64,000 nucleotides of DNA from Lautropia mirabilis (GTDB lineage: Bacteria; Pseudomonadota; Gammaproteobacteria; Burkholderiales; Burkholderiaceae_E). Positions 1 to 64,000 of the stretch are shown piece after piece. Within the stretch, counting starts at the first letter, position 1. Every line of letters begins with the position of its first letter. Under the pieces are notes generated by a model. That model was given only the letters and a program-made list of their open reading frames with translations. It made no database searches and had not been told where the DNA came from. The DNA is taken from positions 382,001 through 446,000 of the forward strand of contig NZ_LR134378.1 in the NCBI RefSeq assembly GCF_900637555.1, in the 5' to 3' direction. The position numbers and the translations under genes are program-made.

Positions 1-675
1 GACTGGGGCACGCTGCGGGGCTCGCGTGCGGCGGGTTCCTCGGATGCCTTCACGTGGTCCGACTACACGCGCAGCGCCTCCAACGGCAACTACTATGTGC
101 CCATCCTGCAGCTCACCACGGCAGACGGCCAGCGCCAGGGCATGGCCAACATGGAAAGTGGCGCCGTCGATCCGGGTCGCATCTTCACCATCGGGGCCGA
201 TCAACCCATCCGGGAACGTTTCCGCCCCACGCGCGAGCGGCGCGTGACGGGCCTGTCGTTTGCCACGGCGGCATCGGTTGCGGGCACGCTGCAGTGGCGC
301 ATCCTGCAGGGCAGCAACGTGCTGGCCAGCGGGCAGTTCACGACAGACGCGCCCAACTACACCGCGCTGCAGGCCAACGCCAACCGGGTCGGCAAGGTCT
401 TCTGGCATGACGCCGAGATCAATGGCGGCCAGGGCGTGACGCTGGCCGCCGGCCAGACCTACGACGTGGAGTTCCAGCCCCAGGGCCAGAGCCAGTGGAA
501 GGTGGCCGACTTCTACAACGGCTCGCTGCACGGCTTCAGCTGGCCAGCGGCCTTCACCGAATCCAATGCCCAGCACCGCGTGAATGGTCAGTGGATCAAC
601 GTCGACCACTTCAACCACACCCGTGCCGGCAAGGTCGAGGCCAACTGGCCCGTGGTCCTGCACATGGCGCCCTGA
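1..675 (+). CDS. Paralogous secreted/lipoprotein-like protein, C-terminal part (5' truncated by window)
   Basis: The frame is open from base 1 without a start, so the gene begins outside the window; about 224 residues are visible, ending in TGA at 673-675. It is a clear paralogue of the protein at 1309-2730: both share NYYVPILQLTT, MESGAVDP, LSFATAASV, AGQTYDVEF and FTESNAQHRVNG in the same order and both end near NWPVVLH. I do not recognise the family and assign no function. By analogy with its neighbour it is probably exported. The regular alternation of aromatic and polar residues suggests a beta-rich fold, which is inference. The two copies look like a tandem duplication that has diverged well past recent gene conversion. 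Confidence 0.75.
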   Translation, partial: DWGTLRGSRAAGSSDAFTWSDYTRSASNGNYYVPILQLTTADGQRQGMANMESGAVDPGRIFTIGADQPIRERFRPTRERRVTGLSFATAASVAGTLQWRILQGSNVLASGQFTTDAPNYTALQANANRVGKVFWHDAEINGGQGVTLAAGQTYDVEFQPQGQSQWKVADFYNGSLHGFSWPAAFTESNAQHRVNGQWINVDHFNHTRAGKVEANWPVVLHMAP

Positions 676-1308
676 CGCCCGCCAGGGTTCCGGAACGCAC
701 ACGCGCCCCCGCCAATCCCCGGATCGCCAGCCTTTCGCCGGCGGTCCGGGTCGGGTACAACGATTTCGTGTACCTGTCAGGCCACACTCTGCAAGAGAAA
801 ATTGACACGGAATTTCGGCCGCTTTCGTGCCGGAATGCACCACCGGGGCCCCTTCAGAAATGAGGGCCGGGCGGTCGTTTTTGATCCGTTCAGGAGCATT
901 TTTCGGGTCTTTATGCGGCCGGAATACGCCAACGACGGGTACGCGCCCAATCCGCGCGTACTGCCCTTCCGTACCCGCAAAGCGGCCACTGGTCCCCGAA
1001 TAACGGCCTCACATCTGTCGCACACCATCATTGACGCCATGCCGACCTTATTATCCGGACATTATCCATAAACTCGCCCCTATTGCGCCCGGAATTCATC
1101 TCCCGTATCCGGCACACGGCGCGGCCATTCATTCCGCTCTGCTGGCGCGCATCATGACGATATCTGGCGCCCATCTCCGCCGAAATAGGTCCATCCGCGC
1201 AGAATCGTCATATCCCCCAATAAATGGGGACTCGACAGTCAGGGGTTTTTGTTTACTTTACCGACAAGGGCACATACCATTACGCCCGTCAAACTTAGGA
1301 ATAACTCA
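676..1308. other. Intergenic region between the two paralogues; no gene
   Basis: About 630 bases without a convincing coding frame; the short open frames have no homologue that I recognise. It is more AT-rich than its surroundings in places, especially 1030-1080 and 1200-1308. A C4/G4 stem-loop lies at 1215-1229, and a second G4 followed by five T at 1242-1250 could pair with the same C-run as an alternative, terminator-like structure. AGGA at 1297-1300 is the ribosome binding site of the next gene. No clean sigma-70 promoter could be placed. Confidence 0.5.
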
Positions 1309-2730
1309 ATGACAAATTGCAATATAAACGTCAGCAAAAAACCTCATAGTCATTCATATATATACAACTCGTTGCGCAAAGGCATCGTCGCCCTGGCCAT
1401 TCCCCTGGCAGCTTGCGGCGTGCATTCGGACGATGACACGGCCCATCTGAACACCAAGGCCGTCTCTTCCCACGCCCCGAACACCCTGGCCACGCAGAGC
1501 GACAGCACCCCGGCGAAGACCACGCAGGCCCCAGGCCGTCGCCAGACCAAGGCCGTGGTATCTGCCGGCAGCGGCAACCACGCGCTGACCTCGTATGAAG
1601 TGCGCCGGCTCTACGGTCCGGGTGTCTTCCGGCAGGATGCGCTGGCCAACACCATCGTCGGCATCAACGGCCGGCGTGAGCAGATCATCTCCAACCGCTT
1701 CCGGGCCACCATCAACGGCCACCTCAGCACCGCCCGCCTCTACTGGCAGCCGGGTCGCGGCTATTCGGCCGGTAACGGCGGCAATATCCGCCTGCGGCTG
1801 ATGCCCGATGACGGCAGCGGCGCACACCGCCCCAACATGTCGGCCACACCGCTGGCCACGGCCTATTTCACGCCGGGTTCGGCAGCCTACCGCGGCAATC
1901 CCATCTTCAACGATGCCTATTTCAGCAGCCAGCAGCCTCTGGTGGCCGGCCGCATCTATCACCTGGTGCTGGACAACATCCACCCGGCGCCGCACCAGAA
2001 CTACATCAGCAGCAACAACACCATCACCCATTCGGGCAATGGCCGGCCTTCGCGCTGGGTCTCGCCCACCGACTGGGCCACGCTGCTGGGCACCCGGAAC
2101 GCGTGGTCGGGTGGGGGATTCTCGTGGAACGACATGACGCAGAGCCCCGCCGGCGGCAACTACTATGTACCCATCCTGCAGCTGACCACCCGCAATGGCC
2201 AGAAGCAGGGCTCGTCGGCCATGGAAAGCGGTGCCGTGGACCCGCAGCGCATCTTCACGGCCACGGCCAGCCACCCGGTGCGTGAGCGTTTCCGCCCGTA
2301 CAGCACCAAACGGGTCTCGGGACTGTCGTTTGCCACGGCAGCCTCGGTGGGCGGATCGCTGCGCTGGCGTATCGTGCAGGGCAACCGCGAACTGGCCAGC
2401 GGCCGCATCAGCTCGGGTGCCAACTACTACGGGCTGCAGCTCAAGTCCGCGCGGGTGGGCAAGGTTTACTGGTATGACGCCTCGTTCGGCGCCATCACGC
2501 TGCAGGCCGGCCAGACCTACGATGTGGAGTTCCTGCCCGAAGGCGGCAGCCAGTGGAAGTTTGCTGATTTCCGCAACGGTTCGCACCACGGCTTCAGCTC
2601 GCCGGTGGCGTTCACCGAATCCAACGCCCAGCACCGCGTGAACGGCAACTGGATCAACGCCTACCACTTCAACCACTACAGCAACGGCGGCACAGACTCC
2701 AACTGGCCGGTGGTCCTGCACCAGGAGTGA
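1309..2730 (+). CDS. Predicted lipoprotein of unknown function, paralogue of the gene at 1-675
   Basis: 473 residues from ATG 1309, preferred over an in-frame TTG at 1249 because AGGA lies eight bases upstream and the N-terminus then forms a signal peptide. A basic, His-rich N-region is followed by a hydrophobic segment ending in lipobox LAAC with Cys36, so I predict an outer-membrane or periplasmic lipoprotein. Residues about 37-80 are a Ser/Thr/Ala-rich linker; the remainder is a compact domain with repeated Asn-Gly and aromatic residues, whose last 220 residues match the upstream paralogue. No catalytic motif is recognisable. The first bases of the coding region are AT-rich, unlike the rest. 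The function is unknown; a carbohydrate-binding or adhesin role is only a guess. Confidence 0.75.
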   Translation: MTNCNINVSKKPHSHSYIYNSLRKGIVALAIPLAACGVHSDDDTAHLNTKAVSSHAPNTLATQSDSTPAKTTQAPGRRQTKAVVSAGSGNHALTSYEVRRLYGPGVFRQDALANTIVGINGRREQIISNRFRATINGHLSTARLYWQPGRGYSAGNGGNIRLRLMPDDGSGAHRPNMSATPLATAYFTPGSAAYRGNPIFNDAYFSSQQPLVAGRIYHLVLDNIHPAPHQNYISSNNTITHSGNGRPSRWVSPTDWATLLGTRNAWSGGGFSWNDMTQSPAGGNYYVPILQLTTRNGQKQGSSAMESGAVDPQRIFTATASHPVRERFRPYSTKRVSGLSFATAASVGGSLRWRIVQGNRELASGRISSGANYYGLQLKSARVGKVYWYDASFGAITLQAGQTYDVEFLPEGGSQWKFADFRNGSHHGFSSPVAFTESNAQHRVNGNWINAYHFNHYSNGGTDSNWPVVLHQE

Positions 2731-2742
2731 GTCAGCGCGACC

Positions 2743-3405
2743 TCAGTCCAGAATCAGCCGCGGAACGTCGAAGACCTCGGCCAGCGGCTTCTGGATCTGG
2801 GTACCGCGCACCAGCGCCAGCGCCCGCACGTAGGCCTCGTTCACATAGGTGCGACAGGCCTGCTGCGAGTTGTACTCGTACAGCGCGGCAATCTTCTTCT
2901 GGATGTCCTCTTCCTCGAGCGTCACGAAGCAGCGGTTGGAAAATTCCAGCGTGTTCCACGACAGCTCGTAGGCCAGGATGGTGGTGCGCTTGAAGGCGCG
3001 GAAGCCCTCGTCGGCCACCGTCTTGTGATCCTGATGGGTATCGGTGGCACTGGGCACGAAGACCAGCGAAGGCCGATACTCGCGGTTCAGGCGGATCATC
3101 GTGTCCAGCACGCGCTGCCGATGCTCGGGGAAGGTGCGCACCTGAAAGTCCAGCACCAGCGCATCCTCGGGCTTCACGCCCAGCTTCTGGGCCGCATTGC
3201 GGTTCTCGGTACGCAGCACGTCACGCGGAAAGCCCTTGGGCACGGAGTCCTCGGCGGCCGAGAAGGCCACGGTGATGACGCGGTGGCCACTGCGGACCAG
3301 GCGGGCGATGGTGCCGCCGCAGCCCAGCTCGGCATCATCGGTGTGCGGGGCAAGTACCAGCACGTTGCCGGAACCCCCGGCCGAAAAAAGCTTGTCGATG
3401 TTCAT
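2743..3405 (-). CDS. PIG-L (LmbE-like) family deacetylase
   Basis: 220 residues from ATG 3405 (NIDKLFSAGG...). The N-terminal motif PHTDDAELGCGGT is the zinc-binding PHxDD signature of PIG-L/LmbE N-acetylglucosaminyl deacetylases, and HQDH in the middle supplies the other metal ligand. Members remove an acetyl group from GlcNAc-containing lipids or small molecules. It is the last gene of a leftward trio after a UDP-GlcNAc 2-epimerase and a GT4 glycosyltransferase, so a surface-glycan precursor is the likely substrate. The frame could extend upstream to 3483, but the conserved Rossmann-like start (NVLVLAPH) fits the shorter protein. The ribosome binding site is weak. The family is firm; the substrate is inferred. 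Confidence 0.8.
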   Translation of the reverse strand: MNIDKLFSAGGSGNVLVLAPHTDDAELGCGGTIARLVRSGHRVITVAFSAAEDSVPKGFPRDVLRTENRNAAQKLGVKPEDALVLDFQVRTFPEHRQRVLDTMIRLNREYRPSLVFVPSATDTHQDHKTVADEGFRAFKRTTILAYELSWNTLEFSNRCFVTLEEEDIQKKIAALYEYNSQQACRTYVNEAYVRALALVRGTQIQKPLAEVFDVPRLILD

Positions 3406-3504
3406 TGTTGTGATTCTTGGTGGGACCGGCACGCCTTGCGGCGCACCGGTCCGGTCATGACTGCGGGACGGCTTCCGTATCACGCGCCCTGAAGGGCTGC
3501 GATC

Positions 3505-4752
3505 TCACTTGCCACGGCTGGCCATCACGTCCTGCACCACGTCCATCACCAGGCCGGCAGAGCGCTCGCGCGAGAAGTCCTTGGAGGCTTCCAGCGCCTT
3601 GCGACCCAGTTCGGCCTTCAGTTCCGGATTGTCCGCCAGCCGCTGGATGGCAGCCGCCATGTCCTGCGGGTTCTCGGGGCGCACATTGATGCCGAAACCG
3701 TATTCGTCCACCAGCCCGGTGGCCTCACCGGCCGGCAGGCTCATGATGACGGGCATGCCCATGGCCAGCGCCTCGAACGTCTTGGACGAGATGGTGGCCT
3801 TGAAGAGAGGCCGATCCTTCATCATCACGATGGCGGCGTCGAGCAGGCTCCAGACCGCCGGCATCTCGGACTGGTCAAAGGGCGGCAGCAGCTTCACGTT
3901 GGTTAGGCCCTGGTCCTTGATGGATTTCTCCACCTCGGCATACTCGGCGCCCGCACCAGCCAGCATGATCACGATGTCGTCGCGGTCACGCAGCAGCGCC
4001 CCGGCATCGACGGCGGTCTGCACGCCCGCGCCCATGCCGATGGTGCCGTAGTAACCCACCACGAACTTGCCCTGCAGGCCGAGCTTCTCCACCAGAGCCG
4101 GATCCTTGGGCCGCGGGGTGAAGCGGTTGGTGTCGGCGCCGTTGCGCACCACCACCACCTTGTCACCCGGAATGCCCCGGTCCACCAGGTCCTGGCGCAG
4201 CCCCTTGGTCACGGCAATCACCCGGTCGGATGCCCGGTACATGCTCATCTCGATCCAGTACAGCATGCGGATGAGCAGGCCTTCCTTCATGGCACCCACG
4301 GCCACGATGGAGGCCGGCCACAGGTCACGCAGCTCGAAGATCCAGGGCAGGCGGCGCAGCCGCGACACGATCCAGCCTGCCACCGCACAGAAGAACTGGG
4401 GCGAGGTGGAGATGAGGATGTCGGGGCGGCGCTGGAACATGGCGGCAATGCCGCCCGTCACCATGAAGGAGACATAGTCCAGGATGCGCTTGAGGAAGCC
4501 CTCGTTGGCCGCGATGTAGCTCTTGACGCGGATGACCTTCACCCCCCCCATGTCTTCCTTGAAGTACCAGTGGTTCTTGTAGCCGGCCAGCGGCTTGCCC
4601 TGGGGGAAGTTGGGGGCGGTGGTGATGACGGTGACCTGGTGGCCATCCTTCACCCAGCGCGAAACGTGCTCCCAGGTACGCATGGCGGGCACGTTGCGCT
4701 CGGGCGGAAAGTTGTCCGTCAGGAAGAGGATATTCAAACGACGGGTTTCCAT
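3505..4752 (-). CDS. Glycosyltransferase family 4 (WbuB-like)
   Basis: 415 residues. The N-terminus (ILFLTDNFPPERNVPA, then TTAPNFPQGK) is typical of the GT4 WbuB/WcaI-type transferases with an N-terminal Glyco_trans_4_4 domain (residues about 18-190). The C-terminal GT-B domain (about 200-400) holds the donor-binding region with GYYGTIGMGAGVQ and the E-x7-E-like stretch around KTFEALAMGMPVI. These enzymes transfer a sugar, often an N-acetylated amino sugar, to a lipid-linked acceptor at the inner face of the cytoplasmic membrane. Sixteen bases separate it from the upstream wecB stop, so they form one transcript. Donor and acceptor cannot be read from sequence. Confidence 0.85.
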   Translation of the reverse strand: METRRLNILFLTDNFPPERNVPAMRTWEHVSRWVKDGHQVTVITTAPNFPQGKPLAGYKNHWYFKEDMGGVKVIRVKSYIAANEGFLKRILDYVSFMVTGGIAAMFQRRPDILISTSPQFFCAVAGWIVSRLRRLPWIFELRDLWPASIVAVGAMKEGLLIRMLYWIEMSMYRASDRVIAVTKGLRQDLVDRGIPGDKVVVVRNGADTNRFTPRPKDPALVEKLGLQGKFVVGYYGTIGMGAGVQTAVDAGALLRDRDDIVIMLAGAGAEYAEVEKSIKDQGLTNVKLLPPFDQSEMPAVWSLLDAAIVMMKDRPLFKATISSKTFEALAMGMPVIMSLPAGEATGLVDEYGFGINVRPENPQDMAAAIQRLADNPELKAELGRKALEASKDFSRERSAGLVMDVVQDVMASRGK

Positions 4753-4768
4753 GATCAGCGGGAGCAGT

Positions 4769-5875
4769 TCAGCGCTTGAACGTCATCTGCGGCATCTTCA
4801 CCAGCGTGGCGGCGATCTTCACGCCGGCATCGCCGTTGCCGTAGTGCTCTTTCGGGGTGCCGCGCGTGCCCACCCGCGACAGGCAGATGTCCTTGAACTT
4901 CTCGGGATCATCCAGCGGGGCCAGCACGTTCCAGCCGGAATCGACCAGTTCGGTCCATTCGGTCTCGTCGCGGAAGGTGACGCAGGGCACCTTGTGGAAG
5001 AAGGCCTCGCGCTGCACGCCGCCCGAGTCGGTGACGATGACGGCCGCGGCACGCTCCAGGCGCACGATGTCGATGTAGCCGATGGGGTCGACGATCTTGA
5101 AGTTGGGCGACTTGGGCTTGAAGCCCAGGGCCTCGACGCGCGAACGGGTGCGCGGGTGCAGCGGCAGCACCACGGGCAGGTGCTGGGCCAGCAGGTCCAG
5201 ACCTTCCATCAGGCACTGCAGACGCTTGGGATCGTCAGTGTTGTTGGCGCGGTGCACGGTGCACAGCACGAACTTGCCGGGCTCGACGCCGAAGGTTTCC
5301 AGCGCGTGCGAGCGGCGCTCGGCCACTTCGGCCATCTGCAGGGCGCAGTCATACATCACGTCACCCACCTGCTCGACGCGCGGGCCGCTGATGCCTTCGC
5401 GCAGCAGGTTGGCGGTGGAGACGTCCGTCACCGAGAAGTGCACGTCGGTGATGTGGTCGGTCAGCACCCGGTTGATCTCTTCCGGCATGCGGTTGAACGA
5501 GCGCAGGCCGGCCTCGACGTGGGCCAGCGGCAGGTGGATCTTGGCCGCAGCCAGCGCACCGGCCAGCGTGCTGTTGGTGTCACCGTAGACAACGACGACA
5601 TCGGGTTTCTCGTCGATGTAGAGCTTTTCCAGGGCCTCCAGCATGCGGCCGGTCATGGCGCCGTGCCCGCTGGCCGAGATGTGCAGGTTGAAGGCCGGCG
5701 CCGGCATGCCCAGTTCTTCAAAGAACACATCGGACATGTTCTGGTCGTAGTGCTGGCCAGTGTGCACGATGGCGTGCTCGACGTCCGGATACTTTTCCAG
5801 GGCCTGACTGACAATGGCGGCCTTCACGAACTGGGGTCGTGCGCCGACAACCGAGAAGATGCGTGTCTTGGACAT
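4769..5875 (-). CDS. wecB: UDP-N-acetylglucosamine 2-epimerase (non-hydrolysing)
   Basis: 368 residues. GARPQFVKAA near the N-terminus and the C-terminal VTDSGGVQREA are the hallmark motifs of non-hydrolysing WecB/MnaA epimerases, which interconvert UDP-GlcNAc and UDP-ManNAc for surface polysaccharides. The HVEAGLRS catalytic segment is also present, and the length matches the family. It is the first gene of the leftward trio, with a strong sigma-70-like promoter about 40 bases upstream. Together with the GT4 transferase and PIG-L deacetylase it suggests a ManNAc- or GlcNAc-derived glycan. No polymerase or flippase is nearby, so the trio may serve a decoration or work with genes elsewhere. 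Confidence 0.9.
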   Translation of the reverse strand: MSKTRIFSVVGARPQFVKAAIVSQALEKYPDVEHAIVHTGQHYDQNMSDVFFEELGMPAPAFNLHISASGHGAMTGRMLEALEKLYIDEKPDVVVVYGDTNSTLAGALAAAKIHLPLAHVEAGLRSFNRMPEEINRVLTDHITDVHFSVTDVSTANLLREGISGPRVEQVGDVMYDCALQMAEVAERRSHALETFGVEPGKFVLCTVHRANNTDDPKRLQCLMEGLDLLAQHLPVVLPLHPRTRSRVEALGFKPKSPNFKIVDPIGYIDIVRLERAAAVIVTDSGGVQREAFFHKVPCVTFRDETEWTELVDSGWNVLAPLDDPEKFKDICLSRVGTRGTPKEHYGNGDAGVKIAATLVKMPQMTFKR

Positions 5876-5913
5876 GTTTGTAACGAATCTCTAAAACTGA
5901 CGGAACCGTTATG

Positions 5914-5941
5914 AATATAGCTGCCCTGTTTTATGAGTCAA
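5914..5941 (-). promoter_or_regulatory. Sigma-70-type promoter of the wecB operon
   Basis: On the minus strand TTGACT (plus 5936-5941) and TATATT (plus 5914-5919) are separated by 16 bases, five and five matches to consensus. Transcription would start near 5907, giving a leader of roughly 30 bases before the wecB ATG at 5875. The whole stretch 5876-6080 is AT-rich compared with its flanks. Confidence 0.6.
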
Positions 5942-6079
5942 CACGAAAGCCCCTCCATGTGCCAACTATGTCCAGGTTTCGCGCGCAAAAACATGGACTT
6001 GCCAAGTGTTGCTTCTCAACAACGCATTTGTAAAACCCCTTTAGTGATTCATTATTCCTTATTACGTAATTCAGGCGTG

Positions 6080-6124
6080 AAAAAAGGCCGGATCGCCTCC
6101 TCGCGGAGAAGAGACGATCCGGCC
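6080..6124 (-). terminator. Intrinsic terminator of the large propeller protein gene
   Basis: A perfect 10-bp stem GGCCGGATCG/CGATCCGGCC (6086-6095 with 6115-6124) is followed on the minus strand by six T (plus A6 at 6080-6085). It lies 78 bases after the stop of the leftward gene that ends at 6202. Confidence 0.85.
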
Positions 6125-6201
6125 CCGGGGTACATCGGTCTCGGGACCGGCTCAGGTCAGCGCCGGCGGTTGCCGGTCATGCCTGGGTCGCCCCCTCACC
6201 G

Positions 6202-9200
6202 TCACTGGGCCTTCCAGCTGTACAGGTGGTTGTTGGAGCCGAAGTAGATCCGGCCGTTGGCTGCGGCGCCCCCCACGGTGATGCGCACCGGCGAGGAGAC
6301 CACACGGCTGACGGTATGGGCCTTGGTATCGACCTTGCCGATGCCGTTGTAGAGCAGGACGTAGATGCTGCCATCGGCACCCTTCACGAAGGCACGGGTA
6401 CCCTGGGCGTACACGGAGGGTCCCAGGTCCTTCGAGAAGCGGTTGACCGAGACCACCTGGCGGTTGTTCGGGTTGAAGACGAACAGGTCCACGCTGTCGG
6501 CCAGGCCATAGACCAGGCCATCGGCACCCACCATCAGGTCGGTGATGGTCTTGGCGCCCGGCACCGGCGCACCGCGCCAGCGCACCTCATGGGTGTTCGC
6601 ATCCATCAGGAAGAGCTCGCTCGAATCGGTGGCTTTGGTGACACCGCCCGTGCCCGGCGCCACGGTCGTGCCGCCCAGCAGCATGCCGTTGGACAGCTCG
6701 ACCATCGCCTGCACCGAGTGGTTGGGCACCAGGTGCCAATGATCGATCCGGCTCTTCTGACCGCTGGAACGGTTCCAGAACATCATGCCGCCGCCGGTCG
6801 TGCCGTATTCCGGCGTGCCGGCCAGCGCGATCTGCGAACCGCCCCCCATGATCAGCATGGCGTGCGGCCGGTTGATGGACGGGTAGGCGTTCAGCACTTC
6901 CGAGAACTCGTTCTTGCCGTTCTCATTCTCCTGGAACAGCTTGCCGTCCGGATAGGCGGCCACGTACAGGCGCGAGCCCAGTGCGGCCATCACGTTCGGC
7001 TGGCGCGGCAGCTGCTTGCTGTCGAACTTGTTGTCACCCGCGCTGTAGTAGAAGGTGTGCATCGGGAAGCGCGTGCCGCCGCACACCTTGTTGTCGCCGG
7101 TGGCGCAGACGAAGGTCAGCGCAGCGCCCTGGGTGGTGTAGTTGAACTTCACCGTCTTCTGCTGGCCCGACGCATCACGCGTGACCAGGGTACGGTCGTG
7201 CATGTCCACCGACACCAGGCGACGACCCGACGGGAACTCGCGGTCCACCAGATTCTGCGCCCCGCCCTTCAGGTTGGATTCGGCCACCCGCGCCCCCGCA
7301 CCCAGGCCGCTGGCCTTGCCGTTGGTCAGCATGAACTGCTGCTGGCCGTTGCGGGCATAGACAACGTTGCTCTGGGACTGCGTCACCACGGCGGTGCCCG
7401 AAACACGCTGCGAGGACGACAGCAGCGCCTGGGTGGCGTGGCTCTGGATGTTGTAGGCGTAGATCTGCGAAGCCGCCAGACCCGATCCCACGTAGACCCA
7501 ACCATGGGCATCCACCGCGATGGAGCGCGGATACTGCGTCCACGACTCCTTCGCCAGCTGGCCATGATTCTGCAATGATGAATTCTGCGGATTGAAACTC
7601 ACCAGCTGGTTGTTCGGGTAGGTGGCCGCCCAGATCCGGCCATCCTTGTCCTCGGTCAGGCTCATGGCGGTCTTGCCGTTGACCTTGCCGTGGAAGGTGA
7701 AGCGCTTGCTGGCCACGTCGAACTCGACGAACTGGCTGTTGAACAGCGTGTACAGGCGGTTCTTCGACGACAGGTAGATGGCCGAGGGCTCGTCACCGTC
7801 CGGCTTGAACGGCACATCGAACTGCTGCGAGGCGCCCGTCTCGGCATTCACCATCAGAATGGCATAACCGCCGCGCCAGTCCTGCAGCCAGGTCAGGATC
7901 ACGTCCTGGCCGCTCTGGTCCACGGTGGACACCACGCCCCGGGTCTGTGCCACCGGGGTGGGAATGCCGTGGTCAACGAACCCGGCAGCCTGGGCCTGGC
8001 TCTGGCCGGCCTGGGCTTCGGCGGCATCCTGGGTGGTGCCGGCGGTCTGGCCCTGCGTCTGGGACTGGTTCTGTGCTTCCTGCTGGCCCTGGCCTTCGGT
8101 CTTGCTGTTGCTGGGCGAGGTGGCGTCCTGGTCCTGGGTCTGGTCGCTGGTGGCGCCCGAAGTCTGGCCCTGGACATTGGACTGCCCGCCGGACTGCGTG
8201 GTGCTGTCGGTGGTCGACGCCTGGCTGCTGCCATCTGCGGCCGACTGGCCCGTGCTGCTGCTGGATGCACTGTCACCCGTGGACGTACTACCGCTGCCGG
8301 AAGTGCTGCTGCTGGTGGCGGAGGAGTCGCCGGACGACGCGGTGCCAGTGCCGGACGACGAGTCGTTGGCGGCCGTGGTGCCAGCTGCGGACGTGCTGCC
8401 ACTGCCGGACGCCGTGTCACCGGTCGAGGCGGTGCTGCTGCCGGACGTGCTGCCACCCGTGGACGAGGTGTCGCTGCCGGACGTGGTGCCCGTGGTGCTG
8501 CTGCCGGAGGCAGTGTCAGCCGCCGAGGTCGTGGCGCCGCTGGACGCGGTGTCGCTGCCGGAGGCAGTACCAGCGGTCGTCGCAGCATCGCTGCCCGAGG
8601 CCGCGCCGCTGGTCGATGCGGTATTGCTGCTGGTCGAGCCTGCAGCCCCCGTCGAGGTCGACGCACCGCCCGTGGTGGCGGCACTGCCATCGCTGGAGCC
8701 CGTGGTCTGGCTGCTGCCAGCCGCCTGGGTCGCTGAAGAGGTCTGTTCCGAACCCGAGGCGGCCTGCGTGGACGCGTCGCTACCGGAGGAAGCCTGCGTC
8801 GTGGAGGAGCCCGTGCTGCTGCTTCCGGTGGAGGCGCCGCTGCCGGTCGCCGTGGAACTGCCGCTGTCGGCCGTGGTCGAGGCACCAGCGCCGGTGGTTG
8901 CCGAGGTTCCGCCACTGGCGGCCGTCGAGCTTCCGTTGCTGGCGGTATCCGAGGTGGCGCTGCCGGCCTGCCCGGTCGTGGCCGCCTGACCCGCAGCCGA
9001 CGAGCCTGCGGCCGCTGCGCTGGAATCCGCGCTCTGGCCATCCGCCGACGTGGCCGGCCGGGTCGAGGGGGTGTCCTGGGTGCCGCTGTCCTGTTCACCA
9101 GCTTGCGCCTGGGCGGCGCTCGACGTGCTGGAATCGGCCTGAGCCTGGGTGGTGGAGCCCTGGCTGCTGCCAGAGGCCTGGGCAGTCCCGGTTTCGCCTG

Positions 9201-9372
9201 CCTTGGCCTGTACAGAGGTAGTCTCCTGCGATGCAGGGATATTGGTGGCATGGGCGCTGCCCACGACGCACGGCAGCATCAGCGCTGCAATGACGGCGGC
9301 CAGCGGTCGCCGGCCCTGACTGGAAGATACGGATACCGCGCGCAGGTGGCAGTCATCTCGGTTCAGAAACAT
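6202..9372 (-). CDS. Large exported protein: mucin-like low-complexity region plus beta-propeller-like C-terminal domain
   Basis: 1056 residues from ATG 9372; a GTG at 9396 is possible but lacks a ribosome binding site, whereas GGGA precedes the ATG. Residues about 20-43 form a signal peptide ending near SAHA. Residues about 45-470 are almost only Ser, Thr, Ala, Gly, Asp and Gln, in loose repeats such as GSSTTG and TASGS, turning Gln-rich before a short neutral stretch. The last 580 residues show repeated segments of the kind GRIWAATYPNNQLVSFNP and VYVGSGLAASQIYAYN, typical of SMP-30/NHL or PQQ-like beta-propeller blades; it ends in LYSWKAQ without a sorting or autotransporter signal. An extracellular or surface role is likely; the ligand is unknown. 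Confidence 0.8.
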   Translation of the reverse strand: MFLNRDDCHLRAVSVSSSQGRRPLAAVIAALMLPCVVGSAHATNIPASQETTSVQAKAGETGTAQASGSSQGSTTQAQADSSTSSAAQAQAGEQDSGTQDTPSTRPATSADGQSADSSAAAAGSSAAGQAATTGQAGSATSDTASNGSSTAASGGTSATTGAGASTTADSGSSTATGSGASTGSSSTGSSTTQASSGSDASTQAASGSEQTSSATQAAGSSQTTGSSDGSAATTGGASTSTGAAGSTSSNTASTSGAASGSDAATTAGTASGSDTASSGATTSAADTASGSSTTGTTSGSDTSSTGGSTSGSSTASTGDTASGSGSTSAAGTTAANDSSSGTGTASSGDSSATSSSTSGSGSTSTGDSASSSSTGQSAADGSSQASTTDSTTQSGGQSNVQGQTSGATSDQTQDQDATSPSNSKTEGQGQQEAQNQSQTQGQTAGTTQDAAEAQAGQSQAQAAGFVDHGIPTPVAQTRGVVSTVDQSGQDVILTWLQDWRGGYAILMVNAETGASQQFDVPFKPDGDEPSAIYLSSKNRLYTLFNSQFVEFDVASKRFTFHGKVNGKTAMSLTEDKDGRIWAATYPNNQLVSFNPQNSSLQNHGQLAKESWTQYPRSIAVDAHGWVYVGSGLAASQIYAYNIQSHATQALLSSSQRVSGTAVVTQSQSNVVYARNGQQQFMLTNGKASGLGAGARVAESNLKGGAQNLVDREFPSGRRLVSVDMHDRTLVTRDASGQQKTVKFNYTTQGAALTFVCATGDNKVCGGTRFPMHTFYYSAGDNKFDSKQLPRQPNVMAALGSRLYVAAYPDGKLFQENENGKNEFSEVLNAYPSINRPHAMLIMGGGSQIALAGTPEYGTTGGGMMFWNRSSGQKSRIDHWHLVPNHSVQAMVELSNGMLLGGTTVAPGTGGVTKATDSSELFLMDANTHEVRWRGAPVPGAKTITDLMVGADGLVYGLADSVDLFVFNPNNRQVVSVNRFSKDLGPSVYAQGTRAFVKGADGSIYVLLYNGIGKVDTKAHTVSRVVSSPVRITVGGAAANGRIYFGSNNHLYSWKAQ
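8000..9200 (-). repeat. Degenerate Ser/Thr/Ala/Gly-encoding repeat tract
   Basis: Within the large propeller protein gene the DNA is an imperfect array of short units built from GGC, AGC, ACC and GCC-type codons. No unit is conserved over more than about 15 bases, so it is codon-level low complexity and not a clean tandem array. All frames on the other strand stay open for hundreds of codons because of this composition. Such tracts are prone to length change by slippage or recombination. Confidence 0.6.
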
Positions 9373-9718
9373 GAAAACGTCCCATTGATAATTCACAAGG
9401 AAAGGGACGGCCAGTCTAGCCCGGCATGTCGGCAGACACTACAAATATCCTGCCACCACATTAACAGTGACTGACGGCGATTTACAGCCTGCATACATGG
9501 CGCATCGAATTCATGCGCTCATTACGACAGCACACGACAATACGGAAGGATGTGTCATGCCGTACCGAAAATATTGCCATCCCTCCCGAAAACCCTGACA
9601 GCAAGCCATTCTTCGGCCATCAGCCCATCTGGCAGGCCATGCGTGCAGCCCGTGATGGATCGCGCCGTCCATGGGGAAATCAAATGCTGGTACGGAAGCA
9701 GGGACGGATTATCTTCCG
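9373..9718. other. Intergenic region between slmA and the propeller-protein gene; no gene seen
   Basis: About 345 bases. Open frames here are short, unlike known proteins, and overlap the slmA 3' end. An inverted repeat CGGAAG/CTTCCG near 9694-9719 abuts the slmA stop but lacks a T-tract. The promoter of the leftward large gene must lie here; the best I can see is a TATTTG-like -10 with a poor -35 on the minus strand, not good enough to annotate. Confidence 0.4.
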
Positions 9719-10522
9719 TCAGCTCACAAAATACCCGATCTGTATACTGACATTTTCAGTGGGCATGCGCTTGAAGCCGCCCTTGGCATAACGCGCCCAG
9801 CGACCCAGCACATAGGACAGCACCAGATCTGCCCGGGCACCGGCATCGGTGTCGGCCGGCAATTGTTCCTGCACCATGGCGGTACGGAAGCACTGCTTCA
9901 GCGACAGCTCCAGCCGGTCGGTCAGCTGATTGATGCGCACCTGCAGGCGGTCGTCCTCGTTGATCAGCGCGTCGCCCACCAGCACGCGGGTCATGCCGGG
10001 GTTGCGCTCGGAGAAGGTCAGCAGCAGGTTGGTGATCTGCTGCACCTGGGCCAGACCGTGCTCTTCCTCGCGGGTGATCTGATTGATCAGCCCGAACAGC
10101 GTCGATTCGATGAATTCGATCAGCCCCTCGAACATTTGGGCCTTGCTGGCAAAGTGCCGATAAAGCGCCGCTTCCGAGACCGAAAGCTTGGCGGCCAGCG
10201 CCGCCGTGGTGACGCGCTCGCCCTTGGGCTGCTCCAGCATCTCGGCCAGCGCCTGCAGGATCTGCAGGCGGCGCTCACCGGGCTTGGGGCGCTTGCGCAC
10301 GCGGCGGCGCACATCGATCTCCTCACCCGACGAATCCGCCGACGCCTGCGCCGGCGCAGCGCCCTGCGACGCGGCAGCGCTCGCGTCCGCGCTCGCCGCC
10401 ACGCCCGCCCCCTGCCCTTCCGGCGCGGCAGCAGCCATGTCCGGTGTCGAGGCAAGCGCGGCAGCCCCGCCCACGGCGGAACCGGAGGATTCAGGGAACT
10501 GGGAGTCGACGGGATCGGTCAT
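9719..10522 (-). CDS. slmA: SlmA-type nucleoid occlusion factor (TetR family)
   Basis: 267 residues from ATG 10522. After an Ala/Ser/Gly-rich extension of about 75 residues comes a TetR helix-turn-helix (ERRLQILQALAEMLEQ, then TTAALAAKLSVSEAALYRHF) and the SlmA-specific segment with SKAQMFEGLIEFIE and YVLGRWARYAKGGFKR. SlmA binds specific chromosomal sites and blocks FtsZ ring assembly over the nucleoid. Placement directly downstream of argB is the usual arrangement in Burkholderiales. The family is normally about 200 residues, so the N-terminal low-complexity extension is extra; an internal start is possible but none has a good ribosome binding site. Confidence 0.85.
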   Translation of the reverse strand: MTDPVDSQFPESSGSAVGGAAALASTPDMAAAAPEGQGAGVAASADASAAASQGAAPAQASADSSGEEIDVRRRVRKRPKPGERRLQILQALAEMLEQPKGERVTTAALAAKLSVSEAALYRHFASKAQMFEGLIEFIESTLFGLINQITREEEHGLAQVQQITNLLLTFSERNPGMTRVLVGDALINEDDRLQVRINQLTDRLELSLKQCFRTAMVQEQLPADTDAGARADLVLSYVLGRWARYAKGGFKRMPTENVSIQIGYFVS

Positions 10523-10792
10523 GCGCGAACGGACGGTGCAGAGGGCCACGGCCCTGGGGCATTCGAAAGGTCCGCCAGTCAGAACGACAGCGGACGCGGG
10601 TATGGGGGTCGGCAGGCTGAGGGTGCCCGCGGGCGTCTTCCATTGTAGCCGGGCCTGCCCGCAGCCGGCACCCGGATCGACCGTGAAAGGCTGCAACGCC
10701 GGCTTTCACGTCCGGCAGGCCGCCCGACATCCGCACGGGTGCGGCCTGAAAGCAACACCGGCAGCCTGCCGAGCCAACCGGGTGCGGCCGAC

Positions 10793-11839
<1,047 letters not shown>

Positions 11840-11891
11840 TCAGATCGTCAGACCTTTTGGGGAACGGTATCGAAGAAACCGGGCAGCCCCC

Positions 11892-13823
11892 TCAGACCAG
11901 CGCCGCGCGCCGTGCCGCGTTCAGACTCAGCTGGCTCTGGATGCGGGCCCGCAGCCACTGCTCCAGCTGGTCCGCCGGCAGCGGCTTGCTCAACAGGTAA
12001 CCCTGCATCTGATCACAGCCATAGCCACGCAGGAAATCGACCTGCGCCTCGGTCTCGACCCCCTCGGCCACCACATACATGCCCATGCCATGACCCAGCG
12101 CGATGATGGCGCGGGCAATGGCGATGTTGTCGGACCCGTCGCCAGCCTCCGACAGGAACGAGCGGTCGATCTTCAGTGTGCGCGGGCTGAAGTTGCTCAG
12201 ATAGCTCAGCGACGAGTGGCCGGTACCGAAATCGTCGATGGCCAGGCTCACCCCCATGTCCGCCAGGCGGCGCAACATGCGCACGTTGTCGCCGGCGTTG
12301 TCCACAAAGATGGTCTCGGTCAGCTCCAGCTCCAGGTAGCGCGCCTCCAGGCCCGTTTCCTTCAGGATGCCGGCCACCGTGTCCACGAAGCCGCGCTGCT
12401 GCAGCTGCCGCGCCGAGACGTTCACGGCCACACTCACCGGCGGCAACCCGCGCGCACGCCAGGTCATCACCTGGTTGCAGGCTTCACGCAGCACCCAGGC
12501 GCCGGCCGGCACGATCAGGCCAGTCTCTTCCAGCGCCGGAATGAACTGATCCGGCATCACCATGGGCTTGCCTTCGGGCTGCCAGCGCAGCAGCGCCTCC
12601 ACGCCCGTCACCACGCCCGTCACGGTATGCACCTTGGGCTGGTAGTACAGCAGGAATTCCTCGTTGGCCAGCGCCCGACGCAGCGCCTGACCCAGCTCGT
12701 CACGCGCCTCGGCCTGCATATCCATGTTCTGGTCATGAATGGCATAGCTGCCCGAGCCCTGGTTCTTGGCAAAGATCTTGGCCAGCTCCGCCTCGCGGAT
12801 CAGCTTCTCGGCCGTGATGGCACGGCCCGCCCGATGGCTGGCCCCCACGCTGGCCGACAGATACAGCTGATAGGGCCCCACCTCGAAGGCGTTGCCCAAC
12901 GCATCCAGCACGCCGCGGGCAAAGGCCTCCGTCACCGGGGCCGAACGGGGCATGGCCTCCACCAGCAGCAGAAAGACATCGCCACCCGGCGTGCCCATCA
13001 GCACCGGCGGCAGATCGGCCTCGCGCGCCAGTGCATCTATTCGGACACGAATCACCTTGGCCACCTGCTCCAGCAGCAGGTCGGCACAGCTCTGCCCTAC
13101 GGCACCGTTGACCATCTTGAAATGATCAAGGTCCAGATGAAACAGCGTGCATTCGGTGCCATCGCGTTCCGAACGCACCAGCGCATCCCGCACACCCTCG
13201 ATGAAGGCATTGCGATCCAGCACGCCCTGCTCTGCCAACCCTGAGACGCGAGCCACCTCACGCCCCTGCCCGCGCGTGCGGCGGTATCCCTGCACGGCCA
13301 CCAGCGCGATGCAGGCGCCCACCACCAGCACCAGTGAACCCACACCCAGCATGTGCCACAGCAGCGGCTTGCTGCTGCGGATGATCTCGATATCGGCCCG
13401 CAGCGCCGGAACGCCACGCAGCGGCGTCGTCACGGAAAACACCGGCCCATGGGGTACACCACCCCGCTGCGCCAGAATGACGCCGTTGGCATCGCGCACC
13501 ATCTGCCGCCCCTCGAATTCCATGGGAGGCAATTGCTGCAGCAAGGCACTGATGCTGCGTGCGGTTGACGATCCGCCTTCCTCTGCATCCACGGCATCCG
13601 CCGAACTGCTTCGCGCCCTGACATCCTGCTGCAACAGGCGCTCGCGCAGGAACTCGGCATCCGCACGGGCCGTCTCCAGCATCTCGTGTTCAGCGGACGT
13701 CCAGGCGTAATGGAAGTAGGCCGTGGGTGCCGCCAGCAAGGCCACGATGCCCAGCACGGCGAGCGCGCGCATGACGTTGCCGCCCGCCCTGCCCGACCCG
13801 AAACGCTGCGCTGCAGAATTCAT
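11892..13823 (-). CDS. Membrane GGDEF/EAL protein, probable c-di-GMP phosphodiesterase with degenerate GGDEF
   Basis: 643 residues from ATG 13823. A transmembrane helix at about residues 17-39, a short periplasmic region, and a second helix near 155-178 enclose a sensor loop. The GGDEF-like domain (about 205-340) has GGDVF in place of GGDEF near residue 280, so cyclase activity is doubtful. The EAL domain (about 385-640) keeps VEALLRW, the ELTET segment, DDFGTGHSSLSYL, LKIDRSF, AEGVET and QGYLLSKPL, consistent with active hydrolysis of c-di-GMP to pGpG. It lies alone between argB and hslU. The degenerate GGDEF may bind GTP as an allosteric site, as in other hybrid proteins. The input signal is unknown. 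Confidence 0.85.
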   Translation of the reverse strand: MNSAAQRFGSGRAGGNVMRALAVLGIVALLAAPTAYFHYAWTSAEHEMLETARADAEFLRERLLQQDVRARSSSADAVDAEEGGSSTARSISALLQQLPPMEFEGRQMVRDANGVILAQRGGVPHGPVFSVTTPLRGVPALRADIEIIRSSKPLLWHMLGVGSLVLVVGACIALVAVQGYRRTRGQGREVARVSGLAEQGVLDRNAFIEGVRDALVRSERDGTECTLFHLDLDHFKMVNGAVGQSCADLLLEQVAKVIRVRIDALAREADLPPVLMGTPGGDVFLLLVEAMPRSAPVTEAFARGVLDALGNAFEVGPYQLYLSASVGASHRAGRAITAEKLIREAELAKIFAKNQGSGSYAIHDQNMDMQAEARDELGQALRRALANEEFLLYYQPKVHTVTGVVTGVEALLRWQPEGKPMVMPDQFIPALEETGLIVPAGAWVLREACNQVMTWRARGLPPVSVAVNVSARQLQQRGFVDTVAGILKETGLEARYLELELTETIFVDNAGDNVRMLRRLADMGVSLAIDDFGTGHSSLSYLSNFSPRTLKIDRSFLSEAGDGSDNIAIARAIIALGHGMGMYVVAEGVETEAQVDFLRGYGCDQMQGYLLSKPLPADQLEQWLRARIQSQLSLNAARRAALV

Positions 13824-14046
13824 CTGCCCGTCCGACCTCGCTTGATGGGCCGCGGAACACTGTCCGCGACGATCGGCCGGCAGCACGCGCCGCCCCCTGG
13901 ACAGCCATGCACGCCCGACCCCGACCGGGACGTGTCATGAACACGGCTCCCGATCGGCAATCTAAACAAGGGGAAATGTCACGGCGAACCACCACCAGCC
14001 GGACGGACAGCCACGACGCCATCAACGGCGGGTGGCCGGTGCTGCA

Positions 14047-15399
14047 TCACAGCACGTAGCGCGACAGGTCCTCGTCGCGAGCGATGTCGCCCAGACGCTC
14101 CTCGACAAAGGCGGCATCGATCACCACCGTCTCGCCCGAGCGGCGATCGCCCTGGAACGACACCTCTTCCAGCAGCCGTTCCATGACCGTCTGCAGCCGA
14201 CGGGCGCCGATGTTCTCGGTCCCCTCGTTCACGCGGAAGGCGGTCTCGGCCAGCTTGTTGATGCCGTCCTCGCGGAAGTCCAGCGTGATGCCCTCGGTGG
14301 CCAGCAGCGCCTGATACTGCTTGGTGAGGCTGGCATCGGTCTCGGTCAGAATGCGACGGAAATCCTCCACCGACAGCGAGCTGAGTTCCACGCGGATGGG
14401 GAAGCGCCCCTGCAGTTCCGGCACCAGGTCGGACGGCTTGGACAGATGGAACGCCCCCGACGCGATGAACAGGATGTGGTCGGTCTTGACCACACCATAG
14501 CGCGTGTTGACGGCCGTGCCCTCCACCAGTGGCAGCAGGTCACGCTGCACGCCCTGACGGGAAACGTCGCCACCCTGCACGCCGCTGCGCACGGCAATCT
14601 TGTCGATCTCGTCCAGGAAGACGATACCGTTCTGCTCGACGTTGGCCAGCGCGGTGAGCTTGATCTCCTCGTCGTTGACCAGCTTGCCGGCCTCTTCGTC
14701 CACCAGCAGTTTCATGGCTTCGGCAATGCGCATCTTGCGTTGACGCGTCTTGCCGGGCAGCCCCTGCATCATGCCCTGCAGCTGGTTGGTCAGTTCCTCC
14801 ATGCCGGCCGGCCCCATGATGCCGATGTTCGGCATCGGCTGCGCCACGTCGATCTCGATTTCCTTGTCATCGAGATCGCCTTCGCGCAGGCGCTTGCGGA
14901 ACTTCTGGCGGGCCACCGAATCGTCGGCGGTGGAGATGGGCTTTTCCAGGTCACGGTAGTCCGTGGGGGCACGCTGATGGGCCGACGACGGCAGCAGCGC
15001 ATCCAGCACACGCTCCTCGGCCAGGTCGCGGGCACGTGCATCCACGCGCTGCTTGGCGCGGTCGCGCTCTTCCTTGATGGCGGCTTCCATCAGGTCGCGG
15101 ATGATCGAATCCACGTCCTTGCCCACGTAGCCCACCTCGGTGAACTTGGTGGCCTCGATCTTGATGAACGGCGCGTTGGCCAGCCGGGCCAGGCGGCGGG
15201 CAATCTCGGTCTTGCCCACGCCGGTGGGACCGATCATCAGGATGTTCTTGGGCACGATCTCGTGGCGCAGCGGCTCGGCCACCTGCTGGCGACGCCAGCG
15301 GTTGCGCAGTGCAATGGCCACCGCGCGCTTGGCCTTGTCCTGGCCGATGATGTGCTTGTCCAGTTCGGAGACGATCTCCTGCGGCGTCATCTGCGTCAT
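14047..15399 (-). CDS. hslU: HslU, ATPase subunit of the HslUV protease
   Basis: 450 residues from ATG 15399. Walker [16 protein letters not shown] near the N-terminus, Walker [12 protein letters not shown] in the middle, an I-domain between them, and the conserved C-terminal tail ending SRYVL that inserts into HslV. It unfolds substrates and feeds them to HslV. The start codon overlaps the hslV stop in ATGA, indicating translational coupling. A further in-frame start at 15438 lies inside hslV and is not needed. Confidence 0.97.
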
Positions 15400-15914
15400 A
15401 GTGTCTCGATCGTGTGGTTCTGGTTGGTGTAGATGCACAGATCACCCGCAATCTTCAGCGATTTCTGCACGATCTCGGTCGGAGAAAGCTCGGTGTTCTC
15501 CAGAAGCGCCAGCGCAGCCGACTGCGCATACGCGCCGCCCGACCCGATGGCCACCAGCCCGTGCTCGGGCTCCAGCACGTCACCGTTGCCGGTGATGATG
15601 AGGGAATGCTGCTTGTCGGCCACGGCCAGCATGGCCTCCAGGCGACGCAGCACGCGGTCGGTGCGCCATTCCTTGGCCAGCTCCACGGCCGCCTTCATCA
15701 GGTTGGCCGGATAGCGCTCCAGTTGTGCCTCGAAACGGTCGAAGAGCGTGAAGGCGTCTGCCGTTCCGCCGGCAAAGCCGGCCAGCACCTTGTTGCCCCC
15801 CAGGCGGCGCACCTTGCGCGCGGTGCCCTTGACCACGATGTTGCCGAGGGTGACCTGACCGTCCCCCCCCAGGGCGACGCTGTCGCCTCTTCTGACAGAT
15901 ACGATGGTTGTCAT
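15396..15914 (-). CDS. hslV: HslV, peptidase subunit of the HslUV protease
   Basis: 172 residues. After removal of the initiator Met the mature protein begins with the catalytic Thr (TTIVSVRRG), followed by the family motifs [18 protein letters not shown] and [29 protein letters not shown] lies near the end. It forms the proteolytic double ring of the HslUV complex in the cytoplasm. It is translationally coupled to hslU. Heat-shock control is known for the family, but I see no convincing sigma-32 promoter in the 138 bases upstream. Confidence 0.97.
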
Positions 15915-15998
15915 GATGGTCCTGAAAGAGTTCCGGCGCCAGGAGGGAGCCGGAGGGGTTTCAGGACATATGGGGGGCCATCGGTCGATTTCAATGGC

Positions 15999-16022
15999 AA
16001 GGGGCCCTTCCGGGCCCCTTTT
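15999..16022 (-). terminator. Stem-loop between the STAS gene and hslV, probable weak terminator
   Basis: Perfect 9-bp stem AAGGGGCCC/GGGCCCCTT with loop TTCC. In the direction of the leftward genes only two T follow directly; on the plus strand there are four. It lies 30 bases after the STAS gene stop and about 85 before the hslV start, so it may limit read-through into hslVU. Confidence 0.45.
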
Positions 16023-16052
16023 CGGCCTGGCCGCATGCGGCCAGGGTCTGCA

Positions 16053-17390
16053 TCAGGCGTGACGCAGCTGCAGCTCGGCCAGGTCGCCCAGGCCCATCAC
16101 GATCATCAGATAGGCCACCAGATAGCTGGGCTGGCGGATGGTGACGGGCTTGCCACCGGCCTGCAGCGACACCACTTCGTTGAGCAGCTCGCTGGCGCAG
16201 GCAAAGTCGATGCGCACCAGCTGACGGCAGTCCAGCGTCACTTCGCGGCGGTCTTCGGCCCAGGCACGCAGCCGACGGAACATGGTCTCGGCACGGCCGG
16301 TCAGCACGCCCGACAGCGCGAACATCTCGCCCACGTAGGGTTGCAGCGTCTCGCTGGTTTCCTCTTCGGGCTCGCTGTCAGCCAGCAGCACATGCACGGA
16401 ATCCGGCAGCGGCTCCCACGACGGCGGGGAGACCTCGTAGGTCACGCAATACTCAATGGCCAGGTCCTCGAATTCCTGCTGGCGGCCCAGCATGCGCAGG
16501 GCCATCAGCCGCAGCTGCCAGCAGTGCTCGTCCGGATCACGGCGGCCACTCTCGGTCATCACCGACAGCGCCTTCTCCAGGGCTTCCACACCGCAGATCG
16601 TCAGCTCATGGCGCGCCTTGCGGAAATCACGGAACGTGCGCAGCAGCAGATCCGCACCGATCATGTCGATGCTGGTGACGCGGCTGAAGTCGACGCGCAG
16701 CTGGCGCTTGCGCTGGATGGCACGTGTCATCTGCTCGGTCTGCTTCACCACCTGGGCATCGATCACCGGCGGGAACAGCACCGTGGACGACAGGACCGCA
16801 GCCTGCTCTTCCTGCTGATTGGGCAGCACCAGTTCGTCCACCCAGGCGGGCGGCGACAGTTCGAAGGACGAGGCGTATTCCACCGCCAGGTTCTCGAATT
16901 CGGTCCGGTGCCCGCTGGCCTGATAAAGCTCCAGCAGCATCTTCCAGCCCAGGCGGGTATGCTCGCCCAGCTGCTTCTGATCAATGGCCTGGCGCAGGTT
17001 CTGCGTTGCTTCGCTCACCTGGCCATTGGCAAACAGCACCGACACTTCTTCCAGCACCGGCAGCAGGCCGGAACTCTGGATCTCGATGGCGCCTTCACGC
17101 GGACGCGCCAGCACGGAAGGCCGGCCCGACACATCGTTGGCAGCCTGCTCGGCCGATTCCGCCGCAGCAGCCGGAGCCTGAGCCTGCCCGGCCTTCGCCT
17201 CCTGCTGCATCAACGCCGGATTGGCAACCGAAACCCCCTCCTGCACCATCTGCGATTCGATCTCGTCGATCTTCTCGGCGGTGCGACGGGCGATTTCACG
17301 AGCGCTCAACCCGCTGGTCGATTCCGGCGACGGAGCGGCTTCGCTCTTGTTCCGGTTTTTTTTCCTGCTGAAAAAAGAAAAGAATCCCAC
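16053..17390 (-). CDS. Two-STAS-like-domain protein of unknown function
   Basis: 445 residues from GTG 17390, chosen because a G-rich ribosome binding site lies ten bases upstream and the protein then starts with GFFSFFSRKK; the frame stays open to 17519. Residues about 1-100 are charged and Ala/Gln-rich linker. Two STAS-like segments follow, one around RQLRVDFSRVTSIDMIGADLL and one at the C-terminus around VTLDCRQLVRIDFACASELL, separated by a helical region repeating the phrase 'EFxxLAxEYxxxxExSPPxW'. STAS domains usually act as regulatory interaction modules. Homologues next to hslV are common in Burkholderiales as far as I recall, but no function is established. Confidence 0.75.
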   Translation of the reverse strand: MGFFSFFSRKKNRNKSEAAPSPESTSGLSAREIARRTAEKIDEIESQMVQEGVSVANPALMQQEAKAGQAQAPAAAAESAEQAANDVSGRPSVLARPREGAIEIQSSGLLPVLEEVSVLFANGQVSEATQNLRQAIDQKQLGEHTRLGWKMLLELYQASGHRTEFENLAVEYASSFELSPPAWVDELVLPNQQEEQAAVLSSTVLFPPVIDAQVVKQTEQMTRAIQRKRQLRVDFSRVTSIDMIGADLLLRTFRDFRKARHELTICGVEALEKALSVMTESGRRDPDEHCWQLRLMALRMLGRQQEFEDLAIEYCVTYEVSPPSWEPLPDSVHVLLADSEPEEETSETLQPYVGEMFALSGVLTGRAETMFRRLRAWAEDRREVTLDCRQLVRIDFACASELLNEVVSLQAGGKPVTIRQPSYLVAYLMIVMGLGDLAELQLRHA

Positions 17391-17569
17391 GGACGTATGC
17401 CCCCTGACTGGCTCGTTTTTCAGTGTAGCACCGGCTGCCGTGCCGACCACCCCATCGGCGCCCCGCCAGTCGGGCCAGAGTATCCAGCCAGCCGGAACAC
17501 CTGTTAAAGGGCCTTTCAAGCACCGCCAGTCAGCTGTACCCGACCGTCCGCCCTGCAGAATCCCACAAG

Positions 17570-17594
17570 AAAAAAGGGGGCGATTGCCCCCTTT
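17570..17594 (-). terminator. Intrinsic terminator downstream of dksA
   Basis: Stem GGGGGC/GCCCCC (17576-17581 with 17586-17591), loop of four, preceded by AAA and followed on the minus strand by six T. It lies about 60 bases after the dksA stop. Confidence 0.85.
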
Positions 17595-17652
17595 CTCTGC
17601 GAAAGTGTGCCGACCACATCATGTCGTCGGCCTTTGCGCCACAGGATGGTGC

Positions 17653-18078
17653 TCAGTCACCGTACAGTTTCTGGCGCAGCTCACGGCGCTGCTGTGCTTC
17701 CAGCGACAGCGTGGCGGTGGGACGTGCCAGCAGGCGCGGAATGCCGATGGGATCACCGGTTTCCTCGCAGTAGCCGTAGTCGCCACTGTCGATCTGGGCC
17801 AGTGCCTGCTCGATCTTCTTCAGCAGCTTGCGCTCGCGGTCGCGGGTACGCAGCTCCAGCGCATGCTCTTCCTCGATCGTGGCACGGTCAGCCGGATCAG
17901 GAACGATGACGGTCTCGCGCAGATGCTCGGTGGTTTCACCGGCATTGTTGCGGATGTCTCTTTCCATCTGGCGCAGCCTGTCACGGAAGAATTCCAGCTG
18001 CACGTCGTTCATGTAGTCATCCTCGGACATCTTGAGGATGGCGTCTTCGGTCAGAACGGCCTGGTTCGCGGTTGTCAT
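17653..18078 (-). CDS. dksA: DksA, RNA polymerase-binding transcription factor (zinc-ligand-poor form)
   Basis: 141 residues from ATG 18078. The coiled-coil arm (EDDYMNDVQLEFFRDRL to EERKL-type helix) carries the acidic tip around VPDPADRAT, which enters the RNA polymerase secondary channel to act with ppGpp. In the globular domain the canonical CxxC...CxxC zinc finger is reduced to CEET and LSLEA: only the first Cys remains, with Thr, Ser and Ala at the other ligand positions. This resembles zinc-independent DksA2 of Pseudomonas. The G3E GTPase gene lies 17 bases upstream on the same strand, so both are co-transcribed, and a strong terminator follows. Confidence 0.92.
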   Translation of the reverse strand: MTTANQAVLTEDAILKMSEDDYMNDVQLEFFRDRLRQMERDIRNNAGETTEHLRETVIVPDPADRATIEEEHALELRTRDRERKLLKKIEQALAQIDSGDYGYCEETGDPIGIPRLLARPTATLSLEAQQRRELRQKLYGD

Positions 18079-18095
18079 AGGAGCTCCTTGTACTT

Positions 18096-19070
18096 TCAGG
18101 CAAGGCACTGTTTCAGTCCGGCGATGAAAGTGTCCTTCGGCAGATTGCGGCCGATGAACACCATCTTGCTGGACGGCGTTTCGTGGGGTTCCCACTTTCT
18201 TCCCACGTCGGCGCCCATCATCATGTGGACGCCCTGGAACACCATGCGACGCGGCGTTCCCTTGATGTAGAGCACGCCCTTGTAGCGTAGCAGGTCGGGG
18301 CCGAAGACCTGGATCATGCCACCCAGGAATTCCTCCAGTTTGGTACCGTCGAAAGGCTTCTTCGACTTGAAGACAAAGGACGAGACCGCATCGCTGTGCG
18401 TGTGCTCGTCACTTTCCAGAAAGTCCGGGTCCACCTCCAGCACGGCATTCAGGTTGAACCCCTTGATGTCCAGCACTTCGGCCACATCCACGTTACCGAA
18501 CTGAATGGTGCGGATCTGCGCGCGCGGGTTCATCTGGACCAGACGCCGGCGCAGCGCCTCCACCGTTTCCTCGTTGGCCAGATCGGTCTTGGAAATCAGG
18601 ATGCGATCGGCAAAGCCCACCTGTGCCTGGGCTTCCTTGGTCTCGTCCAGCTGCTGGTTCCCGTGCAGGGCATCCACCACGGTGATGATGGCGTCCAGCA
18701 TGTAGCTCTGCGCCACCTCGTCATCCATGAAGAAGGTCTGCGCCACCGGGCCCGGGTCGGCCAGACCGGTGGTCTCGATCACCACCCGGTCGAAATGGAT
18801 CTCGCCCGCATCACGCCGGGCCTTCAGGTCCAGCAGGATGCGCACCAGGTCGCCCCGCACGGTGCAGCAGATGCAGCCGTTGTTCATCTCGACGATCTGC
18901 TCGTCACCCTGCAGCAGCAGATCGTTGTCGATGCCCTCCTCGCCGAACTCGTTCTCGATGACGGCGATTTTCAGACCGTGATCGTCCTTGAGGATCTTGT
19001 TGAGCAACGTGGTCTTGCCGCTTCCCAGGAAGCCGGTCAGGATCGTGGTTGGAATGAGATCGTTTGCCAT
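18096..19070 (-). CDS. G3E GTPase, CobW/YjiA/ZNG1 family metallochaperone
   Basis: 324 residues with AAGGAAGG-type ribosome binding site before ATG 19070. Walker A GFLGSGKTTLLNK, the metal-binding CxCC motif in MNNGCICC, an ETTGLADP switch II and SKTDL guanine-recognition motif define the COG0523 family. A C-terminal CobW_C domain follows, with an internal HTH (His-Thr-His) cluster in SDEHTHSD. Members deliver zinc or cobalt to client proteins. Linkage to a DksA lacking zinc ligands suggests a role in metal economy, but this arrangement may simply be ancestral in the order. The client is unknown. Confidence 0.88.
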   Translation of the reverse strand: MANDLIPTTILTGFLGSGKTTLLNKILKDDHGLKIAVIENEFGEEGIDNDLLLQGDEQIVEMNNGCICCTVRGDLVRILLDLKARRDAGEIHFDRVVIETTGLADPGPVAQTFFMDDEVAQSYMLDAIITVVDALHGNQQLDETKEAQAQVGFADRILISKTDLANEETVEALRRRLVQMNPRAQIRTIQFGNVDVAEVLDIKGFNLNAVLEVDPDFLESDEHTHSDAVSSFVFKSKKPFDGTKLEEFLGGMIQVFGPDLLRYKGVLYIKGTPRRMVFQGVHMMMGADVGRKWEPHETPSSKMVFIGRNLPKDTFIAGLKQCLA

Positions 19071-19146
19071 TTCACACCTTCCTTGGCAGTGCCGGGAGCC
19101 TGAAAACGACTGTAAAGACTGTTTGAGAGGCCCCCAAGGAGCGCGG

Positions 19147-19174
19147 ATTGTACGCGCAGTTTCACGCCTGATAA
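19147..19174 (-). promoter_or_regulatory. Candidate promoter of the G3E GTPase-dksA transcript
   Basis: Minus-strand TACAAT (plus 19147-19152) with a TTATCA-like -35 (plus 19169-19174), 16 bases apart, in a locally AT-rich stretch. The leader would be about 70 bases. I see no clear palindromic Zur box here. Confidence 0.35.
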
Positions 19175-19333
19175 GTAACTTTATTTTTCATATTCGACAC
19201 AACAGGGGCGATCGGCAACAGCTTTGGCAAACTGCTCACGGACGGGCCATGCTGCCGTGCAAAACCGGCAACACCTGCGTGTATTTCAGCCCGAACCCTG
19301 CGTGTCGGGCATGCCGCCTCTTGTGGGGGCGGC

Positions 19334-20446
19334 TCAGGGCTTTTTCAAGGCGTCCTGTGCGCGTACATCCGGCCTTCCGGCCAGGCCACCGTCTCCCGCG
19401 CCGTCTCCGGCGCTGTCACCGTCTCCTGCGCTGCCTTCCGCGCCGGCTTCGCCGGCTGCCCGCCCGCCAGCACCGGCTGTGGTCCCGTCGGGCACCGCAC
19501 CCTGCCGCCGCGCACGCGGATGCGCGGCGTCATAGACGGCCGCCAGGTGCTGGAAATCCAGGGCCGTGTACACCTGCGTGGTGCCGATGCTGGCGTGTCC
19601 CAGCAGCTCCTGCACGGCCCGCAGGTCGCCCGAGGACTGCAGCATGTGGCTGGCAAACGAATGTCGCAGCACGTGCGGATGGACGTGCTGTGGCAGGCCC
19701 CGTCGCTGGGCCAGCGCATCCATCCGCAGTTGTACCGAACGGTTGCTCAGCCGCCGCCCCTGCAGCGACAGGAAAAGCGGCGCGGTATCGGCTGCCGGAT
19801 GCGCCGCCAGCCACTCGCCACGAATCTCCAGCCAGGCATCCAGCGCAGCCAGTGCCGCACGGCCAACCGGCACCGTGCGACGTTTTCCGCCCTTGCCCAG
19901 CACCTGCACCTCGGCCGCCGGACGGTCCAGCCAGGCCGACGAACGGGCTCCGTCCCCTGATGCCTGCAACCAACGGTGGTCCAGCGCCGTCAGTTCCGAC
20001 AGACGCAACCCGCTGGAATAGAAGAGTTCGGCCATGGCCCGATCGCGGCTGGCGGTGAAAGCCTGCTCGGCCTCCACCGGACCATCGACCAGCTGCACGG
20101 CCTGGTCCACCGGCAGCGCCTTGGGCAGACGGCGGGGCCGCTTGGGCGGCCGCACTCCCTGCACGGGGTTGGCCAGGATCCGCCCATCCTCGGCCAGCGC
20201 ATCGAAGAAACCACGCCATGCCGACAGCCGCCGGGCCAGCGAGGCCGGCGAGAGCCCGTCACGCGCCGCGGCCGCCACCCAGCGCCGGATGTCAGCCTCC
20301 TTCACGGCTGCCCAGTCGGTGCGTTCCCCCATGCCCACCACGAGAGTCGCCAGATCGCGCCGATAGGCATCCAGCGTATGCGCCGAGTAGCCGCGCTCGG
20401 TCTCCAGCCGCCGCAGCCAGGCGTCGATGTCGGCGCGGATGTTCAG
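19334..20446 (-). CDS. xerC: XerC tyrosine recombinase, apparent CTG start
   Basis: 370 residues if started at CTG 20446. The N-terminal core-binding helix (RADIDAWLRRLETERGYSAH) is essential to the family and lies in the same frame upstream of the first standard start, GTG 20341. The CTG overlaps the DUF484 stop as CTGA and has GAAGGA six to seven bases upstream, like a coupled ATGA start. Catalytic residues are visible: Arg in GLRLSEL, Lys in GKGGKRR, HVLRHSFASH, LLGHASIGTT and the Tyr in VYTALD. XerC with XerD resolves chromosome dimers at dif. An Ala/Gly/Asp/Glu-rich tail of about 45 residues is unusual. dapF-DUF484-xerC order is classic. Confidence 0.88.
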   Translation of the reverse strand: MNIRADIDAWLRRLETERGYSAHTLDAYRRDLATLVVGMGERTDWAAVKEADIRRWVAAAARDGLSPASLARRLSAWRGFFDALAEDGRILANPVQGVRPPKRPRRLPKALPVDQAVQLVDGPVEAEQAFTASRDRAMAELFYSSGLRLSELTALDHRWLQASGDGARSSAWLDRPAAEVQVLGKGGKRRTVPVGRAALAALDAWLEIRGEWLAAHPAADTAPLFLSLQGRRLSNRSVQLRMDALAQRRGLPQHVHPHVLRHSFASHMLQSSGDLRAVQELLGHASIGTTQVYTALDFQHLAAVYDAAHPRARRQGAVPDGTTAGAGGRAAGEAGAEGSAGDGDSAGDGAGDGGLAGRPDVRAQDALKKP

Positions 20447-21177
20447 GCCGATTCCTTCGGCGGCAGCGCCCGGGACAGCGAGGCACCCGCCATGTCGGCC
20501 AGCTGCTCCAGCACCACGGTGCCCATCCCCGCCTGGAAGCGGTTGGGATCATGACTGCCAATGACCAGCAGTCCGAAGCTGCGGATCTCGTTGCCCGCGC
20601 GCAGGGCCATGGCGGCCATCGAGGCCACTTCCTGACCACGCTCAGGGAACCAGCCCAGGATCTCGTCCTGCGTGGCCGGACCGCAATAGGGCTGCTCCAG
20701 CCGGTCGGCCCACTGCTGCAGACTGGCCGACACCGGCCCCTGCGAAGCTTCGGGCAGATTCACCTCCGCCCATAGCCGCACCACCACGAAGGGCACGTCA
20801 AAACCGCGCCGCAGGCCCGCGCACAGCAGTCCCGGCAGCCGCGCCGGATCGCGCTCGCCGAGCAGCGCATGCGCCAGCCCCTGCATCTTCATCGACAGCG
20901 CATCATTCTCGCGGCCAATGCGCAGGAAATCGGCCAGGCGCTTTTCCAGCATGCGATTGGCATCGCGCAACACCGTCACCTGGCGCTCGATCAGCGAAAT
21001 GGCGCGTCCCCCATGCGGATGGCGCAGCTTGAGCTGGCTCAGCATGTCGTGGTGCGACTCGAAGAACTCGGGATTGCGCTGCAACCAGGCAGCCACCTCG
21101 TCGGCGCTCAGCGCATCGACGCGCCGGCGCTCGTCGGCCTCTCGGGGAGAGCCCCCCGGCAATGACGTGAAACTCAT
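20443..21177 (-). CDS. DUF484 family protein (YigA-like)
   Basis: 244 residues from ATG 21177. The N-terminal half contains the diagnostic phrase ADEVAAWLQRNPEFFESHHD and LRHPHGGRAISLIERQV, followed by a helix and a GAF-like C-terminal domain with FGLLVIGSHDPNRF. The function is unknown, although it is almost always encoded between dapF and xerC in proteobacteria. Its stop overlaps the proposed xerC start. The frame continues upstream to 21288, but the shorter start fits the family. Confidence 0.88.
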   Translation of the reverse strand: MSFTSLPGGSPREADERRRVDALSADEVAAWLQRNPEFFESHHDMLSQLKLRHPHGGRAISLIERQVTVLRDANRMLEKRLADFLRIGRENDALSMKMQGLAHALLGERDPARLPGLLCAGLRRGFDVPFVVVRLWAEVNLPEASQGPVSASLQQWADRLEQPYCGPATQDEILGWFPERGQEVASMAAMALRAGNEIRSFGLLVIGSHDPNRFQAGMGTVVLEQLADMAGASLSRALPPKESA

Positions 21178-21250
21178 CGTGAATCCTGCAAAGACATCGG
21201 CGCCACACGGCCCATCCGAACGGGGCCGTGCCAGCCTGGGGCACCCCGCG

Positions 21251-22180
21251 TCAGCGCAAGGCCTCCCCGTCCGCCCCGGGCGGGTCATCGGGCAGCTCGA
21301 CCTCGGTGGAGAACACCGTCACGGCCGGACCTGCCAGAAAGACCGGGGAGCCCGGCCCTTCCCAACGGATGGTAAGCGTTCCACCCAGCGCCCGGACCCG
21401 GACCTCATGATCCAGCAGCCCCTGTTGCATGCCCGCCACGGCGGCCGCACAGGCTCCGGTCCCGCAGGCCAGCGTCTCGCCCGCACCGCGCTCGAACACC
21501 CGCAGCGCAATCTCGCCGCGCGACAGCACCTGCATGAAACCGGCGTTCACGCGCGCCGGAAAGCGCGGATGCAGTTCGATCAGGCGCCCCTCGGTCTGCA
21601 CGGGCGCCTGCTTCACGTCCTCGACCACCTGCACCGCGTGCGGGTTGCCCATGGACACCAGCGCCACCTCGCGCGTGAAGACCTCGCCGGGCGACGCCTC
21701 CAGCGCCAGCGGCCACAGCATGGCCTGCCCCTGCTGCCGGGGCACCAGACCGCGTGTGGAGAACGGCAGCCTGCCCGGATCGAACGAGGGCTCGCCCATG
21801 TTCACTTCCACGCCACCGTCAGGCAGCAACCGGGGCGAGATGATGCCGCCGCGCGTCAGCACGCGGATCCGGTCACGGTCGGTCAGTCCCTGCTCGTGCA
21901 CGAAGCGCACGAAGCAGCGCGCGCCGTTGCCGCACTGCTCCACCTCGATGCCGTCGGCATTGATGATCCGGTAGACAAAATCCAGCCCCTCGGGCCCGGC
22001 CGCAGCCACCTGTTCTGCCGTCGGACGCTCGACGATCAGGATCTGGTCGGCCCCCACCCCCACATGGCGATCGGCCAGCCAGCGCCACTGCGCCAGCGAC
22101 ACCGGCGGCATGCCACGGGTGGCATCGATCACCACGAAATCGTTGCCGGCGCCGTGCATCTTGGTGAGCCGCAGCTTCAT
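21251..22180 (-). CDS. dapF: Diaminopimelate epimerase
   Basis: 309 residues. Both catalytic cysteines are present: [16 protein letters not shown] and [13 protein letters not shown]. The N-terminus [12 protein letters not shown] is a family signature. It converts LL- to meso-diaminopimelate for lysine and peptidoglycan synthesis. ATG 22180 overlaps the stop of the upstream acyltransferase by four bases (ATGA), so the two are translationally coupled. It is slightly longer than the Escherichia coli enzyme because of a C-terminal tail and an insertion around residues 130-165. Confidence 0.96.
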
Positions 22181-23130
22181 GCCGATCTCCCCTCGGTGGC
22201 CGGGCCATTGTCCTCCAGCGGCACCTCCTCGATCTCGGTATCGGGCATGGGCTGACCATCCACCCGGTACGGATCCGGCTCGCCCGGCGGCCGTGTCTTG
22301 AAGCGCTTGTGCGTCCAGAGGTACTGCGCCGGCGCTTCCAGCACCCGCGCCTCGATGAATTCGTTCATCCGCCGCGTGGCCGCTTCCAGATCATCCCCAG
22401 GGAAATTCTCCCAGGCAGGATAGAAGGTCGTGCGGTAGCCGGTGTCGGTCATCAGCGTCACGCAGGGCAGCACGCGGGCTCCGGTCATCTGCGCCAGCCG
22501 CGCCACCGAGGTCACCGTTGCCGCCGGCACGCCGAAGAACGGCACGAAGACCGAATCGCGCGCGCCCAGGTCCATGTCGGGCAGGAAATAGAAAGGCACC
22601 CCTTCGCGGATCTTGCGGATCGCGCCGCGCAGCCCGTCCTGACGGGACAGCACCATCGCGCCGCTGAAGCGGGCCCGGCCCTTGCGCATTTCCTCGTTGA
22701 ACACCTTGTTCTTCTGGTTGGCGAACATGGTGAACATGGTGCGGTCCATGGACAGGCGCGTGCCGCCCGCATCCATCCCCAGGAAATGGGGTGCCAGCAG
22801 GATGAGCGGCTTGCCCTCCAGCTCATCGATCAGATGGACATTCTCCAGCTGCACCAGCTTGCGCAGGTACGCTTCCGGCCGGTACCACAGCATGAAACGG
22901 TCCAGAAAGCTGCGCGCAAAGAACTTGCAGTGCGCCAGGATGAGCGCCTCACGCTCGTGCTCGGGCATCTGCGGAAAACACAGTCGCAGGTTCACCCGGG
23001 CAATGTGGGTGCGCCGCCGTACCCCGTGGTACAGCACCACCCCCGCCAGATTGCCCAGACGACGCAGCCAGGAATACGGCAGCGCTGCCAGCATGCGGAA
23101 TACTGCCAGCAGAATGCGCGACACGTTCAC
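22177..23130 (-). CDS. Lipid A biosynthesis acyltransferase, LpxL/HtrB family (second of pair)
   Basis: 317 residues. An N-terminal membrane-associated helix is followed by the catalytic H-x4-D motif in [12 protein letters not shown] and by the phosphate-site region [21 protein letters not shown]. The C-terminal region [15 protein letters not shown] is also typical. These enzymes add secondary acyl chains to Kdo2-lipid A at the inner membrane. It lies six bases after its paralogue and is coupled to dapF. One of the pair probably adds the laurate-type and the other the myristate-type chain, but sequence alone does not say which. Confidence 0.9.
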
Positions 23131-23136
23131 CGGTTG

Positions 23137-24075
23137 CTATCCTCCAGATTCGGGATGAACGGGCGGGATGCAGCCCATGACCATGTTCACCTCGGGGTTT
23201 CGGGTCGGCGGCGTCATGCCGGCCGGCACCTTGTAACGGTTGTAGTTCCAGACATACTGCTCGGGACGCCGCCGCACCAGTGCCTCGATGCGGGCATTGA
23301 TCGTGGCCGGATCCGGAAGGCCTTCCAGGTCCTCGACCTCCACTTCCCAGCCCTGACCGTCGGCCTGGCGCCACACTGCCATCAAGCATACACGGGCCCC
23401 GGTCTTTTGCGCCAGCCGAAGCGGCAGCGTCATGGTGAAGGCCGGCCGGCCAAAGAAATCGGCCCAGAGACCATCACCGGCCGAGGGCACCTGATCGGGC
23501 AGGATGCCCACCGCCTCCCCGCGCTTCAGGGCCCGCAGCAGCGCCCGCACGCCCGACGTGTCCGCCGGCACCGGCGTCACCCCGGTCTGAGACCGTCCCA
23601 CCCGCAGCAGCCGGTGCATGGCCGGATGGCGCGGCGCCTTGTACAGCACGGTAATGGGTGCCGTCAGGCCATAGGCCCGCGCCCCCATCTCGAAACAGCC
23701 GATGTGCGGCGTCAGGATGATCAGACCGCGGTTGTCGCCTGCGGCCTGGCGCGCCAGGGTCTCCTGGGCCAGACGGGTCATGGCCTCATGACCACGGCGC
23801 GCCAGCAGGTCGGCGTCGGGTCGGAACCACACATAGGCGCTCTCGATGGCAGCCTTGCCGGCTGCCGCAGCACTGCCCCAGGCCAGCCGGCGGCTGTATA
23901 ACCCTGCCGTCTTCAGGTTATTGCGAGTCTTGCGACGCAGGCCGGCGCTACAAACATAGGCCAGCCGCCCCAGGCAACCTCCCACGGCATGCAACAGCGG
24001 CAAAGGGAGACGCCCCAGACCCTTCACCGTCCGGACCAGAGCGGCAGAAATGCGGCAGGTGTGATCGATTTCCAT
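23137..24075 (-). CDS. Lipid A biosynthesis acyltransferase, LpxL/HtrB family (first of pair)
   Basis: 312 residues from ATG 24075; the frame runs on to 24294, but that extension would enter the metK leader and has no family match. It has the H-x4-E motif in ILTPHIGCFEMGA, where glutamate is the more usual catalytic partner in LpxL, and GILPDQVPSAGDGLWADFFG. The C-terminal RPEQYVWNYNRYKVP matches the family. It is the first gene of a leftward run through dapF, DUF484 and xerC. Its promoter must lie within the divergent metK leader region; a TTAACT/TTATAG pair on the minus strand near 24100-24130 is a weak candidate. Confidence 0.88.
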   Translation of the reverse strand: MEIDHTCRISAALVRTVKGLGRLPLPLLHAVGGCLGRLAYVCSAGLRRKTRNNLKTAGLYSRRLAWGSAAAAGKAAIESAYVWFRPDADLLARRGHEAMTRLAQETLARQAAGDNRGLIILTPHIGCFEMGARAYGLTAPITVLYKAPRHPAMHRLLRVGRSQTGVTPVPADTSGVRALLRALKRGEAVGILPDQVPSAGDGLWADFFGRPAFTMTLPLRLAQKTGARVCLMAVWRQADGQGWEVEVEDLEGLPDPATINARIEALVRRRPEQYVWNYNRYKVPAGMTPPTRNPEVNMVMGCIPPVHPESGG

Positions 24076-24096
24076 GGCGTGGCAAGGCACCGTCGC

Positions 24097-24102
24097 TATA
24101 AT
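24097..24102 (+). promoter_or_regulatory. -10 element of metK
   Basis: A perfect TATAAT lies 216 bases before the metK ATG and 21 bases inside the upstream intergenic space, with no good -35 at the standard distance. Transcription would begin near 24109, immediately before the first leader hairpin. Confidence 0.45.
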
Positions 24103-24108
24103 TTGCAC

Positions 24109-24317
24109 CGCGGCCACCGAGTTAATTGGGACAACTTGCGGGGTGGCCGACGGTCCGGGCGGATGCCCTAGACCGTATTGAAGCAAATTACTGCGTTCCG
24201 CTAAAGCGTCGCGGCTTCCCAGGAAGCTGGCAACGCCGGAAAAACGACAGGTTGCAACACCTGCCGGCCATTCCGGACCCAAGGCCCAATCCAAATTCTT
24301 GCGGGAAAGCCCCCATC
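24109..24317 (+). ncRNA. Structured 5' leader of metK, candidate regulatory RNA
   Basis: Four stem-loops can be read directly. (1) CGGCCACC/GGTGGCCG (24111-24118 with 24142-24149) enclosing GAGTT/AACTT (24119-24123 with 24133-24137). (2) ACGGTC/GACCGT (24150-24155 with 24171-24176) enclosing GGGC/GCCC. (3) GCTTC/GAAGC (24214-24218 with 24223-24227). (4) GCCGG/CCGGC (24235-24239 with 24264-24268) enclosing CAGGT/ACCTG with an A-rich internal loop. A GCAAC sequence lies between (3) and (4). The region is non-coding and sits before SAM synthetase, so SAM sensing is plausible. I cannot match it to a known SAM riboswitch class. Confidence 0.5.
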
Positions 24318-25481
24318 ATGAGCGAATACCTCTTCACCTCCGAGTCCGTCTCCGAAGGTCACCCCGACAAGGTCGCCGACCAGATCTCCGACGCCATCCT
24401 GGACGCCCTGCTGGCCCAGGACCCCAAGTCGCGCGTGGCTGCCGAAACCCTGTGCACCACCGGTCTGGTGCTGCTGGCCGGTGAAATCACCTCCAAGGCC
24501 AACATCGACTACATCGGCGTGGCCCGTGACACCATCGCGCGCATCGGCTACGACAACACCGAATACGGCATCGACTACAAGGGCTGCTCGGTCCAGGTTG
24601 CCTACGACAAGCAGAGCCCCGACATCGCCCAGGGCGTCGACCGTGCCGAAGATGACAACCTCGACCAGGGCGCTGGCGACCAGGGCCTGATGTTTGGCTA
24701 CGCCTGCGACGAGACCCCGGTGCTGATGCCGGCTGCCATCTACTACGCACACCGCATCGTCGAGCGTCAGGCCAGCCTGCGCCGCGACGGCCGTCTGCCC
24801 TGGCTGCGCCCCGACGCCAAGTCGCAGGTCACGCTGCGCTACGTCGACGGCCGCCCGCACTCCATCGACACCATCGTGCTGTCCACCCAGCACCACCCCG
24901 ACATCGCCCAGAAGGACCTGAAAGAGGCGGTCATCGAGGAAATCGTCAAGCCGGTGCTGCCGGCCGACCTGGTCAAGGGTGACATCAAGTACCTGATCAA
25001 CCCCACCGGCCGCTTCGTCATCGGTGGCCCGCAGGGCGACTGCGGCCTCACCGGCCGCAAGATCATCGTCGACACCTACGGCGGTGCCGCACCGCACGGC
25101 GGTGGCGCCTTCTCCGGCAAGGACCCCTCCAAGGTCGACCGTTCGGCCGCCTATGCCGCCCGCTACGTGGCCAAGAACATCGTGGCTGCCGGCCTGGCCA
25201 AGCGCTGCACGGTGCAGATCAGCTACGCCATCGGTGTGGCCAAGCCCACGTCCATCCTGGTCGATACCCACGGTACCGGCAAGGTCTCCGACGAGAAGCT
25301 CACTGCCCTGGTGCGCAAGCACTTCGACCTGCGTCCGAAGGGCATCGTCCAGATGCTGGACCTGCTGCGCCCCATCTACGGCAAGACGGCCGCCTACGGC
25401 CACTTCGGCCGCGAGGAGCCCGAGTTCACCTGGGAAGCCACCGACAAGGCGGCCGCCCTGCGTGCCGACGCCGGTCTCTGA
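24318..25481 (+). CDS. metK: S-adenosylmethionine synthetase
   Basis: 387 residues. Conserved MetK motifs: [15 protein letters not shown] (ATP/methionine site), [30 protein letters not shown] split across two stretches, and GGGAFSGKD. It joins ATP and methionine to give SAM. The length matches the family. The ribosome binding site before ATG 24318 is weak (GGGAAAG), which would suit translational control by the leader. It is separated from ahcY by 284 bases with its own promoter and riboswitch. Confidence 0.97.
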
Positions 25482-25580
25482 TCGGCCATCCGGCCGCCCC
25501 GACCTGCCGTTGCGCAGTCGCCACATGGCATCACCGTGCAACAGATCGGGGCGGCCGTCCCCAAATTGCGGATGGCAGCC

Positions 25581-25586
25581 TATAAT
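25581..25586 (+). promoter_or_regulatory. -10 element of the ahcY operon
   Basis: A perfect TATAAT lies 18 bases before the SAH aptamer, so the aptamer would be at the very 5' end of the transcript, as is usual for these RNAs. The -35 region is poor, so activator help or an extended contact may be needed. Confidence 0.55.
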
Positions 25587-25603
25587 GCCCGCCATCCCGT
25601 CAT

Positions 25604-25672
25604 GTCGAGAAGCGTTGCGACCAGGAATTCCCTCCTGGCCAGGCTCGACCTGATCAGAACGAAACGACGCTT
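25604..25672 (+). ncRNA. S-adenosylhomocysteine (SAH) riboswitch aptamer
   Basis: The pairing pattern is that of the SAH class. P1 is GTCGAG/CTCGAC (25604-25609 with 25644-25649). P2 is CCAGGA/TCCTGG (25621-25626 with 25633-25638). The P4 pseudoknot is AAGCGT/ACGCTT (25610-25615 with 25667-25672). The conserved AGCGTTGCGACC and CCAGGCTCGA strands are intact. These riboswitches switch on SAH hydrolase genes when SAH accumulates, and the next gene is ahcY. Confidence 0.92.
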
Positions 25673-25707
25673 GCATCCCATCCCACGGCTGCAGGCGTCT
25701 TTTTTTT
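25666..25707 (+). terminator. Intrinsic terminator of the SAH riboswitch expression platform
   Basis: A 10-bp stem (25666-25675 with 25690-25699, one G-U pair) is followed by eight T (25700-25707). Its 5' arm contains the ACGCTT strand of the aptamer pseudoknot, so the two structures exclude each other and SAH binding should permit read-through. A competing 9-bp hairpin GCTGCAGGC/GCCTGCAGC (25688-25696 with 25708-25716) takes the 3' arm and puts the T-run in its loop. Confidence 0.8.
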
Positions 25708-25765
25708 GCCTGCAGCGGCACCCCAGCCATTCCGCCACGGGTGCCATCCCTATACCGGAGCCCAC

Positions 25766-27174
<1,409 letters not shown>

Positions 27175-27175
<1 letters not shown>

Positions 27176-27948
27176 TGTCCACGCGCGCGGATGTCGCGCT
27201 GGTCGAGCGGGGCCTGGTCAGGTCCCGCACGCTGGCACGACGGCTGATCGAGGCGGGCGCCGTCCTCACCGACGGCCCGGGCGGCGAAGTCCCCGTGACA
27301 CGCGCCGCCCAGCCCATCTTCCCCGACCAGCCCCTGCGCGTCCTGGAATCCGAAACGACCCGTTTCGTCTCGCGGGGTGGCAACAAGCTGGATGCCGCCC
27401 TGCAGGCTGCCGGCATCGACTGCACCGGCCTCGATGCCCTGGATGTCGGCATGTCCACCGGCGGCTTCACCCACTGCCTGCTGGCGCGTGGCGCACGGCA
27501 GGTACTGGGCATCGAAGTCGGCCATGGCCAGCTCGATCCTGTCCTGGCCGCCGATCCCCGGGTGCTCTGCCTGGAGCACACCCACATCCGCGACGTGCAC
27601 CTGGCCGACCTGCGGCTGCCCGACGGCAGCGCCCCCGCCCAGGGCTTCGCACTCATCGTCGTCGACCTCTCCTTCATTGCCGCCAGCCACCTGCTGAACA
27701 AGCTGGCCACGCTGGCCGCACCGGGCGGCCGACTGACCTGCCTCATCAAGCCCCAGTTCGAACTGGGCCCCCAGGCCCGCAACCGCCAGGGCATCGTCCG
27801 GGCCGACGCCGACCTGAACGGCCTGCGCCGTGACGTCATCCAGCGTGCAGAAGACGCCGGCTGGCAGGTCAACGACTGGCAACGCTGCGCCCTCGTTGGC
27901 GGCGACGGCAACCAGGAGTACTTTCTGATCGCCACCCGCCGGCCCTGA
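27175..27948 (+). CDS. tlyA: TlyA-family rRNA methyltransferase / putative hemolysin
   Basis: 257 residues. The start ATG overlaps the ahcY stop by one base (TGATG). An N-terminal S4 RNA-binding domain (ADVALVERGLVRSRTLARRL) is followed by an FtsJ-type methyltransferase fold with LDVGMSTGGFTHCLLARGA (SAM site) and IVVDLSFIAASHLL, then LIKPQFELG. TlyA 2'-O-methylates cytidines in 16S and 23S rRNA in mycobacteria; the short proteobacterial form is less well studied. Being a SAM consumer embedded between ahcY and metF under SAH control is notable. Confidence 0.85.
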
Positions 27949-27969
27949 ACCCCGCCTTCTCCTCACACC

Positions 27970-28806
27970 ATGACCCGACAAGCCCCCTCGCTCAGCTTCG
28001 AGTTCTTCCCGCCTACCACCGATGCCGGCGCCCAGAAGCTGCTCGAAACCCACCGCGCCCTGCAGGCCCTGCAGCCCGAATACTTCAGCGTCACCTTCGG
28101 CGCTGGCGGCAGCACCCAGGCCCGCACCGCCGAAGCCGTCACCAACCTGACGGCGGCCGGCTCGGAAGTGGCCCCGCACCTGACCTGCGTGGGCGCCACC
28201 CGCGACAGCATCCGTGAACTGCTGGACGGCTACCGCGCCCAGGGCGTCAAGCGCCTGGTGGCCCTGCGTGGCGACCTGCCCTCCGGCACCATGTCCCTGG
28301 GCGACTTCCAGCACGCCTCCGACCTGGTGCGTTTCGTGCGCGAGCACAGCGGCGACTGGTTCACCATCGAAGTGGCGGCCTACCCCGAGATGCACCCCCA
28401 GGCCACCTCGCCCGACACCGACCTGGCGCACTTCGCCGAGAAAGTGGCGGCCGGTGCAGACTCCGCCATCACCCAGTACTTCTACAACGCCGACGCCTAC
28501 TTCAGCTTCGTCGAGCGGGCCCGTGCCGCCGGTGTCACCATCCCCATCGTGCCCGGCATCATGCCCATCCTCAACTACACCCAGCTGTCGCGCTTCTCGG
28601 ACAACTGCGGTGCCGAAATTCCGCGCTGGATCCGCCTGCGCCTGGCCGCCTTCCACGACGACATGGACTCGCTGCGCGCCTTCGGCCATGACGTGGTCGT
28701 GGACCTGTGCGACCGGCTGCTGGCCGGCGGTGCCCCCGGCATCCACTTCTACACCATGAACCAGGCCGGCCCCTGCGCCGCCATCTGGCAGGCGCTCAAG
28801 CGCTGA
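27970..28806 (+). CDS. metF: 5,10-methylenetetrahydrofolate reductase
   Basis: 278 residues. It has the N-terminal SFEFFPP motif, SVTFGAGGST, the LRGDLP loop and the FAD/folate residues around ITQYFYNADAYF and PGIMPI. It makes 5-methyl-THF, the methyl donor for methionine synthase, and so closes the activated-methyl cycle with ahcY and metK. It lies 21 bases after tlyA and shares the SAH riboswitch. The length is slightly under the Escherichia coli protein. Confidence 0.95.
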   Translation: MTRQAPSLSFEFFPPTTDAGAQKLLETHRALQALQPEYFSVTFGAGGSTQARTAEAVTNLTAAGSEVAPHLTCVGATRDSIRELLDGYRAQGVKRLVALRGDLPSGTMSLGDFQHASDLVRFVREHSGDWFTIEVAAYPEMHPQATSPDTDLAHFAEKVAAGADSAITQYFYNADAYFSFVERARAAGVTIPIVPGIMPILNYTQLSRFSDNCGAEIPRWIRLRLAAFHDDMDSLRAFGHDVVVDLCDRLLAGGAPGIHFYTMNQAGPCAAIWQALKR

Positions 28807-29215
28807 TCCCCCCGGGCACCGGCTCCGTGCCGGTGCCCTGCTGCGCCCACCCCTCCCCGCGCCCCCTACCTCTTCCTGCGGTCTTCCCCGACCGTCTCCC
28901 CAAGCCAATTCCCCGGCAAGTTCCCCCGGCCACTTTCCCCGGCCACCACCCTCGTCCATCGCACCGCCCCCCTGGCTGCCAGACACCCCGGCTTCACATA
29001 GACTCCCCCCCCATGCCCGTGCATACCGTACGGATCAGGACATCCGTCACACACCCCGCACCCGGCATGCCGCCCGTCAGCCCCTGCCGGCCGACACGGA
29101 CCTGAGCGCACGCCATCCTGCCCCGGCTCGCTAAGATGCTCCTCCCGGATCCTCCCTTTCGGATCCGTGTTGCAGGCCACTTCCCCGTGAAGGACCGTCA
29201 ACCTGGAGCATTCCC
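28807..29215. other. Intergenic region after metF; stem-loops but no gene
   Basis: A perfect 10-bp stem GGGCACCGGC/GCCGGTGCCC (28814-28823 with 28829-28838) directly follows metF and probably ends the transcript despite lacking a T-tract. The next 150 bases are strikingly C-rich on the plus strand with repeats of the form CCCCGGC. CGGATCC/GGATCCG form another stem near 29146-29168. A TAAGAT at 29132-29137 could be a -10 for the following gene but has no good -35. Confidence 0.5.
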
Positions 29216-30979
29216 TTGTCCACCGTAGTCGACCAGACGATACCGGCCACCCCGCCGATGACGGCCAATCGCCGTTACCGGATCGCCGTCCAGGATCTGC
29301 GACTGAACATGTTCGTCGTGGAGCTGGATCGGCCGTGGCTCGACACGCCCTTCCTGCTGCAGGGGTTCCTGATCGACGACCAGGTGGAGCTGGACACCCT
29401 GGCGCGGTACTGCAACTACGTCTACGTCGACCTCGAACTGTCCTCGCCCAGCGTGGCCATGGACATCCGCGTGGCCGACGCCAATTTCGGGCGCCTGTCC
29501 GCCGAGACCCGGCCCATGCCCAACGCCATCGCGCATGAGCCCCCGACATCGCCCGCAACCATCATCCACGCCCACAGTGCGCCCAATAGCGTGCCGGCAC
29601 CGGCCGCCCCGGCTCCCCTTGAGCCTCCGATGCGGCGCTCGAAATCGGCCTCGGCCGCGAAAAAGCCGCTGGAATACGAGGAACCCAGGACCCGCATCCT
29701 GGGCGCCGCAGCGCCCCGGCCGCCCCGGCGCTACAAGCCGCGCACTGACGCCAGTGTCTCGCGCGAGACGCGCCAGCGCTTCCGCCAGATGGTCAAGCAG
29801 ACCGCCAACTCCCCCAAGGACAACGACCAGGGGATGCTGGAGCGGATGCTGTTCTGGATCACCGACCACCTGGCCCAGAGCCGCGAGCTGGAGCAGCACA
29901 GACGCACCATCCAGCAGATTCCCGAGCTGAAGTCCTCCGGCATCAAGCTGACCCGCTATGAAGTGCGTCGGCCCATGGAGGCGGAACTGCCGCGTGCGCG
30001 GCACGCCTTCAAGTCCGGCGAGACGGCCCTCAACGCACTGATCGAGGACATCCGTCACGGCAACACCCTGGACATGGACGCCGTGGCCGGCGCCGTCGAC
30101 AGCATGGTCGACAGCGTGCTGGACAACCCCGATGCCATGATGTGGATCGCGCGACTGCGCGAAGAGGACATCCAGGTCTATCACCACGGCGTGCGCGTGG
30201 CCCTGTACCTCGTGGCGCTCGGCCGGCACCTGGGCTTTCCGCGTCAGGAACTCAGCTACCTGGGCCAGATCGGCATGCTGGCCGACGTCGGCAAGACCAA
30301 GATCCCGCGTGCCCTGCTGGAAAAACCCGGCCTGCTGTCGGCGGCCGAATTCGGGCTGGTCAAGGAACACGTCAACCTGTCGCTGCACATCCTCAACAGC
30401 GGCCCCGCGCTGCCGCCGCAGGTGCTGCAGGGCATCAGCCAGCACCACGAACGCATCGACGGCTCGGGCTACCCCAATCAGCTCAAGGGCGACAAGATCA
30501 GCATCTACGGCAAGATGGCGGCCATCGCCGATTCCTTTGCCGCGCTGATCACCCCCCGCCCCTACGCCAAGGCCTCCGCCCCGCAGGATGCCCTGATGAA
30601 CCTGTACGAATGGAGCGGCACCTCGTTCCATGAGCCGCTCGTCGAGCAGTTCGTGCAGGCCATCGGCGTCTTCCCGGTCGGCAGCCTGGTGGAACTGTCC
30701 AGTGGCGAAGTGGCGGTCGTCATTGCCCACAACCGCGTGCGCCGACTGGAACCGCGCGTACTGGTGCTGTCGGAGCCCGACAAGACACCGCTTGAAGTGC
30801 CCATCGAGCGCGACCTCTACCAGGAGTCGAAGGACAGCCGTGGACGACAGAAAAAATCCCTGCGAATCGTGCGCGGTCTGCCTGCCGGCACCCACGGATT
30901 CAAACTGCAGGATTATTACCTCGATGAGGTCCAGACCCAGCATGGAAGCACCGCTCAATCAGCGCCTGACGCCCAATGA
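29216..30979 (+). CDS. HD-GYP domain protein with altered HD motif (c-di-GMP phosphodiesterase-like)
   Basis: 587 residues from TTG 29216, supported by GGAG seven bases upstream. An N-terminal DUF3391-type domain (about 20-90, YRIAVQDLRLNMFVVELDRPW) is followed by a Pro/Ala-rich linker, a helical region, and an HD-GYP domain (about 310-490). HHERIDGSGYP near residue 410 is the GYP signature and HHGVRVALYLVALG an outer metal ligand, but the central HD of the usual HDIGK reads ADVGK near residue 357, losing a metal-ligand His. Hydrolysis of c-di-GMP may therefore be impaired. It overlaps the following EAL gene by 38 bases. Confidence 0.87.
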   Translation: MSTVVDQTIPATPPMTANRRYRIAVQDLRLNMFVVELDRPWLDTPFLLQGFLIDDQVELDTLARYCNYVYVDLELSSPSVAMDIRVADANFGRLSAETRPMPNAIAHEPPTSPATIIHAHSAPNSVPAPAAPAPLEPPMRRSKSASAAKKPLEYEEPRTRILGAAAPRPPRRYKPRTDASVSRETRQRFRQMVKQTANSPKDNDQGMLERMLFWITDHLAQSRELEQHRRTIQQIPELKSSGIKLTRYEVRRPMEAELPRARHAFKSGETALNALIEDIRHGNTLDMDAVAGAVDSMVDSVLDNPDAMMWIARLREEDIQVYHHGVRVALYLVALGRHLGFPRQELSYLGQIGMLADVGKTKIPRALLEKPGLLSAAEFGLVKEHVNLSLHILNSGPALPPQVLQGISQHHERIDGSGYPNQLKGDKISIYGKMAAIADSFAALITPRPYAKASAPQDALMNLYEWSGTSFHEPLVEQFVQAIGVFPVGSLVELSSGEVAVVIAHNRVRRLEPRVLVLSEPDKTPLEVPIERDLYQESKDSRGRQKKSLRIVRGLPAGTHGFKLQDYYLDEVQTQHGSTAQSAPDAQ

Positions 30980-32321
30980 ACTGCTGGCCCACGGGCAGCA
31001 ACTGCTCAGCCGCAAGGCACCGGGCCAGCCCCTCCTGCTCACCATCGGCCTGAACCGTTCGGACCAGCTGCAGGCCCTGGCGCGCGACCCGCACGCCAAC
31101 CTGGTGCTGGGCGAGATCATCAAGCGCATCGGCAAGCGCCTGCGCGCCGAAGACCGCGTGGCCACCGCCGCCTTCGACGAGATCTGGATCCTCATTGCCA
31201 ACGTGCCCAACGAAGCCGTCGCCACCACCGTGGCCACGGCCTTCCGCGAAGCACTGTACGTGCCCATCCACATCCCGCTGCAGAACTCGCAGACCCTCAC
31301 CGCCCAGCTGCAGCCCATCATCGGTGGCGCCTGGAGCCGCAGCAGCACCGTCAGCATCGGCGGCCTGCTGCAGGGCGCCTGGGATGCACGCCAGCTGGCG
31401 GCCGAGCGCGAGGAACGGCTGCTGGTGCAATGCATCGGCGCCGATGACAACGCCGCGCGCATGGCCGAGATCGAGACCGCCCTGCGCCGTCACCTCTTCA
31501 GCAACGACCTGGAAGTGCATTTCCAGCCGCAGATCGACCTGGCCACCAACCAGTGTCACGCCGCCGAGGCGCTGATCCGCTGGCCGCGCAACCACCCGCT
31601 GCAGGTCAGCCCCGCCATGATCGCCTCCATCTGCGACGACCGCGGCATGATCGGCCAGCTCACCCAGTTCGTCATCAACACCGTGCTGCGCCAGCAGATG
31701 ATGTGGCAGGCCCAGGGCATCGACCTCAGCATCGGCATCAACCTCTCGGCCAAGACCGCCAACGACCCCGGCTTTGCCGCCCAGGTGGCCCAGGCCTGCG
31801 AGACCTGGAGCCTGTCGCCCACCCGACTGCTGTTCGAACTGACCGAAGACTCGATCGTGCGCAACGAACGCGCCACCATCGAGTGCATGCACGCCCTGCG
31901 CAACATCGGCTGCGAACTGTCCATCGACGACTTCGGCACCGGCTACTCGTCGTTCGCCTACCTGCGCCAGTTCCCCGTGCATGAACTGAAGCTCGACCGC
32001 GTGTTCATCCAGAACCTGGTCAACGACCGCGGCGACCAGCAGATCGTCAAGGCACTGATCGACCTGGCCCACGCCTTCGACCTGCGTGCCCTGGCCGAAG
32101 GCGTCGACGACCCGGCCGCCGTCCACATGCTGCGCGAATTCGGCTGCGACCGCGTGCAGGGATTCCTGTACGCCCGCGCCCTGCCCGCCGAGGAACTGAT
32201 CCCCTGGATCCAGCGCTTCAATCAGGGCGAGGCCATGGCCACGATGCAGCGCGACGGCGTCAGCAGCATCGACAGCGGCATGTCCCAGACATCCGGCGCC
32301 CACGAGCTGGTCTCGGCCTGA
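30942..32321 (+). CDS. EAL domain protein with degenerate GGDEF, probable c-di-GMP phosphodiesterase
   Basis: 459 residues from ATG 30942, overlapping the HD-GYP gene; ATG 30924 is an alternative. The N-terminal 170 residues form a GGDEF-like fold in which the signature has become FDEIW. The EAL domain (about 180-440) keeps EALIRW near residue 208, INLSAKT, LFELTED, DDFGTGYSSFAYL, LKLDRVF and QGFLYARAL; AEGVE reads AEGVD. No transmembrane segment is seen, so it is cytoplasmic. Co-translation with an HD-GYP protein of altered metal site suggests the two act together. The last 100 bases overlap the convergent cyclo-ligase gene. Confidence 0.87.
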   Translation: MEAPLNQRLTPNELLAHGQQLLSRKAPGQPLLLTIGLNRSDQLQALARDPHANLVLGEIIKRIGKRLRAEDRVATAAFDEIWILIANVPNEAVATTVATAFREALYVPIHIPLQNSQTLTAQLQPIIGGAWSRSSTVSIGGLLQGAWDARQLAAEREERLLVQCIGADDNAARMAEIETALRRHLFSNDLEVHFQPQIDLATNQCHAAEALIRWPRNHPLQVSPAMIASICDDRGMIGQLTQFVINTVLRQQMMWQAQGIDLSIGINLSAKTANDPGFAAQVAQACETWSLSPTRLLFELTEDSIVRNERATIECMHALRNIGCELSIDDFGTGYSSFAYLRQFPVHELKLDRVFIQNLVNDRGDQQIVKALIDLAHAFDLRALAEGVDDPAAVHMLREFGCDRVQGFLYARALPAEELIPWIQRFNQGEAMATMQRDGVSSIDSGMSQTSGAHELVSA

Positions 32322-32821
32322 TCGTAGGCCACCCCCACGCTGCCGGTCCTGCGAAACGCCGGCAGCGCCAGCGTGCGGTCATAGAAGCCGCCCCCATACC
32401 CCAGCCGGTAGGGGCGGCCATCCAGCACCCGGAAGCCCACGCACGGAATCACCAGCACATCGGGCACCACTGTCTCGTCCGTCTCGGGCACCTGCACCCC
32501 GAAGGCGGCCGTGCGCAACGGCGCCCCGGCCTCCCACACCCGGAACGTCAGCGGCTCGTTCTTGCCCGTCACCACCGGCAGCGCCAGCCGCCGCCCCTGC
32601 GCCCGCCACTGCGCATAGCAGGCCGAAAGATCCGGTTCGCTCCGGATCGGCAGATAAACGCCGATATTGTCCGCACTTTGCAACAGATCGGCCCCCAGCA
32701 ATTGCTGGCACAGTAAGGTGTCGAGATGCACGCGCCCAGCCTGCGCCATGTCCGAGCGCAAGGTCAGCAACTGCTGCCGCAGCGCCTTGCGTGCTATGCT
32801 GGATTCGGAAGATTTGTCCAC
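32222..32821 (-). CDS. fau: 5-formyltetrahydrofolate cyclo-ligase
   Basis: 199 residues from GTG 32821. The family motif LGYGGGFYDRTL near residue 140 and the N-terminal ARKALRQQLLTLR helix are clear. It converts 5-formyl-THF to 5,10-methenyl-THF with ATP. The start codon directly abuts that of the divergent lytic transglycosylase (ATG at 32822), and no ribosome binding site is evident. Its 3' end overlaps the EAL gene on the other strand by 100 bases. In many bacteria the 6S RNA gene ssrS sits next to this gene; none is visible here. Confidence 0.9.
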   Translation of the reverse strand: MDKSSESSIARKALRQQLLTLRSDMAQAGRVHLDTLLCQQLLGADLLQSADNIGVYLPIRSEPDLSACYAQWRAQGRRLALPVVTGKNEPLTFRVWEAGAPLRTAAFGVQVPETDETVVPDVLVIPCVGFRVLDGRPYRLGYGGGFYDRTLALPAFRRTGSVGVAYDQAETSSWAPDVWDMPLSMLLTPSRCIVAMASP

Positions 32822-35452
32822 ATGAACATTCTAAACGCGGTGCGCGGCCAGCCCCTGGCCCGCAAGACCCTGGCCCTGTCCCTGCTGGCTGCCCTCTGCA
32901 CGCTGCACGCACGCACCGCCCTGCCCGACACACAGCCCGGCACCGCCCCGGCCTCCGTTTCCGAAGCTGCCCCGGACCTTACCCCGCTGACCTCGGCCAC
33001 CAGCGTCCCCGCCCCATCCGACGATGGTGCCGGCACGCTGGGCGCCAGCGCCCTGCAGCCCGGCGTCTCCAGCATCCTGGCGCGGCTCTCGCCCGCCATC
33101 ATCTACGTCCCGCCCGTCGTCACCGACCCCGTGGACCTGGCCATCCTGGACGCCCGCAAGGCCATGCAGGCCAACAACCTGGCCGCCTTCGACACCGCGG
33201 CAGCCCTCGTTCCACGCGGCCATGCCCTGTCCAGCTACCTCGACTACTGGCGCATTCGCATCCGTCTGGCCGCCAGCGACCCCACCGATGCCGAGTACCT
33301 GGCCGTCAGCGCCGACGCCCGCGCCTACCTGAAACAGTTCCCCCGCACCCTCACGGCCGACCTGCTGCGCCGCGACTGGATGCTGGCGGCCGGCCGCCGC
33401 CAGGACTGGGCCACCATCGACGCCCTCTACCCGGCCTGGACCCTGAAGGACGAAAGCGCCCCCGAATGCCTGGCCAGCCTCTCGGCCCTGTCCCGCGTCG
33501 AAGAAGGCAAACACCCGGGCGCTGCCACCCTGCGGCACGCCACCAGCCTGCTGCTTCAGCCCCAGGCCCTCAACAGCAGCTGCACTGCCCTGCTGCAGAC
33601 CCTGGCCGAGCACGAATGGCTCACCCCGGCCCAGCGCCAGCAGCGTCTGAACCTGGCCCTGGAAATCAACAACCCCGCCGAGATCCGCCAGGCCGTCGCC
33701 CTGCTGCCGCAGCCGCCCGAGGCCAAGGCTCTCGATCTGGCCCTGAACAAGCCCGCCCAGCTGCTGAACGCCACCGCCCTCCTGGTGCCCACGGCCAAGG
33801 CCCCCCTGCGCAGCGCAGCCGTCACACAGCCCGGCGTCCGGACTGCCAGCCATCGCAGCCAGATATCTGCCCACCTCATCCCTGCCGACGGCCGCCAGCA
33901 CGCCACCGTGCTGACCGTCGCACAGCGTGAGAGCGGCCCCCGGAGCAGCGCCACCCGGAGCAGCGCCACCCGCAAGAACACCAACGCCGCCGAGGCCGCC
34001 GGCCGGACAAAAGCATCCCTGGCCACCCCCGGCAGCAAGAACGCCATCTCCCGCACACACAAGGCAGCCACCGGCAAGGCAACCCACAAGACCACCCACG
34101 CTGCCGCACAGAAATCCGGCGCCCACCGCAAGGCAGGCGCCGCGGCCGCCACCGCTGCTGCCGCCAGCAAGGCGGCAGCCCGCACCCCGCTCACCCCGGT
34201 GCTGACCCGCATCGCCCTCGTGCGCCTGGCCCGGCAGGACCCGGCCCGCGCCGCCGCCCTCATGGACGCCGGCAAGACCCCCGACGGCCGTACCCTGAAA
34301 CTGGGCACCGCCGACCGTGCCTTTGTCTGGTCCCAGATCGCCGCCGCCGGCATGTTCCGCCTCGACCCCCAGGCGCCCGCCTGGGCCGAACACGCCCGGA
34401 ATGCCGCCATCAGCGACCACACACGCGTCTGGCTGGCCCGCGCCGCCCTGGCCCAAGAGGACTGGACCGGACTGGAGCGCATCCTGCGCACCATGGATCC
34501 CGCCCTGCGCCAAAGCCCCACCTGGACCTACTGGCACGGCCGCGCCCAGGACGCCCTGGGGCACCACAAGCAGGCACGCCACATCTTCCAGGGCCTGGCC
34601 ACACGGCACGACTACTACGGCAAACTGGCCCGCGAAGAACTGGCCCTGCCTCCGGCCGCCCTGCCTGCGCCCAAGGCGCCCCCGGCCAGCCTCGTCAAGG
34701 CCATGGATGACAACGACGGCATCCGTCAGGCCATGGCCTTCTACGCCCTGGGCCTGCGCGGCGAAGGCAACCGCGAATGGAACTTCCAGATGCGCGGCCG
34801 CAATGAACAGGAGCTGCGCGCCGCCGCCACTTGGGCTGCCCGCCACGGCCTGCTCGACCGCGCCATCAACACCGACGAACGCATCCTCACCGGCCAGGCC
34901 GACTACAGCCTGCGATTCCCCACGCCCTTCGCCGAACAGCTGCTGACCATCACCAGCCAGCAGGCTGTCGACCCCGCGTGGGTCTACGGCCTCATCCGGC
35001 AGGAATCCCGCTTCGTCATGCAGGCCCGCTCCCACGTCGGCGCCTCCGGCCTGATGCAGATCATGCCCGACACCGCCCGCTGGGTGGCCCGCCAGATGGG
35101 CAACACCACCTACCAGGCCGGCCAGATCGACGACCTCACCACCAACCTCACCTTCGGCAGCTACTACCTCAAGCGTGCCCTGGACGACCTGAGCGGCTCG
35201 CCCGTCCTGGCCACCGCCGGCTACAACGCCGGCCCCCGGCGTGCCCACACCTGGCGTGCCAGCCTGTCACGCCCGCTGGAAGGCGCCATCTTCACCGAGC
35301 TCATCCCCTTCACCGAAACCCGCCACTACGTGAAGGCCGTGCTCTCCAACACCGTGGACTACGCCACCCTCTTCTCCGGCCAGCCCCAGTCGCTCAAATC
35401 CTGGCTGGCCACCATCACGCCACAGCCGGTGGGGGTGGCACAGTTGCCATAA
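32822..35452 (+). CDS. slt: Soluble lytic murein transglycosylase, Slt70-like, with Lys/Ala-rich insertion
   Basis: 876 residues from ATG 32822. A signal peptide ([17 protein letters not shown]) directs it to the periplasm. A long alpha-helical superhelix-like region follows, interrupted at about residues 380-460 by a Lys/Ala/Thr/His-rich stretch resembling a histone H1 tail. The C-terminal SLT domain has the catalytic Glu in LIRQESRF (about residue 727), then [16 protein letters not shown] and ATAGYNAGP. It cleaves peptidoglycan glycan strands to 1,6-anhydromuropeptides. GGAAG about ten bases upstream is the likely ribosome binding site. The insertion is absent from Escherichia coli Slt70. 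Confidence 0.9.
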
Positions 35453-35525
35453 TCTCGGCTACGGCCATCGAGGCATGGTCGAGACACCCGGAAAACCCGG
35501 CCCCTCCCTCCCCGCAGGAAACGTC

Positions 35526-36935
35526 ATGACCGCCCCCGATGCCCGTGCCCCCCAGCTCCAGACCTACCGCGTCGGCGGGTCCGTCCGTGACGAACTGCTG
35601 GGGCTGCCCGCCGGCGACCGTGACTGGGTGGTGGTGGGCGCCACGCCGGACCAGATGCTGGCCCAGGGCTTTCAGGCCGTCGGCAAGGACTTCCCCGTCT
35701 TCCTGCACCCTCAGAGCCACGAGGAATACGCACTGGCCCGCACCGAGCGCAAGACCGCTCCCGGCTACAAGGGCTTTGCCGTGCATTTCTCGCCGGATGT
35801 CACGCTGGAAGACGACCTGCTGCGCCGCGACCTCACCATCAACGCCATCGCCCGTGCCGCCGACGGCAGCCTCGTCGACCCCTTCCACGGCCAGGCCGAC
35901 ATCCAGGCCCGGATCTTCCGCCACGTCAGCCCCGCCTTCCGCGAAGACCCCGTGCGCATCCTGCGTCTGGCCCGCTTCGCTGCGCGCTTTCCCGATTTCA
36001 CCATCGCCCCCGAAACCCTGGCGCTGATGCGCGAGATGACGGCCGCCGGCGAAGTCCACGCCCTGGTGGCCGAGCGCGTCTGGCAGGAACTCTCCCGGGG
36101 ACTGATGAGCCAGCGGCCTTCGCGCATGCTGCAGGTCCTGGATCAGGCCCATGCGCTGCGCATCCTCCTGCCCCAGCTGCCCGAACCCGACACCCAGCCC
36201 GACTGGCTGACGGCCCTGGATGCCAGCGCCGCGGCCCACGATCCGCTGCCCGTGCGCTTTGCCATCCTGCTGGCGGGCATGACCATTCCGGCAGAGTCCC
36301 GTATCGAACTCGGACCCCAGGAAAACATTCCTCAACCAGCCTCACCCACCGTCTCCGGGAACGTAGATAAAACGAAAGCGGCGAAATCCGTCACCGAACA
36401 GGCCAAGGCCCTGCGCGCCTCCAACGAATGCACGGATGCCGCTGCACGATTAGCCAGCGAAATACATGGCCCCATCCCGCAGGCGGCCCGCCAGTGGTTT
36501 CTGTCGTCCGAACGTCAGGACGCCGAAGCGCTGCTGGCCCTCTTCAACCGACACGACGCCTGGCGTCGTCCGGAACGGCTTCGACTGCTGATGACAGTCG
36601 CGCAGCGACTGGCCTTGCCCAATCATCCGGCACAGCTTGCCGAACCCGATCAGGCCATCTCCCTCATGCCGGAGAGCGATTCGACGCAGCCTGTCCGTCC
36701 CGGACAAGGCGACAGTCCGTCATCACCTGCCACCGTCAATGGCGCGTCCGGAACAATCTCACAAGATTCGATTTCGAACATCACCCATCGTATTGAACAG
36801 GCGCTTTCCGTTGCAGCCGCGGTCGACACGGGCGCCATCGCCCGACAGCATCAGGCCAACCCTACGGCCATCCGAAGCGCCATCGATGACGCCCGGCGTG
36901 AAGCCATCTCGGGCTACCTGGTATCCAGGTCATGA
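35526..36935 (+). CDS. cca: CCA-adding enzyme (tRNA nucleotidyltransferase), lacking a clear HD domain
   Basis: 469 residues from ATG 35526 with AGGAAA upstream. Class II motifs are intact: [10 protein letters not shown], the DRD metal site in [31 protein letters not shown] and [10 protein letters not shown]. It adds or repairs the 3' CCA end of tRNAs. Where Escherichia coli Cca has the HD phosphohydrolase motif (HDLGKG), this protein reads RFAILLAGM, so the phosphatase activity is probably missing. From about residue 265 on, the sequence is Ser/Thr/Ala-rich and lower in GC than the surroundings, ending in an extra segment of about 70 residues. Confidence 0.88.
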
Positions 36936-36937
36936 TG

Positions 36938-36972
36938 GGCGACAGACGCACAACCTGTCGCCGGCTCCTTTT
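36938..36972 (+). terminator. Probable terminator of cca
   Basis: Stem GGCGACAG/CTGTCGCC (36938-36945 with 36955-36962), loop of nine, then GGCTCC and four T. It begins three bases after the cca stop. Confidence 0.5.
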
Positions 36973-36999
36973 CACGCATCGCGGGATGCCCCCATACGA

Positions 37000-37005
37000 T
37001 ACAAT
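37000..37005 (+). promoter_or_regulatory. Candidate -10 of the queCDE operon
   Basis: TACAAT in the context GATACAAT; no good -35 at 16-18 bases. Transcription from here would place about 95 bases before the preQ1 aptamer. Confidence 0.3.
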
Positions 37006-37104
37006 CCCGCCCGCCAGACCGCTGGCATGAAGCGCGCATGCACGTGTCCGCCATCCCGCATGGCAACGCGTGTCCATGACGCGGCTTCCGGGGCATTCCG
37101 CCCC

Positions 37105-37140
37105 CGTGGTTCGAAAAACGCCCACGTTAAAAAACTAGGG
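37105..37140 (+). ncRNA. preQ1-I riboswitch
   Basis: P1 is CGTGG/CCACG (37105-37109 with 37122-37126), closing a 12-base loop, followed by the A-rich tail TTAAAAAACTAGGG (37127-37140). The minimal hairpin plus AAAAAACTA tail is the signature of preQ1 class I, and the total of 36 bases matches its unusually small size. It precedes queC, the gene for preQ0 synthase, so it should repress queuosine precursor synthesis when preQ1 is plentiful. The ribosome binding site AGAGGA (37216-37221) is inside a potential GGATCC/GGATCC hairpin (37196-37201 with 37219-37224), suggesting translational control. Confidence 0.82.
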
Positions 37141-37228
37141 AAGACCTGAACACATTCCCCTCCTCCGGGCAGCATTCGCCCCCGGGTCACAGGCAGGATC
37201 CGTTCGGGAACGCCCAGAGGATCCTTCC

Positions 37229-37915
37229 ATGTCATCCCCCCAGAAAGCCGCCGTGATCTTCTCCGGCGGGCAGGACTCGACCACCTGTCTCTTCCTGGCG
37301 CTGCACGAGTTCGGCCCGGGCAACGTCGAGGCCATCACCTTCCAGTACGGCCAGCGCCACGCCATCGAGCTGGACAAGGCCCGCTGGATCGCCGAAGACC
37401 TTGGCGTGAAGCAGACGCTCATCGACACCTCGGTCATCAAGGCCATCACCCACAACGCGCTGCTGGACGAAAGCGCCACCATCTCGCAGGAAGACGGCCA
37501 GCCCCCCAACACCTTCGTGGACGGGCGCAATGCCCTGTTCCTGCTGTATGCCGCCATCCATGCCAAGGCCCAGGGCATCCGCACGCTCTACACCGGCGTG
37601 TGCGAGACCGATTTCAGCGGCTACCCGGATTGCCGTGATGTCTTCGTGAAGTCGATGAACGTCACGCTGAATCTGGCCATGGACTACACCTTCGACATCC
37701 GCACGCCACTGATGTGGCTGACCAAGAAGGACACCTGGGCGCTGGCCGACCGGCTGGGTGCCTTCGACTACATCCGCCAGCACACGCACACCTGCTATCT
37801 GGGCGTGGAAGGCGGCTGTGGTCAATGCCCCAGCTGCGTGCTACGCGAGCGCGGCCTGCACGAATACCTGACGGAACGCGATGCCGCGCAGACGAAGGAG
37901 CAGCGCCATGCTTAA
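37229..37915 (+). CDS. queC: 7-cyano-7-deazaguanine (preQ0) synthase
   Basis: 228 residues. PP-loop motif [11 protein letters not shown], the [10 protein letters not shown] segment, [14 protein letters not shown] and the zinc-binding CGQCPSC near the C-terminus identify QueC. It turns 7-carboxy-7-deazaguanine into preQ0 with ATP and ammonia. First gene of queC-queD-queE; AGAGGA is seven bases before its ATG. Its 3' end overlaps queD by eight bases. Confidence 0.96.
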
Positions 37916-38330
37916 GATCGCCAAGGAATTCAGCTTCGACATCGCGCACATGCTGGATGGTCACGACGGCAAATGCAGGAACCTGCACGGGCACACCTAT
38001 CGGTTGCAGGTGGAAGTAGGCGGCCCGCTGCACGCCAGCGGCCCCAAGGCCGGCATGGTGATGGACTATGCCGACCTGAAGGACATCGTGAAGCGCCACG
38101 TGGTCGACCCGATGGACCACGCCTTTCTCTACGACACCGGCAGCCCACGCGAATGCCGGGTGGCCACGCTGCTGCAGGAACTGGATTCCAAGGTCCATGG
38201 TCTGCCCATGCGCACCACGGCCGAAAACATTTCGGCCCATATCTTTCATGTCCTTCAGGACCAGGGCCTTCCGGTCAGCCTCATCCGTCTGTGGGAAACC
38301 CCCACATCCTATTGCGAGTACAGCGGATGA
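37908..38330 (+). CDS. queD: 6-carboxy-5,6,7,8-tetrahydropterin synthase
   Basis: 140 residues from ATG 37908, with AAGGAG upstream inside queC. Zinc-ligand histidines sit in SFDIAHML and NLHGHTY, the catalytic Cys precedes the latter (GKCRNLHGH), and MDHAFL and [10 protein letters not shown] complete the family signature. It converts dihydroneopterin triphosphate to carboxytetrahydropterin, feeding queE. It overlaps queC and shares ATGA with queE. Confidence 0.95.
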
Positions 38331-39061
38331 ACAGCGAACAGCACATGGCCGCAGGCATGCCGGTCACACCGCCGCACCCGGTGATCCCACTGTCGGTCGA
38401 GACACCGGTACACACCGCAATCCGTCGGAGGCCGGAACCTGCCACTGGCCTGGATACACCCTACCGCATCGTCGAGATCTTCGAGACGCTGCAGGGCGAA
38501 GGGTTCAACACCGGCATGCCCAGCGTCTTCATCCGCTTCGGCAAATGCAATCTGGCCTGCCCATGGTGCGACACCGACTACAACCGCTTCGGCACCATGA
38601 CGCTGGGGGACATCCTGGCGAAGGTCCGGACATTCTCGGCTCGCAACGTCATCATCACCGGCGGTGAACCCACCATCCAGCCTCACCTGGAACGTCTGCT
38701 GGACAGTCTGAAGGCCGAGGGTCATTTTCTGGCCATCGAGACCAACGGCCTGAAGCCGGTGCCACCGCAGATCGACTACATCGCCACCAGCCCGAAGCGC
38801 CTCTATCAGCAGGCCTACCAGAAGCGTCACATCAAGTTCGCGCACGAGGTGCGCATCGTGGTGGATGGCGACGTGCGCGACTTCTGCGCCCAGATCGAGG
38901 ACAGCATCCAGGCCGACCGCTACTATCTGTCGCCCTGCGAGGTGGATGGCCGGATGAACATGCTGGAAACCATCACCCAGCTGGGACAGCTCAACCAGCG
39001 GCCCGGCCGCCCCCGGTGGCAGCTCAGCATCCAGACCCACAAGCTGGCCGGCATCGAGTGA
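38327..39061 (+). CDS. queE: 7-carboxy-7-deazaguanine synthase (radical SAM)
   Basis: 244 residues from ATG 38327, overlapping the queD stop as ATGA. FGKCNLACPWCDTDYN carries the CxxxCxxC cluster motif for the 4Fe-4S radical SAM centre, ETLQGEGFNTGMPSVFIR precedes it and TGGEPTIQ follows. It performs the ring contraction giving CDG. The first 40 residues are a Pro/His-rich extension not needed for the fold; a start nearer to TPYRIVEIFETLQ is possible. It completes queC-D-E for preQ0. Confidence 0.94.
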   Translation: MNSEQHMAAGMPVTPPHPVIPLSVETPVHTAIRRRPEPATGLDTPYRIVEIFETLQGEGFNTGMPSVFIRFGKCNLACPWCDTDYNRFGTMTLGDILAKVRTFSARNVIITGGEPTIQPHLERLLDSLKAEGHFLAIETNGLKPVPPQIDYIATSPKRLYQQAYQKRHIKFAHEVRIVVDGDVRDFCAQIEDSIQADRYYLSPCEVDGRMNMLETITQLGQLNQRPGRPRWQLSIQTHKLAGIE

Positions 39062-39067
39062 CAGTCC

Positions 39068-40288
39068 TCACACCGCCCTATCCCCGCCAAAGCCCAGCAC
39101 CGAGGCCGCTTCACGCAGATTCTTCTCGAAGGCAATCACCTTGAAGAGTTCGCCCATCTCGGCCTCGGAAATCAGCTGCTGCACCGCCTGAGCCTGGGCG
39201 AACCAGAAGCTTTCAGGCTCACGCGGCAGGTCGGCCAGCTCGTCCAGCAGGCCGGCATTCAGCAGGAAGGCCGCCATCGAGGTGTAGCCCACCAGCGAGA
39301 AACCCTCGGCCGTGGCGGCACGGGCCAGCGCCGTGAAATCCACGTGCGCCGTGATGTCGCTCAGTCCCGGCCACAGGAAGGGATCGGCGTGACTGCGGTG
39401 CCGGTAGTGGCACATCAGCGTGCCCTGATCCCGCTGCGGGTGGTAATACTCGGGCGCAGCAAACCCATAGTCCAGCAGCATCACCACACCAGCCGTCATG
39501 CAGTCGGCCAGCGTGCGCATCCAGGCCTGCTGCGCCGGACAGATCTCCGACCGGTAGGGACTGTGCCACTGGGCCCCTTCCGGCCCCAGCCGGTTGCGCA
39601 ACGCGGTCACGGTTTCCGTCAGCACCGCGTCGGCCGGGCGCGGTGCCCAGGCAAACTGGCCGTCCACCCACGTCACGCCCATCTCCTGCAGCTCCGCCCC
39701 CGCGTCGGCCTGCCACTCGAACAGCTGCACCGGCATGGCATCCAGCAGCTCGTTGGCCACCACCACACCGGCAAAGCTTTCGGGGAAGGTCTCCAGCCAT
39801 CCCACCCGGTCCATCAGGCCCGGGGCCAGGCTCTTCAGCGTCTGGCGCTGGTGCTCGCGGCGTTCGGCCGACAGCTCCAGAATCAGATAGCGCACCTCAT
39901 GGTGCCCCACGTTGTCCAGCGCATTGAGCAGCTGCGCGGCCAGCATGCCGCTGCCACCGCCCACTTCCAGCACCACCTGGCCGCTGCCCGCCAGCGCCGG
40001 ATCCTTCAGCCACGGGGAAACCTGCCGGGCCAGAGTGGCCCCGAAGAGCGGCGTGAGTTCCGGCGCCGTCACGAAATCGCCTGCCGCGCCGAACACCTGA
40101 CCGGGGTTGCTGTAGTAACCCAGACCCGGCTCGTAGAGCGCCATTTCCATGTAGCGCGCAAAGCTCAGCCAGCCACCGTGGCGCGCAATCTCGGCCGCAA
40201 TGCGCGTCGACAGTTCCTGGCTGACCGCCAGGGCCTCGCGGTCGGGCACGGGCAGGGCAGACTCGACGCGGGAATGAGACAGGGACAT
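39068..40288 (-). CDS. MidA-like SAM-dependent methyltransferase (NDUFAF7 family)
   Basis: 406 residues from ATG 40288. The phrase FARYMEMALYEPGLGYYSNP with GAAGDFVTAPELTPLFG is diagnostic for the MidA/NDUFAF7 (DUF185) family, followed by the SAM-binding LEVGGGSGMLAAQLL and ANELLDAMPVQ. The human homologue methylates an arginine of complex I; the bacterial substrate is unknown. It converges on queE with six bases between stops and is divergent from the SDR gene by about 75 bases. Confidence 0.88.
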   Translation of the reverse strand: MSLSHSRVESALPVPDREALAVSQELSTRIAAEIARHGGWLSFARYMEMALYEPGLGYYSNPGQVFGAAGDFVTAPELTPLFGATLARQVSPWLKDPALAGSGQVVLEVGGGSGMLAAQLLNALDNVGHHEVRYLILELSAERREHQRQTLKSLAPGLMDRVGWLETFPESFAGVVVANELLDAMPVQLFEWQADAGAELQEMGVTWVDGQFAWAPRPADAVLTETVTALRNRLGPEGAQWHSPYRSEICPAQQAWMRTLADCMTAGVVMLLDYGFAAPEYYHPQRDQGTLMCHYRHRSHADPFLWPGLSDITAHVDFTALARAATAEGFSLVGYTSMAAFLLNAGLLDELADLPREPESFWFAQAQAVQQLISEAEMGELFKVIAFEKNLREAASVLGFGGDRAV

Positions 40289-40364
40289 GACAGCACCATC
40301 CAGGAAAGAAGCCGAGCGCAACGCCGGCCGATAACATGCACCCCTCATGCTACAGTGCGCCACC

Positions 40365-41249
40365 ATGGAACACGCTTCGTCCACCCCTTCTGCCGGTGCA
40401 GGGTCTCCCGTCGACAACAGGGTTGCCTCTGCCGACACACGCGCCACCGCCACGACGGGATCAGCTGCTTCGCCACGCGTCGCGCTCGTCACCGGGGCGG
40501 GCAAGCGGCTGGGCCGTGCCATTGCCCTGGCCTTGGCGCAGGATGGCTGGGACATCGGCGTGCATTGCCGCGATTCCGTGGCCGAAGCGGAACAGACTGT
40601 GGAAGAGATTCGGGCACAGGGCCGCCGGGCCGTGGTGCTCCAGGCCGACCTGGACGATGCCTCTCAGTGCCAGACGCTGGTGCCCCGTCTGGCGGATGCG
40701 CTCGGCCCCGTTTCCGGGCTGGTCAACAGCGCCTCACGCTTTGAATACGACGACATCCGCTCGTTCACGCCCGAGAGCCTGCAGCAGCACCTGGTGCCCA
40801 ATCTGATGGCACCGCTGCTGCTGGCCCAGGCCCTGGCCAGCCAGCTGCCTGCGGCACCGGTTCAGGGCGTCATCGTCAATCTGCTGGACCAGAAGCTCTT
40901 CAACCTGAATCCGGACTTCCTGTCGTACACGCTGTCCAAGGCCGCGCTGTCGGCAGCCACCACCATGCTGGCACAGGCGCTGGCACCCCGGATACGCGTG
41001 GTGGGCGTGGCGCCGGGCCTCACGCTGCCCAGCTACCTGCAGGACGATGCCGCGTTTGCCCACGCACACCGCACGCTGTCGCCGCTAGGCGCCTCCAGCA
41101 CGGCCCAGGACGTTGCCGACACCGTGATCTTTGCCATGAAGACCCGCTCGATCACCGGCACCACGCTGCTGGTCGATGGCGGCCAGCACCTGCTGGGCCT
41201 GCCCCGTGATGCCAGCCTGATGGACGGAACGCCCCCCACGGGTCGCTGA
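40365..41249 (+). CDS. Short-chain dehydrogenase, pteridine-reductase/FolM-like
   Basis: 294 residues from ATG 40365; ATG 40347 in the same frame is equally possible, neither having a good ribosome binding site. After a Ser/Thr/Ala-rich N-terminal 35 residues comes the Rossmann motif VTGAGKRLGRAIA, NSAS in place of NNAG, and the YTLSK catalytic pair. TGAGKRLG with NSAS is characteristic of FolM/PTR1-type dihydromonapterin or pteridine reductases. The likely role is reduction of a pterin with NADPH. Confidence 0.82.
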   Translation: MEHASSTPSAGAGSPVDNRVASADTRATATTGSAASPRVALVTGAGKRLGRAIALALAQDGWDIGVHCRDSVAEAEQTVEEIRAQGRRAVVLQADLDDASQCQTLVPRLADALGPVSGLVNSASRFEYDDIRSFTPESLQQHLVPNLMAPLLLAQALASQLPAAPVQGVIVNLLDQKLFNLNPDFLSYTLSKAALSAATTMLAQALAPRIRVVGVAPGLTLPSYLQDDAAFAHAHRTLSPLGASSTAQDVADTVIFAMKTRSITGTTLLVDGGQHLLGLPRDASLMDGTPPTGR

Positions 41250-41480
41250 CACGCCCGTCCTACGTGCTTTTTTTGTAAAAGGCGGGCCACATGGGGCGCA
41301 AAATCCGTCACCCGGCCCCTAAAGCCGCTATGATTGCGTCCTCGGAAAGGTCTGGACCTGCCTTCGCAGCGCAGCCATTCCTGACGGATGTCCTGCCCGG
41401 CAGGACGCCCTGGCCGGACGCGATGTCCGGTGCCTTTGTTTCCGGTCGCCCCTCCTTCCATCGCCGACGATCACGACGCC

Positions 41481-42575
41481 ATGCAGGCCAGCCCTTCCCA
41501 GCCCGCCGAGAGCGCCAGCTACGCAGACCGGCCAGCCACCCAGACCATCCGGATCGACGAGATCCGTCGTCCCGGCACGGGCCGGCTGCCCACGCATGAA
41601 AGCCCGCTGGACGAGAAGCAGGCAGCCTGGCTGGGCGGACTGGACACGCTGCACGGTGATGCCGATGCAGGCGCGCCCTCGGGCAGTCAGGGCGGCTCAG
41701 CCCCTGCAGCCGGCCGGGCGTCGGCAGGCCACCCCGCCGTGCCGCCTGCCGCATCGCGTCCCGCCCTGCGCGACACCCGGCGCGAGGACCACGAGAACAA
41801 CAAGCTCTCCAAACGGCTGTACCGGCTGACCGGCCAGGCCATTGCCGACTACGACATGATCGGCCCGAACGACCGGGTGATGGTCTGCCTGTCGGGCGGC
41901 AAGGACAGCTTCGCCATGCTGGACATCCTGCTCGGGCTGCAGAAGCGCGCGCCGGTGCCCTTCTCCATCGTGGCGGTGAACCTCGACCAGCGCCAGCCGG
42001 GCTTTCCGGCCGACGTGCTGCCCAACTACCTGCAGAAGCTGGGCGTCGAATATCACATCGAGACGGAAGACACCTACAGCACGGTGCAGCGGGTCATCCC
42101 CGATGGCAAGACCAAGTGCTCGCTCTGCTCGCGGCTGCGGCGTGGCATCCTGTACCGGGTGGCGTCCGAGCTGGGCGCCACGCGCATCGCGCTGGGCCAC
42201 CACCGCGACGACATCCTGGCCACGTTCTTCCTGAACCTCTTCTATGGCGGTCAGCTCAAGACCATGCCGGCCAAGCTGGTGTCGGACGACGGCCGCCATG
42301 TGGTCATCCGGCCGCTGGCCTATGTGGAAGAGAAGGATCTCATCCGCTGGGCCGAGGTCAAGAATTTCCCGATCATCCCGTGCAACCTGTGCGGAAGCCA
42401 GCCCAACCTGAAGCGCGCCGAGACCAAGGAGCTGCTCAAGTCCTGGGAAAAGCGCTTCCCCGGTCGCCTGGAAACGATCTTTTCCTCTCTGGGCAGGGTG
42501 CGTCCGTCCCACCTGATGGACCGCACCCTGTACGACTTCAACACCCTGCGCACCGGCGACGACGCCGAGGATTGA
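41481..42575 (+). CDS. ttcA: tRNA 2-thiocytidine biosynthesis protein TtcA
   Basis: 364 residues from ATG 41481; the frame is open to 41388. The first 100 residues are low-complexity (Ala/Pro/Gly/Ser), then [17 protein letters not shown] and the PP-loop [13 protein letters not shown] near residue 137, the cluster-binding [11 protein letters not shown] and [11 protein letters not shown]. TtcA thiolates cytidine 32 in tRNAs using a 4Fe-4S cluster. The enzyme is normally about 310 residues, so the N-terminal extension is additional. ubiB starts two bases after its stop. Confidence 0.93.
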
Positions 42576-42576
42576 G

Positions 42577-44157
42577 GTGAACGGACCCATCTCCTGGTTT
42601 TCCAGCACGCGCCGGCTGATCCGGATCCTCTGGACGGTCCGCCGTTTCGGCCTGGACGAACTGGTGGTCAGCGGCGCTGCCAGCAGTTCACGCTCCCCGT
42701 GGCTTCTGCGCATGACGCGCTGGCTGCGGATGGGCACCATCCGCGAACCGCGCGGGGTGCGCCTGCGGATGGCCTTCGAGAGCCTGGGGCCGATCTTCGT
42801 GAAGTTCGGCCAGGTGCTGTCGACCCGGCGCGACCTGCTGCCGCCCGACATCGCCAATGAACTGGCCCTGCTGCAGGACCGGGTTCCGCCATTCCCGGCC
42901 GATCAGGCCGTGGCCGAGATCGAGCGCGGGCTGGAGATGCGGCTGGAGCAGGCCTTTGCCGAGTTCGGCCGCGAGCCCATCGCCTCGGCCTCCATCGCCC
43001 AGGTTCACCGTGCCCGCCTGCACGACGGCACCCAGGTGGCCGTGAAGGTGCTGCGCCCGGGCATGCTGGACGTGATCGAGGACGACCTGAGCCTGCTGCG
43101 CACCGGCGCCACGCTGGCCATGCGCCTGTCGGCCGACGCCCGGCGGTTGCGCCCCATGGAAGTGGTCGACGAGTTCGACCACTACCTGCACGACGAGCTG
43201 GACCTGGTGCGCGAGGCCGCCAACGCCAATCAGCTCAAGCGCAACTTCGAGGGCTCCACGCTGCTGCGCATCCCGCAGATGTACTGGGACTACTGCCGCC
43301 GCAACGTGCTGGTGATGGAGTGGGTCGAGGGCATCCCCATCGGCCAGCTCGACCGCATGCGCGCGGCTGGCATCGACCTGGAAAAGCTCTCGCGTGACGG
43401 GGTGGAGATCTTCTTCACGCAGGTCTTCCGCGATGGCTTCTTCCATGCCGACATGCACCCGGGCAACATCCTGGTGGGCAACGGGCCGGACGACTTCAAT
43501 CGCTACATCGCGCTGGACTTCGGCATCGTCGGCACGCTCTCCGATCATGACAAGCGCTACCTGGCGCAGAACTTCCTGGCCTTCTTCAAGCGCGACTACC
43601 GCCGGGTGGCCGAGCTGCACATCGAATCCGGCTGGGTGCCGCCCAACACGCGAGCCGAAGAGCTGGAAGGCGCCGTGCGCGCCTGCTGCGAGCCGGTGTT
43701 CGACCGACCGTTGCGCGAGATCTCGCTGGGCATCGTGCTGATGCGCCTCTTCCAGGCGTCGCGCCGCTTCAACGTCGAGATCCAGCCCCAGCTGGTGCTG
43801 CTGCAGAAGACGCTGCTCAACATCGAGGGTCTGGGCCGCGAGCTCAACCCCGACCTGGACCTGTGGGTCACGGCGCAGCCCATCCTGGAAGTCTTCATCA
43901 AGCAGCAGGTGGGCTGGCAGGGCTTTGACAACAAGGTCCGCCAGGAAGCGCCCCGCTGGGCACAGCTGGTGCCCGAGCTGCCGCGCCTGCTGCATGCCGC
44001 CCTGAAAGCCCAGGCCGAACCGGCCATGGACCCTGCCCACAAACGCCTGCTGGAACACATCGAACGGGGCCAGCGAAGAACGTTGCGCTGGCTGCAGGTG
44101 GGCGTCGTGCTCCTGGCCGTCATCCTGGCCCTGCAGATCTGGCGCTATCTCAACTAG
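42577..44157 (+). CDS. ubiB: UbiB, atypical kinase/ATPase for ubiquinone biosynthesis
   Basis: 526 residues from GTG 42577. The KxGQ signature is in [18 protein letters not shown], the Ala-rich loop in [14 protein letters not shown], then [21 protein letters not shown] and [10 protein letters not shown] with the DFG-like DFGIVG. One or two C-terminal hydrophobic helices ([15 protein letters not shown]) anchor it to the inner membrane. It is required for ubiquinone synthesis, probably acting on lipid intermediates. Immediate proximity to ttcA suggests one transcript. Confidence 0.95.
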
Positions 44158-44271
44158 CCCCCCTGGCACCGCTGTCCGCCGGCGTGCGGTGCCGCCCCAG
44201 ATTCTCCTGACCCTTCGCCGCCGGGCCTGCCGGGCCCATTCCGTTCCTCCTCCGCTTTCCAGGAGACCCCC

Positions 44272-45750
44272 ATGCTCGTTACCCTGGTTGCCTGCTATTT
44301 CGCAGTGACGATCTGCATCGGGTTCTACGCCGCACGGCGTGTCAAGAATTCGGCCGACTATCTGGTCGCCGGGCGCAGTCTGCCGCTCTACATGAACACG
44401 GCCACCGTGTTCGCCACCTGGTTCGGCGCCGAGCTGATCCTGGCCGTCTCGTCCACCTTCCTGAAGGAAGGCCTGCAGGGCGTGGTGGGTGACCCCTTCG
44501 GGGCCGCCTTCTGCCTGATCTTCGTGGCGCTCTTTCTGGCCGCCCCCTACTACCGGCTGAAGCTGATGACGGTGGGCGATTTCTACAAGAAGCGCTACAA
44601 CCGCACGGTCGAGCTGGCCTCGGCAGCCGCCATCTCCATCTCGTACCTGGGCTGGAGTTCGGCCAACCTGGTGGCGCTCGGCATCGTCATCCACACCGTG
44701 TCGGGCAACGCCATCACGCTGGAACAGGGCATCGTGCTGGGCGCCGTCATCGTGGGCATCTACACGCTCTTCGGTGGCATGTGGTCGGTGGCCTTCACCG
44801 ACCTCTTCCAGACCGTGATCATCGTGGCCGGGCTGATCTACATCGCCTGGATGCTGGCCGGCATGGCGGGCGGCGTCGACAAGGTGGTGGCCACCGCCCA
44901 GGCCTCCGACCGGCTCAAGTTCTTCCCCGGCGCCTCACTGCACGACTGGCTGGGCTTCATTGCGGCCTTCGTCACCATGGCACTGGGTTCGGTGGCGCAG
45001 CAGGACGTGTTCCAGCGCGTCACCTCGGCCCGTACCGAGAAGATCGCGCGTCAGGGCACCCTGCTGGGCGGCTCGCTCTACCTGCTGATGGCCTTCATCC
45101 CGATGTTCATCGCCGTCTCGGCCCTGCTCATCGACCCGGCCATGGTCAAGCAGATGCTCTCCAACGAGAACGACTTCCAGCAGGTGCTGCCCACGCTGAT
45201 CCTGCAGCGCACGCCGCTGTTTGCCCAGGTGCTGTTCTTCGGCGCGCTGCTCTCGGCCATCCTGTCCACGGCCAGCGGCACGCTGCTGGCCCCCACCGCC
45301 GTCATCACCGAGAACGTCATCCAGCCGCTGTGGGGCCACAAGCTGTCCGACCGCAAGATGCTGGTGCTGCTGCGCCTCATCCTGATCGGTTTCACCTGCT
45401 GCGTGACGCTGTTCGCCTTGCAAAGTGAATCATCCATGTATCAGATGGTTCAGGACGCTTACAAAGTCACGCTGGTGGCCGCCTTCACGCCGCTGATCTT
45501 CGGCATGTTCTGGCGCCGTGCGACCCCGCAGGGCGCGCTGCTGTCGATGGCCTGCGGCGTGGTGGCCTGGCAGTACGCCGAGCACTTCATGTCCGATGCC
45601 CTGGTGCCCCCGCAGCTGGTGGGACTGGGCAGCGCCATCGTCGGGATGATCGTCGGCTCGCTGGCTCCCACCCTGATGGGCGGCCAGGGACACCCGGAGA
45701 TCGTCGACCTGGCCCGCCAGCCCGAGGTGGCCGACAACCCGCCGGCCTGA
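44272..45750 (+). CDS. Sodium:solute symporter family protein
   Basis: 492 residues with AGGAGA before ATG 44272. About thirteen hydrophobic helices; SADYLVAGRSLPLYMNTATVFATWFGAE near the N-terminus and FGGMWSVAFTDLFQTVI in the middle are typical of the SSS (SLC5-like) family. The protein begins directly in the first helix, without a signal peptide. Substrate cannot be assigned: proline, pantothenate and sugar transporters share this fold. It stands alone between ubiB and glmU. Confidence 0.88.
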   Translation: MLVTLVACYFAVTICIGFYAARRVKNSADYLVAGRSLPLYMNTATVFATWFGAELILAVSSTFLKEGLQGVVGDPFGAAFCLIFVALFLAAPYYRLKLMTVGDFYKKRYNRTVELASAAAISISYLGWSSANLVALGIVIHTVSGNAITLEQGIVLGAVIVGIYTLFGGMWSVAFTDLFQTVIIVAGLIYIAWMLAGMAGGVDKVVATAQASDRLKFFPGASLHDWLGFIAAFVTMALGSVAQQDVFQRVTSARTEKIARQGTLLGGSLYLLMAFIPMFIAVSALLIDPAMVKQMLSNENDFQQVLPTLILQRTPLFAQVLFFGALLSAILSTASGTLLAPTAVITENVIQPLWGHKLSDRKMLVLLRLILIGFTCCVTLFALQSESSMYQMVQDAYKVTLVAAFTPLIFGMFWRRATPQGALLSMACGVVAWQYAEHFMSDALVPPQLVGLGSAIVGMIVGSLAPTLMGGQGHPEIVDLARQPEVADNPPA

Positions 45751-45984
45751 GCGGCTCCCGGGGGGCTGCAAACGGTAACAAGTCGGTGTGCAGAACCCCT
45801 TGGTTGCACCATTACTTCACGGCAGGATCAGTCGTTTCGGCATACACTGCTGCCCTGCATGTCGTGGCCACCTGACATCGGCACGCAACATGGCCCCCGC
45901 ACAATGGGGCCATGCCCAGGGTGCATGGTTGTTCCAGGCCACGCCTTCCCTGCCCTTCTTTCCTGAATCACCCCAGAAATCCAG

Positions 45985-47349
45985 ATGAACATCGTGATCC
46001 TGGCTGCCGGCATGGGCAAACGGATGAACTCCGACCTGCCGAAAGTACTGCATCCGCTGGCCGGCAAGTCCCTGCTCGGCCATGTCGTCGATACCGCCCG
46101 CACCCTCGACCCGCAACGGCTGGTGGTGGTGTATGGTCATGGTGGCGAGCAGGTCCAGGCCGCATTTGCCGGGCAGACCGACGTGCAGTGGGCCCTGCAG
46201 TCCCCCCAGCTGGGCACGGGCCATGCGGTGGCCCAGGCCGTCCCGATGCTGGTCGACGACGTACCCACGCTCATCCTGTACGGTGACGTGCCGCTGGTGA
46301 AGGCTTCCACCCTGCAACGCCTGGCCGAAGCCGCCCAGGGCGGCAAGCTGGCGCTGCTGTCGCAGCATGTGGCCGACCCCACCGGCTACGGCCGCGTGGT
46401 GCGTGACGCCGCCGGCAACGTCAGCCGCATCGTCGAGCAGAAGGACGCCGACGCCGAGACGCTCAAGATCAACGAGGTCAATACCGGCATCCTGGTCTGC
46501 CCCACCGGGCCGCTCAAGCGCTGGCTCACGGCCCTGAAGAACGACAACGCCCAGGGCGAGTACTACCTGACCGACGTGATTGCCGCCGCCGTGGCCGATG
46601 GCACCGGCGTCGTCACGGCGCATCCCGACGCCGAGTGGGAAACGCTGGGCGTCAACAGCAAGACCCAGCTGGCCTTCCTGGAGCGCCGCCACCAGCGCAA
46701 CCTGGCCGACCGCCTGACCGACAGCGGCGTCATGCTGGCCGACCCCGACCGCATCGACATCCGCGGCACGCTGGAATGCGGCCGTGACGTGTTCATCGAC
46801 GTGGGCTGCGTCTTCGAGGGCACCGTCCGGCTGGGCAAGGGCGTGAAGATCGGCCCCAACTGCGTGCTGAAGGACTGCACGCTGGCCGACGGCACCCAGG
46901 TGCAGGCCATGTCGGTGATCGACAGCGCCGAGGTGGGTGCGCAGGGCCGCATCGGCCCGTTCGCCCGCCTGCGCCCCGGCACCAAGCTGGGCGAGGACAG
47001 CCACATCGGCAACTTCGTCGAGCTCAAGAACGCCAGCACCGGCACCGGCAGCAAGATCAACCACCTGTCCTACGTGGGCGATGCCGAGATCGGCTCGCGC
47101 GTCAACATCGGCGCCGGCACCATCACCTGCAACTACGATGGCGTCAACAAGCACAAGACGATCATCGAGGATGACGTGTTCGTGGGCAGCGACTCCCAGC
47201 TCGTCGCCCCGGTGACGGTCCGACGCGGTGCCACGCTGGCGGCCGGCACCACGCTCACCCGCGAGGCGCCCGCCGACTCGCTGACGCTGAGCCGCGTGCC
47301 GCAGACCACCAAGTCCGAGTGGAAACGCCCGCAACGCAAGACCAAATGA
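45985..47349 (+). CDS. glmU: Bifunctional GlmU (GlcN-1-P acetyltransferase / GlcNAc-1-P uridyltransferase)
   Basis: 454 residues. The N-terminal pyrophosphorylase domain has [34 protein letters not shown] and YGDVPL; the C-terminal left-handed beta-helix carries hexapeptide repeats and NFVELKNA, with [10 protein letters not shown] forming the acetyl-CoA site. It makes UDP-GlcNAc for peptidoglycan and lipopolysaccharide. It lies 52 bases before glmS, the enzyme supplying its upstream precursor, and both are probably co-transcribed. Confidence 0.97.
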
Positions 47350-47401
47350 ACCTGGCGGCAGTCCGCCGCGCCAACCCGACAGCAACTAGAGAATCGAAAC
47401 C

Positions 47402-49261
47402 ATGTGTGGAATCGTTGGTGCCGTAGCACAGCGCAATGTCGTCCCCATCCTGATCGAGGGCCTGCGCAAACTCGAATATCGCGGTTATGACTCCGCCGGT
47501 CTGGCCCTGCTCGACCCGGAAGGCCACATGAACCGTGTCCGCGCCGTGGGCCGTGTGGCCGAGCTGGACACCCGCGCCAAGGAAAAGCACGCCGACGCCC
47601 CCACCGGCATCGCCCACACCCGCTGGGCCACGCACGGTGGCGTCAATGAGGGCAATGCCCACCCGCACATCTCCACGGGCTCCGAGCTGCAGATCTCGGT
47701 GGTGCACAACGGCATCATCGAGAACCACGAAGAGCTGCGCAGCGCGCTCAAGGCCAAGGGCTACGAGTTCACCTCGCAGACCGACACCGAAGTGGTGGCG
47801 CACCTGGTGCATTCGCTGGTGCTGGGCGGCCTGTCGCTGACCGATGCCGTGGCCAAGGCCATCAAGCAGCTGCACGGCGCCTATGCGCTGGCCGTCATCA
47901 GCAGCCGCGAGCCGGGTACCGTCGTGGGCACCCGCCGCGGCTCGCCCCTGCTGCTGGGCGTGGGTGGCGAAGGTTCGGGCAAGGGCGAGAACTTCCTCGC
48001 CTCCGACACCTCGGCCCTGCTGCAGGTCACCAAGCACGTCATCTACCTGGAAGAAGGTGATCTGGCCACGCTCACCTGCGACGGCTACACCATCCGCGAC
48101 GCCGCCGGCAACGTGGCGACGCGCCCGGTGGTCGAGAGCCAGCTGTCGGCCGATGCGGTCGAGCTGGGCAACTACGACCACTACATGCAGAAGGAAATCT
48201 TCGAGCAGCCTGGTGCCATCGGCAACACGCTGGAGATGATCGAGTACGCCAGCTCGCTGCAGCCGGGCCTGTTCGGCGCCGACGCTGAAGAAATCTTCAA
48301 GCGTACCCGCCGCATCCTGATCCTGGCCTGCGGCACCAGCTATCACGCCGGCATGGTGGCCAAGTACTGGCTGGAGTCCATCGCGCGCATCCCCACCGAC
48401 GTGGAGATCGCCAGCGAATACCGCTACCGCGACCCGGTTCCGCAGGACGAGACGCTCGTCATCACCATCTCGCAATCGGGCGAGACGGCCGACACGCTGG
48501 CCGCCCTGCAGCATGCCAAGGGCAACGGCATGACCGACACGCTGTCGATCTGCAACGTGCCGGAATCGGCCCTCATCCGCAACAGCAAGCTGCGCTTCCT
48601 GACGCGCGCCGGTCCCGAGATCGGTGTGGCTTCCACCAAGGCCTTCACCACCCAGCTGGCGGCGCTGTTCCTGCTCACCATCGTGCTGGCCAAGATGCGC
48701 GCCCACCTGACGCCCGAGCGCGAAACCGAGCTGCTGGCCCAGATGCGTCACCTGCCGGCCGCCATGAAGCACGTGCTGGCCGTCGAGCCCGCCGTGAAGG
48801 AATGGGCCAAGCGCTTCGCCGAGAAGGACCACGCCCTGTTCCTGGGCCGTGACGTGCACTTCCCCATCGCCATGGAAGGCGCGCTGAAGCTGAAGGAAAT
48901 CACCTACATCCACGCCGAGGCCTATGCTGCCGGTGAACTCAAGCACGGCCCGCTGGCGCTGGTGGATTCCAACATGCCGGTGGTGGTGGTGGCGCCGAAG
49001 GACGCGCTCATCGAGAAGCTGAAGTCCAACATCCAGGAAGTGCGTGCCCGCGGCGGCGAACTCTTCGTCTTTGCCGATCGCGACACCCACATCGAGCCGT
49101 CGGACTTCGTGCACGTCATCAACCTGGTGGACCATGCCGGTCCGCTGTCCCCGATCCTTCATGTGGTGCCGCTGCAGCTGCTGGCCTACCACGCTGCCCT
49201 GGCTCGGGGCACTGACGTGGACAAGCCGCGCAACCTGGCCAAGTCGGTGACGGTGGAGTGA
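47402..49261 (+). CDS. glmS: Glutamine-fructose-6-phosphate aminotransferase
   Basis: 619 residues. The N-terminal glutaminase nucleophile is Cys2 (MCGIVGAV), with HTRWATHG and HNGIIENH; the two SIS domains carry CGTSYHAG and SQSGETADT, and the C-terminus ends AKSVTVE. It forms glucosamine-6-phosphate. A small Gly/Ser/Glu insertion ([10 protein letters not shown]) in the loop after RRGSPL is slightly longer than usual. No glmS ribozyme is seen upstream, as expected outside Gram-positives. Confidence 0.97.
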
Positions 49262-49308
49262 CACTCCGGCCGGCACGGTGGTGCCGGCCACACCACAGAC
49301 AATGCGCG

Positions 49309-49350
49309 ATGCAAGGTGCATCCCTCGGGGCCTTCGGGCCCCGATTGCAT
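49309..49350 (+). other. Stem-loop with UUCG tetraloop in the glmS 3' region
   Basis: CGGGGCC/GGCCCCG (49326-49332 with 49337-49343) closes the very stable cUUCGg loop; an outer stem ATGCAA/TTGCAT (49309-49314 with 49345-49350) frames it. A further GC stem GGCCGGCAC/GTGCCGGCC lies at 49268-49289, just after the glmS stop. These may stabilise the glmS message or belong to a small RNA; nothing proves either. Confidence 0.4.
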
Positions 49351-49415
49351 GGGGCTCCCCAACTTGCACGGTCTGCCACGAAGCGCTTTCATTCGGCTTA
49401 AGTGGCTCCCCCAAA

Positions 49416-49450
49416 GAAAAACGGCTCCCGCAGGAGCCGTTTTTCTTTTG
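49416..49450. terminator. Bidirectional intrinsic terminator between glmS and the substrate-binding protein gene
   Basis: Stem ACGGCTCC/GGAGCCGT (49421-49428 with 49433-49440) is flanked by A-rich sequence on the left and TTTTTCTTTT on the right, so it works for the rightward glmS transcript and, through the A-run, for the leftward operon ending at 49499. Confidence 0.9.
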
Positions 49451-49498
49451 ATGGTTCGTTCTGACAGGTCATCCGGTTTCCCGGAAGACCTGCCCCAC

Positions 49499-50659
49499 TC
49501 ACCCCTTCGCTGGCGGCTGCCCCTGCAGCATGCGATGGGCATCCGCCTCGCTCAGCGCGTAGTCGAAGAACTGGCGGTAGAACGCCTGCACCCGCGCCGG
49601 CAGGTCATCGGCAGACAGCTTGTCCGGATGCAGCCGGGACAGGGCCCAGCGCAGCTGCAGGGTGATCTCACAGCCATAGCGATCCCACGGGAACACGCCT
49701 TCCGGGTTGGTATGGAGCCGCCCGGCACGTACGGCGCCCAGCTGCGCAAAGCCCGCCGCCTTCTTCTGCCCGGCACTGCTGGCTGACTCGATGATCACGT
49801 CCGGATCCCACGCCAGCAGCTGCTCGACCGACACCGGCCTCAGGCTGCCCTTGATGGAAGCCGCCGCATTGATGCCGCCGGCCGCCTGGATCCACTCGTC
49901 GATGATGGTGTTTGATCCGTCAACCAACAGCTGCGGTTCCCACTGCGCGATGTGCAGCACGCGCGGGCGCTTCGCTTCCGGGATGCCACTGCTGATGCGA
50001 CGCACCTCGGACAGCGCCTCGTCCAGATGCTGCAGATATCGCTGCGCACGTTCGGGCGCATCATTGCCCAGCACCTTTGCCGTCAGCGCAATGCTGTCAC
50101 GCATCGAAGAAAAGTCCTGAAAGACCGTCTTCACCACCTGGATGCCGGCCGCCTGCAGCTCGTTGGCCGCCGGATCGGACGGCGTGAGAAAGGCCAGCGT
50201 GATGTTGCGTGCCAGCAGGGATTCGGCCACGAAGCCCCCCTTCGGGGCATGGATGGCGTCATGCAGCGACGGCGCCACCTGGTACATCCAGGGCTTCTGC
50301 TTCGGTGCATTGACGGTGGCCGCAATGCGCTTCGTGGCACCCAGCATCATCAACACCGAAGCATGCGCCGGCCAGCCATTGGCGATCAGCGCCTTCGGAT
50401 CGGGCCTGGCATCGGCCAGCGGTGTCACATCGCCCAGTTTTGCGGCTGCCTTGCCGGACGCCGCCTCCTTCGCACGGGCACTACCAGCCCACGACACCAT
50501 CGCGCCGGCCAGCAGCCCCCCGGCGGCCAGCAGCAGGCGGCGACGCTCACCCCATGCAGCCATGCCGGGCGCGGTACGTGTAGTTCCTGACGGCAGGCCA
50601 CCATCCGTCGTCCCACTTTTGGCGGTCGAAGCCAGCCGAACTTCCTTTCCGTCTTTCAC
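49499..50659 (-). CDS. ABC transporter substrate-binding protein, metal-chelate type
   Basis: 386 residues from GTG 50659, chosen over ATG 50677 because AGGAGGG lies five bases upstream. An N-terminal ERRRLLLAAGGLLAG segment with ARA cleavage site looks like a signal peptide, possibly Tat-dependent because of the Arg run. The body is a two-lobe periplasmic-binding fold of the FecB/BtuF class, with MLGATKRIAATV, VLHIAQWEPQLLVDGS and DPDVIIESASSAG. It is the last gene of the leftward uptake operon. Ligand may be a ferric siderophore, haem, cobalamin or another metal chelate. Confidence 0.82.
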   Translation of the reverse strand: MKDGKEVRLASTAKSGTTDGGLPSGTTRTAPGMAAWGERRRLLLAAGGLLAGAMVSWAGSARAKEAASGKAAAKLGDVTPLADARPDPKALIANGWPAHASVLMMLGATKRIAATVNAPKQKPWMYQVAPSLHDAIHAPKGGFVAESLLARNITLAFLTPSDPAANELQAAGIQVVKTVFQDFSSMRDSIALTAKVLGNDAPERAQRYLQHLDEALSEVRRISSGIPEAKRPRVLHIAQWEPQLLVDGSNTIIDEWIQAAGGINAAASIKGSLRPVSVEQLLAWDPDVIIESASSAGQKKAAGFAQLGAVRAGRLHTNPEGVFPWDRYGCEITLQLRWALSRLHPDKLSADDLPARVQAFYRQFFDYALSEADAHRMLQGQPPAKG

Positions 50660-50824
50660 GCTATCCCTCCTGTCCATGAGACAACGCCGGGATCGACCCT
50701 GATCCCGGCGCCGGAATCCGGTGCATGCCGGTGCAGCACCCGATGACATCGCGGCCTTGGCGGCCACGGAAAATGCAGGAACAAGGGCAGGCCCCGGCGG
50801 CACACCGTCCCGCCCTGTCGTCAC

Positions 50825-53044
50825 TTACAGCGCGAACTGCACCGTCAGCATGGCCGAACGCGGATCACCCACGTCCGCCGTGGCATTGCCGTTGCCACTG
50901 TAGCCGTTCAGGCCACCGGCCACGATATTGGTCCAGTAGCGCTGATTGGTGACGTTGTACACCGTCAGACGCCAGGTGGTGTCATGCCCCCACAGCTGCT
51001 GTTCCCAACGGGCGCCCACATCCAGCCGCCCATAGCCGCCGATCCAGTCGGTGTTGGCGTAGTTGGCGGCACGGCGGTTCATGGTGATGAAGCGTGCGTT
51101 GACGGAGAGCCCCGGCACCGCGCGGATGCGCATGTCACCCATCAGGCTGGCGGTCCAGCTGCTCAGACCCACGATCTTCTTGTCACGGCTGGCGGCATTG
51201 GCCGATGCCACCATGCGCGGGTCCAGCCACGACACCATCGCGGTCATCGACAGATCCTGCGTGACATTGCCGGAAATGCTGCCCTCGAAACCACGGTTGC
51301 GCTGCTTGCCGGCCTCACGATAGACCGGCAGGTTGTTCAGCAGCGTCTCGCTGTCGGTGTAGGCAAACGGCCGCTCGATCCGGAACAGCGCGATATTGGC
51401 GTCGAAGGCGTGCAGGCGCGTCTTGTAGCCCAGTTCCCACTGCTTGCTGCGATACGGATCCAGCACCTCGCCCGCGTTGCCCGTACCGGCGGGCGCCGCA
51501 TCACCCGGCTGCAGCGTGTCGCCATAGCTCAGGTACACGCTGTTGACCGGATCGAATCGGTACATCACGCCGGCAAAGGGACTGAGCCCGTGGTCGCTGG
51601 AGCTGCGCGTGGCTGCGCCGGCACGGTTGTAGTTGGTGAGCTTCATCCAGCTGTAGCTGGCGCTCAGCATCACCTGCCAGTTCGGGTCCAGGTCCACCGT
51701 GTCAGCCAGAATCAGTGACTGCTGGCGCTGGGCAGCACTCTGGTAGCGCTGCTTGAAGTCCGGCCAGTCGGGCTGGGCATACAGTGTCGGTGCTGCCAGG
51801 CTGGCCTGCCCCAGCATGATGGAACGTCCTGCACGCGGGTTGTAGTTGTTCCAGTCGAAACCGTTGTTGGCCACGGTGATGTCATGCTGCATGCCCCCGG
51901 CCTGCACCTTGCCATTCAGGCTGAGCTGGTTGCCGGTGACCGTGAATCGGCTGGCCGTGGTGGAGCTGCTGGTCGTGACATAGTTGCCGGCGGCACTGCG
52001 CAGCGTGTTGCTCACACTGGTGCTTTCACGGTCGGCAATCTGGCGCGACAGACCCGCCGTCAGCTGCCAGCCCGAATCAAGGCGATGCAGCACGCGGGTA
52101 GTGATCGTGCTGGTCTCGTTGTCGTTGCCGGAATAAGGCTGGCCATAGCCCACCCGCTTCGGATCCACCGCCGCCGGGAACGGCACGTTGGCGGCCACAC
52201 CGAAACTGCCGGCCTCGCCACGACGGATGAAGCGATAGTGGCTGGCATTGACCTGCCACTGCGTGCTGGGCGTCAGGTCCGCATCCAGCGCCACGCCACC
52301 GAAGGTGCGCCGGCGGTGGCTGCCCTCAGCGTACGAATTCCCCGTTTCCTGCAGCAGGTTCGCTCGCACCCGCCAGCGCTTGTCCGCCGTCAGCGGCGTC
52401 CACAGGTCTGCGTGGATGGAAGGCCTGGCATCGCTGTCGATGCCCAGGCGCAGCGTGTTGGTACCGGTGGTGCCCGCCCGTTTCTGCGTGAAACCAAAGA
52501 CCCCCGATCCCGTGGCCGGTCCGTACAGCGAACCCGCCACACCGTTCAGCACCTCGATGCGCTCGAACTGCTCGGTGGGGTAGTTGGTGGTGCTGACCAT
52601 GTTGAAGCCGTCGACCCGGCTGTTCTGGATCACGCTGCCCTGCACGCCGCGTGTCTGCGGCCGGACCGTGTCGGCCTGCACCCAGGGCAGGTAGCGCAGC
52701 GCGTCCTGCACGCTGAAGTTCTGATCATCGGCCATCTGCTCGGCGCTCACGGCCGACACCGAATAGGGCGTCGCCACCGAGTCACGCTCGCCCAGCGGCC
52801 CCACCTGCACCCGGCGCTGCGCCTGGCGGACTTCGTCGGTTCCGGACGTACCCACCACAGAAATTCTGGGTAGCGTGGCCGTTTCTTCAACAGCGGTGGA
52901 GTCCTGAGCGAAGCCACCGACCGGCGCGAACAGGGCGGCCAGAGTCAATGCCAGCATGCGCGGCTGCCAGCCACGGCCGGCCAGAGAACGAAGCGACCGC
53001 TGCTGTCCGGCAGGGGTGGAAGAGATGTTTTTCTTGGATGTCAT
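50825..53044 (-). CDS. TonB-dependent siderophore-type receptor
   Basis: 739 residues from ATG 53044. Signal peptide ending near GGFAQD. The plug domain contains the region ATPYSVSAVSAEQMADD, RGVQGSVIQNSRVDGF and EVLNGVAGSLYGPATGSGVFGF, and the C-terminal barrel ends in LTVQFAL with a terminal aromatic/hydrophobic strand pattern. The plug resembles FhuE/FpvA-type ferric siderophore receptors, without an N-terminal signalling domain. It sits between the ABC ATPase and the binding protein, indicating that all act on one ligand. Confidence 0.87.
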   Translation of the reverse strand: MTSKKNISSTPAGQQRSLRSLAGRGWQPRMLALTLAALFAPVGGFAQDSTAVEETATLPRISVVGTSGTDEVRQAQRRVQVGPLGERDSVATPYSVSAVSAEQMADDQNFSVQDALRYLPWVQADTVRPQTRGVQGSVIQNSRVDGFNMVSTTNYPTEQFERIEVLNGVAGSLYGPATGSGVFGFTQKRAGTTGTNTLRLGIDSDARPSIHADLWTPLTADKRWRVRANLLQETGNSYAEGSHRRRTFGGVALDADLTPSTQWQVNASHYRFIRRGEAGSFGVAANVPFPAAVDPKRVGYGQPYSGNDNETSTITTRVLHRLDSGWQLTAGLSRQIADRESTSVSNTLRSAAGNYVTTSSSTTASRFTVTGNQLSLNGKVQAGGMQHDITVANNGFDWNNYNPRAGRSIMLGQASLAAPTLYAQPDWPDFKQRYQSAAQRQQSLILADTVDLDPNWQVMLSASYSWMKLTNYNRAGAATRSSSDHGLSPFAGVMYRFDPVNSVYLSYGDTLQPGDAAPAGTGNAGEVLDPYRSKQWELGYKTRLHAFDANIALFRIERPFAYTDSETLLNNLPVYREAGKQRNRGFEGSISGNVTQDLSMTAMVSWLDPRMVASANAASRDKKIVGLSSWTASLMGDMRIRAVPGLSVNARFITMNRRAANYANTDWIGGYGRLDVGARWEQQLWGHDTTWRLTVYNVTNQRYWTNIVAGGLNGYSGNGNATADVGDPRSAMLTVQFAL

Positions 53045-53176
53045 GATGAGAAGGAAAGACGATCCGGGAAACGGACCCGGCAAGACGGAGGGGGAACCCA
53101 GGAGAGAGAGGCCGGCAGCACCCCATGGGAGGGTCTGCCGGAAGAAGCAACCGGATGCACGCGCGAGGAAAGAACA

Positions 53177-53989
53177 TCAGCCCCCCGGCGTGGCATGCAG
53201 GCAGGCCGCCACCGCCTGCTCGGAAACACCGTACAGCGCAGCCAGCGCCGCCGGCGTGGCCGTCTCGCGCGGGGCGCCTACGGCCACCATGTGGCCACGT
53301 CCCAGCAGCGCGATGCGGTCGGCCACGCGCAGCGCATGCTCGGGCTGGTGCGTGGTCATCAGCACCGCCATGCCGCCGGCGCTCAGACGCTCCACGTGTT
53401 CCAGCACACGGATCTGATTGCCGAAATCCAGGCTGGCGGTGGGCTCGTCCATCACCAGCAGACGGGGCTCCTGCACCAGCGCACGGGACACCAGTGCCAG
53501 CTGGCGCTCGCCCCCGCTGATGGCGGTGTAGATGCGCGGTGCCAGGTGCTCGATGCCCATCATTGCCAGACAGCGCCGCGCCAGTTGCCGATCGGCCTCA
53601 CCGGGCGAGGCAAAGCGCCCCAGGTGTGCAGCACGCCCCATCAGCACCACGTCTTCCACCGTGTACGGGAACACGCCCACGCCAGCCTGCGGCACATAGC
53701 CCACCCAGTGGGCGAAGTCGCGCCGGGACCACTGGCCCAGCGGCCGTCCGCCCAGCAGCACTTCACCACCCAGCGGGGGCAACAGGCCCAGCAGCGTGCG
53801 CAGCAGCGTGGTCTTGCCGCAGCCGTTCCCCCCCAGCAGGCACAGCACCTCACCTGCTGACAGCGAGAAGTCCAGTCCCTGCGACACCTGCTGGCTGCCA
53901 TGGCCGGTAGCCAGCCCCCGGGCCTGCAACACGATGGACGGCATTGCGTCGGAGCCGTTCTGTCTGACAGCATTCATGGCGGGCCTCAC
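53177..53989 (-). CDS. ABC transporter ATP-binding protein (FecE/BtuD type)
   Basis: 270 residues from GTG 53989, which overlaps the permease stop as GTGA; ATG at 53977 or 53944 are alternatives. Walker A GGNGCGKTTLL, signature ISGGERQLALVSRAL and Walker B LLVMDEPTASLD are intact, along with a final switch His in MTTHQPEHAL. It energises import through the neighbouring permease. Confidence 0.92.
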   Translation of the reverse strand: MRPAMNAVRQNGSDAMPSIVLQARGLATGHGSQQVSQGLDFSLSAGEVLCLLGGNGCGKTTLLRTLLGLLPPLGGEVLLGGRPLGQWSRRDFAHWVGYVPQAGVGVFPYTVEDVVLMGRAAHLGRFASPGEADRQLARRCLAMMGIEHLAPRIYTAISGGERQLALVSRALVQEPRLLVMDEPTASLDFGNQIRVLEHVERLSAGGMAVLMTTHQPEHALRVADRIALLGRGHMVAVGAPRETATPAALAALYGVSEQAVAACLHATPGG

Positions 53990-55062
53990 AGGTCGCGGCC
54001 GCCACGGGCCAGCAGAAAGAGGAAGAAAGGCGCGCCCACCAGCGCGGTGACGATGCCCAACGGCAGCTCGATGTCGGCCACCGTGCGGGCCAGCGTATCG
54101 GCCACCACCAGAAAGCCGCCGCCCAGCATCAGCGAGGCCGGCAGCAGACGACCAAAGTCGGGCCCCACCAGCAGCCGCGCCACATGGGGCACCACCAGGC
54201 CCACCCAGCCGATGATGCCGGCAATGGACACCGCCGCCGCCGTGGCCAGCGTGGCCGCTGCCACCAGCAGCATCCGCATCCTGCCCACCGGCACGCCCAG
54301 CGCCTCGGCCTCGTCGTCATCGAGGCTCAGCAGGTTCATCCGCCAGCGCAGCAGCGCCATCGGCAACAGCCCCAGCAGCAGTGCCGGCGCCGTGCCCAAC
54401 AGGTCGGAGGCGGTAATGGCATTGAGCCCGCCCATCAGCCAGAAGGTGATGGACGGCAGTTGCGTGGTGGGGTCTGCCACCGTCTTGATGAGTGCAATGC
54501 CGGCTCCCAGCAGCGCGCCCACCGCCACCCCGGCCAGCACCAGCACCAGCACCGGGTCATGTCGCCGCACCAGCAGTGACAGCCCCAGCACCGCCCCCAC
54601 CGCCGACAAGCCTCCCACGAAGGCAAAGCCCTGCACGGCCCCCAGTGGCAGCCCCAACCAGATGGCCAGGACAGCGCCCAGGCCGGCGCCAGCCGAAACG
54701 CCCAGAATGTCGGGCGACACCAACGGGTTGCGGAACATGCCCTGATAGGCTGCACCGGCCGCGGAGAGCACCGCCCCCACCAGCAGGGCCGCGCCGATGC
54801 GCGGCAGGCGGATATTCCAGATCACCGTTTCCATGGCCGGCGGCAGGCCGGTTTCGCTTCCGGAGATGCGCGCCCACACGATGCGGGCCAGGTCTGCCGG
54901 GCCGATGGGAAACTTGCCCAGCGCAAAGGCCGCCAGCACCACCAGCAGCAGTGCGGCCACGGCCAACGCCCAGCGCAGCAGCCCGGGCGGAAGAAAATGT
55001 GCAGATCGCGGAACCGTGCCGCCCTGCGGCCCAGGCACGGCCTGGCTGTCGCGTTCTTTCAT
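53986..55062 (-). CDS. FecCD-type ABC transporter permease
   Basis: 358 residues. About nine to ten hydrophobic helices, RLPRIGAALLVGAVLSAAGAAYQG and the coupling-helix region LGVSAGAGLGAVLA are typical of the FecCD/BtuC family, as is GWVGLVVPHVARLLVGPDF. It is the first gene of the leftward operon permease-ATPase-receptor-binding protein. A symmetrical AT-rich element just upstream (55090-55119) may be its operator. Confidence 0.92.
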   Translation of the reverse strand: MKERDSQAVPGPQGGTVPRSAHFLPPGLLRWALAVAALLLVVLAAFALGKFPIGPADLARIVWARISGSETGLPPAMETVIWNIRLPRIGAALLVGAVLSAAGAAYQGMFRNPLVSPDILGVSAGAGLGAVLAIWLGLPLGAVQGFAFVGGLSAVGAVLGLSLLVRRHDPVLVLVLAGVAVGALLGAGIALIKTVADPTTQLPSITFWLMGGLNAITASDLLGTAPALLLGLLPMALLRWRMNLLSLDDDEAEALGVPVGRMRMLLVAAATLATAAAVSIAGIIGWVGLVVPHVARLLVGPDFGRLLPASLMLGGGFLVVADTLARTVADIELPLGIVTALVGAPFFLFLLARGGRDL

Positions 55063-55089
55063 GAAGGCACCCCGTCGAACAGGGTACAG

Positions 55090-55119
55090 AGTCGTTATAT
55101 CAGACAGTATATAGCGACT
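55090..55119. promoter_or_regulatory. Candidate operator/promoter palindrome of the chelate uptake operon
   Basis: Half-sites AGTCGxTATAT (55090-55100) and ATATAxCGACT (55109-55119) are symmetric except at one position per side, with an eight-base centre. It lies 28 bases before the permease ATG and includes TATATA and TATAAC, suitable as a -10 for the leftward transcript. Its form suits a dimeric metal-dependent repressor such as Fur or Zur, but it does not match either consensus closely. Confidence 0.4.
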
Positions 55120-55176
55120 GGGCGTAGCCCCCCGAGAGACCCCAGGGGCCCGCGCTCAACATGAAAGGCCGGCCGG

Positions 55177-56478
55177 CTATGCCCGGTCACCTTCCTCCGA
55201 AGCCCGAGGCTTGTCGACAGCCTTTCCGGCGTCCTCCTCCTCTTTCCTGGCCTTGGCGCTTTTCACCTCGGCCTCCACCTCAGCGGCCGCTTCGGCCGCT
55301 TCTTCAGCCTTGGCCCGCGCCAGCTGTGCCCGCGCCTCGAGCAGCGCCTCCTTCGGCGCATCTTCCACCGTCAGCGCCACCTGGGCCGGCAGCTCGCCAT
55401 TTTCCAGGGCTTCGTGCACTTCCTCATCCCGGTCACGGTCGGGCGCCACGTACAGGTCCCAGGCCGCCATGAACAGCGCAGCGATCAGCGGCCCGATCAC
55501 GAAGCCGTTGAGCCCGAAGAGCGACATGCCGCCGATAGTGGAGACCAGCACCACGTAATCGGGCATCTTGGTGTTCTTGCCCACCAGCACCGGGCGTAGC
55601 ACGTTGTCCACCATGCCGATCACACCCACGCCATAGGCCAGCAACACCACGCCCTGCCAGGTGGCGCCCGTCGCCAGGAAGTAGAGGGCGATCGGCCCCC
55701 AGATGAGGCCCGAGCCCACGGCCGGCAGCAGAGACAGGAAGGCCATCACCACCGACCACAGGATCACGCCCTTGATGCCCAGCGCCCAGAGGATGATCCC
55801 GCCCAGCACCCCCTGCACGATCGCCACGGCCACGTTGCCCTTCACGGTGGCCTTCACCACCGCCGAGAACTTGCCCAGCAGATGATTCTTCGGCTCGTCC
55901 TCCAGCGGAATGGCACGGTAGAACATGGCGACCAGCTGCCCGCCATCACGCAGCAGGAAGAACAGCACGTACAGCAGCACGCCGGTACTGGCCAGGGCAT
56001 CCACCGTGTTCTGGCCGATGTTGACGGCCTGCGAGGCCAGGAACTGACCGATCTCGCTGCCACTGTCGGCCAGTCTCCGCTGGATGGACGGCAGGTCCAG
56101 CAGCCCCTGGGCATCCAGCATGCGGTGCAGCCAGCCCGGCATGGCCTCGATGATCTTGGCCAGGTACGCCCCGAAGTTCAGATCGCCCGACCGGATGCGG
56201 CTGTAGATCTGCGCCCCCTGATTCACCAACGACATGGTCAGCCCGATCACCGGGATGATCACCATCATGATGACCGCACCCAGCGTGATGAACGTGGCCG
56301 TATTGGCGCGCTGCGGCATGCGCCGCATCAATGCCCGCTGCATGGGCGCAAACAGCATCGCCAGAATGACGGCCCACATCAGCGCGCTATAGAAGGGCAG
56401 CAGGATGGCCAGGAACGCCAGCGACACCAGCGCCAGGAAACCCACGAAGAAATAGCGTCGGTCGGAAGCGAGTTTCAT
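55177..56478 (-). CDS. AI-2E family transporter (YdiK/PerM-like membrane protein)
   Basis: 433 residues. N-terminal two helices (FFVGFLALVSLAFLAILLPF, then ALMWAVILAMLFAP), a large periplasmic or cytoplasmic stretch, then several helices with LLYVLFFLLRDG and NVLRPVLVGKNTKMPDYVVLVS, the hallmark of the family. The last 75 residues are a charged Glu/Ala/Lys-rich coiled-coil tail. The family includes the autoinducer-2 exporter TqsA and ion-coupled transporters, so substrate is open. It is probably not part of the chelate operon, as a putative promoter lies between. Confidence 0.85.
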   Translation of the reverse strand: MKLASDRRYFFVGFLALVSLAFLAILLPFYSALMWAVILAMLFAPMQRALMRRMPQRANTATFITLGAVIMMVIIPVIGLTMSLVNQGAQIYSRIRSGDLNFGAYLAKIIEAMPGWLHRMLDAQGLLDLPSIQRRLADSGSEIGQFLASQAVNIGQNTVDALASTGVLLYVLFFLLRDGGQLVAMFYRAIPLEDEPKNHLLGKFSAVVKATVKGNVAVAIVQGVLGGIILWALGIKGVILWSVVMAFLSLLPAVGSGLIWGPIALYFLATGATWQGVVLLAYGVGVIGMVDNVLRPVLVGKNTKMPDYVVLVSTIGGMSLFGLNGFVIGPLIAALFMAAWDLYVAPDRDRDEEVHEALENGELPAQVALTVEDAPKEALLEARAQLARAKAEEAAEAAAEVEAEVKSAKARKEEEDAGKAVDKPRASEEGDRA

Positions 56479-56718
56479 CGGTCAGAAAGGAAAGGGAAAG
56501 GGGGCCTGCCAAGGCAATGCCTTGCATCATAACCTGCCCCCTCCTGCGCCATCCCCCTCCAGCGGACATCCAAGGGAAAGCACCAGCCCCCAAGCGAAAG
56601 ACAAGGCAAAAACACGTTTCAGGCGGAAAAGCCCCCTTCTCCCGGCCGCGGGCGCCGCTATCATGGGCGCGCCTTCTCCAACAGACCAAGCAGACCCAAC
56701 AGACATACAGGAGTCCTC

Positions 56719-57438
56719 ATGAGCGACCAGAGTCTCAGCCAGCAACTGTTTTCCCAACTGCAGGGTGAGCCCATGCAGAAGATCGCCCAGCAACTGGGCA
56801 CCAGCACCGAACAGGCCAGCTCGGCCGTCAGCCAGGCCCTGCCGCTGATGATGGGAGCCCTGGGCAACCAGGCCCAGCAGGGCGGTCAGGGCGCGGCCGG
56901 CATCGCCTCGATGCTGGGGGCCCTGGGCGGTGGCCAGGGGGGCAGCCAGGCCGGCAGCCTGGGCGACATCCTCGGCGGCCTGCTGGGCGGCTCGGGCAAC
57001 GCGGCCGGCGGCGGCCTGGCCGGTGCCCTGGGCGGGCTGGTGGGCAGCGTGCTGGGCGGCGGCCAGTCTGCGGGCAACACGGCCAGCAGCACTTCCGCCG
57101 GCAACGCCGGCGACCTGCTCGCCACCGTCTTCGGCAACCAGGGCTCGGCCCGCGCCGCCGAAGGGCTGGGCCAGTCCACCGGCCTGGGCACGCAGGGTGC
57201 TGGCAATCTGCTGGGCATGCTGCTGCCCATCGTCATGTCCTTTCTCAGCCAGCGCTTCCTGCAGGGTGGCAACGGCACGCAGCAACTGGACCAGGCCCTG
57301 GCCAATGAGCGCCAGCAGCTGAACAACCAGGGCGCTGGCGGCGCGCTGGCCAGCCTGCTGGACCAGAACGGTGACGGCAAGCTGGACATGAACGACCTGG
57401 TGAAGCTGGGCAGCAGCCTGCTGGGCGGCAAGCGCTGA
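56719..57438 (+). CDS. DUF937 (YidB-like) protein with EF-hand-like loop
   Basis: 239 residues with AGGAG before ATG 56719. Amphipathic N-terminal helices (SLSQQLFSQLQGEPMQKIAQQ) are followed by a long Gly/Ala/Gln/Leu-rich central part (about residues 55-140) and by LLGMLLPIVMSFLSQRFLQ. Near the C-terminus, LLDQNGDGKLDMNDLVKLG fits a calcium-binding EF-hand loop (DxNxDGxLxxxD). No signal peptide is seen. DUF937 proteins have no established function; the Ca-binding loop at the C-terminus is a recurrent feature of the family as far as I know. Confidence 0.8.
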   Translation: MSDQSLSQQLFSQLQGEPMQKIAQQLGTSTEQASSAVSQALPLMMGALGNQAQQGGQGAAGIASMLGALGGGQGGSQAGSLGDILGGLLGGSGNAAGGGLAGALGGLVGSVLGGGQSAGNTASSTSAGNAGDLLATVFGNQGSARAAEGLGQSTGLGTQGAGNLLGMLLPIVMSFLSQRFLQGGNGTQQLDQALANERQQLNNQGAGGALASLLDQNGDGKLDMNDLVKLGSSLLGGKR

Positions 57439-57538
57439 TTCACCCTCCGGGACCGATACAGGCCCCTGCGGCCGCCCGGGCGGCCGCACATCCCGACTAT
57501 CCACCTGGCCGGCCTTGACGCCGGCCTGAAATTCGACC

Positions 57539-57573
57539 TGAACACCGGCCTTGTCAGGCTGGTGTTCACTTTT
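57539..57573 (+). terminator. Intrinsic terminator after the DUF937 gene
   Basis: A 12-bp stem with one G-U pair (57539-57550 with 57557-57568), loop TTGTCA, then C and four T. Confidence 0.65.
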
Positions 57574-57596
57574 CGGGTCAAGGCGCCAAGAATCTA

Positions 57597-57625
57597 TTGA
57601 CTTATAATCTAATATATTCTCATTA
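57597..57625 (+). promoter_or_regulatory. Candidate promoter with overlapping Fur-like AT-rich site
   Basis: TTGACT (57597-57602) and a weak TCATTA (57620-57625) are 17 bases apart. The interval 57602-57625 is nearly pure AT in a 65% GC genome; on the minus strand it reads GAGAAT...ATTATA, which matches the half-sites of a Fur box only in part. An iron- or zinc-responsive control is plausible for the receptor downstream. Confidence 0.35.
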
Positions 57626-57812
57626 CTACTATGAAAATGAGGTCTGGTGCCCTCCGTGAGGTGCGCTGATTCCAGCCATCGTCCGCCCGGCACCACAGAC
57701 AGGACATTGCAGGCTCATCGGCCTGCATGCCGGATGGATGACAGGCTGGCCGCATGATGCCTGTGACAGCCCTGCCGGCACACCGCAAAAGCACACAGAG
57801 ACAAGACCCGTC

Positions 57813-59858
57813 ATGCGATACCCTGCCCCACGCCATCCCCTGGCCCTGGCTGTTCTGCTGGCATGCACCAGCCTGCACGCCCAGACCCAGCCCCGATCCG
57901 ACGGGACACCGGCCCTTGCCCGTGTCCCCCTGGCCAGCAGCACGGCCATGGTCGGCACCACCCAACCTGCCCGCCTCTCCAAGGATCAGCCTCCGTTCCG
58001 GACGACACAACACCGGACCTTGCTGCTGGCCGCCCGCCTGCCCGCCGTCACCGTCACGGCCACCGGACACGAGGAAGACGCCGTCACCGCCCCGGCCTCG
58101 GTCACGGTGATCGACCGGGAGCACATCCAGAATCGTGCCAGTGATGATCTGCTCGATGCCGTCCAGGACACCCCGGGCCTTTCCCTCGCGCCCAGACAAG
58201 CGGGCGGACGCAAGACCTTCAGCCTGCGTGGCATGAACGATGCCCACACCCTGATGCTGGTCGACGGCCGACGCATCTCCGCCACCGATGACGTAGTTGG
58301 GCACTCCGACTACCAGTATGGCTGGGTGCCGATGTCGGCCGTGGAACGCGTGGAAGTGATCCGTGGTCCGCTGTCGGCACTGTATGGTTCCGAGGCCCTG
58401 GGCGGCGTGGTCAACGTCATCACCCGCTGGCCCACCGACAAATGGGAAGGCGCCATCACCCTCTCCGCACAGCGCGCCTCCGACCACCAGCGCGGCGGCA
58501 CCGGCAGCAAGGCGTCCATCTACGCCGCAGGCCCCCTCGGCGAGAACCTGGCGCTGCGCCTTGACGGCGAGAAGGGCCACGTGGGCAGCATCGCCACGCC
58601 CGACAGGACTCTCAGCGAAATCGAGGGTCGGCGCCCCGGCAATGCCGGCATCACCGCCCGCTACACGCTCAATCCCCAGCACCGCTTCGAGGCAGGCTGG
58701 CGCCAGGGGCGCGAAGATCGGTTCTACAACGACACCAGCGTGCGCGGCGTGCGTTACCAGAACCTCTACAAGCTGGATCGTGAACAGACCCATGCCCAGT
58801 GGAACGGCAGCTTCGGCCAGACCCAGGCCCAGCTGCGCGCCTATCGCAGCGCCATTGAGGTGCGCAACTACCGCACCAACGGCGTCACGCCCACCCGCCT
58901 GCAGGACATGCGTGACGTGGTGTACGACGGCTCCGTGTCACACCGGATGGACGGGCACCATCTGGCAGCCGGCGTCGAGGCGCGGCGCGAGACCCTGATC
59001 AATGCCGGCCTGCGCAACGGGCGTGACAGCGCCGATCACCACGCGCTGTTCCTGCAAGACGAGATCAGTCTCGGCTCCAGCCTGATGGCCACCCTGGGCG
59101 TGCGCCTGGACCACCACGAGATCTTCGGCAACGAAACCAGTCCGCGTGCCTATCTGGTATGGCAGGCCACGCCCGAGCTGACCATCAAGGGAGGCTATGG
59201 CGAGGCCTTCAAGGCGCCCACGCTGAAGCAGATTTCCTCGAACTACGTCGGTGCCGAAGGACCGCACACCTTCTACGGAAACGACAACATCCGGCCCGAG
59301 ACCTCGCGTTCCTTCGAGCTGGCCGCCGACTACCGGATCGGCCCCCTGTCCCTGCGCGGCACGCTGTTCCAGAACAAGGTCAAGGATCTGATCTACCTGC
59401 GTCTGCTGCGTCAGCAGGGTATCCGCAATTTCTATCAGTACGACAACGTCAACCGTGCCCGCATCCGTGGGGCCGAGCTGGGGCTGGGCTGGGACATCAC
59501 ACCCAACCTGCACTGGAACAACGATGTGACACTGTTGCACACCCGTGACGGCAACGGCACGGAACTCGTCAACCGCCCACGCAACGTCGTGCATTCGCGC
59601 CTGCGCTGGGAAGCACCGTGGGGCTTCGATCTGCGGGTGGGTGCCCGTTACACCGGCCGGCAGCGGGTCACCGCCAATACCCATCTTCCCGGCTACACGC
59701 TCACCGACGCCAGCATCGGTCAGAAGATCAACCCGCATGTCAGCTGGCGCGTCGGCCTGGACAACCTGGGCAACCTTCGGCTGGCCGAGAAATCGCCGGA
59801 CTTCGGTTATGCCATTCGGGGCCGAACCTGGTTCACGCAGCTGCAGATCGAATTCTGA
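57813..59858 (+). CDS. TonB-dependent receptor (CirA/BtuB-like)
   Basis: 681 residues from ATG 57813. Signal peptide LALAVLLACTSLHAQ. A Pro/Ala/Thr-rich stretch of about 60 residues precedes the TonB box region (AVTVTATGHEED). The plug contains RASDDLLDAVQDTPGLSL, FSLRGMNDAHTLMLVDGRR, ERVEVIRGPLSALYGSEALGGVVNVIT, typical of the catecholate/haem/cobalamin receptor branch, and the barrel ends in LQIEF with the terminal Phe. It precedes the CobN-like gene by 141 bases, and both are probably transcribed together. The likely ligand is a metal-tetrapyrrole or metal chelate; sequence alone does not decide. Confidence 0.88.
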   Translation: MRYPAPRHPLALAVLLACTSLHAQTQPRSDGTPALARVPLASSTAMVGTTQPARLSKDQPPFRTTQHRTLLLAARLPAVTVTATGHEEDAVTAPASVTVIDREHIQNRASDDLLDAVQDTPGLSLAPRQAGGRKTFSLRGMNDAHTLMLVDGRRISATDDVVGHSDYQYGWVPMSAVERVEVIRGPLSALYGSEALGGVVNVITRWPTDKWEGAITLSAQRASDHQRGGTGSKASIYAAGPLGENLALRLDGEKGHVGSIATPDRTLSEIEGRRPGNAGITARYTLNPQHRFEAGWRQGREDRFYNDTSVRGVRYQNLYKLDREQTHAQWNGSFGQTQAQLRAYRSAIEVRNYRTNGVTPTRLQDMRDVVYDGSVSHRMDGHHLAAGVEARRETLINAGLRNGRDSADHHALFLQDEISLGSSLMATLGVRLDHHEIFGNETSPRAYLVWQATPELTIKGGYGEAFKAPTLKQISSNYVGAEGPHTFYGNDNIRPETSRSFELAADYRIGPLSLRGTLFQNKVKDLIYLRLLRQQGIRNFYQYDNVNRARIRGAELGLGWDITPNLHWNNDVTLLHTRDGNGTELVNRPRNVVHSRLRWEAPWGFDLRVGARYTGRQRVTANTHLPGYTLTDASIGQKINPHVSWRVGLDNLGNLRLAEKSPDFGYAIRGRTWFTQLQIEF

Positions 59859-59902
59859 GGCGATACCCGCCTTCACCAAAGCAGCACAGCTTTCCACGTC
59901 AC

Positions 59903-59958
59903 GCCCGTGCCCCGGCACGGGCCCTGCATCAGACCGCCTGAACACGCGACAGGCGGTC
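59903..59958 (+). other. Two stem-loops between the receptor and cobN-like gene
   Basis: GCCCGTGCC/GGCACGGGC (59903-59911 with 59914-59922) and GACCGCCT/AGGCGGTC (59932-59939 with 59951-59958). No T-run directly follows either, although a pyrimidine-rich stretch (CCCTTTCCTTTTCC) comes soon after. They may reduce downstream expression relative to the receptor or protect the message end. Confidence 0.45.
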
Positions 59959-59999
59959 CGATGCCCTTTCCTTTTCCTGGCGACCTTTCTTTCTTACGG

Positions 60000-62900
60000 A
60001 TGATGTCCATGCGCAGCATCAAACGCCCCCGTCCTGAAACCGTTCATGCCGCCAGCGTGATGACGCGGGCAGCGCAGGAACGCCTCCTGCTTCCGATCCT
60101 GCTGTTTCTGCTGCTGTCCTGCCTGAGCATCCTGCCCGCTCACGCCACGACAGAGGCAACGAACACCCCATCTTCCTCCCCAGCGGCTTCCCAGCCCCCG
60201 CTCCAGCCTCCCCCCAACGCCAACGCGGGCACCGCAGCCGATGGCACCCACCAGGCCCCTCCATCGGACAGCACACCATCCGAACGCCGCCGCCTGCTGT
60301 TCGTGGCCACCCACAACGTTCCTCGCGGCAAGTTCCATCACCTGGAACAGCTGGCCGCCCCGCACGGACTGGCCGTGGAAGGCCGCTATCTGGACAGCAT
60401 CCCCGCGCAGAGTGGCCCCGAAGTCTTTCGCGGCTATGACGCCGTGTTCATCGAATCACCGCTGGAGCAGGACGTGCGTGCCCACCTGGGCCGCGCGCTG
60501 ACCGAGCTGCAGACGCCCTTCATCTGGCTGAGCGCCCAGCGCCCCGCCTGGCAGGGCTTCACCGATGCACAGGCAAAGCCGCTGGTGGCCTACTACGTCA
60601 ACGGCGGTGCCCGCAACTTTGAAGGCTTCTTCCGGCTGCTGGCCAGCGCCATGGACCACCAGCCCGCACCGGCCGACCTGCCACCGCCGCTGGAGATCCC
60701 GCAGGTGGGCGTCTATCACCCCCAGGCCCCGGACCTGGTGTTTCCCGACGTGCCCGCCTTCCTGCGCTGGCGCGGCGTGACCGACCAACGCCCGCCCACC
60801 ATCGCCATCCTGATGCACCGTCAGTACCTGGACAGCATCGAGACCGGCATGATCGACGACCTGGTGGCACGCATCGAGAAGCAGGGCGCCATCGCCATGC
60901 CCATCTTCGACCGCATGCTGCCCAAGGGCAGCCTGCGCCAGCTGCTGCGCCCCGATGAAAACCAGCCGCCCCTGGCCGACGTGATCATCAACACCCAGAT
61001 CATGCTCAACGCCGAGGGACGGCGAAGCGAATTCACGGAACTGGGCCTGCCGGTCATCCAGGCCAACCGCTACCGCCATGGTGATGCCGCAGCCTGGCAG
61101 GCTGACGCCCAGGGCCTGTCGATGATGGAAGTGCCCTTCTTCCTGGCCCAGCCCGAATACGCCGGCATCACCGACATCCAGATCTCCGCCGCCACCCGCA
61201 AGCCCCACGACGACGTGGTGGCCATCCCTGCCCAGGCCCAGGCCGTGGCTGACCGTGCCCTGGCCCTGGCACGGCTGCAGCGCAAGCCCGCCGGCCAGCA
61301 GCAACTGGCGCTGATGTTCTGGAACTATCCCGCCGGCGAAAAGAACCTGTCGTCCTCGTACATGAACATCCCGCGCAGCCTGGGCAGCACCGCCGACGCC
61401 CTGCGCGAGGCCGGCTACGACATCCCGCCCCTTCCGCCCGAGGAAGAACTCATCACGCGACTGCAACGCCTGCTGGCCCCGGCCTACAGCCACGAACGCC
61501 CGGCCCTGCTGAAGCAGCTGCTGGCGGATGGTCTGGCCGCACCGCTGCCGCTGGCACGCTACCGCCAATGGCTGGACACCCTGCCCGAAGCCACCCGCCA
61601 GGCCCTGCTGACCCGCTGGGGTGATCCGGCGCGTACCCTCAGCGTCGTCGACTGGCAGGGCGAACCCGTCTTTGCCATCCCGCGTCTGCAACTGGGCAAG
61701 CTGGCCATCCTGCCGCAACCCGGCCGCGCCGAACCCGGCCCCGATGGCAACATCGACCGCGAGAAGGCCCTCTACCACTCCACCCGTGCCGACGCCCTGC
61801 CCCCGCACACCTACCTGGCCACCTACCTGTGGGTCCGCGAGGGCGCTGCGCATGACGCCCTGATCCACTTCGGCACCCACGGTACCCAGGAATGGCTGCC
61901 CGGCAAGGAGCGCGGACTGTCCGTCTACGATCCACCGATGCTGGCCATCGGCAACATCCCGGTCATCTACCCCTATATCGTCGACAACGTCGGTGAAGCC
62001 ACCCAGGCCCGTCGCCGTGGCCGCGCCGTCACCGTCAGCCACCAGACCCCGCCACTGCGCCCGGCCGGCCTGCACCAGCGACTGACCGAGCTGCACGACC
62101 TGCTGCACCAGTGGCTCTCGCAGGAAGAAGGCGCCGTCAAGGACCAGATCAGGACCGATATCCTGGCTCGCGCAAAACAGGAACGCCTGCTGGCCGACCT
62201 GGAATGGACCGAAGAACGCGCCCGCACCGATTTCGCCGCGTTCCTCGACACGCTGCACGCCCACCTGCACGAGCTGGCCGAGACCATCCAGCCCGTGGGC
62301 CTGCACACCTTCGGGCAGAACGCCCAGGAAGAGCACCGGCTGGCCACCGTGATGATGATGCTGGGCAAGCCTTTCCTGGAAGCGGCCGCCCGCCACATGG
62401 GCGAACCGCAGACCGAACTGGACGAGACCCTGGCCGTCGACTACCAGCAGATGATCGACACCTCACCCTACCGGCTGCTCAAGCGCTACCTGCAGCCTGA
62501 CGCCGATCTGCGCGAGCTGCCCGAGCCCCTGCAGGCGCATCTCGCCCAAGCGCGCCAGTGGTGGCAGGCGCTGGATGCCGGCGGCGAGACCCTGGGGCTC
62601 ATCGCTGCCCTGCAGGGACGCTACCGCCCCACCGCCTACGGGGGGGATCCGGTGCGCAACCCCGACGCCCTGCCCACCGGTCGCAACCTCTATGGCTTTG
62701 ACCCTTCCCGCGTGCCCACCCGCCACGCCTGGGAAGCCGGCAAGCAGGCCGCCGAGAAACTCATCGCCGCCCACCGCCAGCAGCATGGCAGGACACCGGC
62801 CAAGCTGGCCGTGTCGCTGTGGTCGGTGGAGACCATGCGCCACCAGGGCCTGCTGGAGGCCCAGGCCCTGTGGCTGATGGGCGTGGAACCCATCTGGGAT

Positions 62901-64000
62901 GAAGGCGGTCGCGTCATCGACGTGAAGCTCGTGCCGCGCGAACAGCTGGGCCGCCCGCGCGTGGACGTGGTGCTCTCGGCCACCGGCCTGTACCGCGACC
63001 ACTTCCCCAACGCCATCCAGCAACTGGCCCGTGCAGCCCAGCTGGCTGCCGAAGCCGATCGTGAGCCCGACAACGCGGTCGCCACCCATACCGCCCGCAT
63101 CCGGGCCCTGCTGAAAGAGCGTGGTCTGGACGAGGACAGCGCCCGTGACGCGGCCCAGACCCGCATCTTCTCGTCCGAGCAGGGCCTCTATGGATCGGGC
63201 CTGGACGATGCAGCCCTGGCCACCGACACCTGGGAGGGCAAGGAGGAAGGCGACCACAAGCTGGCCCGCCTCTACCTGTCACGCATGCAGTACGCCTACG
63301 GCCCTGATCCCCGCCGCTGGGGCAAGCGTCTGGCCGACATCATGTCCCAGCCGACCGGTGGCAGCGCCCAGGCCGCATCAGGCGGCAGCACGGCAGCAGC
63401 CCCCGGCGCCAGCCCCGACGGTACAGCTGCCAGCACAACAGCCAACGCCCCGGGGGCCCCCGCCGAAGCGCTGAACCTCTACGCCGAGCAGCTGCGCGGC
63501 ACCGAGGGCGCCGTTCTGTCACGCTCGTCCAACCTGTACGGCATGCTCACCACCGACGATCCATTCCAATACCTGGGTGGCATCGGCCTGGCCGTGCGCC
63601 ACCTGGACGGCAAGGCACCCGAGCTCTACATCAGCAACCTGCGCACCCCGGGCAGCGGCCGTGTGGAGCGCGCCAGCCAGTTCCTGTCGCGGGAGCTGGC
63701 CACCCGCCAGTTCCACCCCGGCTACATCCAGGGCCTGATGGCCGAAGGCTATGCCGGCACCCTGGAAGTGCTGGACGCCACCAACAACCTGTGGGGCTGG
63801 ACCGCCGTTGCCCGCGAGATCGTGCGCGACGACCAGTGGCAGGAAATGGTGGACGTGTATGTGCGCGACAAGCACCAGCTGGGCCTGAAGGACTGGTTCG
63901 AGCAGCACAACCCGCACGCACTGGCCCAGACCATCGAGCGCATGCTGGAAGCTGCCCGCCAGGGCTACTGGCAGACCGATGCGCAGACACTCACCGAACT
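60000..64000 (+). CDS. cobN: CobN-like cobaltochelatase-family protein with predicted export signal (3' end outside window)
   Basis: At least 1333 residues from ATG 60000 (60003 and 60009 are alternatives), still open at the window end. The N-terminus has basic residues followed by the hydrophobic run LLLPILLFLLLSCLSILPAHA, a good signal peptide, then a 50-residue Pro/Ala/Ser linker. The rest is a CobN/BchH-type large chelatase subunit: HFGTHGTQEWLPGKERGLS near residue 622 has the conserved His/Glu pairs of the active site, with later AYGGDPVRNPDALPTGRNLYG and VDVVLSATGLYRDHFPN. Residues about 1117-1160 are an Ala/Ser/Gly insertion. Cytosolic CobN inserts cobalt with CobS and CobT; a signal sequence and the adjoining TonB receptor argue for a periplasmic role instead. 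Confidence 0.9.
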   Translation, partial: MMSMRSIKRPRPETVHAASVMTRAAQERLLLPILLFLLLSCLSILPAHATTEATNTPSSSPAASQPPLQPPPNANAGTAADGTHQAPPSDSTPSERRRLLFVATHNVPRGKFHHLEQLAAPHGLAVEGRYLDSIPAQSGPEVFRGYDAVFIESPLEQDVRAHLGRALTELQTPFIWLSAQRPAWQGFTDAQAKPLVAYYVNGGARNFEGFFRLLASAMDHQPAPADLPPPLEIPQVGVYHPQAPDLVFPDVPAFLRWRGVTDQRPPTIAILMHRQYLDSIETGMIDDLVARIEKQGAIAMPIFDRMLPKGSLRQLLRPDENQPPLADVIINTQIMLNAEGRRSEFTELGLPVIQANRYRHGDAAAWQADAQGLSMMEVPFFLAQPEYAGITDIQISAATRKPHDDVVAIPAQAQAVADRALALARLQRKPAGQQQLALMFWNYPAGEKNLSSSYMNIPRSLGSTADALREAGYDIPPLPPEEELITRLQRLLAPAYSHERPALLKQLLADGLAAPLPLARYRQWLDTLPEATRQALLTRWGDPARTLSVVDWQGEPVFAIPRLQLGKLAILPQPGRAEPGPDGNIDREKALYHSTRADALPPHTYLATYLWVREGAAHDALIHFGTHGTQEWLPGKERGLSVYDPPMLAIGNIPVIYPYIVDNVGEATQARRRGRAVTVSHQTPPLRPAGLHQRLTELHDLLHQWLSQEEGAVKDQIRTDILARAKQERLLADLEWTEERARTDFAAFLDTLHAHLHELAETIQPVGLHTFGQNAQEEHRLATVMMMLGKPFLEAAARHMGEPQTELDETLAVDYQQMIDTSPYRLLKRYLQPDADLRELPEPLQAHLAQARQWWQALDAGGETLGLIAALQGRYRPTAYGGDPVRNPDALPTGRNLYGFDPSRVPTRHAWEAGKQAAEKLIAAHRQQHGRTPAKLAVSLWSVETMRHQGLLEAQALWLMGVEPIWDEGGRVIDVKLVPREQLGRPRVDVVLSATGLYRDHFPNAIQQLARAAQLAAEADREPDNAVATHTARIRALLKERGLDEDSARDAAQTRIFSSEQGLYGSGLDDAALATDTWEGKEEGDHKLARLYLSRMQYAYGPDPRRWGKRLADIMSQPTGGSAQAASGGSTAAAPGASPDGTAASTTANAPGAPAEALNLYAEQLRGTEGAVLSRSSNLYGMLTTDDPFQYLGGIGLAVRHLDGKAPELYISNLRTPGSGRVERASQFLSRELATRQFHPGYIQGLMAEGYAGTLEVLDATNNLWGWTAVAREIVRDDQWQEMVDVYVRDKHQLGLKDWFEQHNPHALAQTIERMLEAARQGYWQTDAQTLTE

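Follow-up and report, generated by a model that had tools for sequence, protein, structure and literature searches.

An exported CobN-like protein behind a TonB-dependent receptor in Lautropia mirabilis: a putative iron-regulated haem (de)metallation system with a proposed membrane motor

Canonical cobaltochelatase CobN is a cytosolic, ATP-driven enzyme. The closest described systems to the operon reported here work with exported relatives. HmuS, encoded within hmuYRSTUV of Bacteroides and Porphyromonas, is an exported and anchored class-I chelatase with a receptor, a MotA/ExbB protein and a DUF2149 protein in the same operon, and has in common with the clade described below (clade A) the histidine of the motif HFGTHG and iron-linked control (available parts of PMC12583661 and PMC13227078). 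Likewise, PA1922-PA1925 of Pseudomonas aeruginosa has the gene order found here, namely receptor, CobN-like, ExbD-annotated and hypothetical, differing in that it is under Zur control during zinc starvation (PMC4542158, PMC10393844, PMC13083405, in part). BtuS, an exported third type of CobN relative, has been proposed to act in metalloporphyrin salvage (Rodionov 2003, cited in PMC6460266), with release of protoporphyrin from haem persisting when btuS1 and btuS2 are both mutated in Bacteroides fragilis, and no clade with Fur boxes and a haem-type receptor described in the parts available of this literature (PMC6460266). In the available portions of the open-licence full-text literature, outside which the subscription journals lie, neither a Fur-box clade of exported CobN-like proteins in betaproteobacteria nor the driving of CobN-like proteins by MotA-DUF2149 is stated.

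The window analysed is a stretch of 64,000 nucleotides of L. mirabilis DNA, in which open reading frame calls and a Pfam profile search placed a CobN-like gene directly after a TonB-dependent receptor gene in the same direction, in agreement with the initial annotation. The receptor gene (57813..59858, + strand; PF07715 and PF00593) encodes 681 residues from the ATG at 57813 in a frame opening at 57738. The cobN frame opens at 59907 (GTG), with the most plausible start being the ATG at 60060, which begins the predicted signal peptide MTRAAQERLLLPILLFLLLSCLSILPAHA (60060..60146, + strand), with predicted cleavage between MTRAAQERLLLPILLFLLLSCLSILPAHA and TTEA. As the window truncates this gene at 64000 (in-window part 60060..64000, + strand), the sequence past that position was taken from L002 (window position = L002 position + 55999), where the gene occupies L002:4061-8446 and encodes 1461 residues, ending at window-equivalent 64445. 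The ExbB/ExbD/MotA-like genes looked for downstream were present beyond the window as a MotA/TolQ/ExbB-family gene (window-equivalent 64491-64994 = L002:8492-8995, + strand; 167 residues; PF01618, E 3.5e-6) and a DUF2149 gene (window-equivalent 64991-65314 = L002:8992-9315, + strand; 107 residues; PF09919, E 1.1e-26), with a BCCT transporter gene next. Among the open reading frame and Pfam neighbours no tonB gene was seen in the operon and no corrinoid genes beside it. Nearby, at 49499-55062, lie a siderophore-type receptor, just under its cut-off, and a FecCD-type ABC importer.

The match of the CobN-like protein to PF02514 spans profile positions 2-1090 of 1090 (E 4.5e-302), and it was the sole PF02514 protein found by profile search of the genome. 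It has a Pro-rich linker, and a signal peptide and a C-terminal membrane anchor are predicted from hydropathy and the AxA cleavage rule, signal peptide and linker having already been read on a full-length CobN-family protein by the initial annotation and the anchor, which it had anticipated, lying past the window end. These features support a protein that is exported and membrane-anchored. Canonical CobN (CobNST) shares PF02514 and, in four of five rows, a cavity Asp/Gln pair with the window protein, but by eye all five canonical rows are without signal peptide or C-terminal anchor. A role for the protein as CobN in a B12 cobaltochelatase, the name that automatic annotation would give it on a score above the cut-off of NCBIfam NF004644 'cobaltochelatase subunit CobN' (1367.6 vs 1248), is hardly credible, since its score with TIGR02257 falls below the curated cut-off (526.1 vs 822.05 bits), export and anchoring are predicted, the CobT partner gave no match in a genome search with PF06213, and the corrin cluster of the genome carries CbiX; on these last two grounds this candidate was dropped. 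A search of the genome for CobS with PF07728, which is not a CobS-specific model, gave 16 unsorted matches. By naming exported CobN-like proteins in this way NF004644 masks metal-acquisition systems.

The best PDB match of the protein was HmuS (9d26, E 3.3e-111; profile E 1.1e-197), and the parallel drawn with HmuS by the initial annotation stands for export, anchoring, a similar operon and this match, but not for the residues. The second histidine of HFGTHG (61866..61883, + strand) is equivalent to HmuS His538 and was kept in 74/74 aligned rows, with the letters of the HFG(T/A)HG motif varying. His1209 and Glu1212 of HmuS (LSLDHxxEFMGG) are replaced by Asp and Gln in all 27 clade-A rows, lying in the window in TTDDPFQYLGG (63549..63581, + strand; alignment to 9d26). 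In a profile alignment to 9d26, the haem ligands in the head and neck of HmuS, Met79 and His254, have no equivalents, with clade A having Tyr, His or Pro at column 79, a column that depends on the alignment, and Ile at 254. The Met-rich insertion of HmuS domain IV is likewise absent, no stretch of 120 residues having more than 7 Met, compared to 21 in about 120 residues of HmuS (PMC12583661, in part). Because Met79, His254, His1209, Glu1212 and the insertion are missing, the window protein is not HmuS, and orthology was ruled out; nor does the operon contain an HmuY or HmuT gene. The residue tables and the tree were built without L022, L023 and L024 (copies of L039, L094 and L043) and the cut loci L047, L086, L090 and L091, and the table of 74 rows also without L027.

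The Asp/Gln pair of clade A, being that of four of the five canonical CobN rows, could mean a different ring or metal. In keeping with this, the protein might remove or swap cobalt in imported corrinoids, or act on cobalt-loaded tetrapyrroles, in the periplasm, and one clade-C locus (L079, Acidovorax sp. 210-6) does sit among genes for CobU, a PF01497 binding protein, a FecCD permease, CobO and CbiB. Such a cobalt system is nonetheless quite unlikely here, given the Fur-type boxes and haem-type receptor histidine of clade A and the window operon without an adjoining corrinoid gene; moreover, four other clade-C Asp/Gln loci sit behind a ZrgA-type zinc protein, so that the pair is not a simple cobalt marker. 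A reading of metal specificity from Asp/Gln as against His/Glu was rejected, zinc-linked clade C having Asp/Gln and zinc-linked clade B having His/Glu or His/Asp.

By sequence the window operon belongs to a separate proteobacterial clade (A) of a known kind (BtuS/HmuS; PA1922-1925). The tree, quickly made and with a Runella branch that is long and uncertain, was drawn without HmuS, PA1923, L027 and L081. Through the Pseudomonas sp. locus L060, PA1922-PA1925 probably fall in the sister clade B, PA1923 itself standing outside the alignment, such that the zinc-starvation operons of Pseudomonas, offered by the initial annotation as a parallel, most likely represent another clade with Zur boxes. 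A Fur-type motif AATGCGAATnATTCGCATT was found de novo in clade A with a log-likelihood of 159 compared to 53-79 in six shuffled sets run with fewer seeds (L034, L050, L081 and L094 were excluded from this motif set as near copies and retained in other counts). At 18 bits or more, Fur-type boxes were present in 15/22 clade-A regions and 0/29 clade-B regions, with Zur-type boxes in 21/29 clade-B and 0/22 clade-A regions; random 570-bp stretches reached the threshold in 12 and 20 cases out of 1100 for the two motifs. With the Zur-type motif missing from every clade-A region, identity as a zinc-starvation operon was rejected. Upstream of the window's receptor gene lies a degenerate Fur-like operator AATCTAATATATTCTCATT (57606..57624, no strand given), which scored 13.6 bits with a clade-A matrix built without the window locus and 10.9 with the Zur-type matrix, was second best in the 64-kb window and was equalled in 4 of 20 block-shuffled windows. 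When the scan was carried farther upstream in the clusters of Acidovorax type, L033 had a strong Fur-type site (28.7 bits), six loci had weak sites of 11.0-12.7 bits, and L051 had no site. The window operon is thus probably iron-regulated via Fur, which is argued from the clade, its own site being weak.

The window receptor has a histidine between its boxes (FKAP...EGPHTF...GNDNIRPE), which match the FRAP and NPNL boxes only in part. A histidine at this place, for which a role in haem receptors is described (PMC6813434, PMC6449446, in part), was present in 17/20 clade-A receptors and 0/28 of clade B, six of the 26 clade-A loci having no alignable receptor; L038, L043, L045 and L051 of this clade gave no receptor match at all. 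With the NCBIfam haem, B12 and CirA models the window receptor fell under each cut-off, scoring 210.8 bits with the haem-receptor model TIGR01785 (curated cut-off 316.85) and highest with the catecholate-siderophore type CirA. This top score, the siderophore-type receptor and FecCD-type importer nearby, and the NMT1-type binding-protein-like (borderline Pfam score) and ABC permease genes that adjoin 8/26 clade-A loci would be consistent with the import of a non-tetrapyrrole iron chelate, from which the enzyme strips iron or which it reloads, the chelatase fold having been reused. Those class-I chelatases with known substrates that appear in the literature consulted (CobN, ChlH, HmuS) handle tetrapyrroles (PMC12583661, in part), however, the ring-cavity histidine is conserved and ChaN is encoded in four operons, making a chelate of this kind distinctly improbable.

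FeoB was found in the genome by profile search, with no match to the haem oxygenase PF01126, while ChaN (PF04187) is encoded in 4/26 clade-A loci and not in the window operon. ChaN and the receptor histidine, the two haem signals, do not coincide: in three of the four ChaN operons the receptor lacks this histidine, and the fourth has no aligned receptor. Because of the Fur-type boxes of the clade, the receptor histidine, ChaN in four sister operons and FeoB without PF01126, the window operon most likely encodes a haem (de)metallation system, direction and metal being putative; of the haem or corrinoid (de)metallation in the periplasm put forward by the initial annotation, haem is therefore most likely, even with a weak Fur-like site of its own. 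A ferritin-family bacterioferritin-like gene lies near five clade-A loci and imelysin near three, the window operon itself having no bacterioferritin gene. In four Acidovorax-type loci a lipoprotein lies between cobN and motA, which matched no Pfam family at E 0.001 (tested on L099) and for which no ChaN identity emerged.

Both MotA and DUF2149 genes neighbour the CobN-like gene in 65/69 loci, and in L079 they are not beside cobN. The MotA-like protein has Thr99 in 65/65, and the DUF2149 protein a single membrane helix with Asp26, present in 54/54 aligned rows and 64/65 loci. The periplasmic domain of DUF2149 was modelled as beta-rich (all-beta) at low confidence (pLDDT 69.4), and Foldseek with this model returned no ExbD or TolR among the matches listed (50 of 514). 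PDB profile searches gave no ExbD for DUF2149 and no clear MotA for the MotA-like protein, and a scan of viral contigs gave no DUF2149 relative. The CobN-like protein carries VRGQRL (L002:8288-8305, + strand, beyond the window end) 19 residues before its C-terminal membrane helix, and a motif at this place was present in 68/68 CobN-like tails, by a pattern picked after viewing these related sequences and with the cut L084 not counted, and in 12/18 further tails from a wider draw; five remote CobN tails are without it. A CobN-type tail is also present on Sel1-repeat proteins adjoining MotA-DUF2149 in two genomes, with no match to three receptor queries in that stretch.

As in ExbBD-TonB, a MotA-family channel is paired with a one-helix partner bearing a membrane Asp, and the CobN tail resembles the TonB D-box region in having a membrane helix, a Pro-rich linker and a short motif near the helix (PMC10907165, in part); here, however, the tail is C-terminal, the motif is different and the DUF2149 domain is modelled as all-beta without an ExbD match. 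The pair may instead be an ExbBD variant energising the adjoining TonB receptor and not CobN, a role drawn for HmuU/HmuV (PMC12583661, in part), proposed for PA1924 (PMC4542158, in part) and in keeping with MotA/ExbB family membership (PF01618). This is rather unlikely, since the window operon has no tonB, all five clade-D loci have a receptor with ExbB, ExbD and TonB side by side with MotA-DUF2149, 4/6 clade-C loci are ZrgA-MotA-DUF2149-CobN without an adjoining receptor match (in L074 one lies about 6 kb off on the other strand) and the pair accompanies the Sel1 proteins. MotA-DUF2149 looks like a dedicated motor of the enzyme, a role newly proposed here. More broadly, it is tentatively suggested, at rather less than an even chance, that MotA-DUF2149 joins ExbBD-TonB and TolQR-TolA as a further family of envelope motors run by protons, which targets periplasmic proteins through a C-terminal VxGQxL-type tail with a membrane helix, powers the removal or insertion of metal by class-I chelatases outside the cytoplasm in place of CobST/ChlID and has swappable cargo, the window operon being its betaproteobacterial iron/haem version. 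The cargo would be either a Sel1-repeat protein or a chelatase, whose setting differs by clade (iron, zinc, corrinoid or nickel).

Taken as a whole, the operon would serve the iron-regulated, extracytoplasmic use of a metal-tetrapyrrole, which is most likely haem, a reading that with all its steps we place just short of an even chance. On iron limitation Fur would leave the operon, as the clade suggests, and haem would be carried to the periplasm by the TonB-dependent receptor, as its motifs suggest. The CobN-like protein, tethered by its C-terminal helix on the Pro-rich linker, would take the ring into the class-I chelatase cavity and remove the metal, the sequence relation being seen and the reaction drawn from HmuS. 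As the gene order, the conserved tail and the swapping of effectors suggest, the MotA-like/DUF2149 proton-driven inner-membrane motor would couple to the motif and helix of the CobN tail, as ExbBD does to TonB, doing the work that the AAA+ ATPases CobST and ChlID do for the cytosolic relatives. Fe(II) would then be taken up through FeoB, its gene being present and its link to the operon presumed. If so, haem is drawn into the periplasm and stripped of its metal there by a relative of the enzyme that loads cobalt into B12, and a membrane motor of its own would account for a chelatase running where ATP is absent. The motor would also name the energy source of periplasmic chelatases including HmuS, a dechelation role for HmuU/HmuV being left open in the available parts of the HmuS papers. 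The CobN-like machine was also met in a hydrogenase cluster, and its occurrence there and behind both Fur-type and Zur-type boxes suggests that metal choice may be mappable to receptor and cavity residues.

The gene for the TonB receptor (57813-59858) runs head to tail with that for the CobN-like protein (60060 to window-equivalent 64445), inside which the window stops. Reading past the window in a stretch of the same genome (L002) revealed a MotA/ExbB-family gene (window-equivalent 64491-64994) and a DUF2149 gene (window-equivalent 64991-65314) followed by a BCCT transporter. From its N-terminus the CobN-like protein has a classical signal peptide, a linker of ~50 residues and the chelatase region; a second linker, rich in Pro and Ala, leads to a hydrophobic C-terminal helix with basic residues after it. 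No other PF02514 protein was found in the genome, which is 3.17 Mb in size. The initial annotation had pointed to an exported CobN-like protein directly after a TonB receptor, which the signal peptide and adjoining receptor gene bear out, and its suggestion of a haem or corrinoid (de)metallation system was a good guess; the C-terminal membrane anchor and MotA/ExbB-type gene it anticipated downstream were both found in L002. Exported CobN-like systems are of a known kind; what is new here is the clade, its probable iron control, a cavity differing from that of HmuS (the exported haem de-chelatase of Bacteroides and Porphyromonas) and the argument that the system has a motor of its own. Elsewhere in the window (49499-55062, minus strand) is a cluster encoding a siderophore-type TonB receptor, a PF01497 binding protein, an ABC ATPase and a FecCD permease; none of the NCBIfam matches of this cluster reaches its cut-off, and corrinoid, haem and F420-0 transporters are among the best of them.

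The window protein scores above the cut-off of NCBIfam NF004644, an equivalog model that names proteins CobN, which is also passed by L045, L077, L076 and L029 from clades A, B, C and D, respectively (one or two members tested per clade), such that this name attaches to exported proteins of all four clades. On the searches for CobT and for corrin-ring genes, a role as B12 cobaltochelatase was rejected for the window protein. CobT had been expected to be absent, and a search of the genome gave no match to it. The corrin-ring cluster at ~2.16 Mb (CobU, CbiX, CbiC, CbiG parts, CbiB and tetrapyrrole methylases) includes CbiX, an enzyme that can take care of cobalt insertion.

The locus set comprised 64 loci from a scan of named genomes plus ten stretches from a family search, three being copies of named loci. 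In a tree of 73 proteins the exported members stood apart from five canonical CobN proteins and one BchH and fell into four groups, all fully supported by SH-aLRT: A with 26 rows (the window's among them), B with 29, C with six and D with four. Members of two clades may share a genome, with both A (L045) and B (L077) in Castellaniella defragrans and both A (L041) and C (L079) in Acidovorax sp. 210-6. Compared with HmuS (structure 9d26; features as described in PMC12583661), the window protein keeps both the HFGTHG histidine and His506 but has no equivalents of Met79, His254, His1209 and Glu1212 and lacks the Met-rich insertion. The cavity pair is Asp/Gln in 27/27 A rows, 6/6 C rows and four of five canonical CobN proteins, while in B it is His/Glu (27/29) or His/Asp (2/29) and in D His/Glu (4/4). 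The His254 column likewise holds His in 27 of the 29 B rows, so that clade B is nearer HmuS than A in these ligands, a point against carrying the HmuS mechanism straight over to the window protein.

It is predicted regulation that sets the clades apart. De novo searches for palindromic motifs, using 150 seeds in real and 60 in shuffled runs, returned AATGCGAATnATTCGCATT from 22 clade A upstream regions, at a log-likelihood of 159 where six shuffled sets reached 53-79, and AATGTTATAaTATAACATT from 29 clade B regions, at 262 where shuffling gave 76-85. By their likeness to consensus sequences, we take the former to be a Fur-type and the latter a Zur-type box. At a threshold of at least 18 bits the A motif occurred in 15/22 A and 0/29 B regions and the B motif in 21/29 B and 0/22 A regions, against a background in random stretches of 12/1100 and 20/1100, respectively; neither reached this threshold in six C or five D regions. 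Scored with a matrix from which that locus was left out, the Fur-like site in the window (57606-57624) reached 13.6 bits and ranked second in the window, but 4/20 shuffled windows reached this score as well, so the regulation of the window operon is predicted mainly from its clade. Clade A is probably under iron control, judging from these upstream motifs.

Haem receptors keep a His between the FRAP and NPNL boxes, according to PMC6813434 and PMC6449446. A His between FRAP- and NPNL-like boxes was present in 17 of 20 aligned clade A receptors (near copies included), 0/28 from B and 1/3 from D, the A receptors without it (L044, L048 and L085) being of a different type; no receptor match was obtained at the clade A loci L038, L043, L045 and L051. 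ChaN, of the haem-binding PF04187 family, is encoded between cobN and motA in four A loci (L044, L048, L085 and L046). Since three of these are the His-less exceptions and the fourth, L046, has no aligned receptor, the two signals come from different clade A operons, and the haem reading was weighted lower. We infer the substrate and reaction of the window protein, and iron-regulated use of a metal-tetrapyrrole, most likely haem, outside the cytoplasm is a reading to which we give slightly less than an even chance. Near clade A loci were a ferritin-family bacterioferritin-like gene (5/26) and imelysin (3/26). FeoB was found in the window's genome and PF01126 haem oxygenase, the one haem-degrading family looked for, was not. 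In the Acidovorax-type A clusters (L099, L041, L050 and L081) there are three receptors, an NMT1-like binding protein, a permease and a lipoprotein of no Pfam family with two AHLPHL repeats, which occupies the place of ChaN in other operons.

CobW/COG0523-type GTPases (5/29) and zinc-finger DksA (2/29) were found near clade B loci, and a ZrgA-type zinc protein comes first in four of six clade C loci (L073 and L076 by Pfam, L074 and L080 by tblastn), with the clade C locus L079 lying within a corrinoid cluster. On a Runella slithyformis plasmid (Bacteroidota, L100), hydrogenase-maturation hyp genes surround a CobN-like locus, with a receptor, a membrane protein of weak NicO/DsbD likeness, MotA, DUF2149 and the CobN-like protein between hypF and hypC-hypD-hypE, possibly a nickel version.

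Genes for MotA-like and DUF2149 proteins were both present at 65/69 loci; L042, L084 and L075 are truncated where their contigs end, leaving L079 as the true exception, and its genome carries a pair elsewhere (L041). The MotA-like protein keeps a GLxATMIP motif with the Thr invariant, and the DUF2149 membrane helix opens with NLIDxFLV, Asp26 being present in 64/65. Three observations link the pair with CobN and not with the receptor. First, the loci of clade D carry receptor, ExbB, ExbD, TonB and CobN followed by MotA-DUF2149 in 5/5 cases (tblastn; Pfam check on L029), all from a single genus in the window's family and with one receptor cut. Second, the four ZrgA-MotA-DUF2149-CobN loci had no adjoining match to three receptor queries, the match at L074 being ~6 kb away on the other strand. 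Third, a tail motif, [VIML]xGxx[LMF], stands 6-24 residues before the membrane helix in 68/68 complete tails (~1.5 expected from shuffled linkers), the pattern having been picked after inspection and the rows being related; canonical CobN proteins end without such a tail. The TonB D-box, close to the TonB helix, is described as the handle for ExbD in PMC10907165. Counting against a motor, the low-confidence DUF2149 model (pLDDT 69.4) was all-beta past the helix, no ExbD or TolR was among the 50 of 514 Foldseek matches listed, and PDB profile searches gave nothing convincing for DUF2149 and a best E of 0.083 for MotA. What likens DUF2149 to ExbD is therefore its topology and its membrane Asp. 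The case made here, from gene order and motifs, is new and would make MotA-DUF2149 a dedicated motor of the CobN-like protein.

Across the 74 genomes of the window's family, PF02514 was found in 37. A higher-scoring protein (1082-1120 bits) occurs in 23, with DUF2149 in 0/23, while nine carry another type that either scores lower (eight genomes, 958-1007 bits) or is fragmented (G072), with DUF2149 in 9/9; five have partial matches, none with DUF2149. None of eight congeners (G014-G021, some incomplete) matched PF02514, and the operon was therefore probably gained, or often lost, in the window's genus.

DUF2149 occurs without PF02514 in two family genomes, G002 and G071, the latter with a fragment where a contig ends. 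In G002, where MotA-DUF2149 is present and no PF02514 match was found in the genome, the pair is preceded by a gene for an exported Sel1-repeat protein with VEGQRLAPV and then a GAGAWWQ helix at its C-terminus. Two genomes in all have MotA-DUF2149 behind such an exported Sel1 protein with the C-terminal tail of the exported CobN proteins, on the minus strand at L030:4968-7056 and at L142:4997-6947 (tail VQGQAL and GAWQQ in L142), neither stretch having a CobN match. Among 397 Pseudomonadota genomes drawn, DUF2149 was found in 19, the window's included; of 19 places besides the window's, 18 had a CobN-like gene near the pair (tblastn) and L142 the Sel1 protein. The motif was present in 12 of these 18 further CobN tails (eight by pattern, four by eye) with a variant, EQGVRL, in one, while five remote tails without it share another short pattern. 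These remote exported CobN-like loci (L144-L148, ~32% identity) have a divergent DUF2149, and in their tails, which are without VxGQxL, a common ITEVS/IVEVS-like pattern seems by eye to be present, suggesting that the tail may co-vary with the motor.
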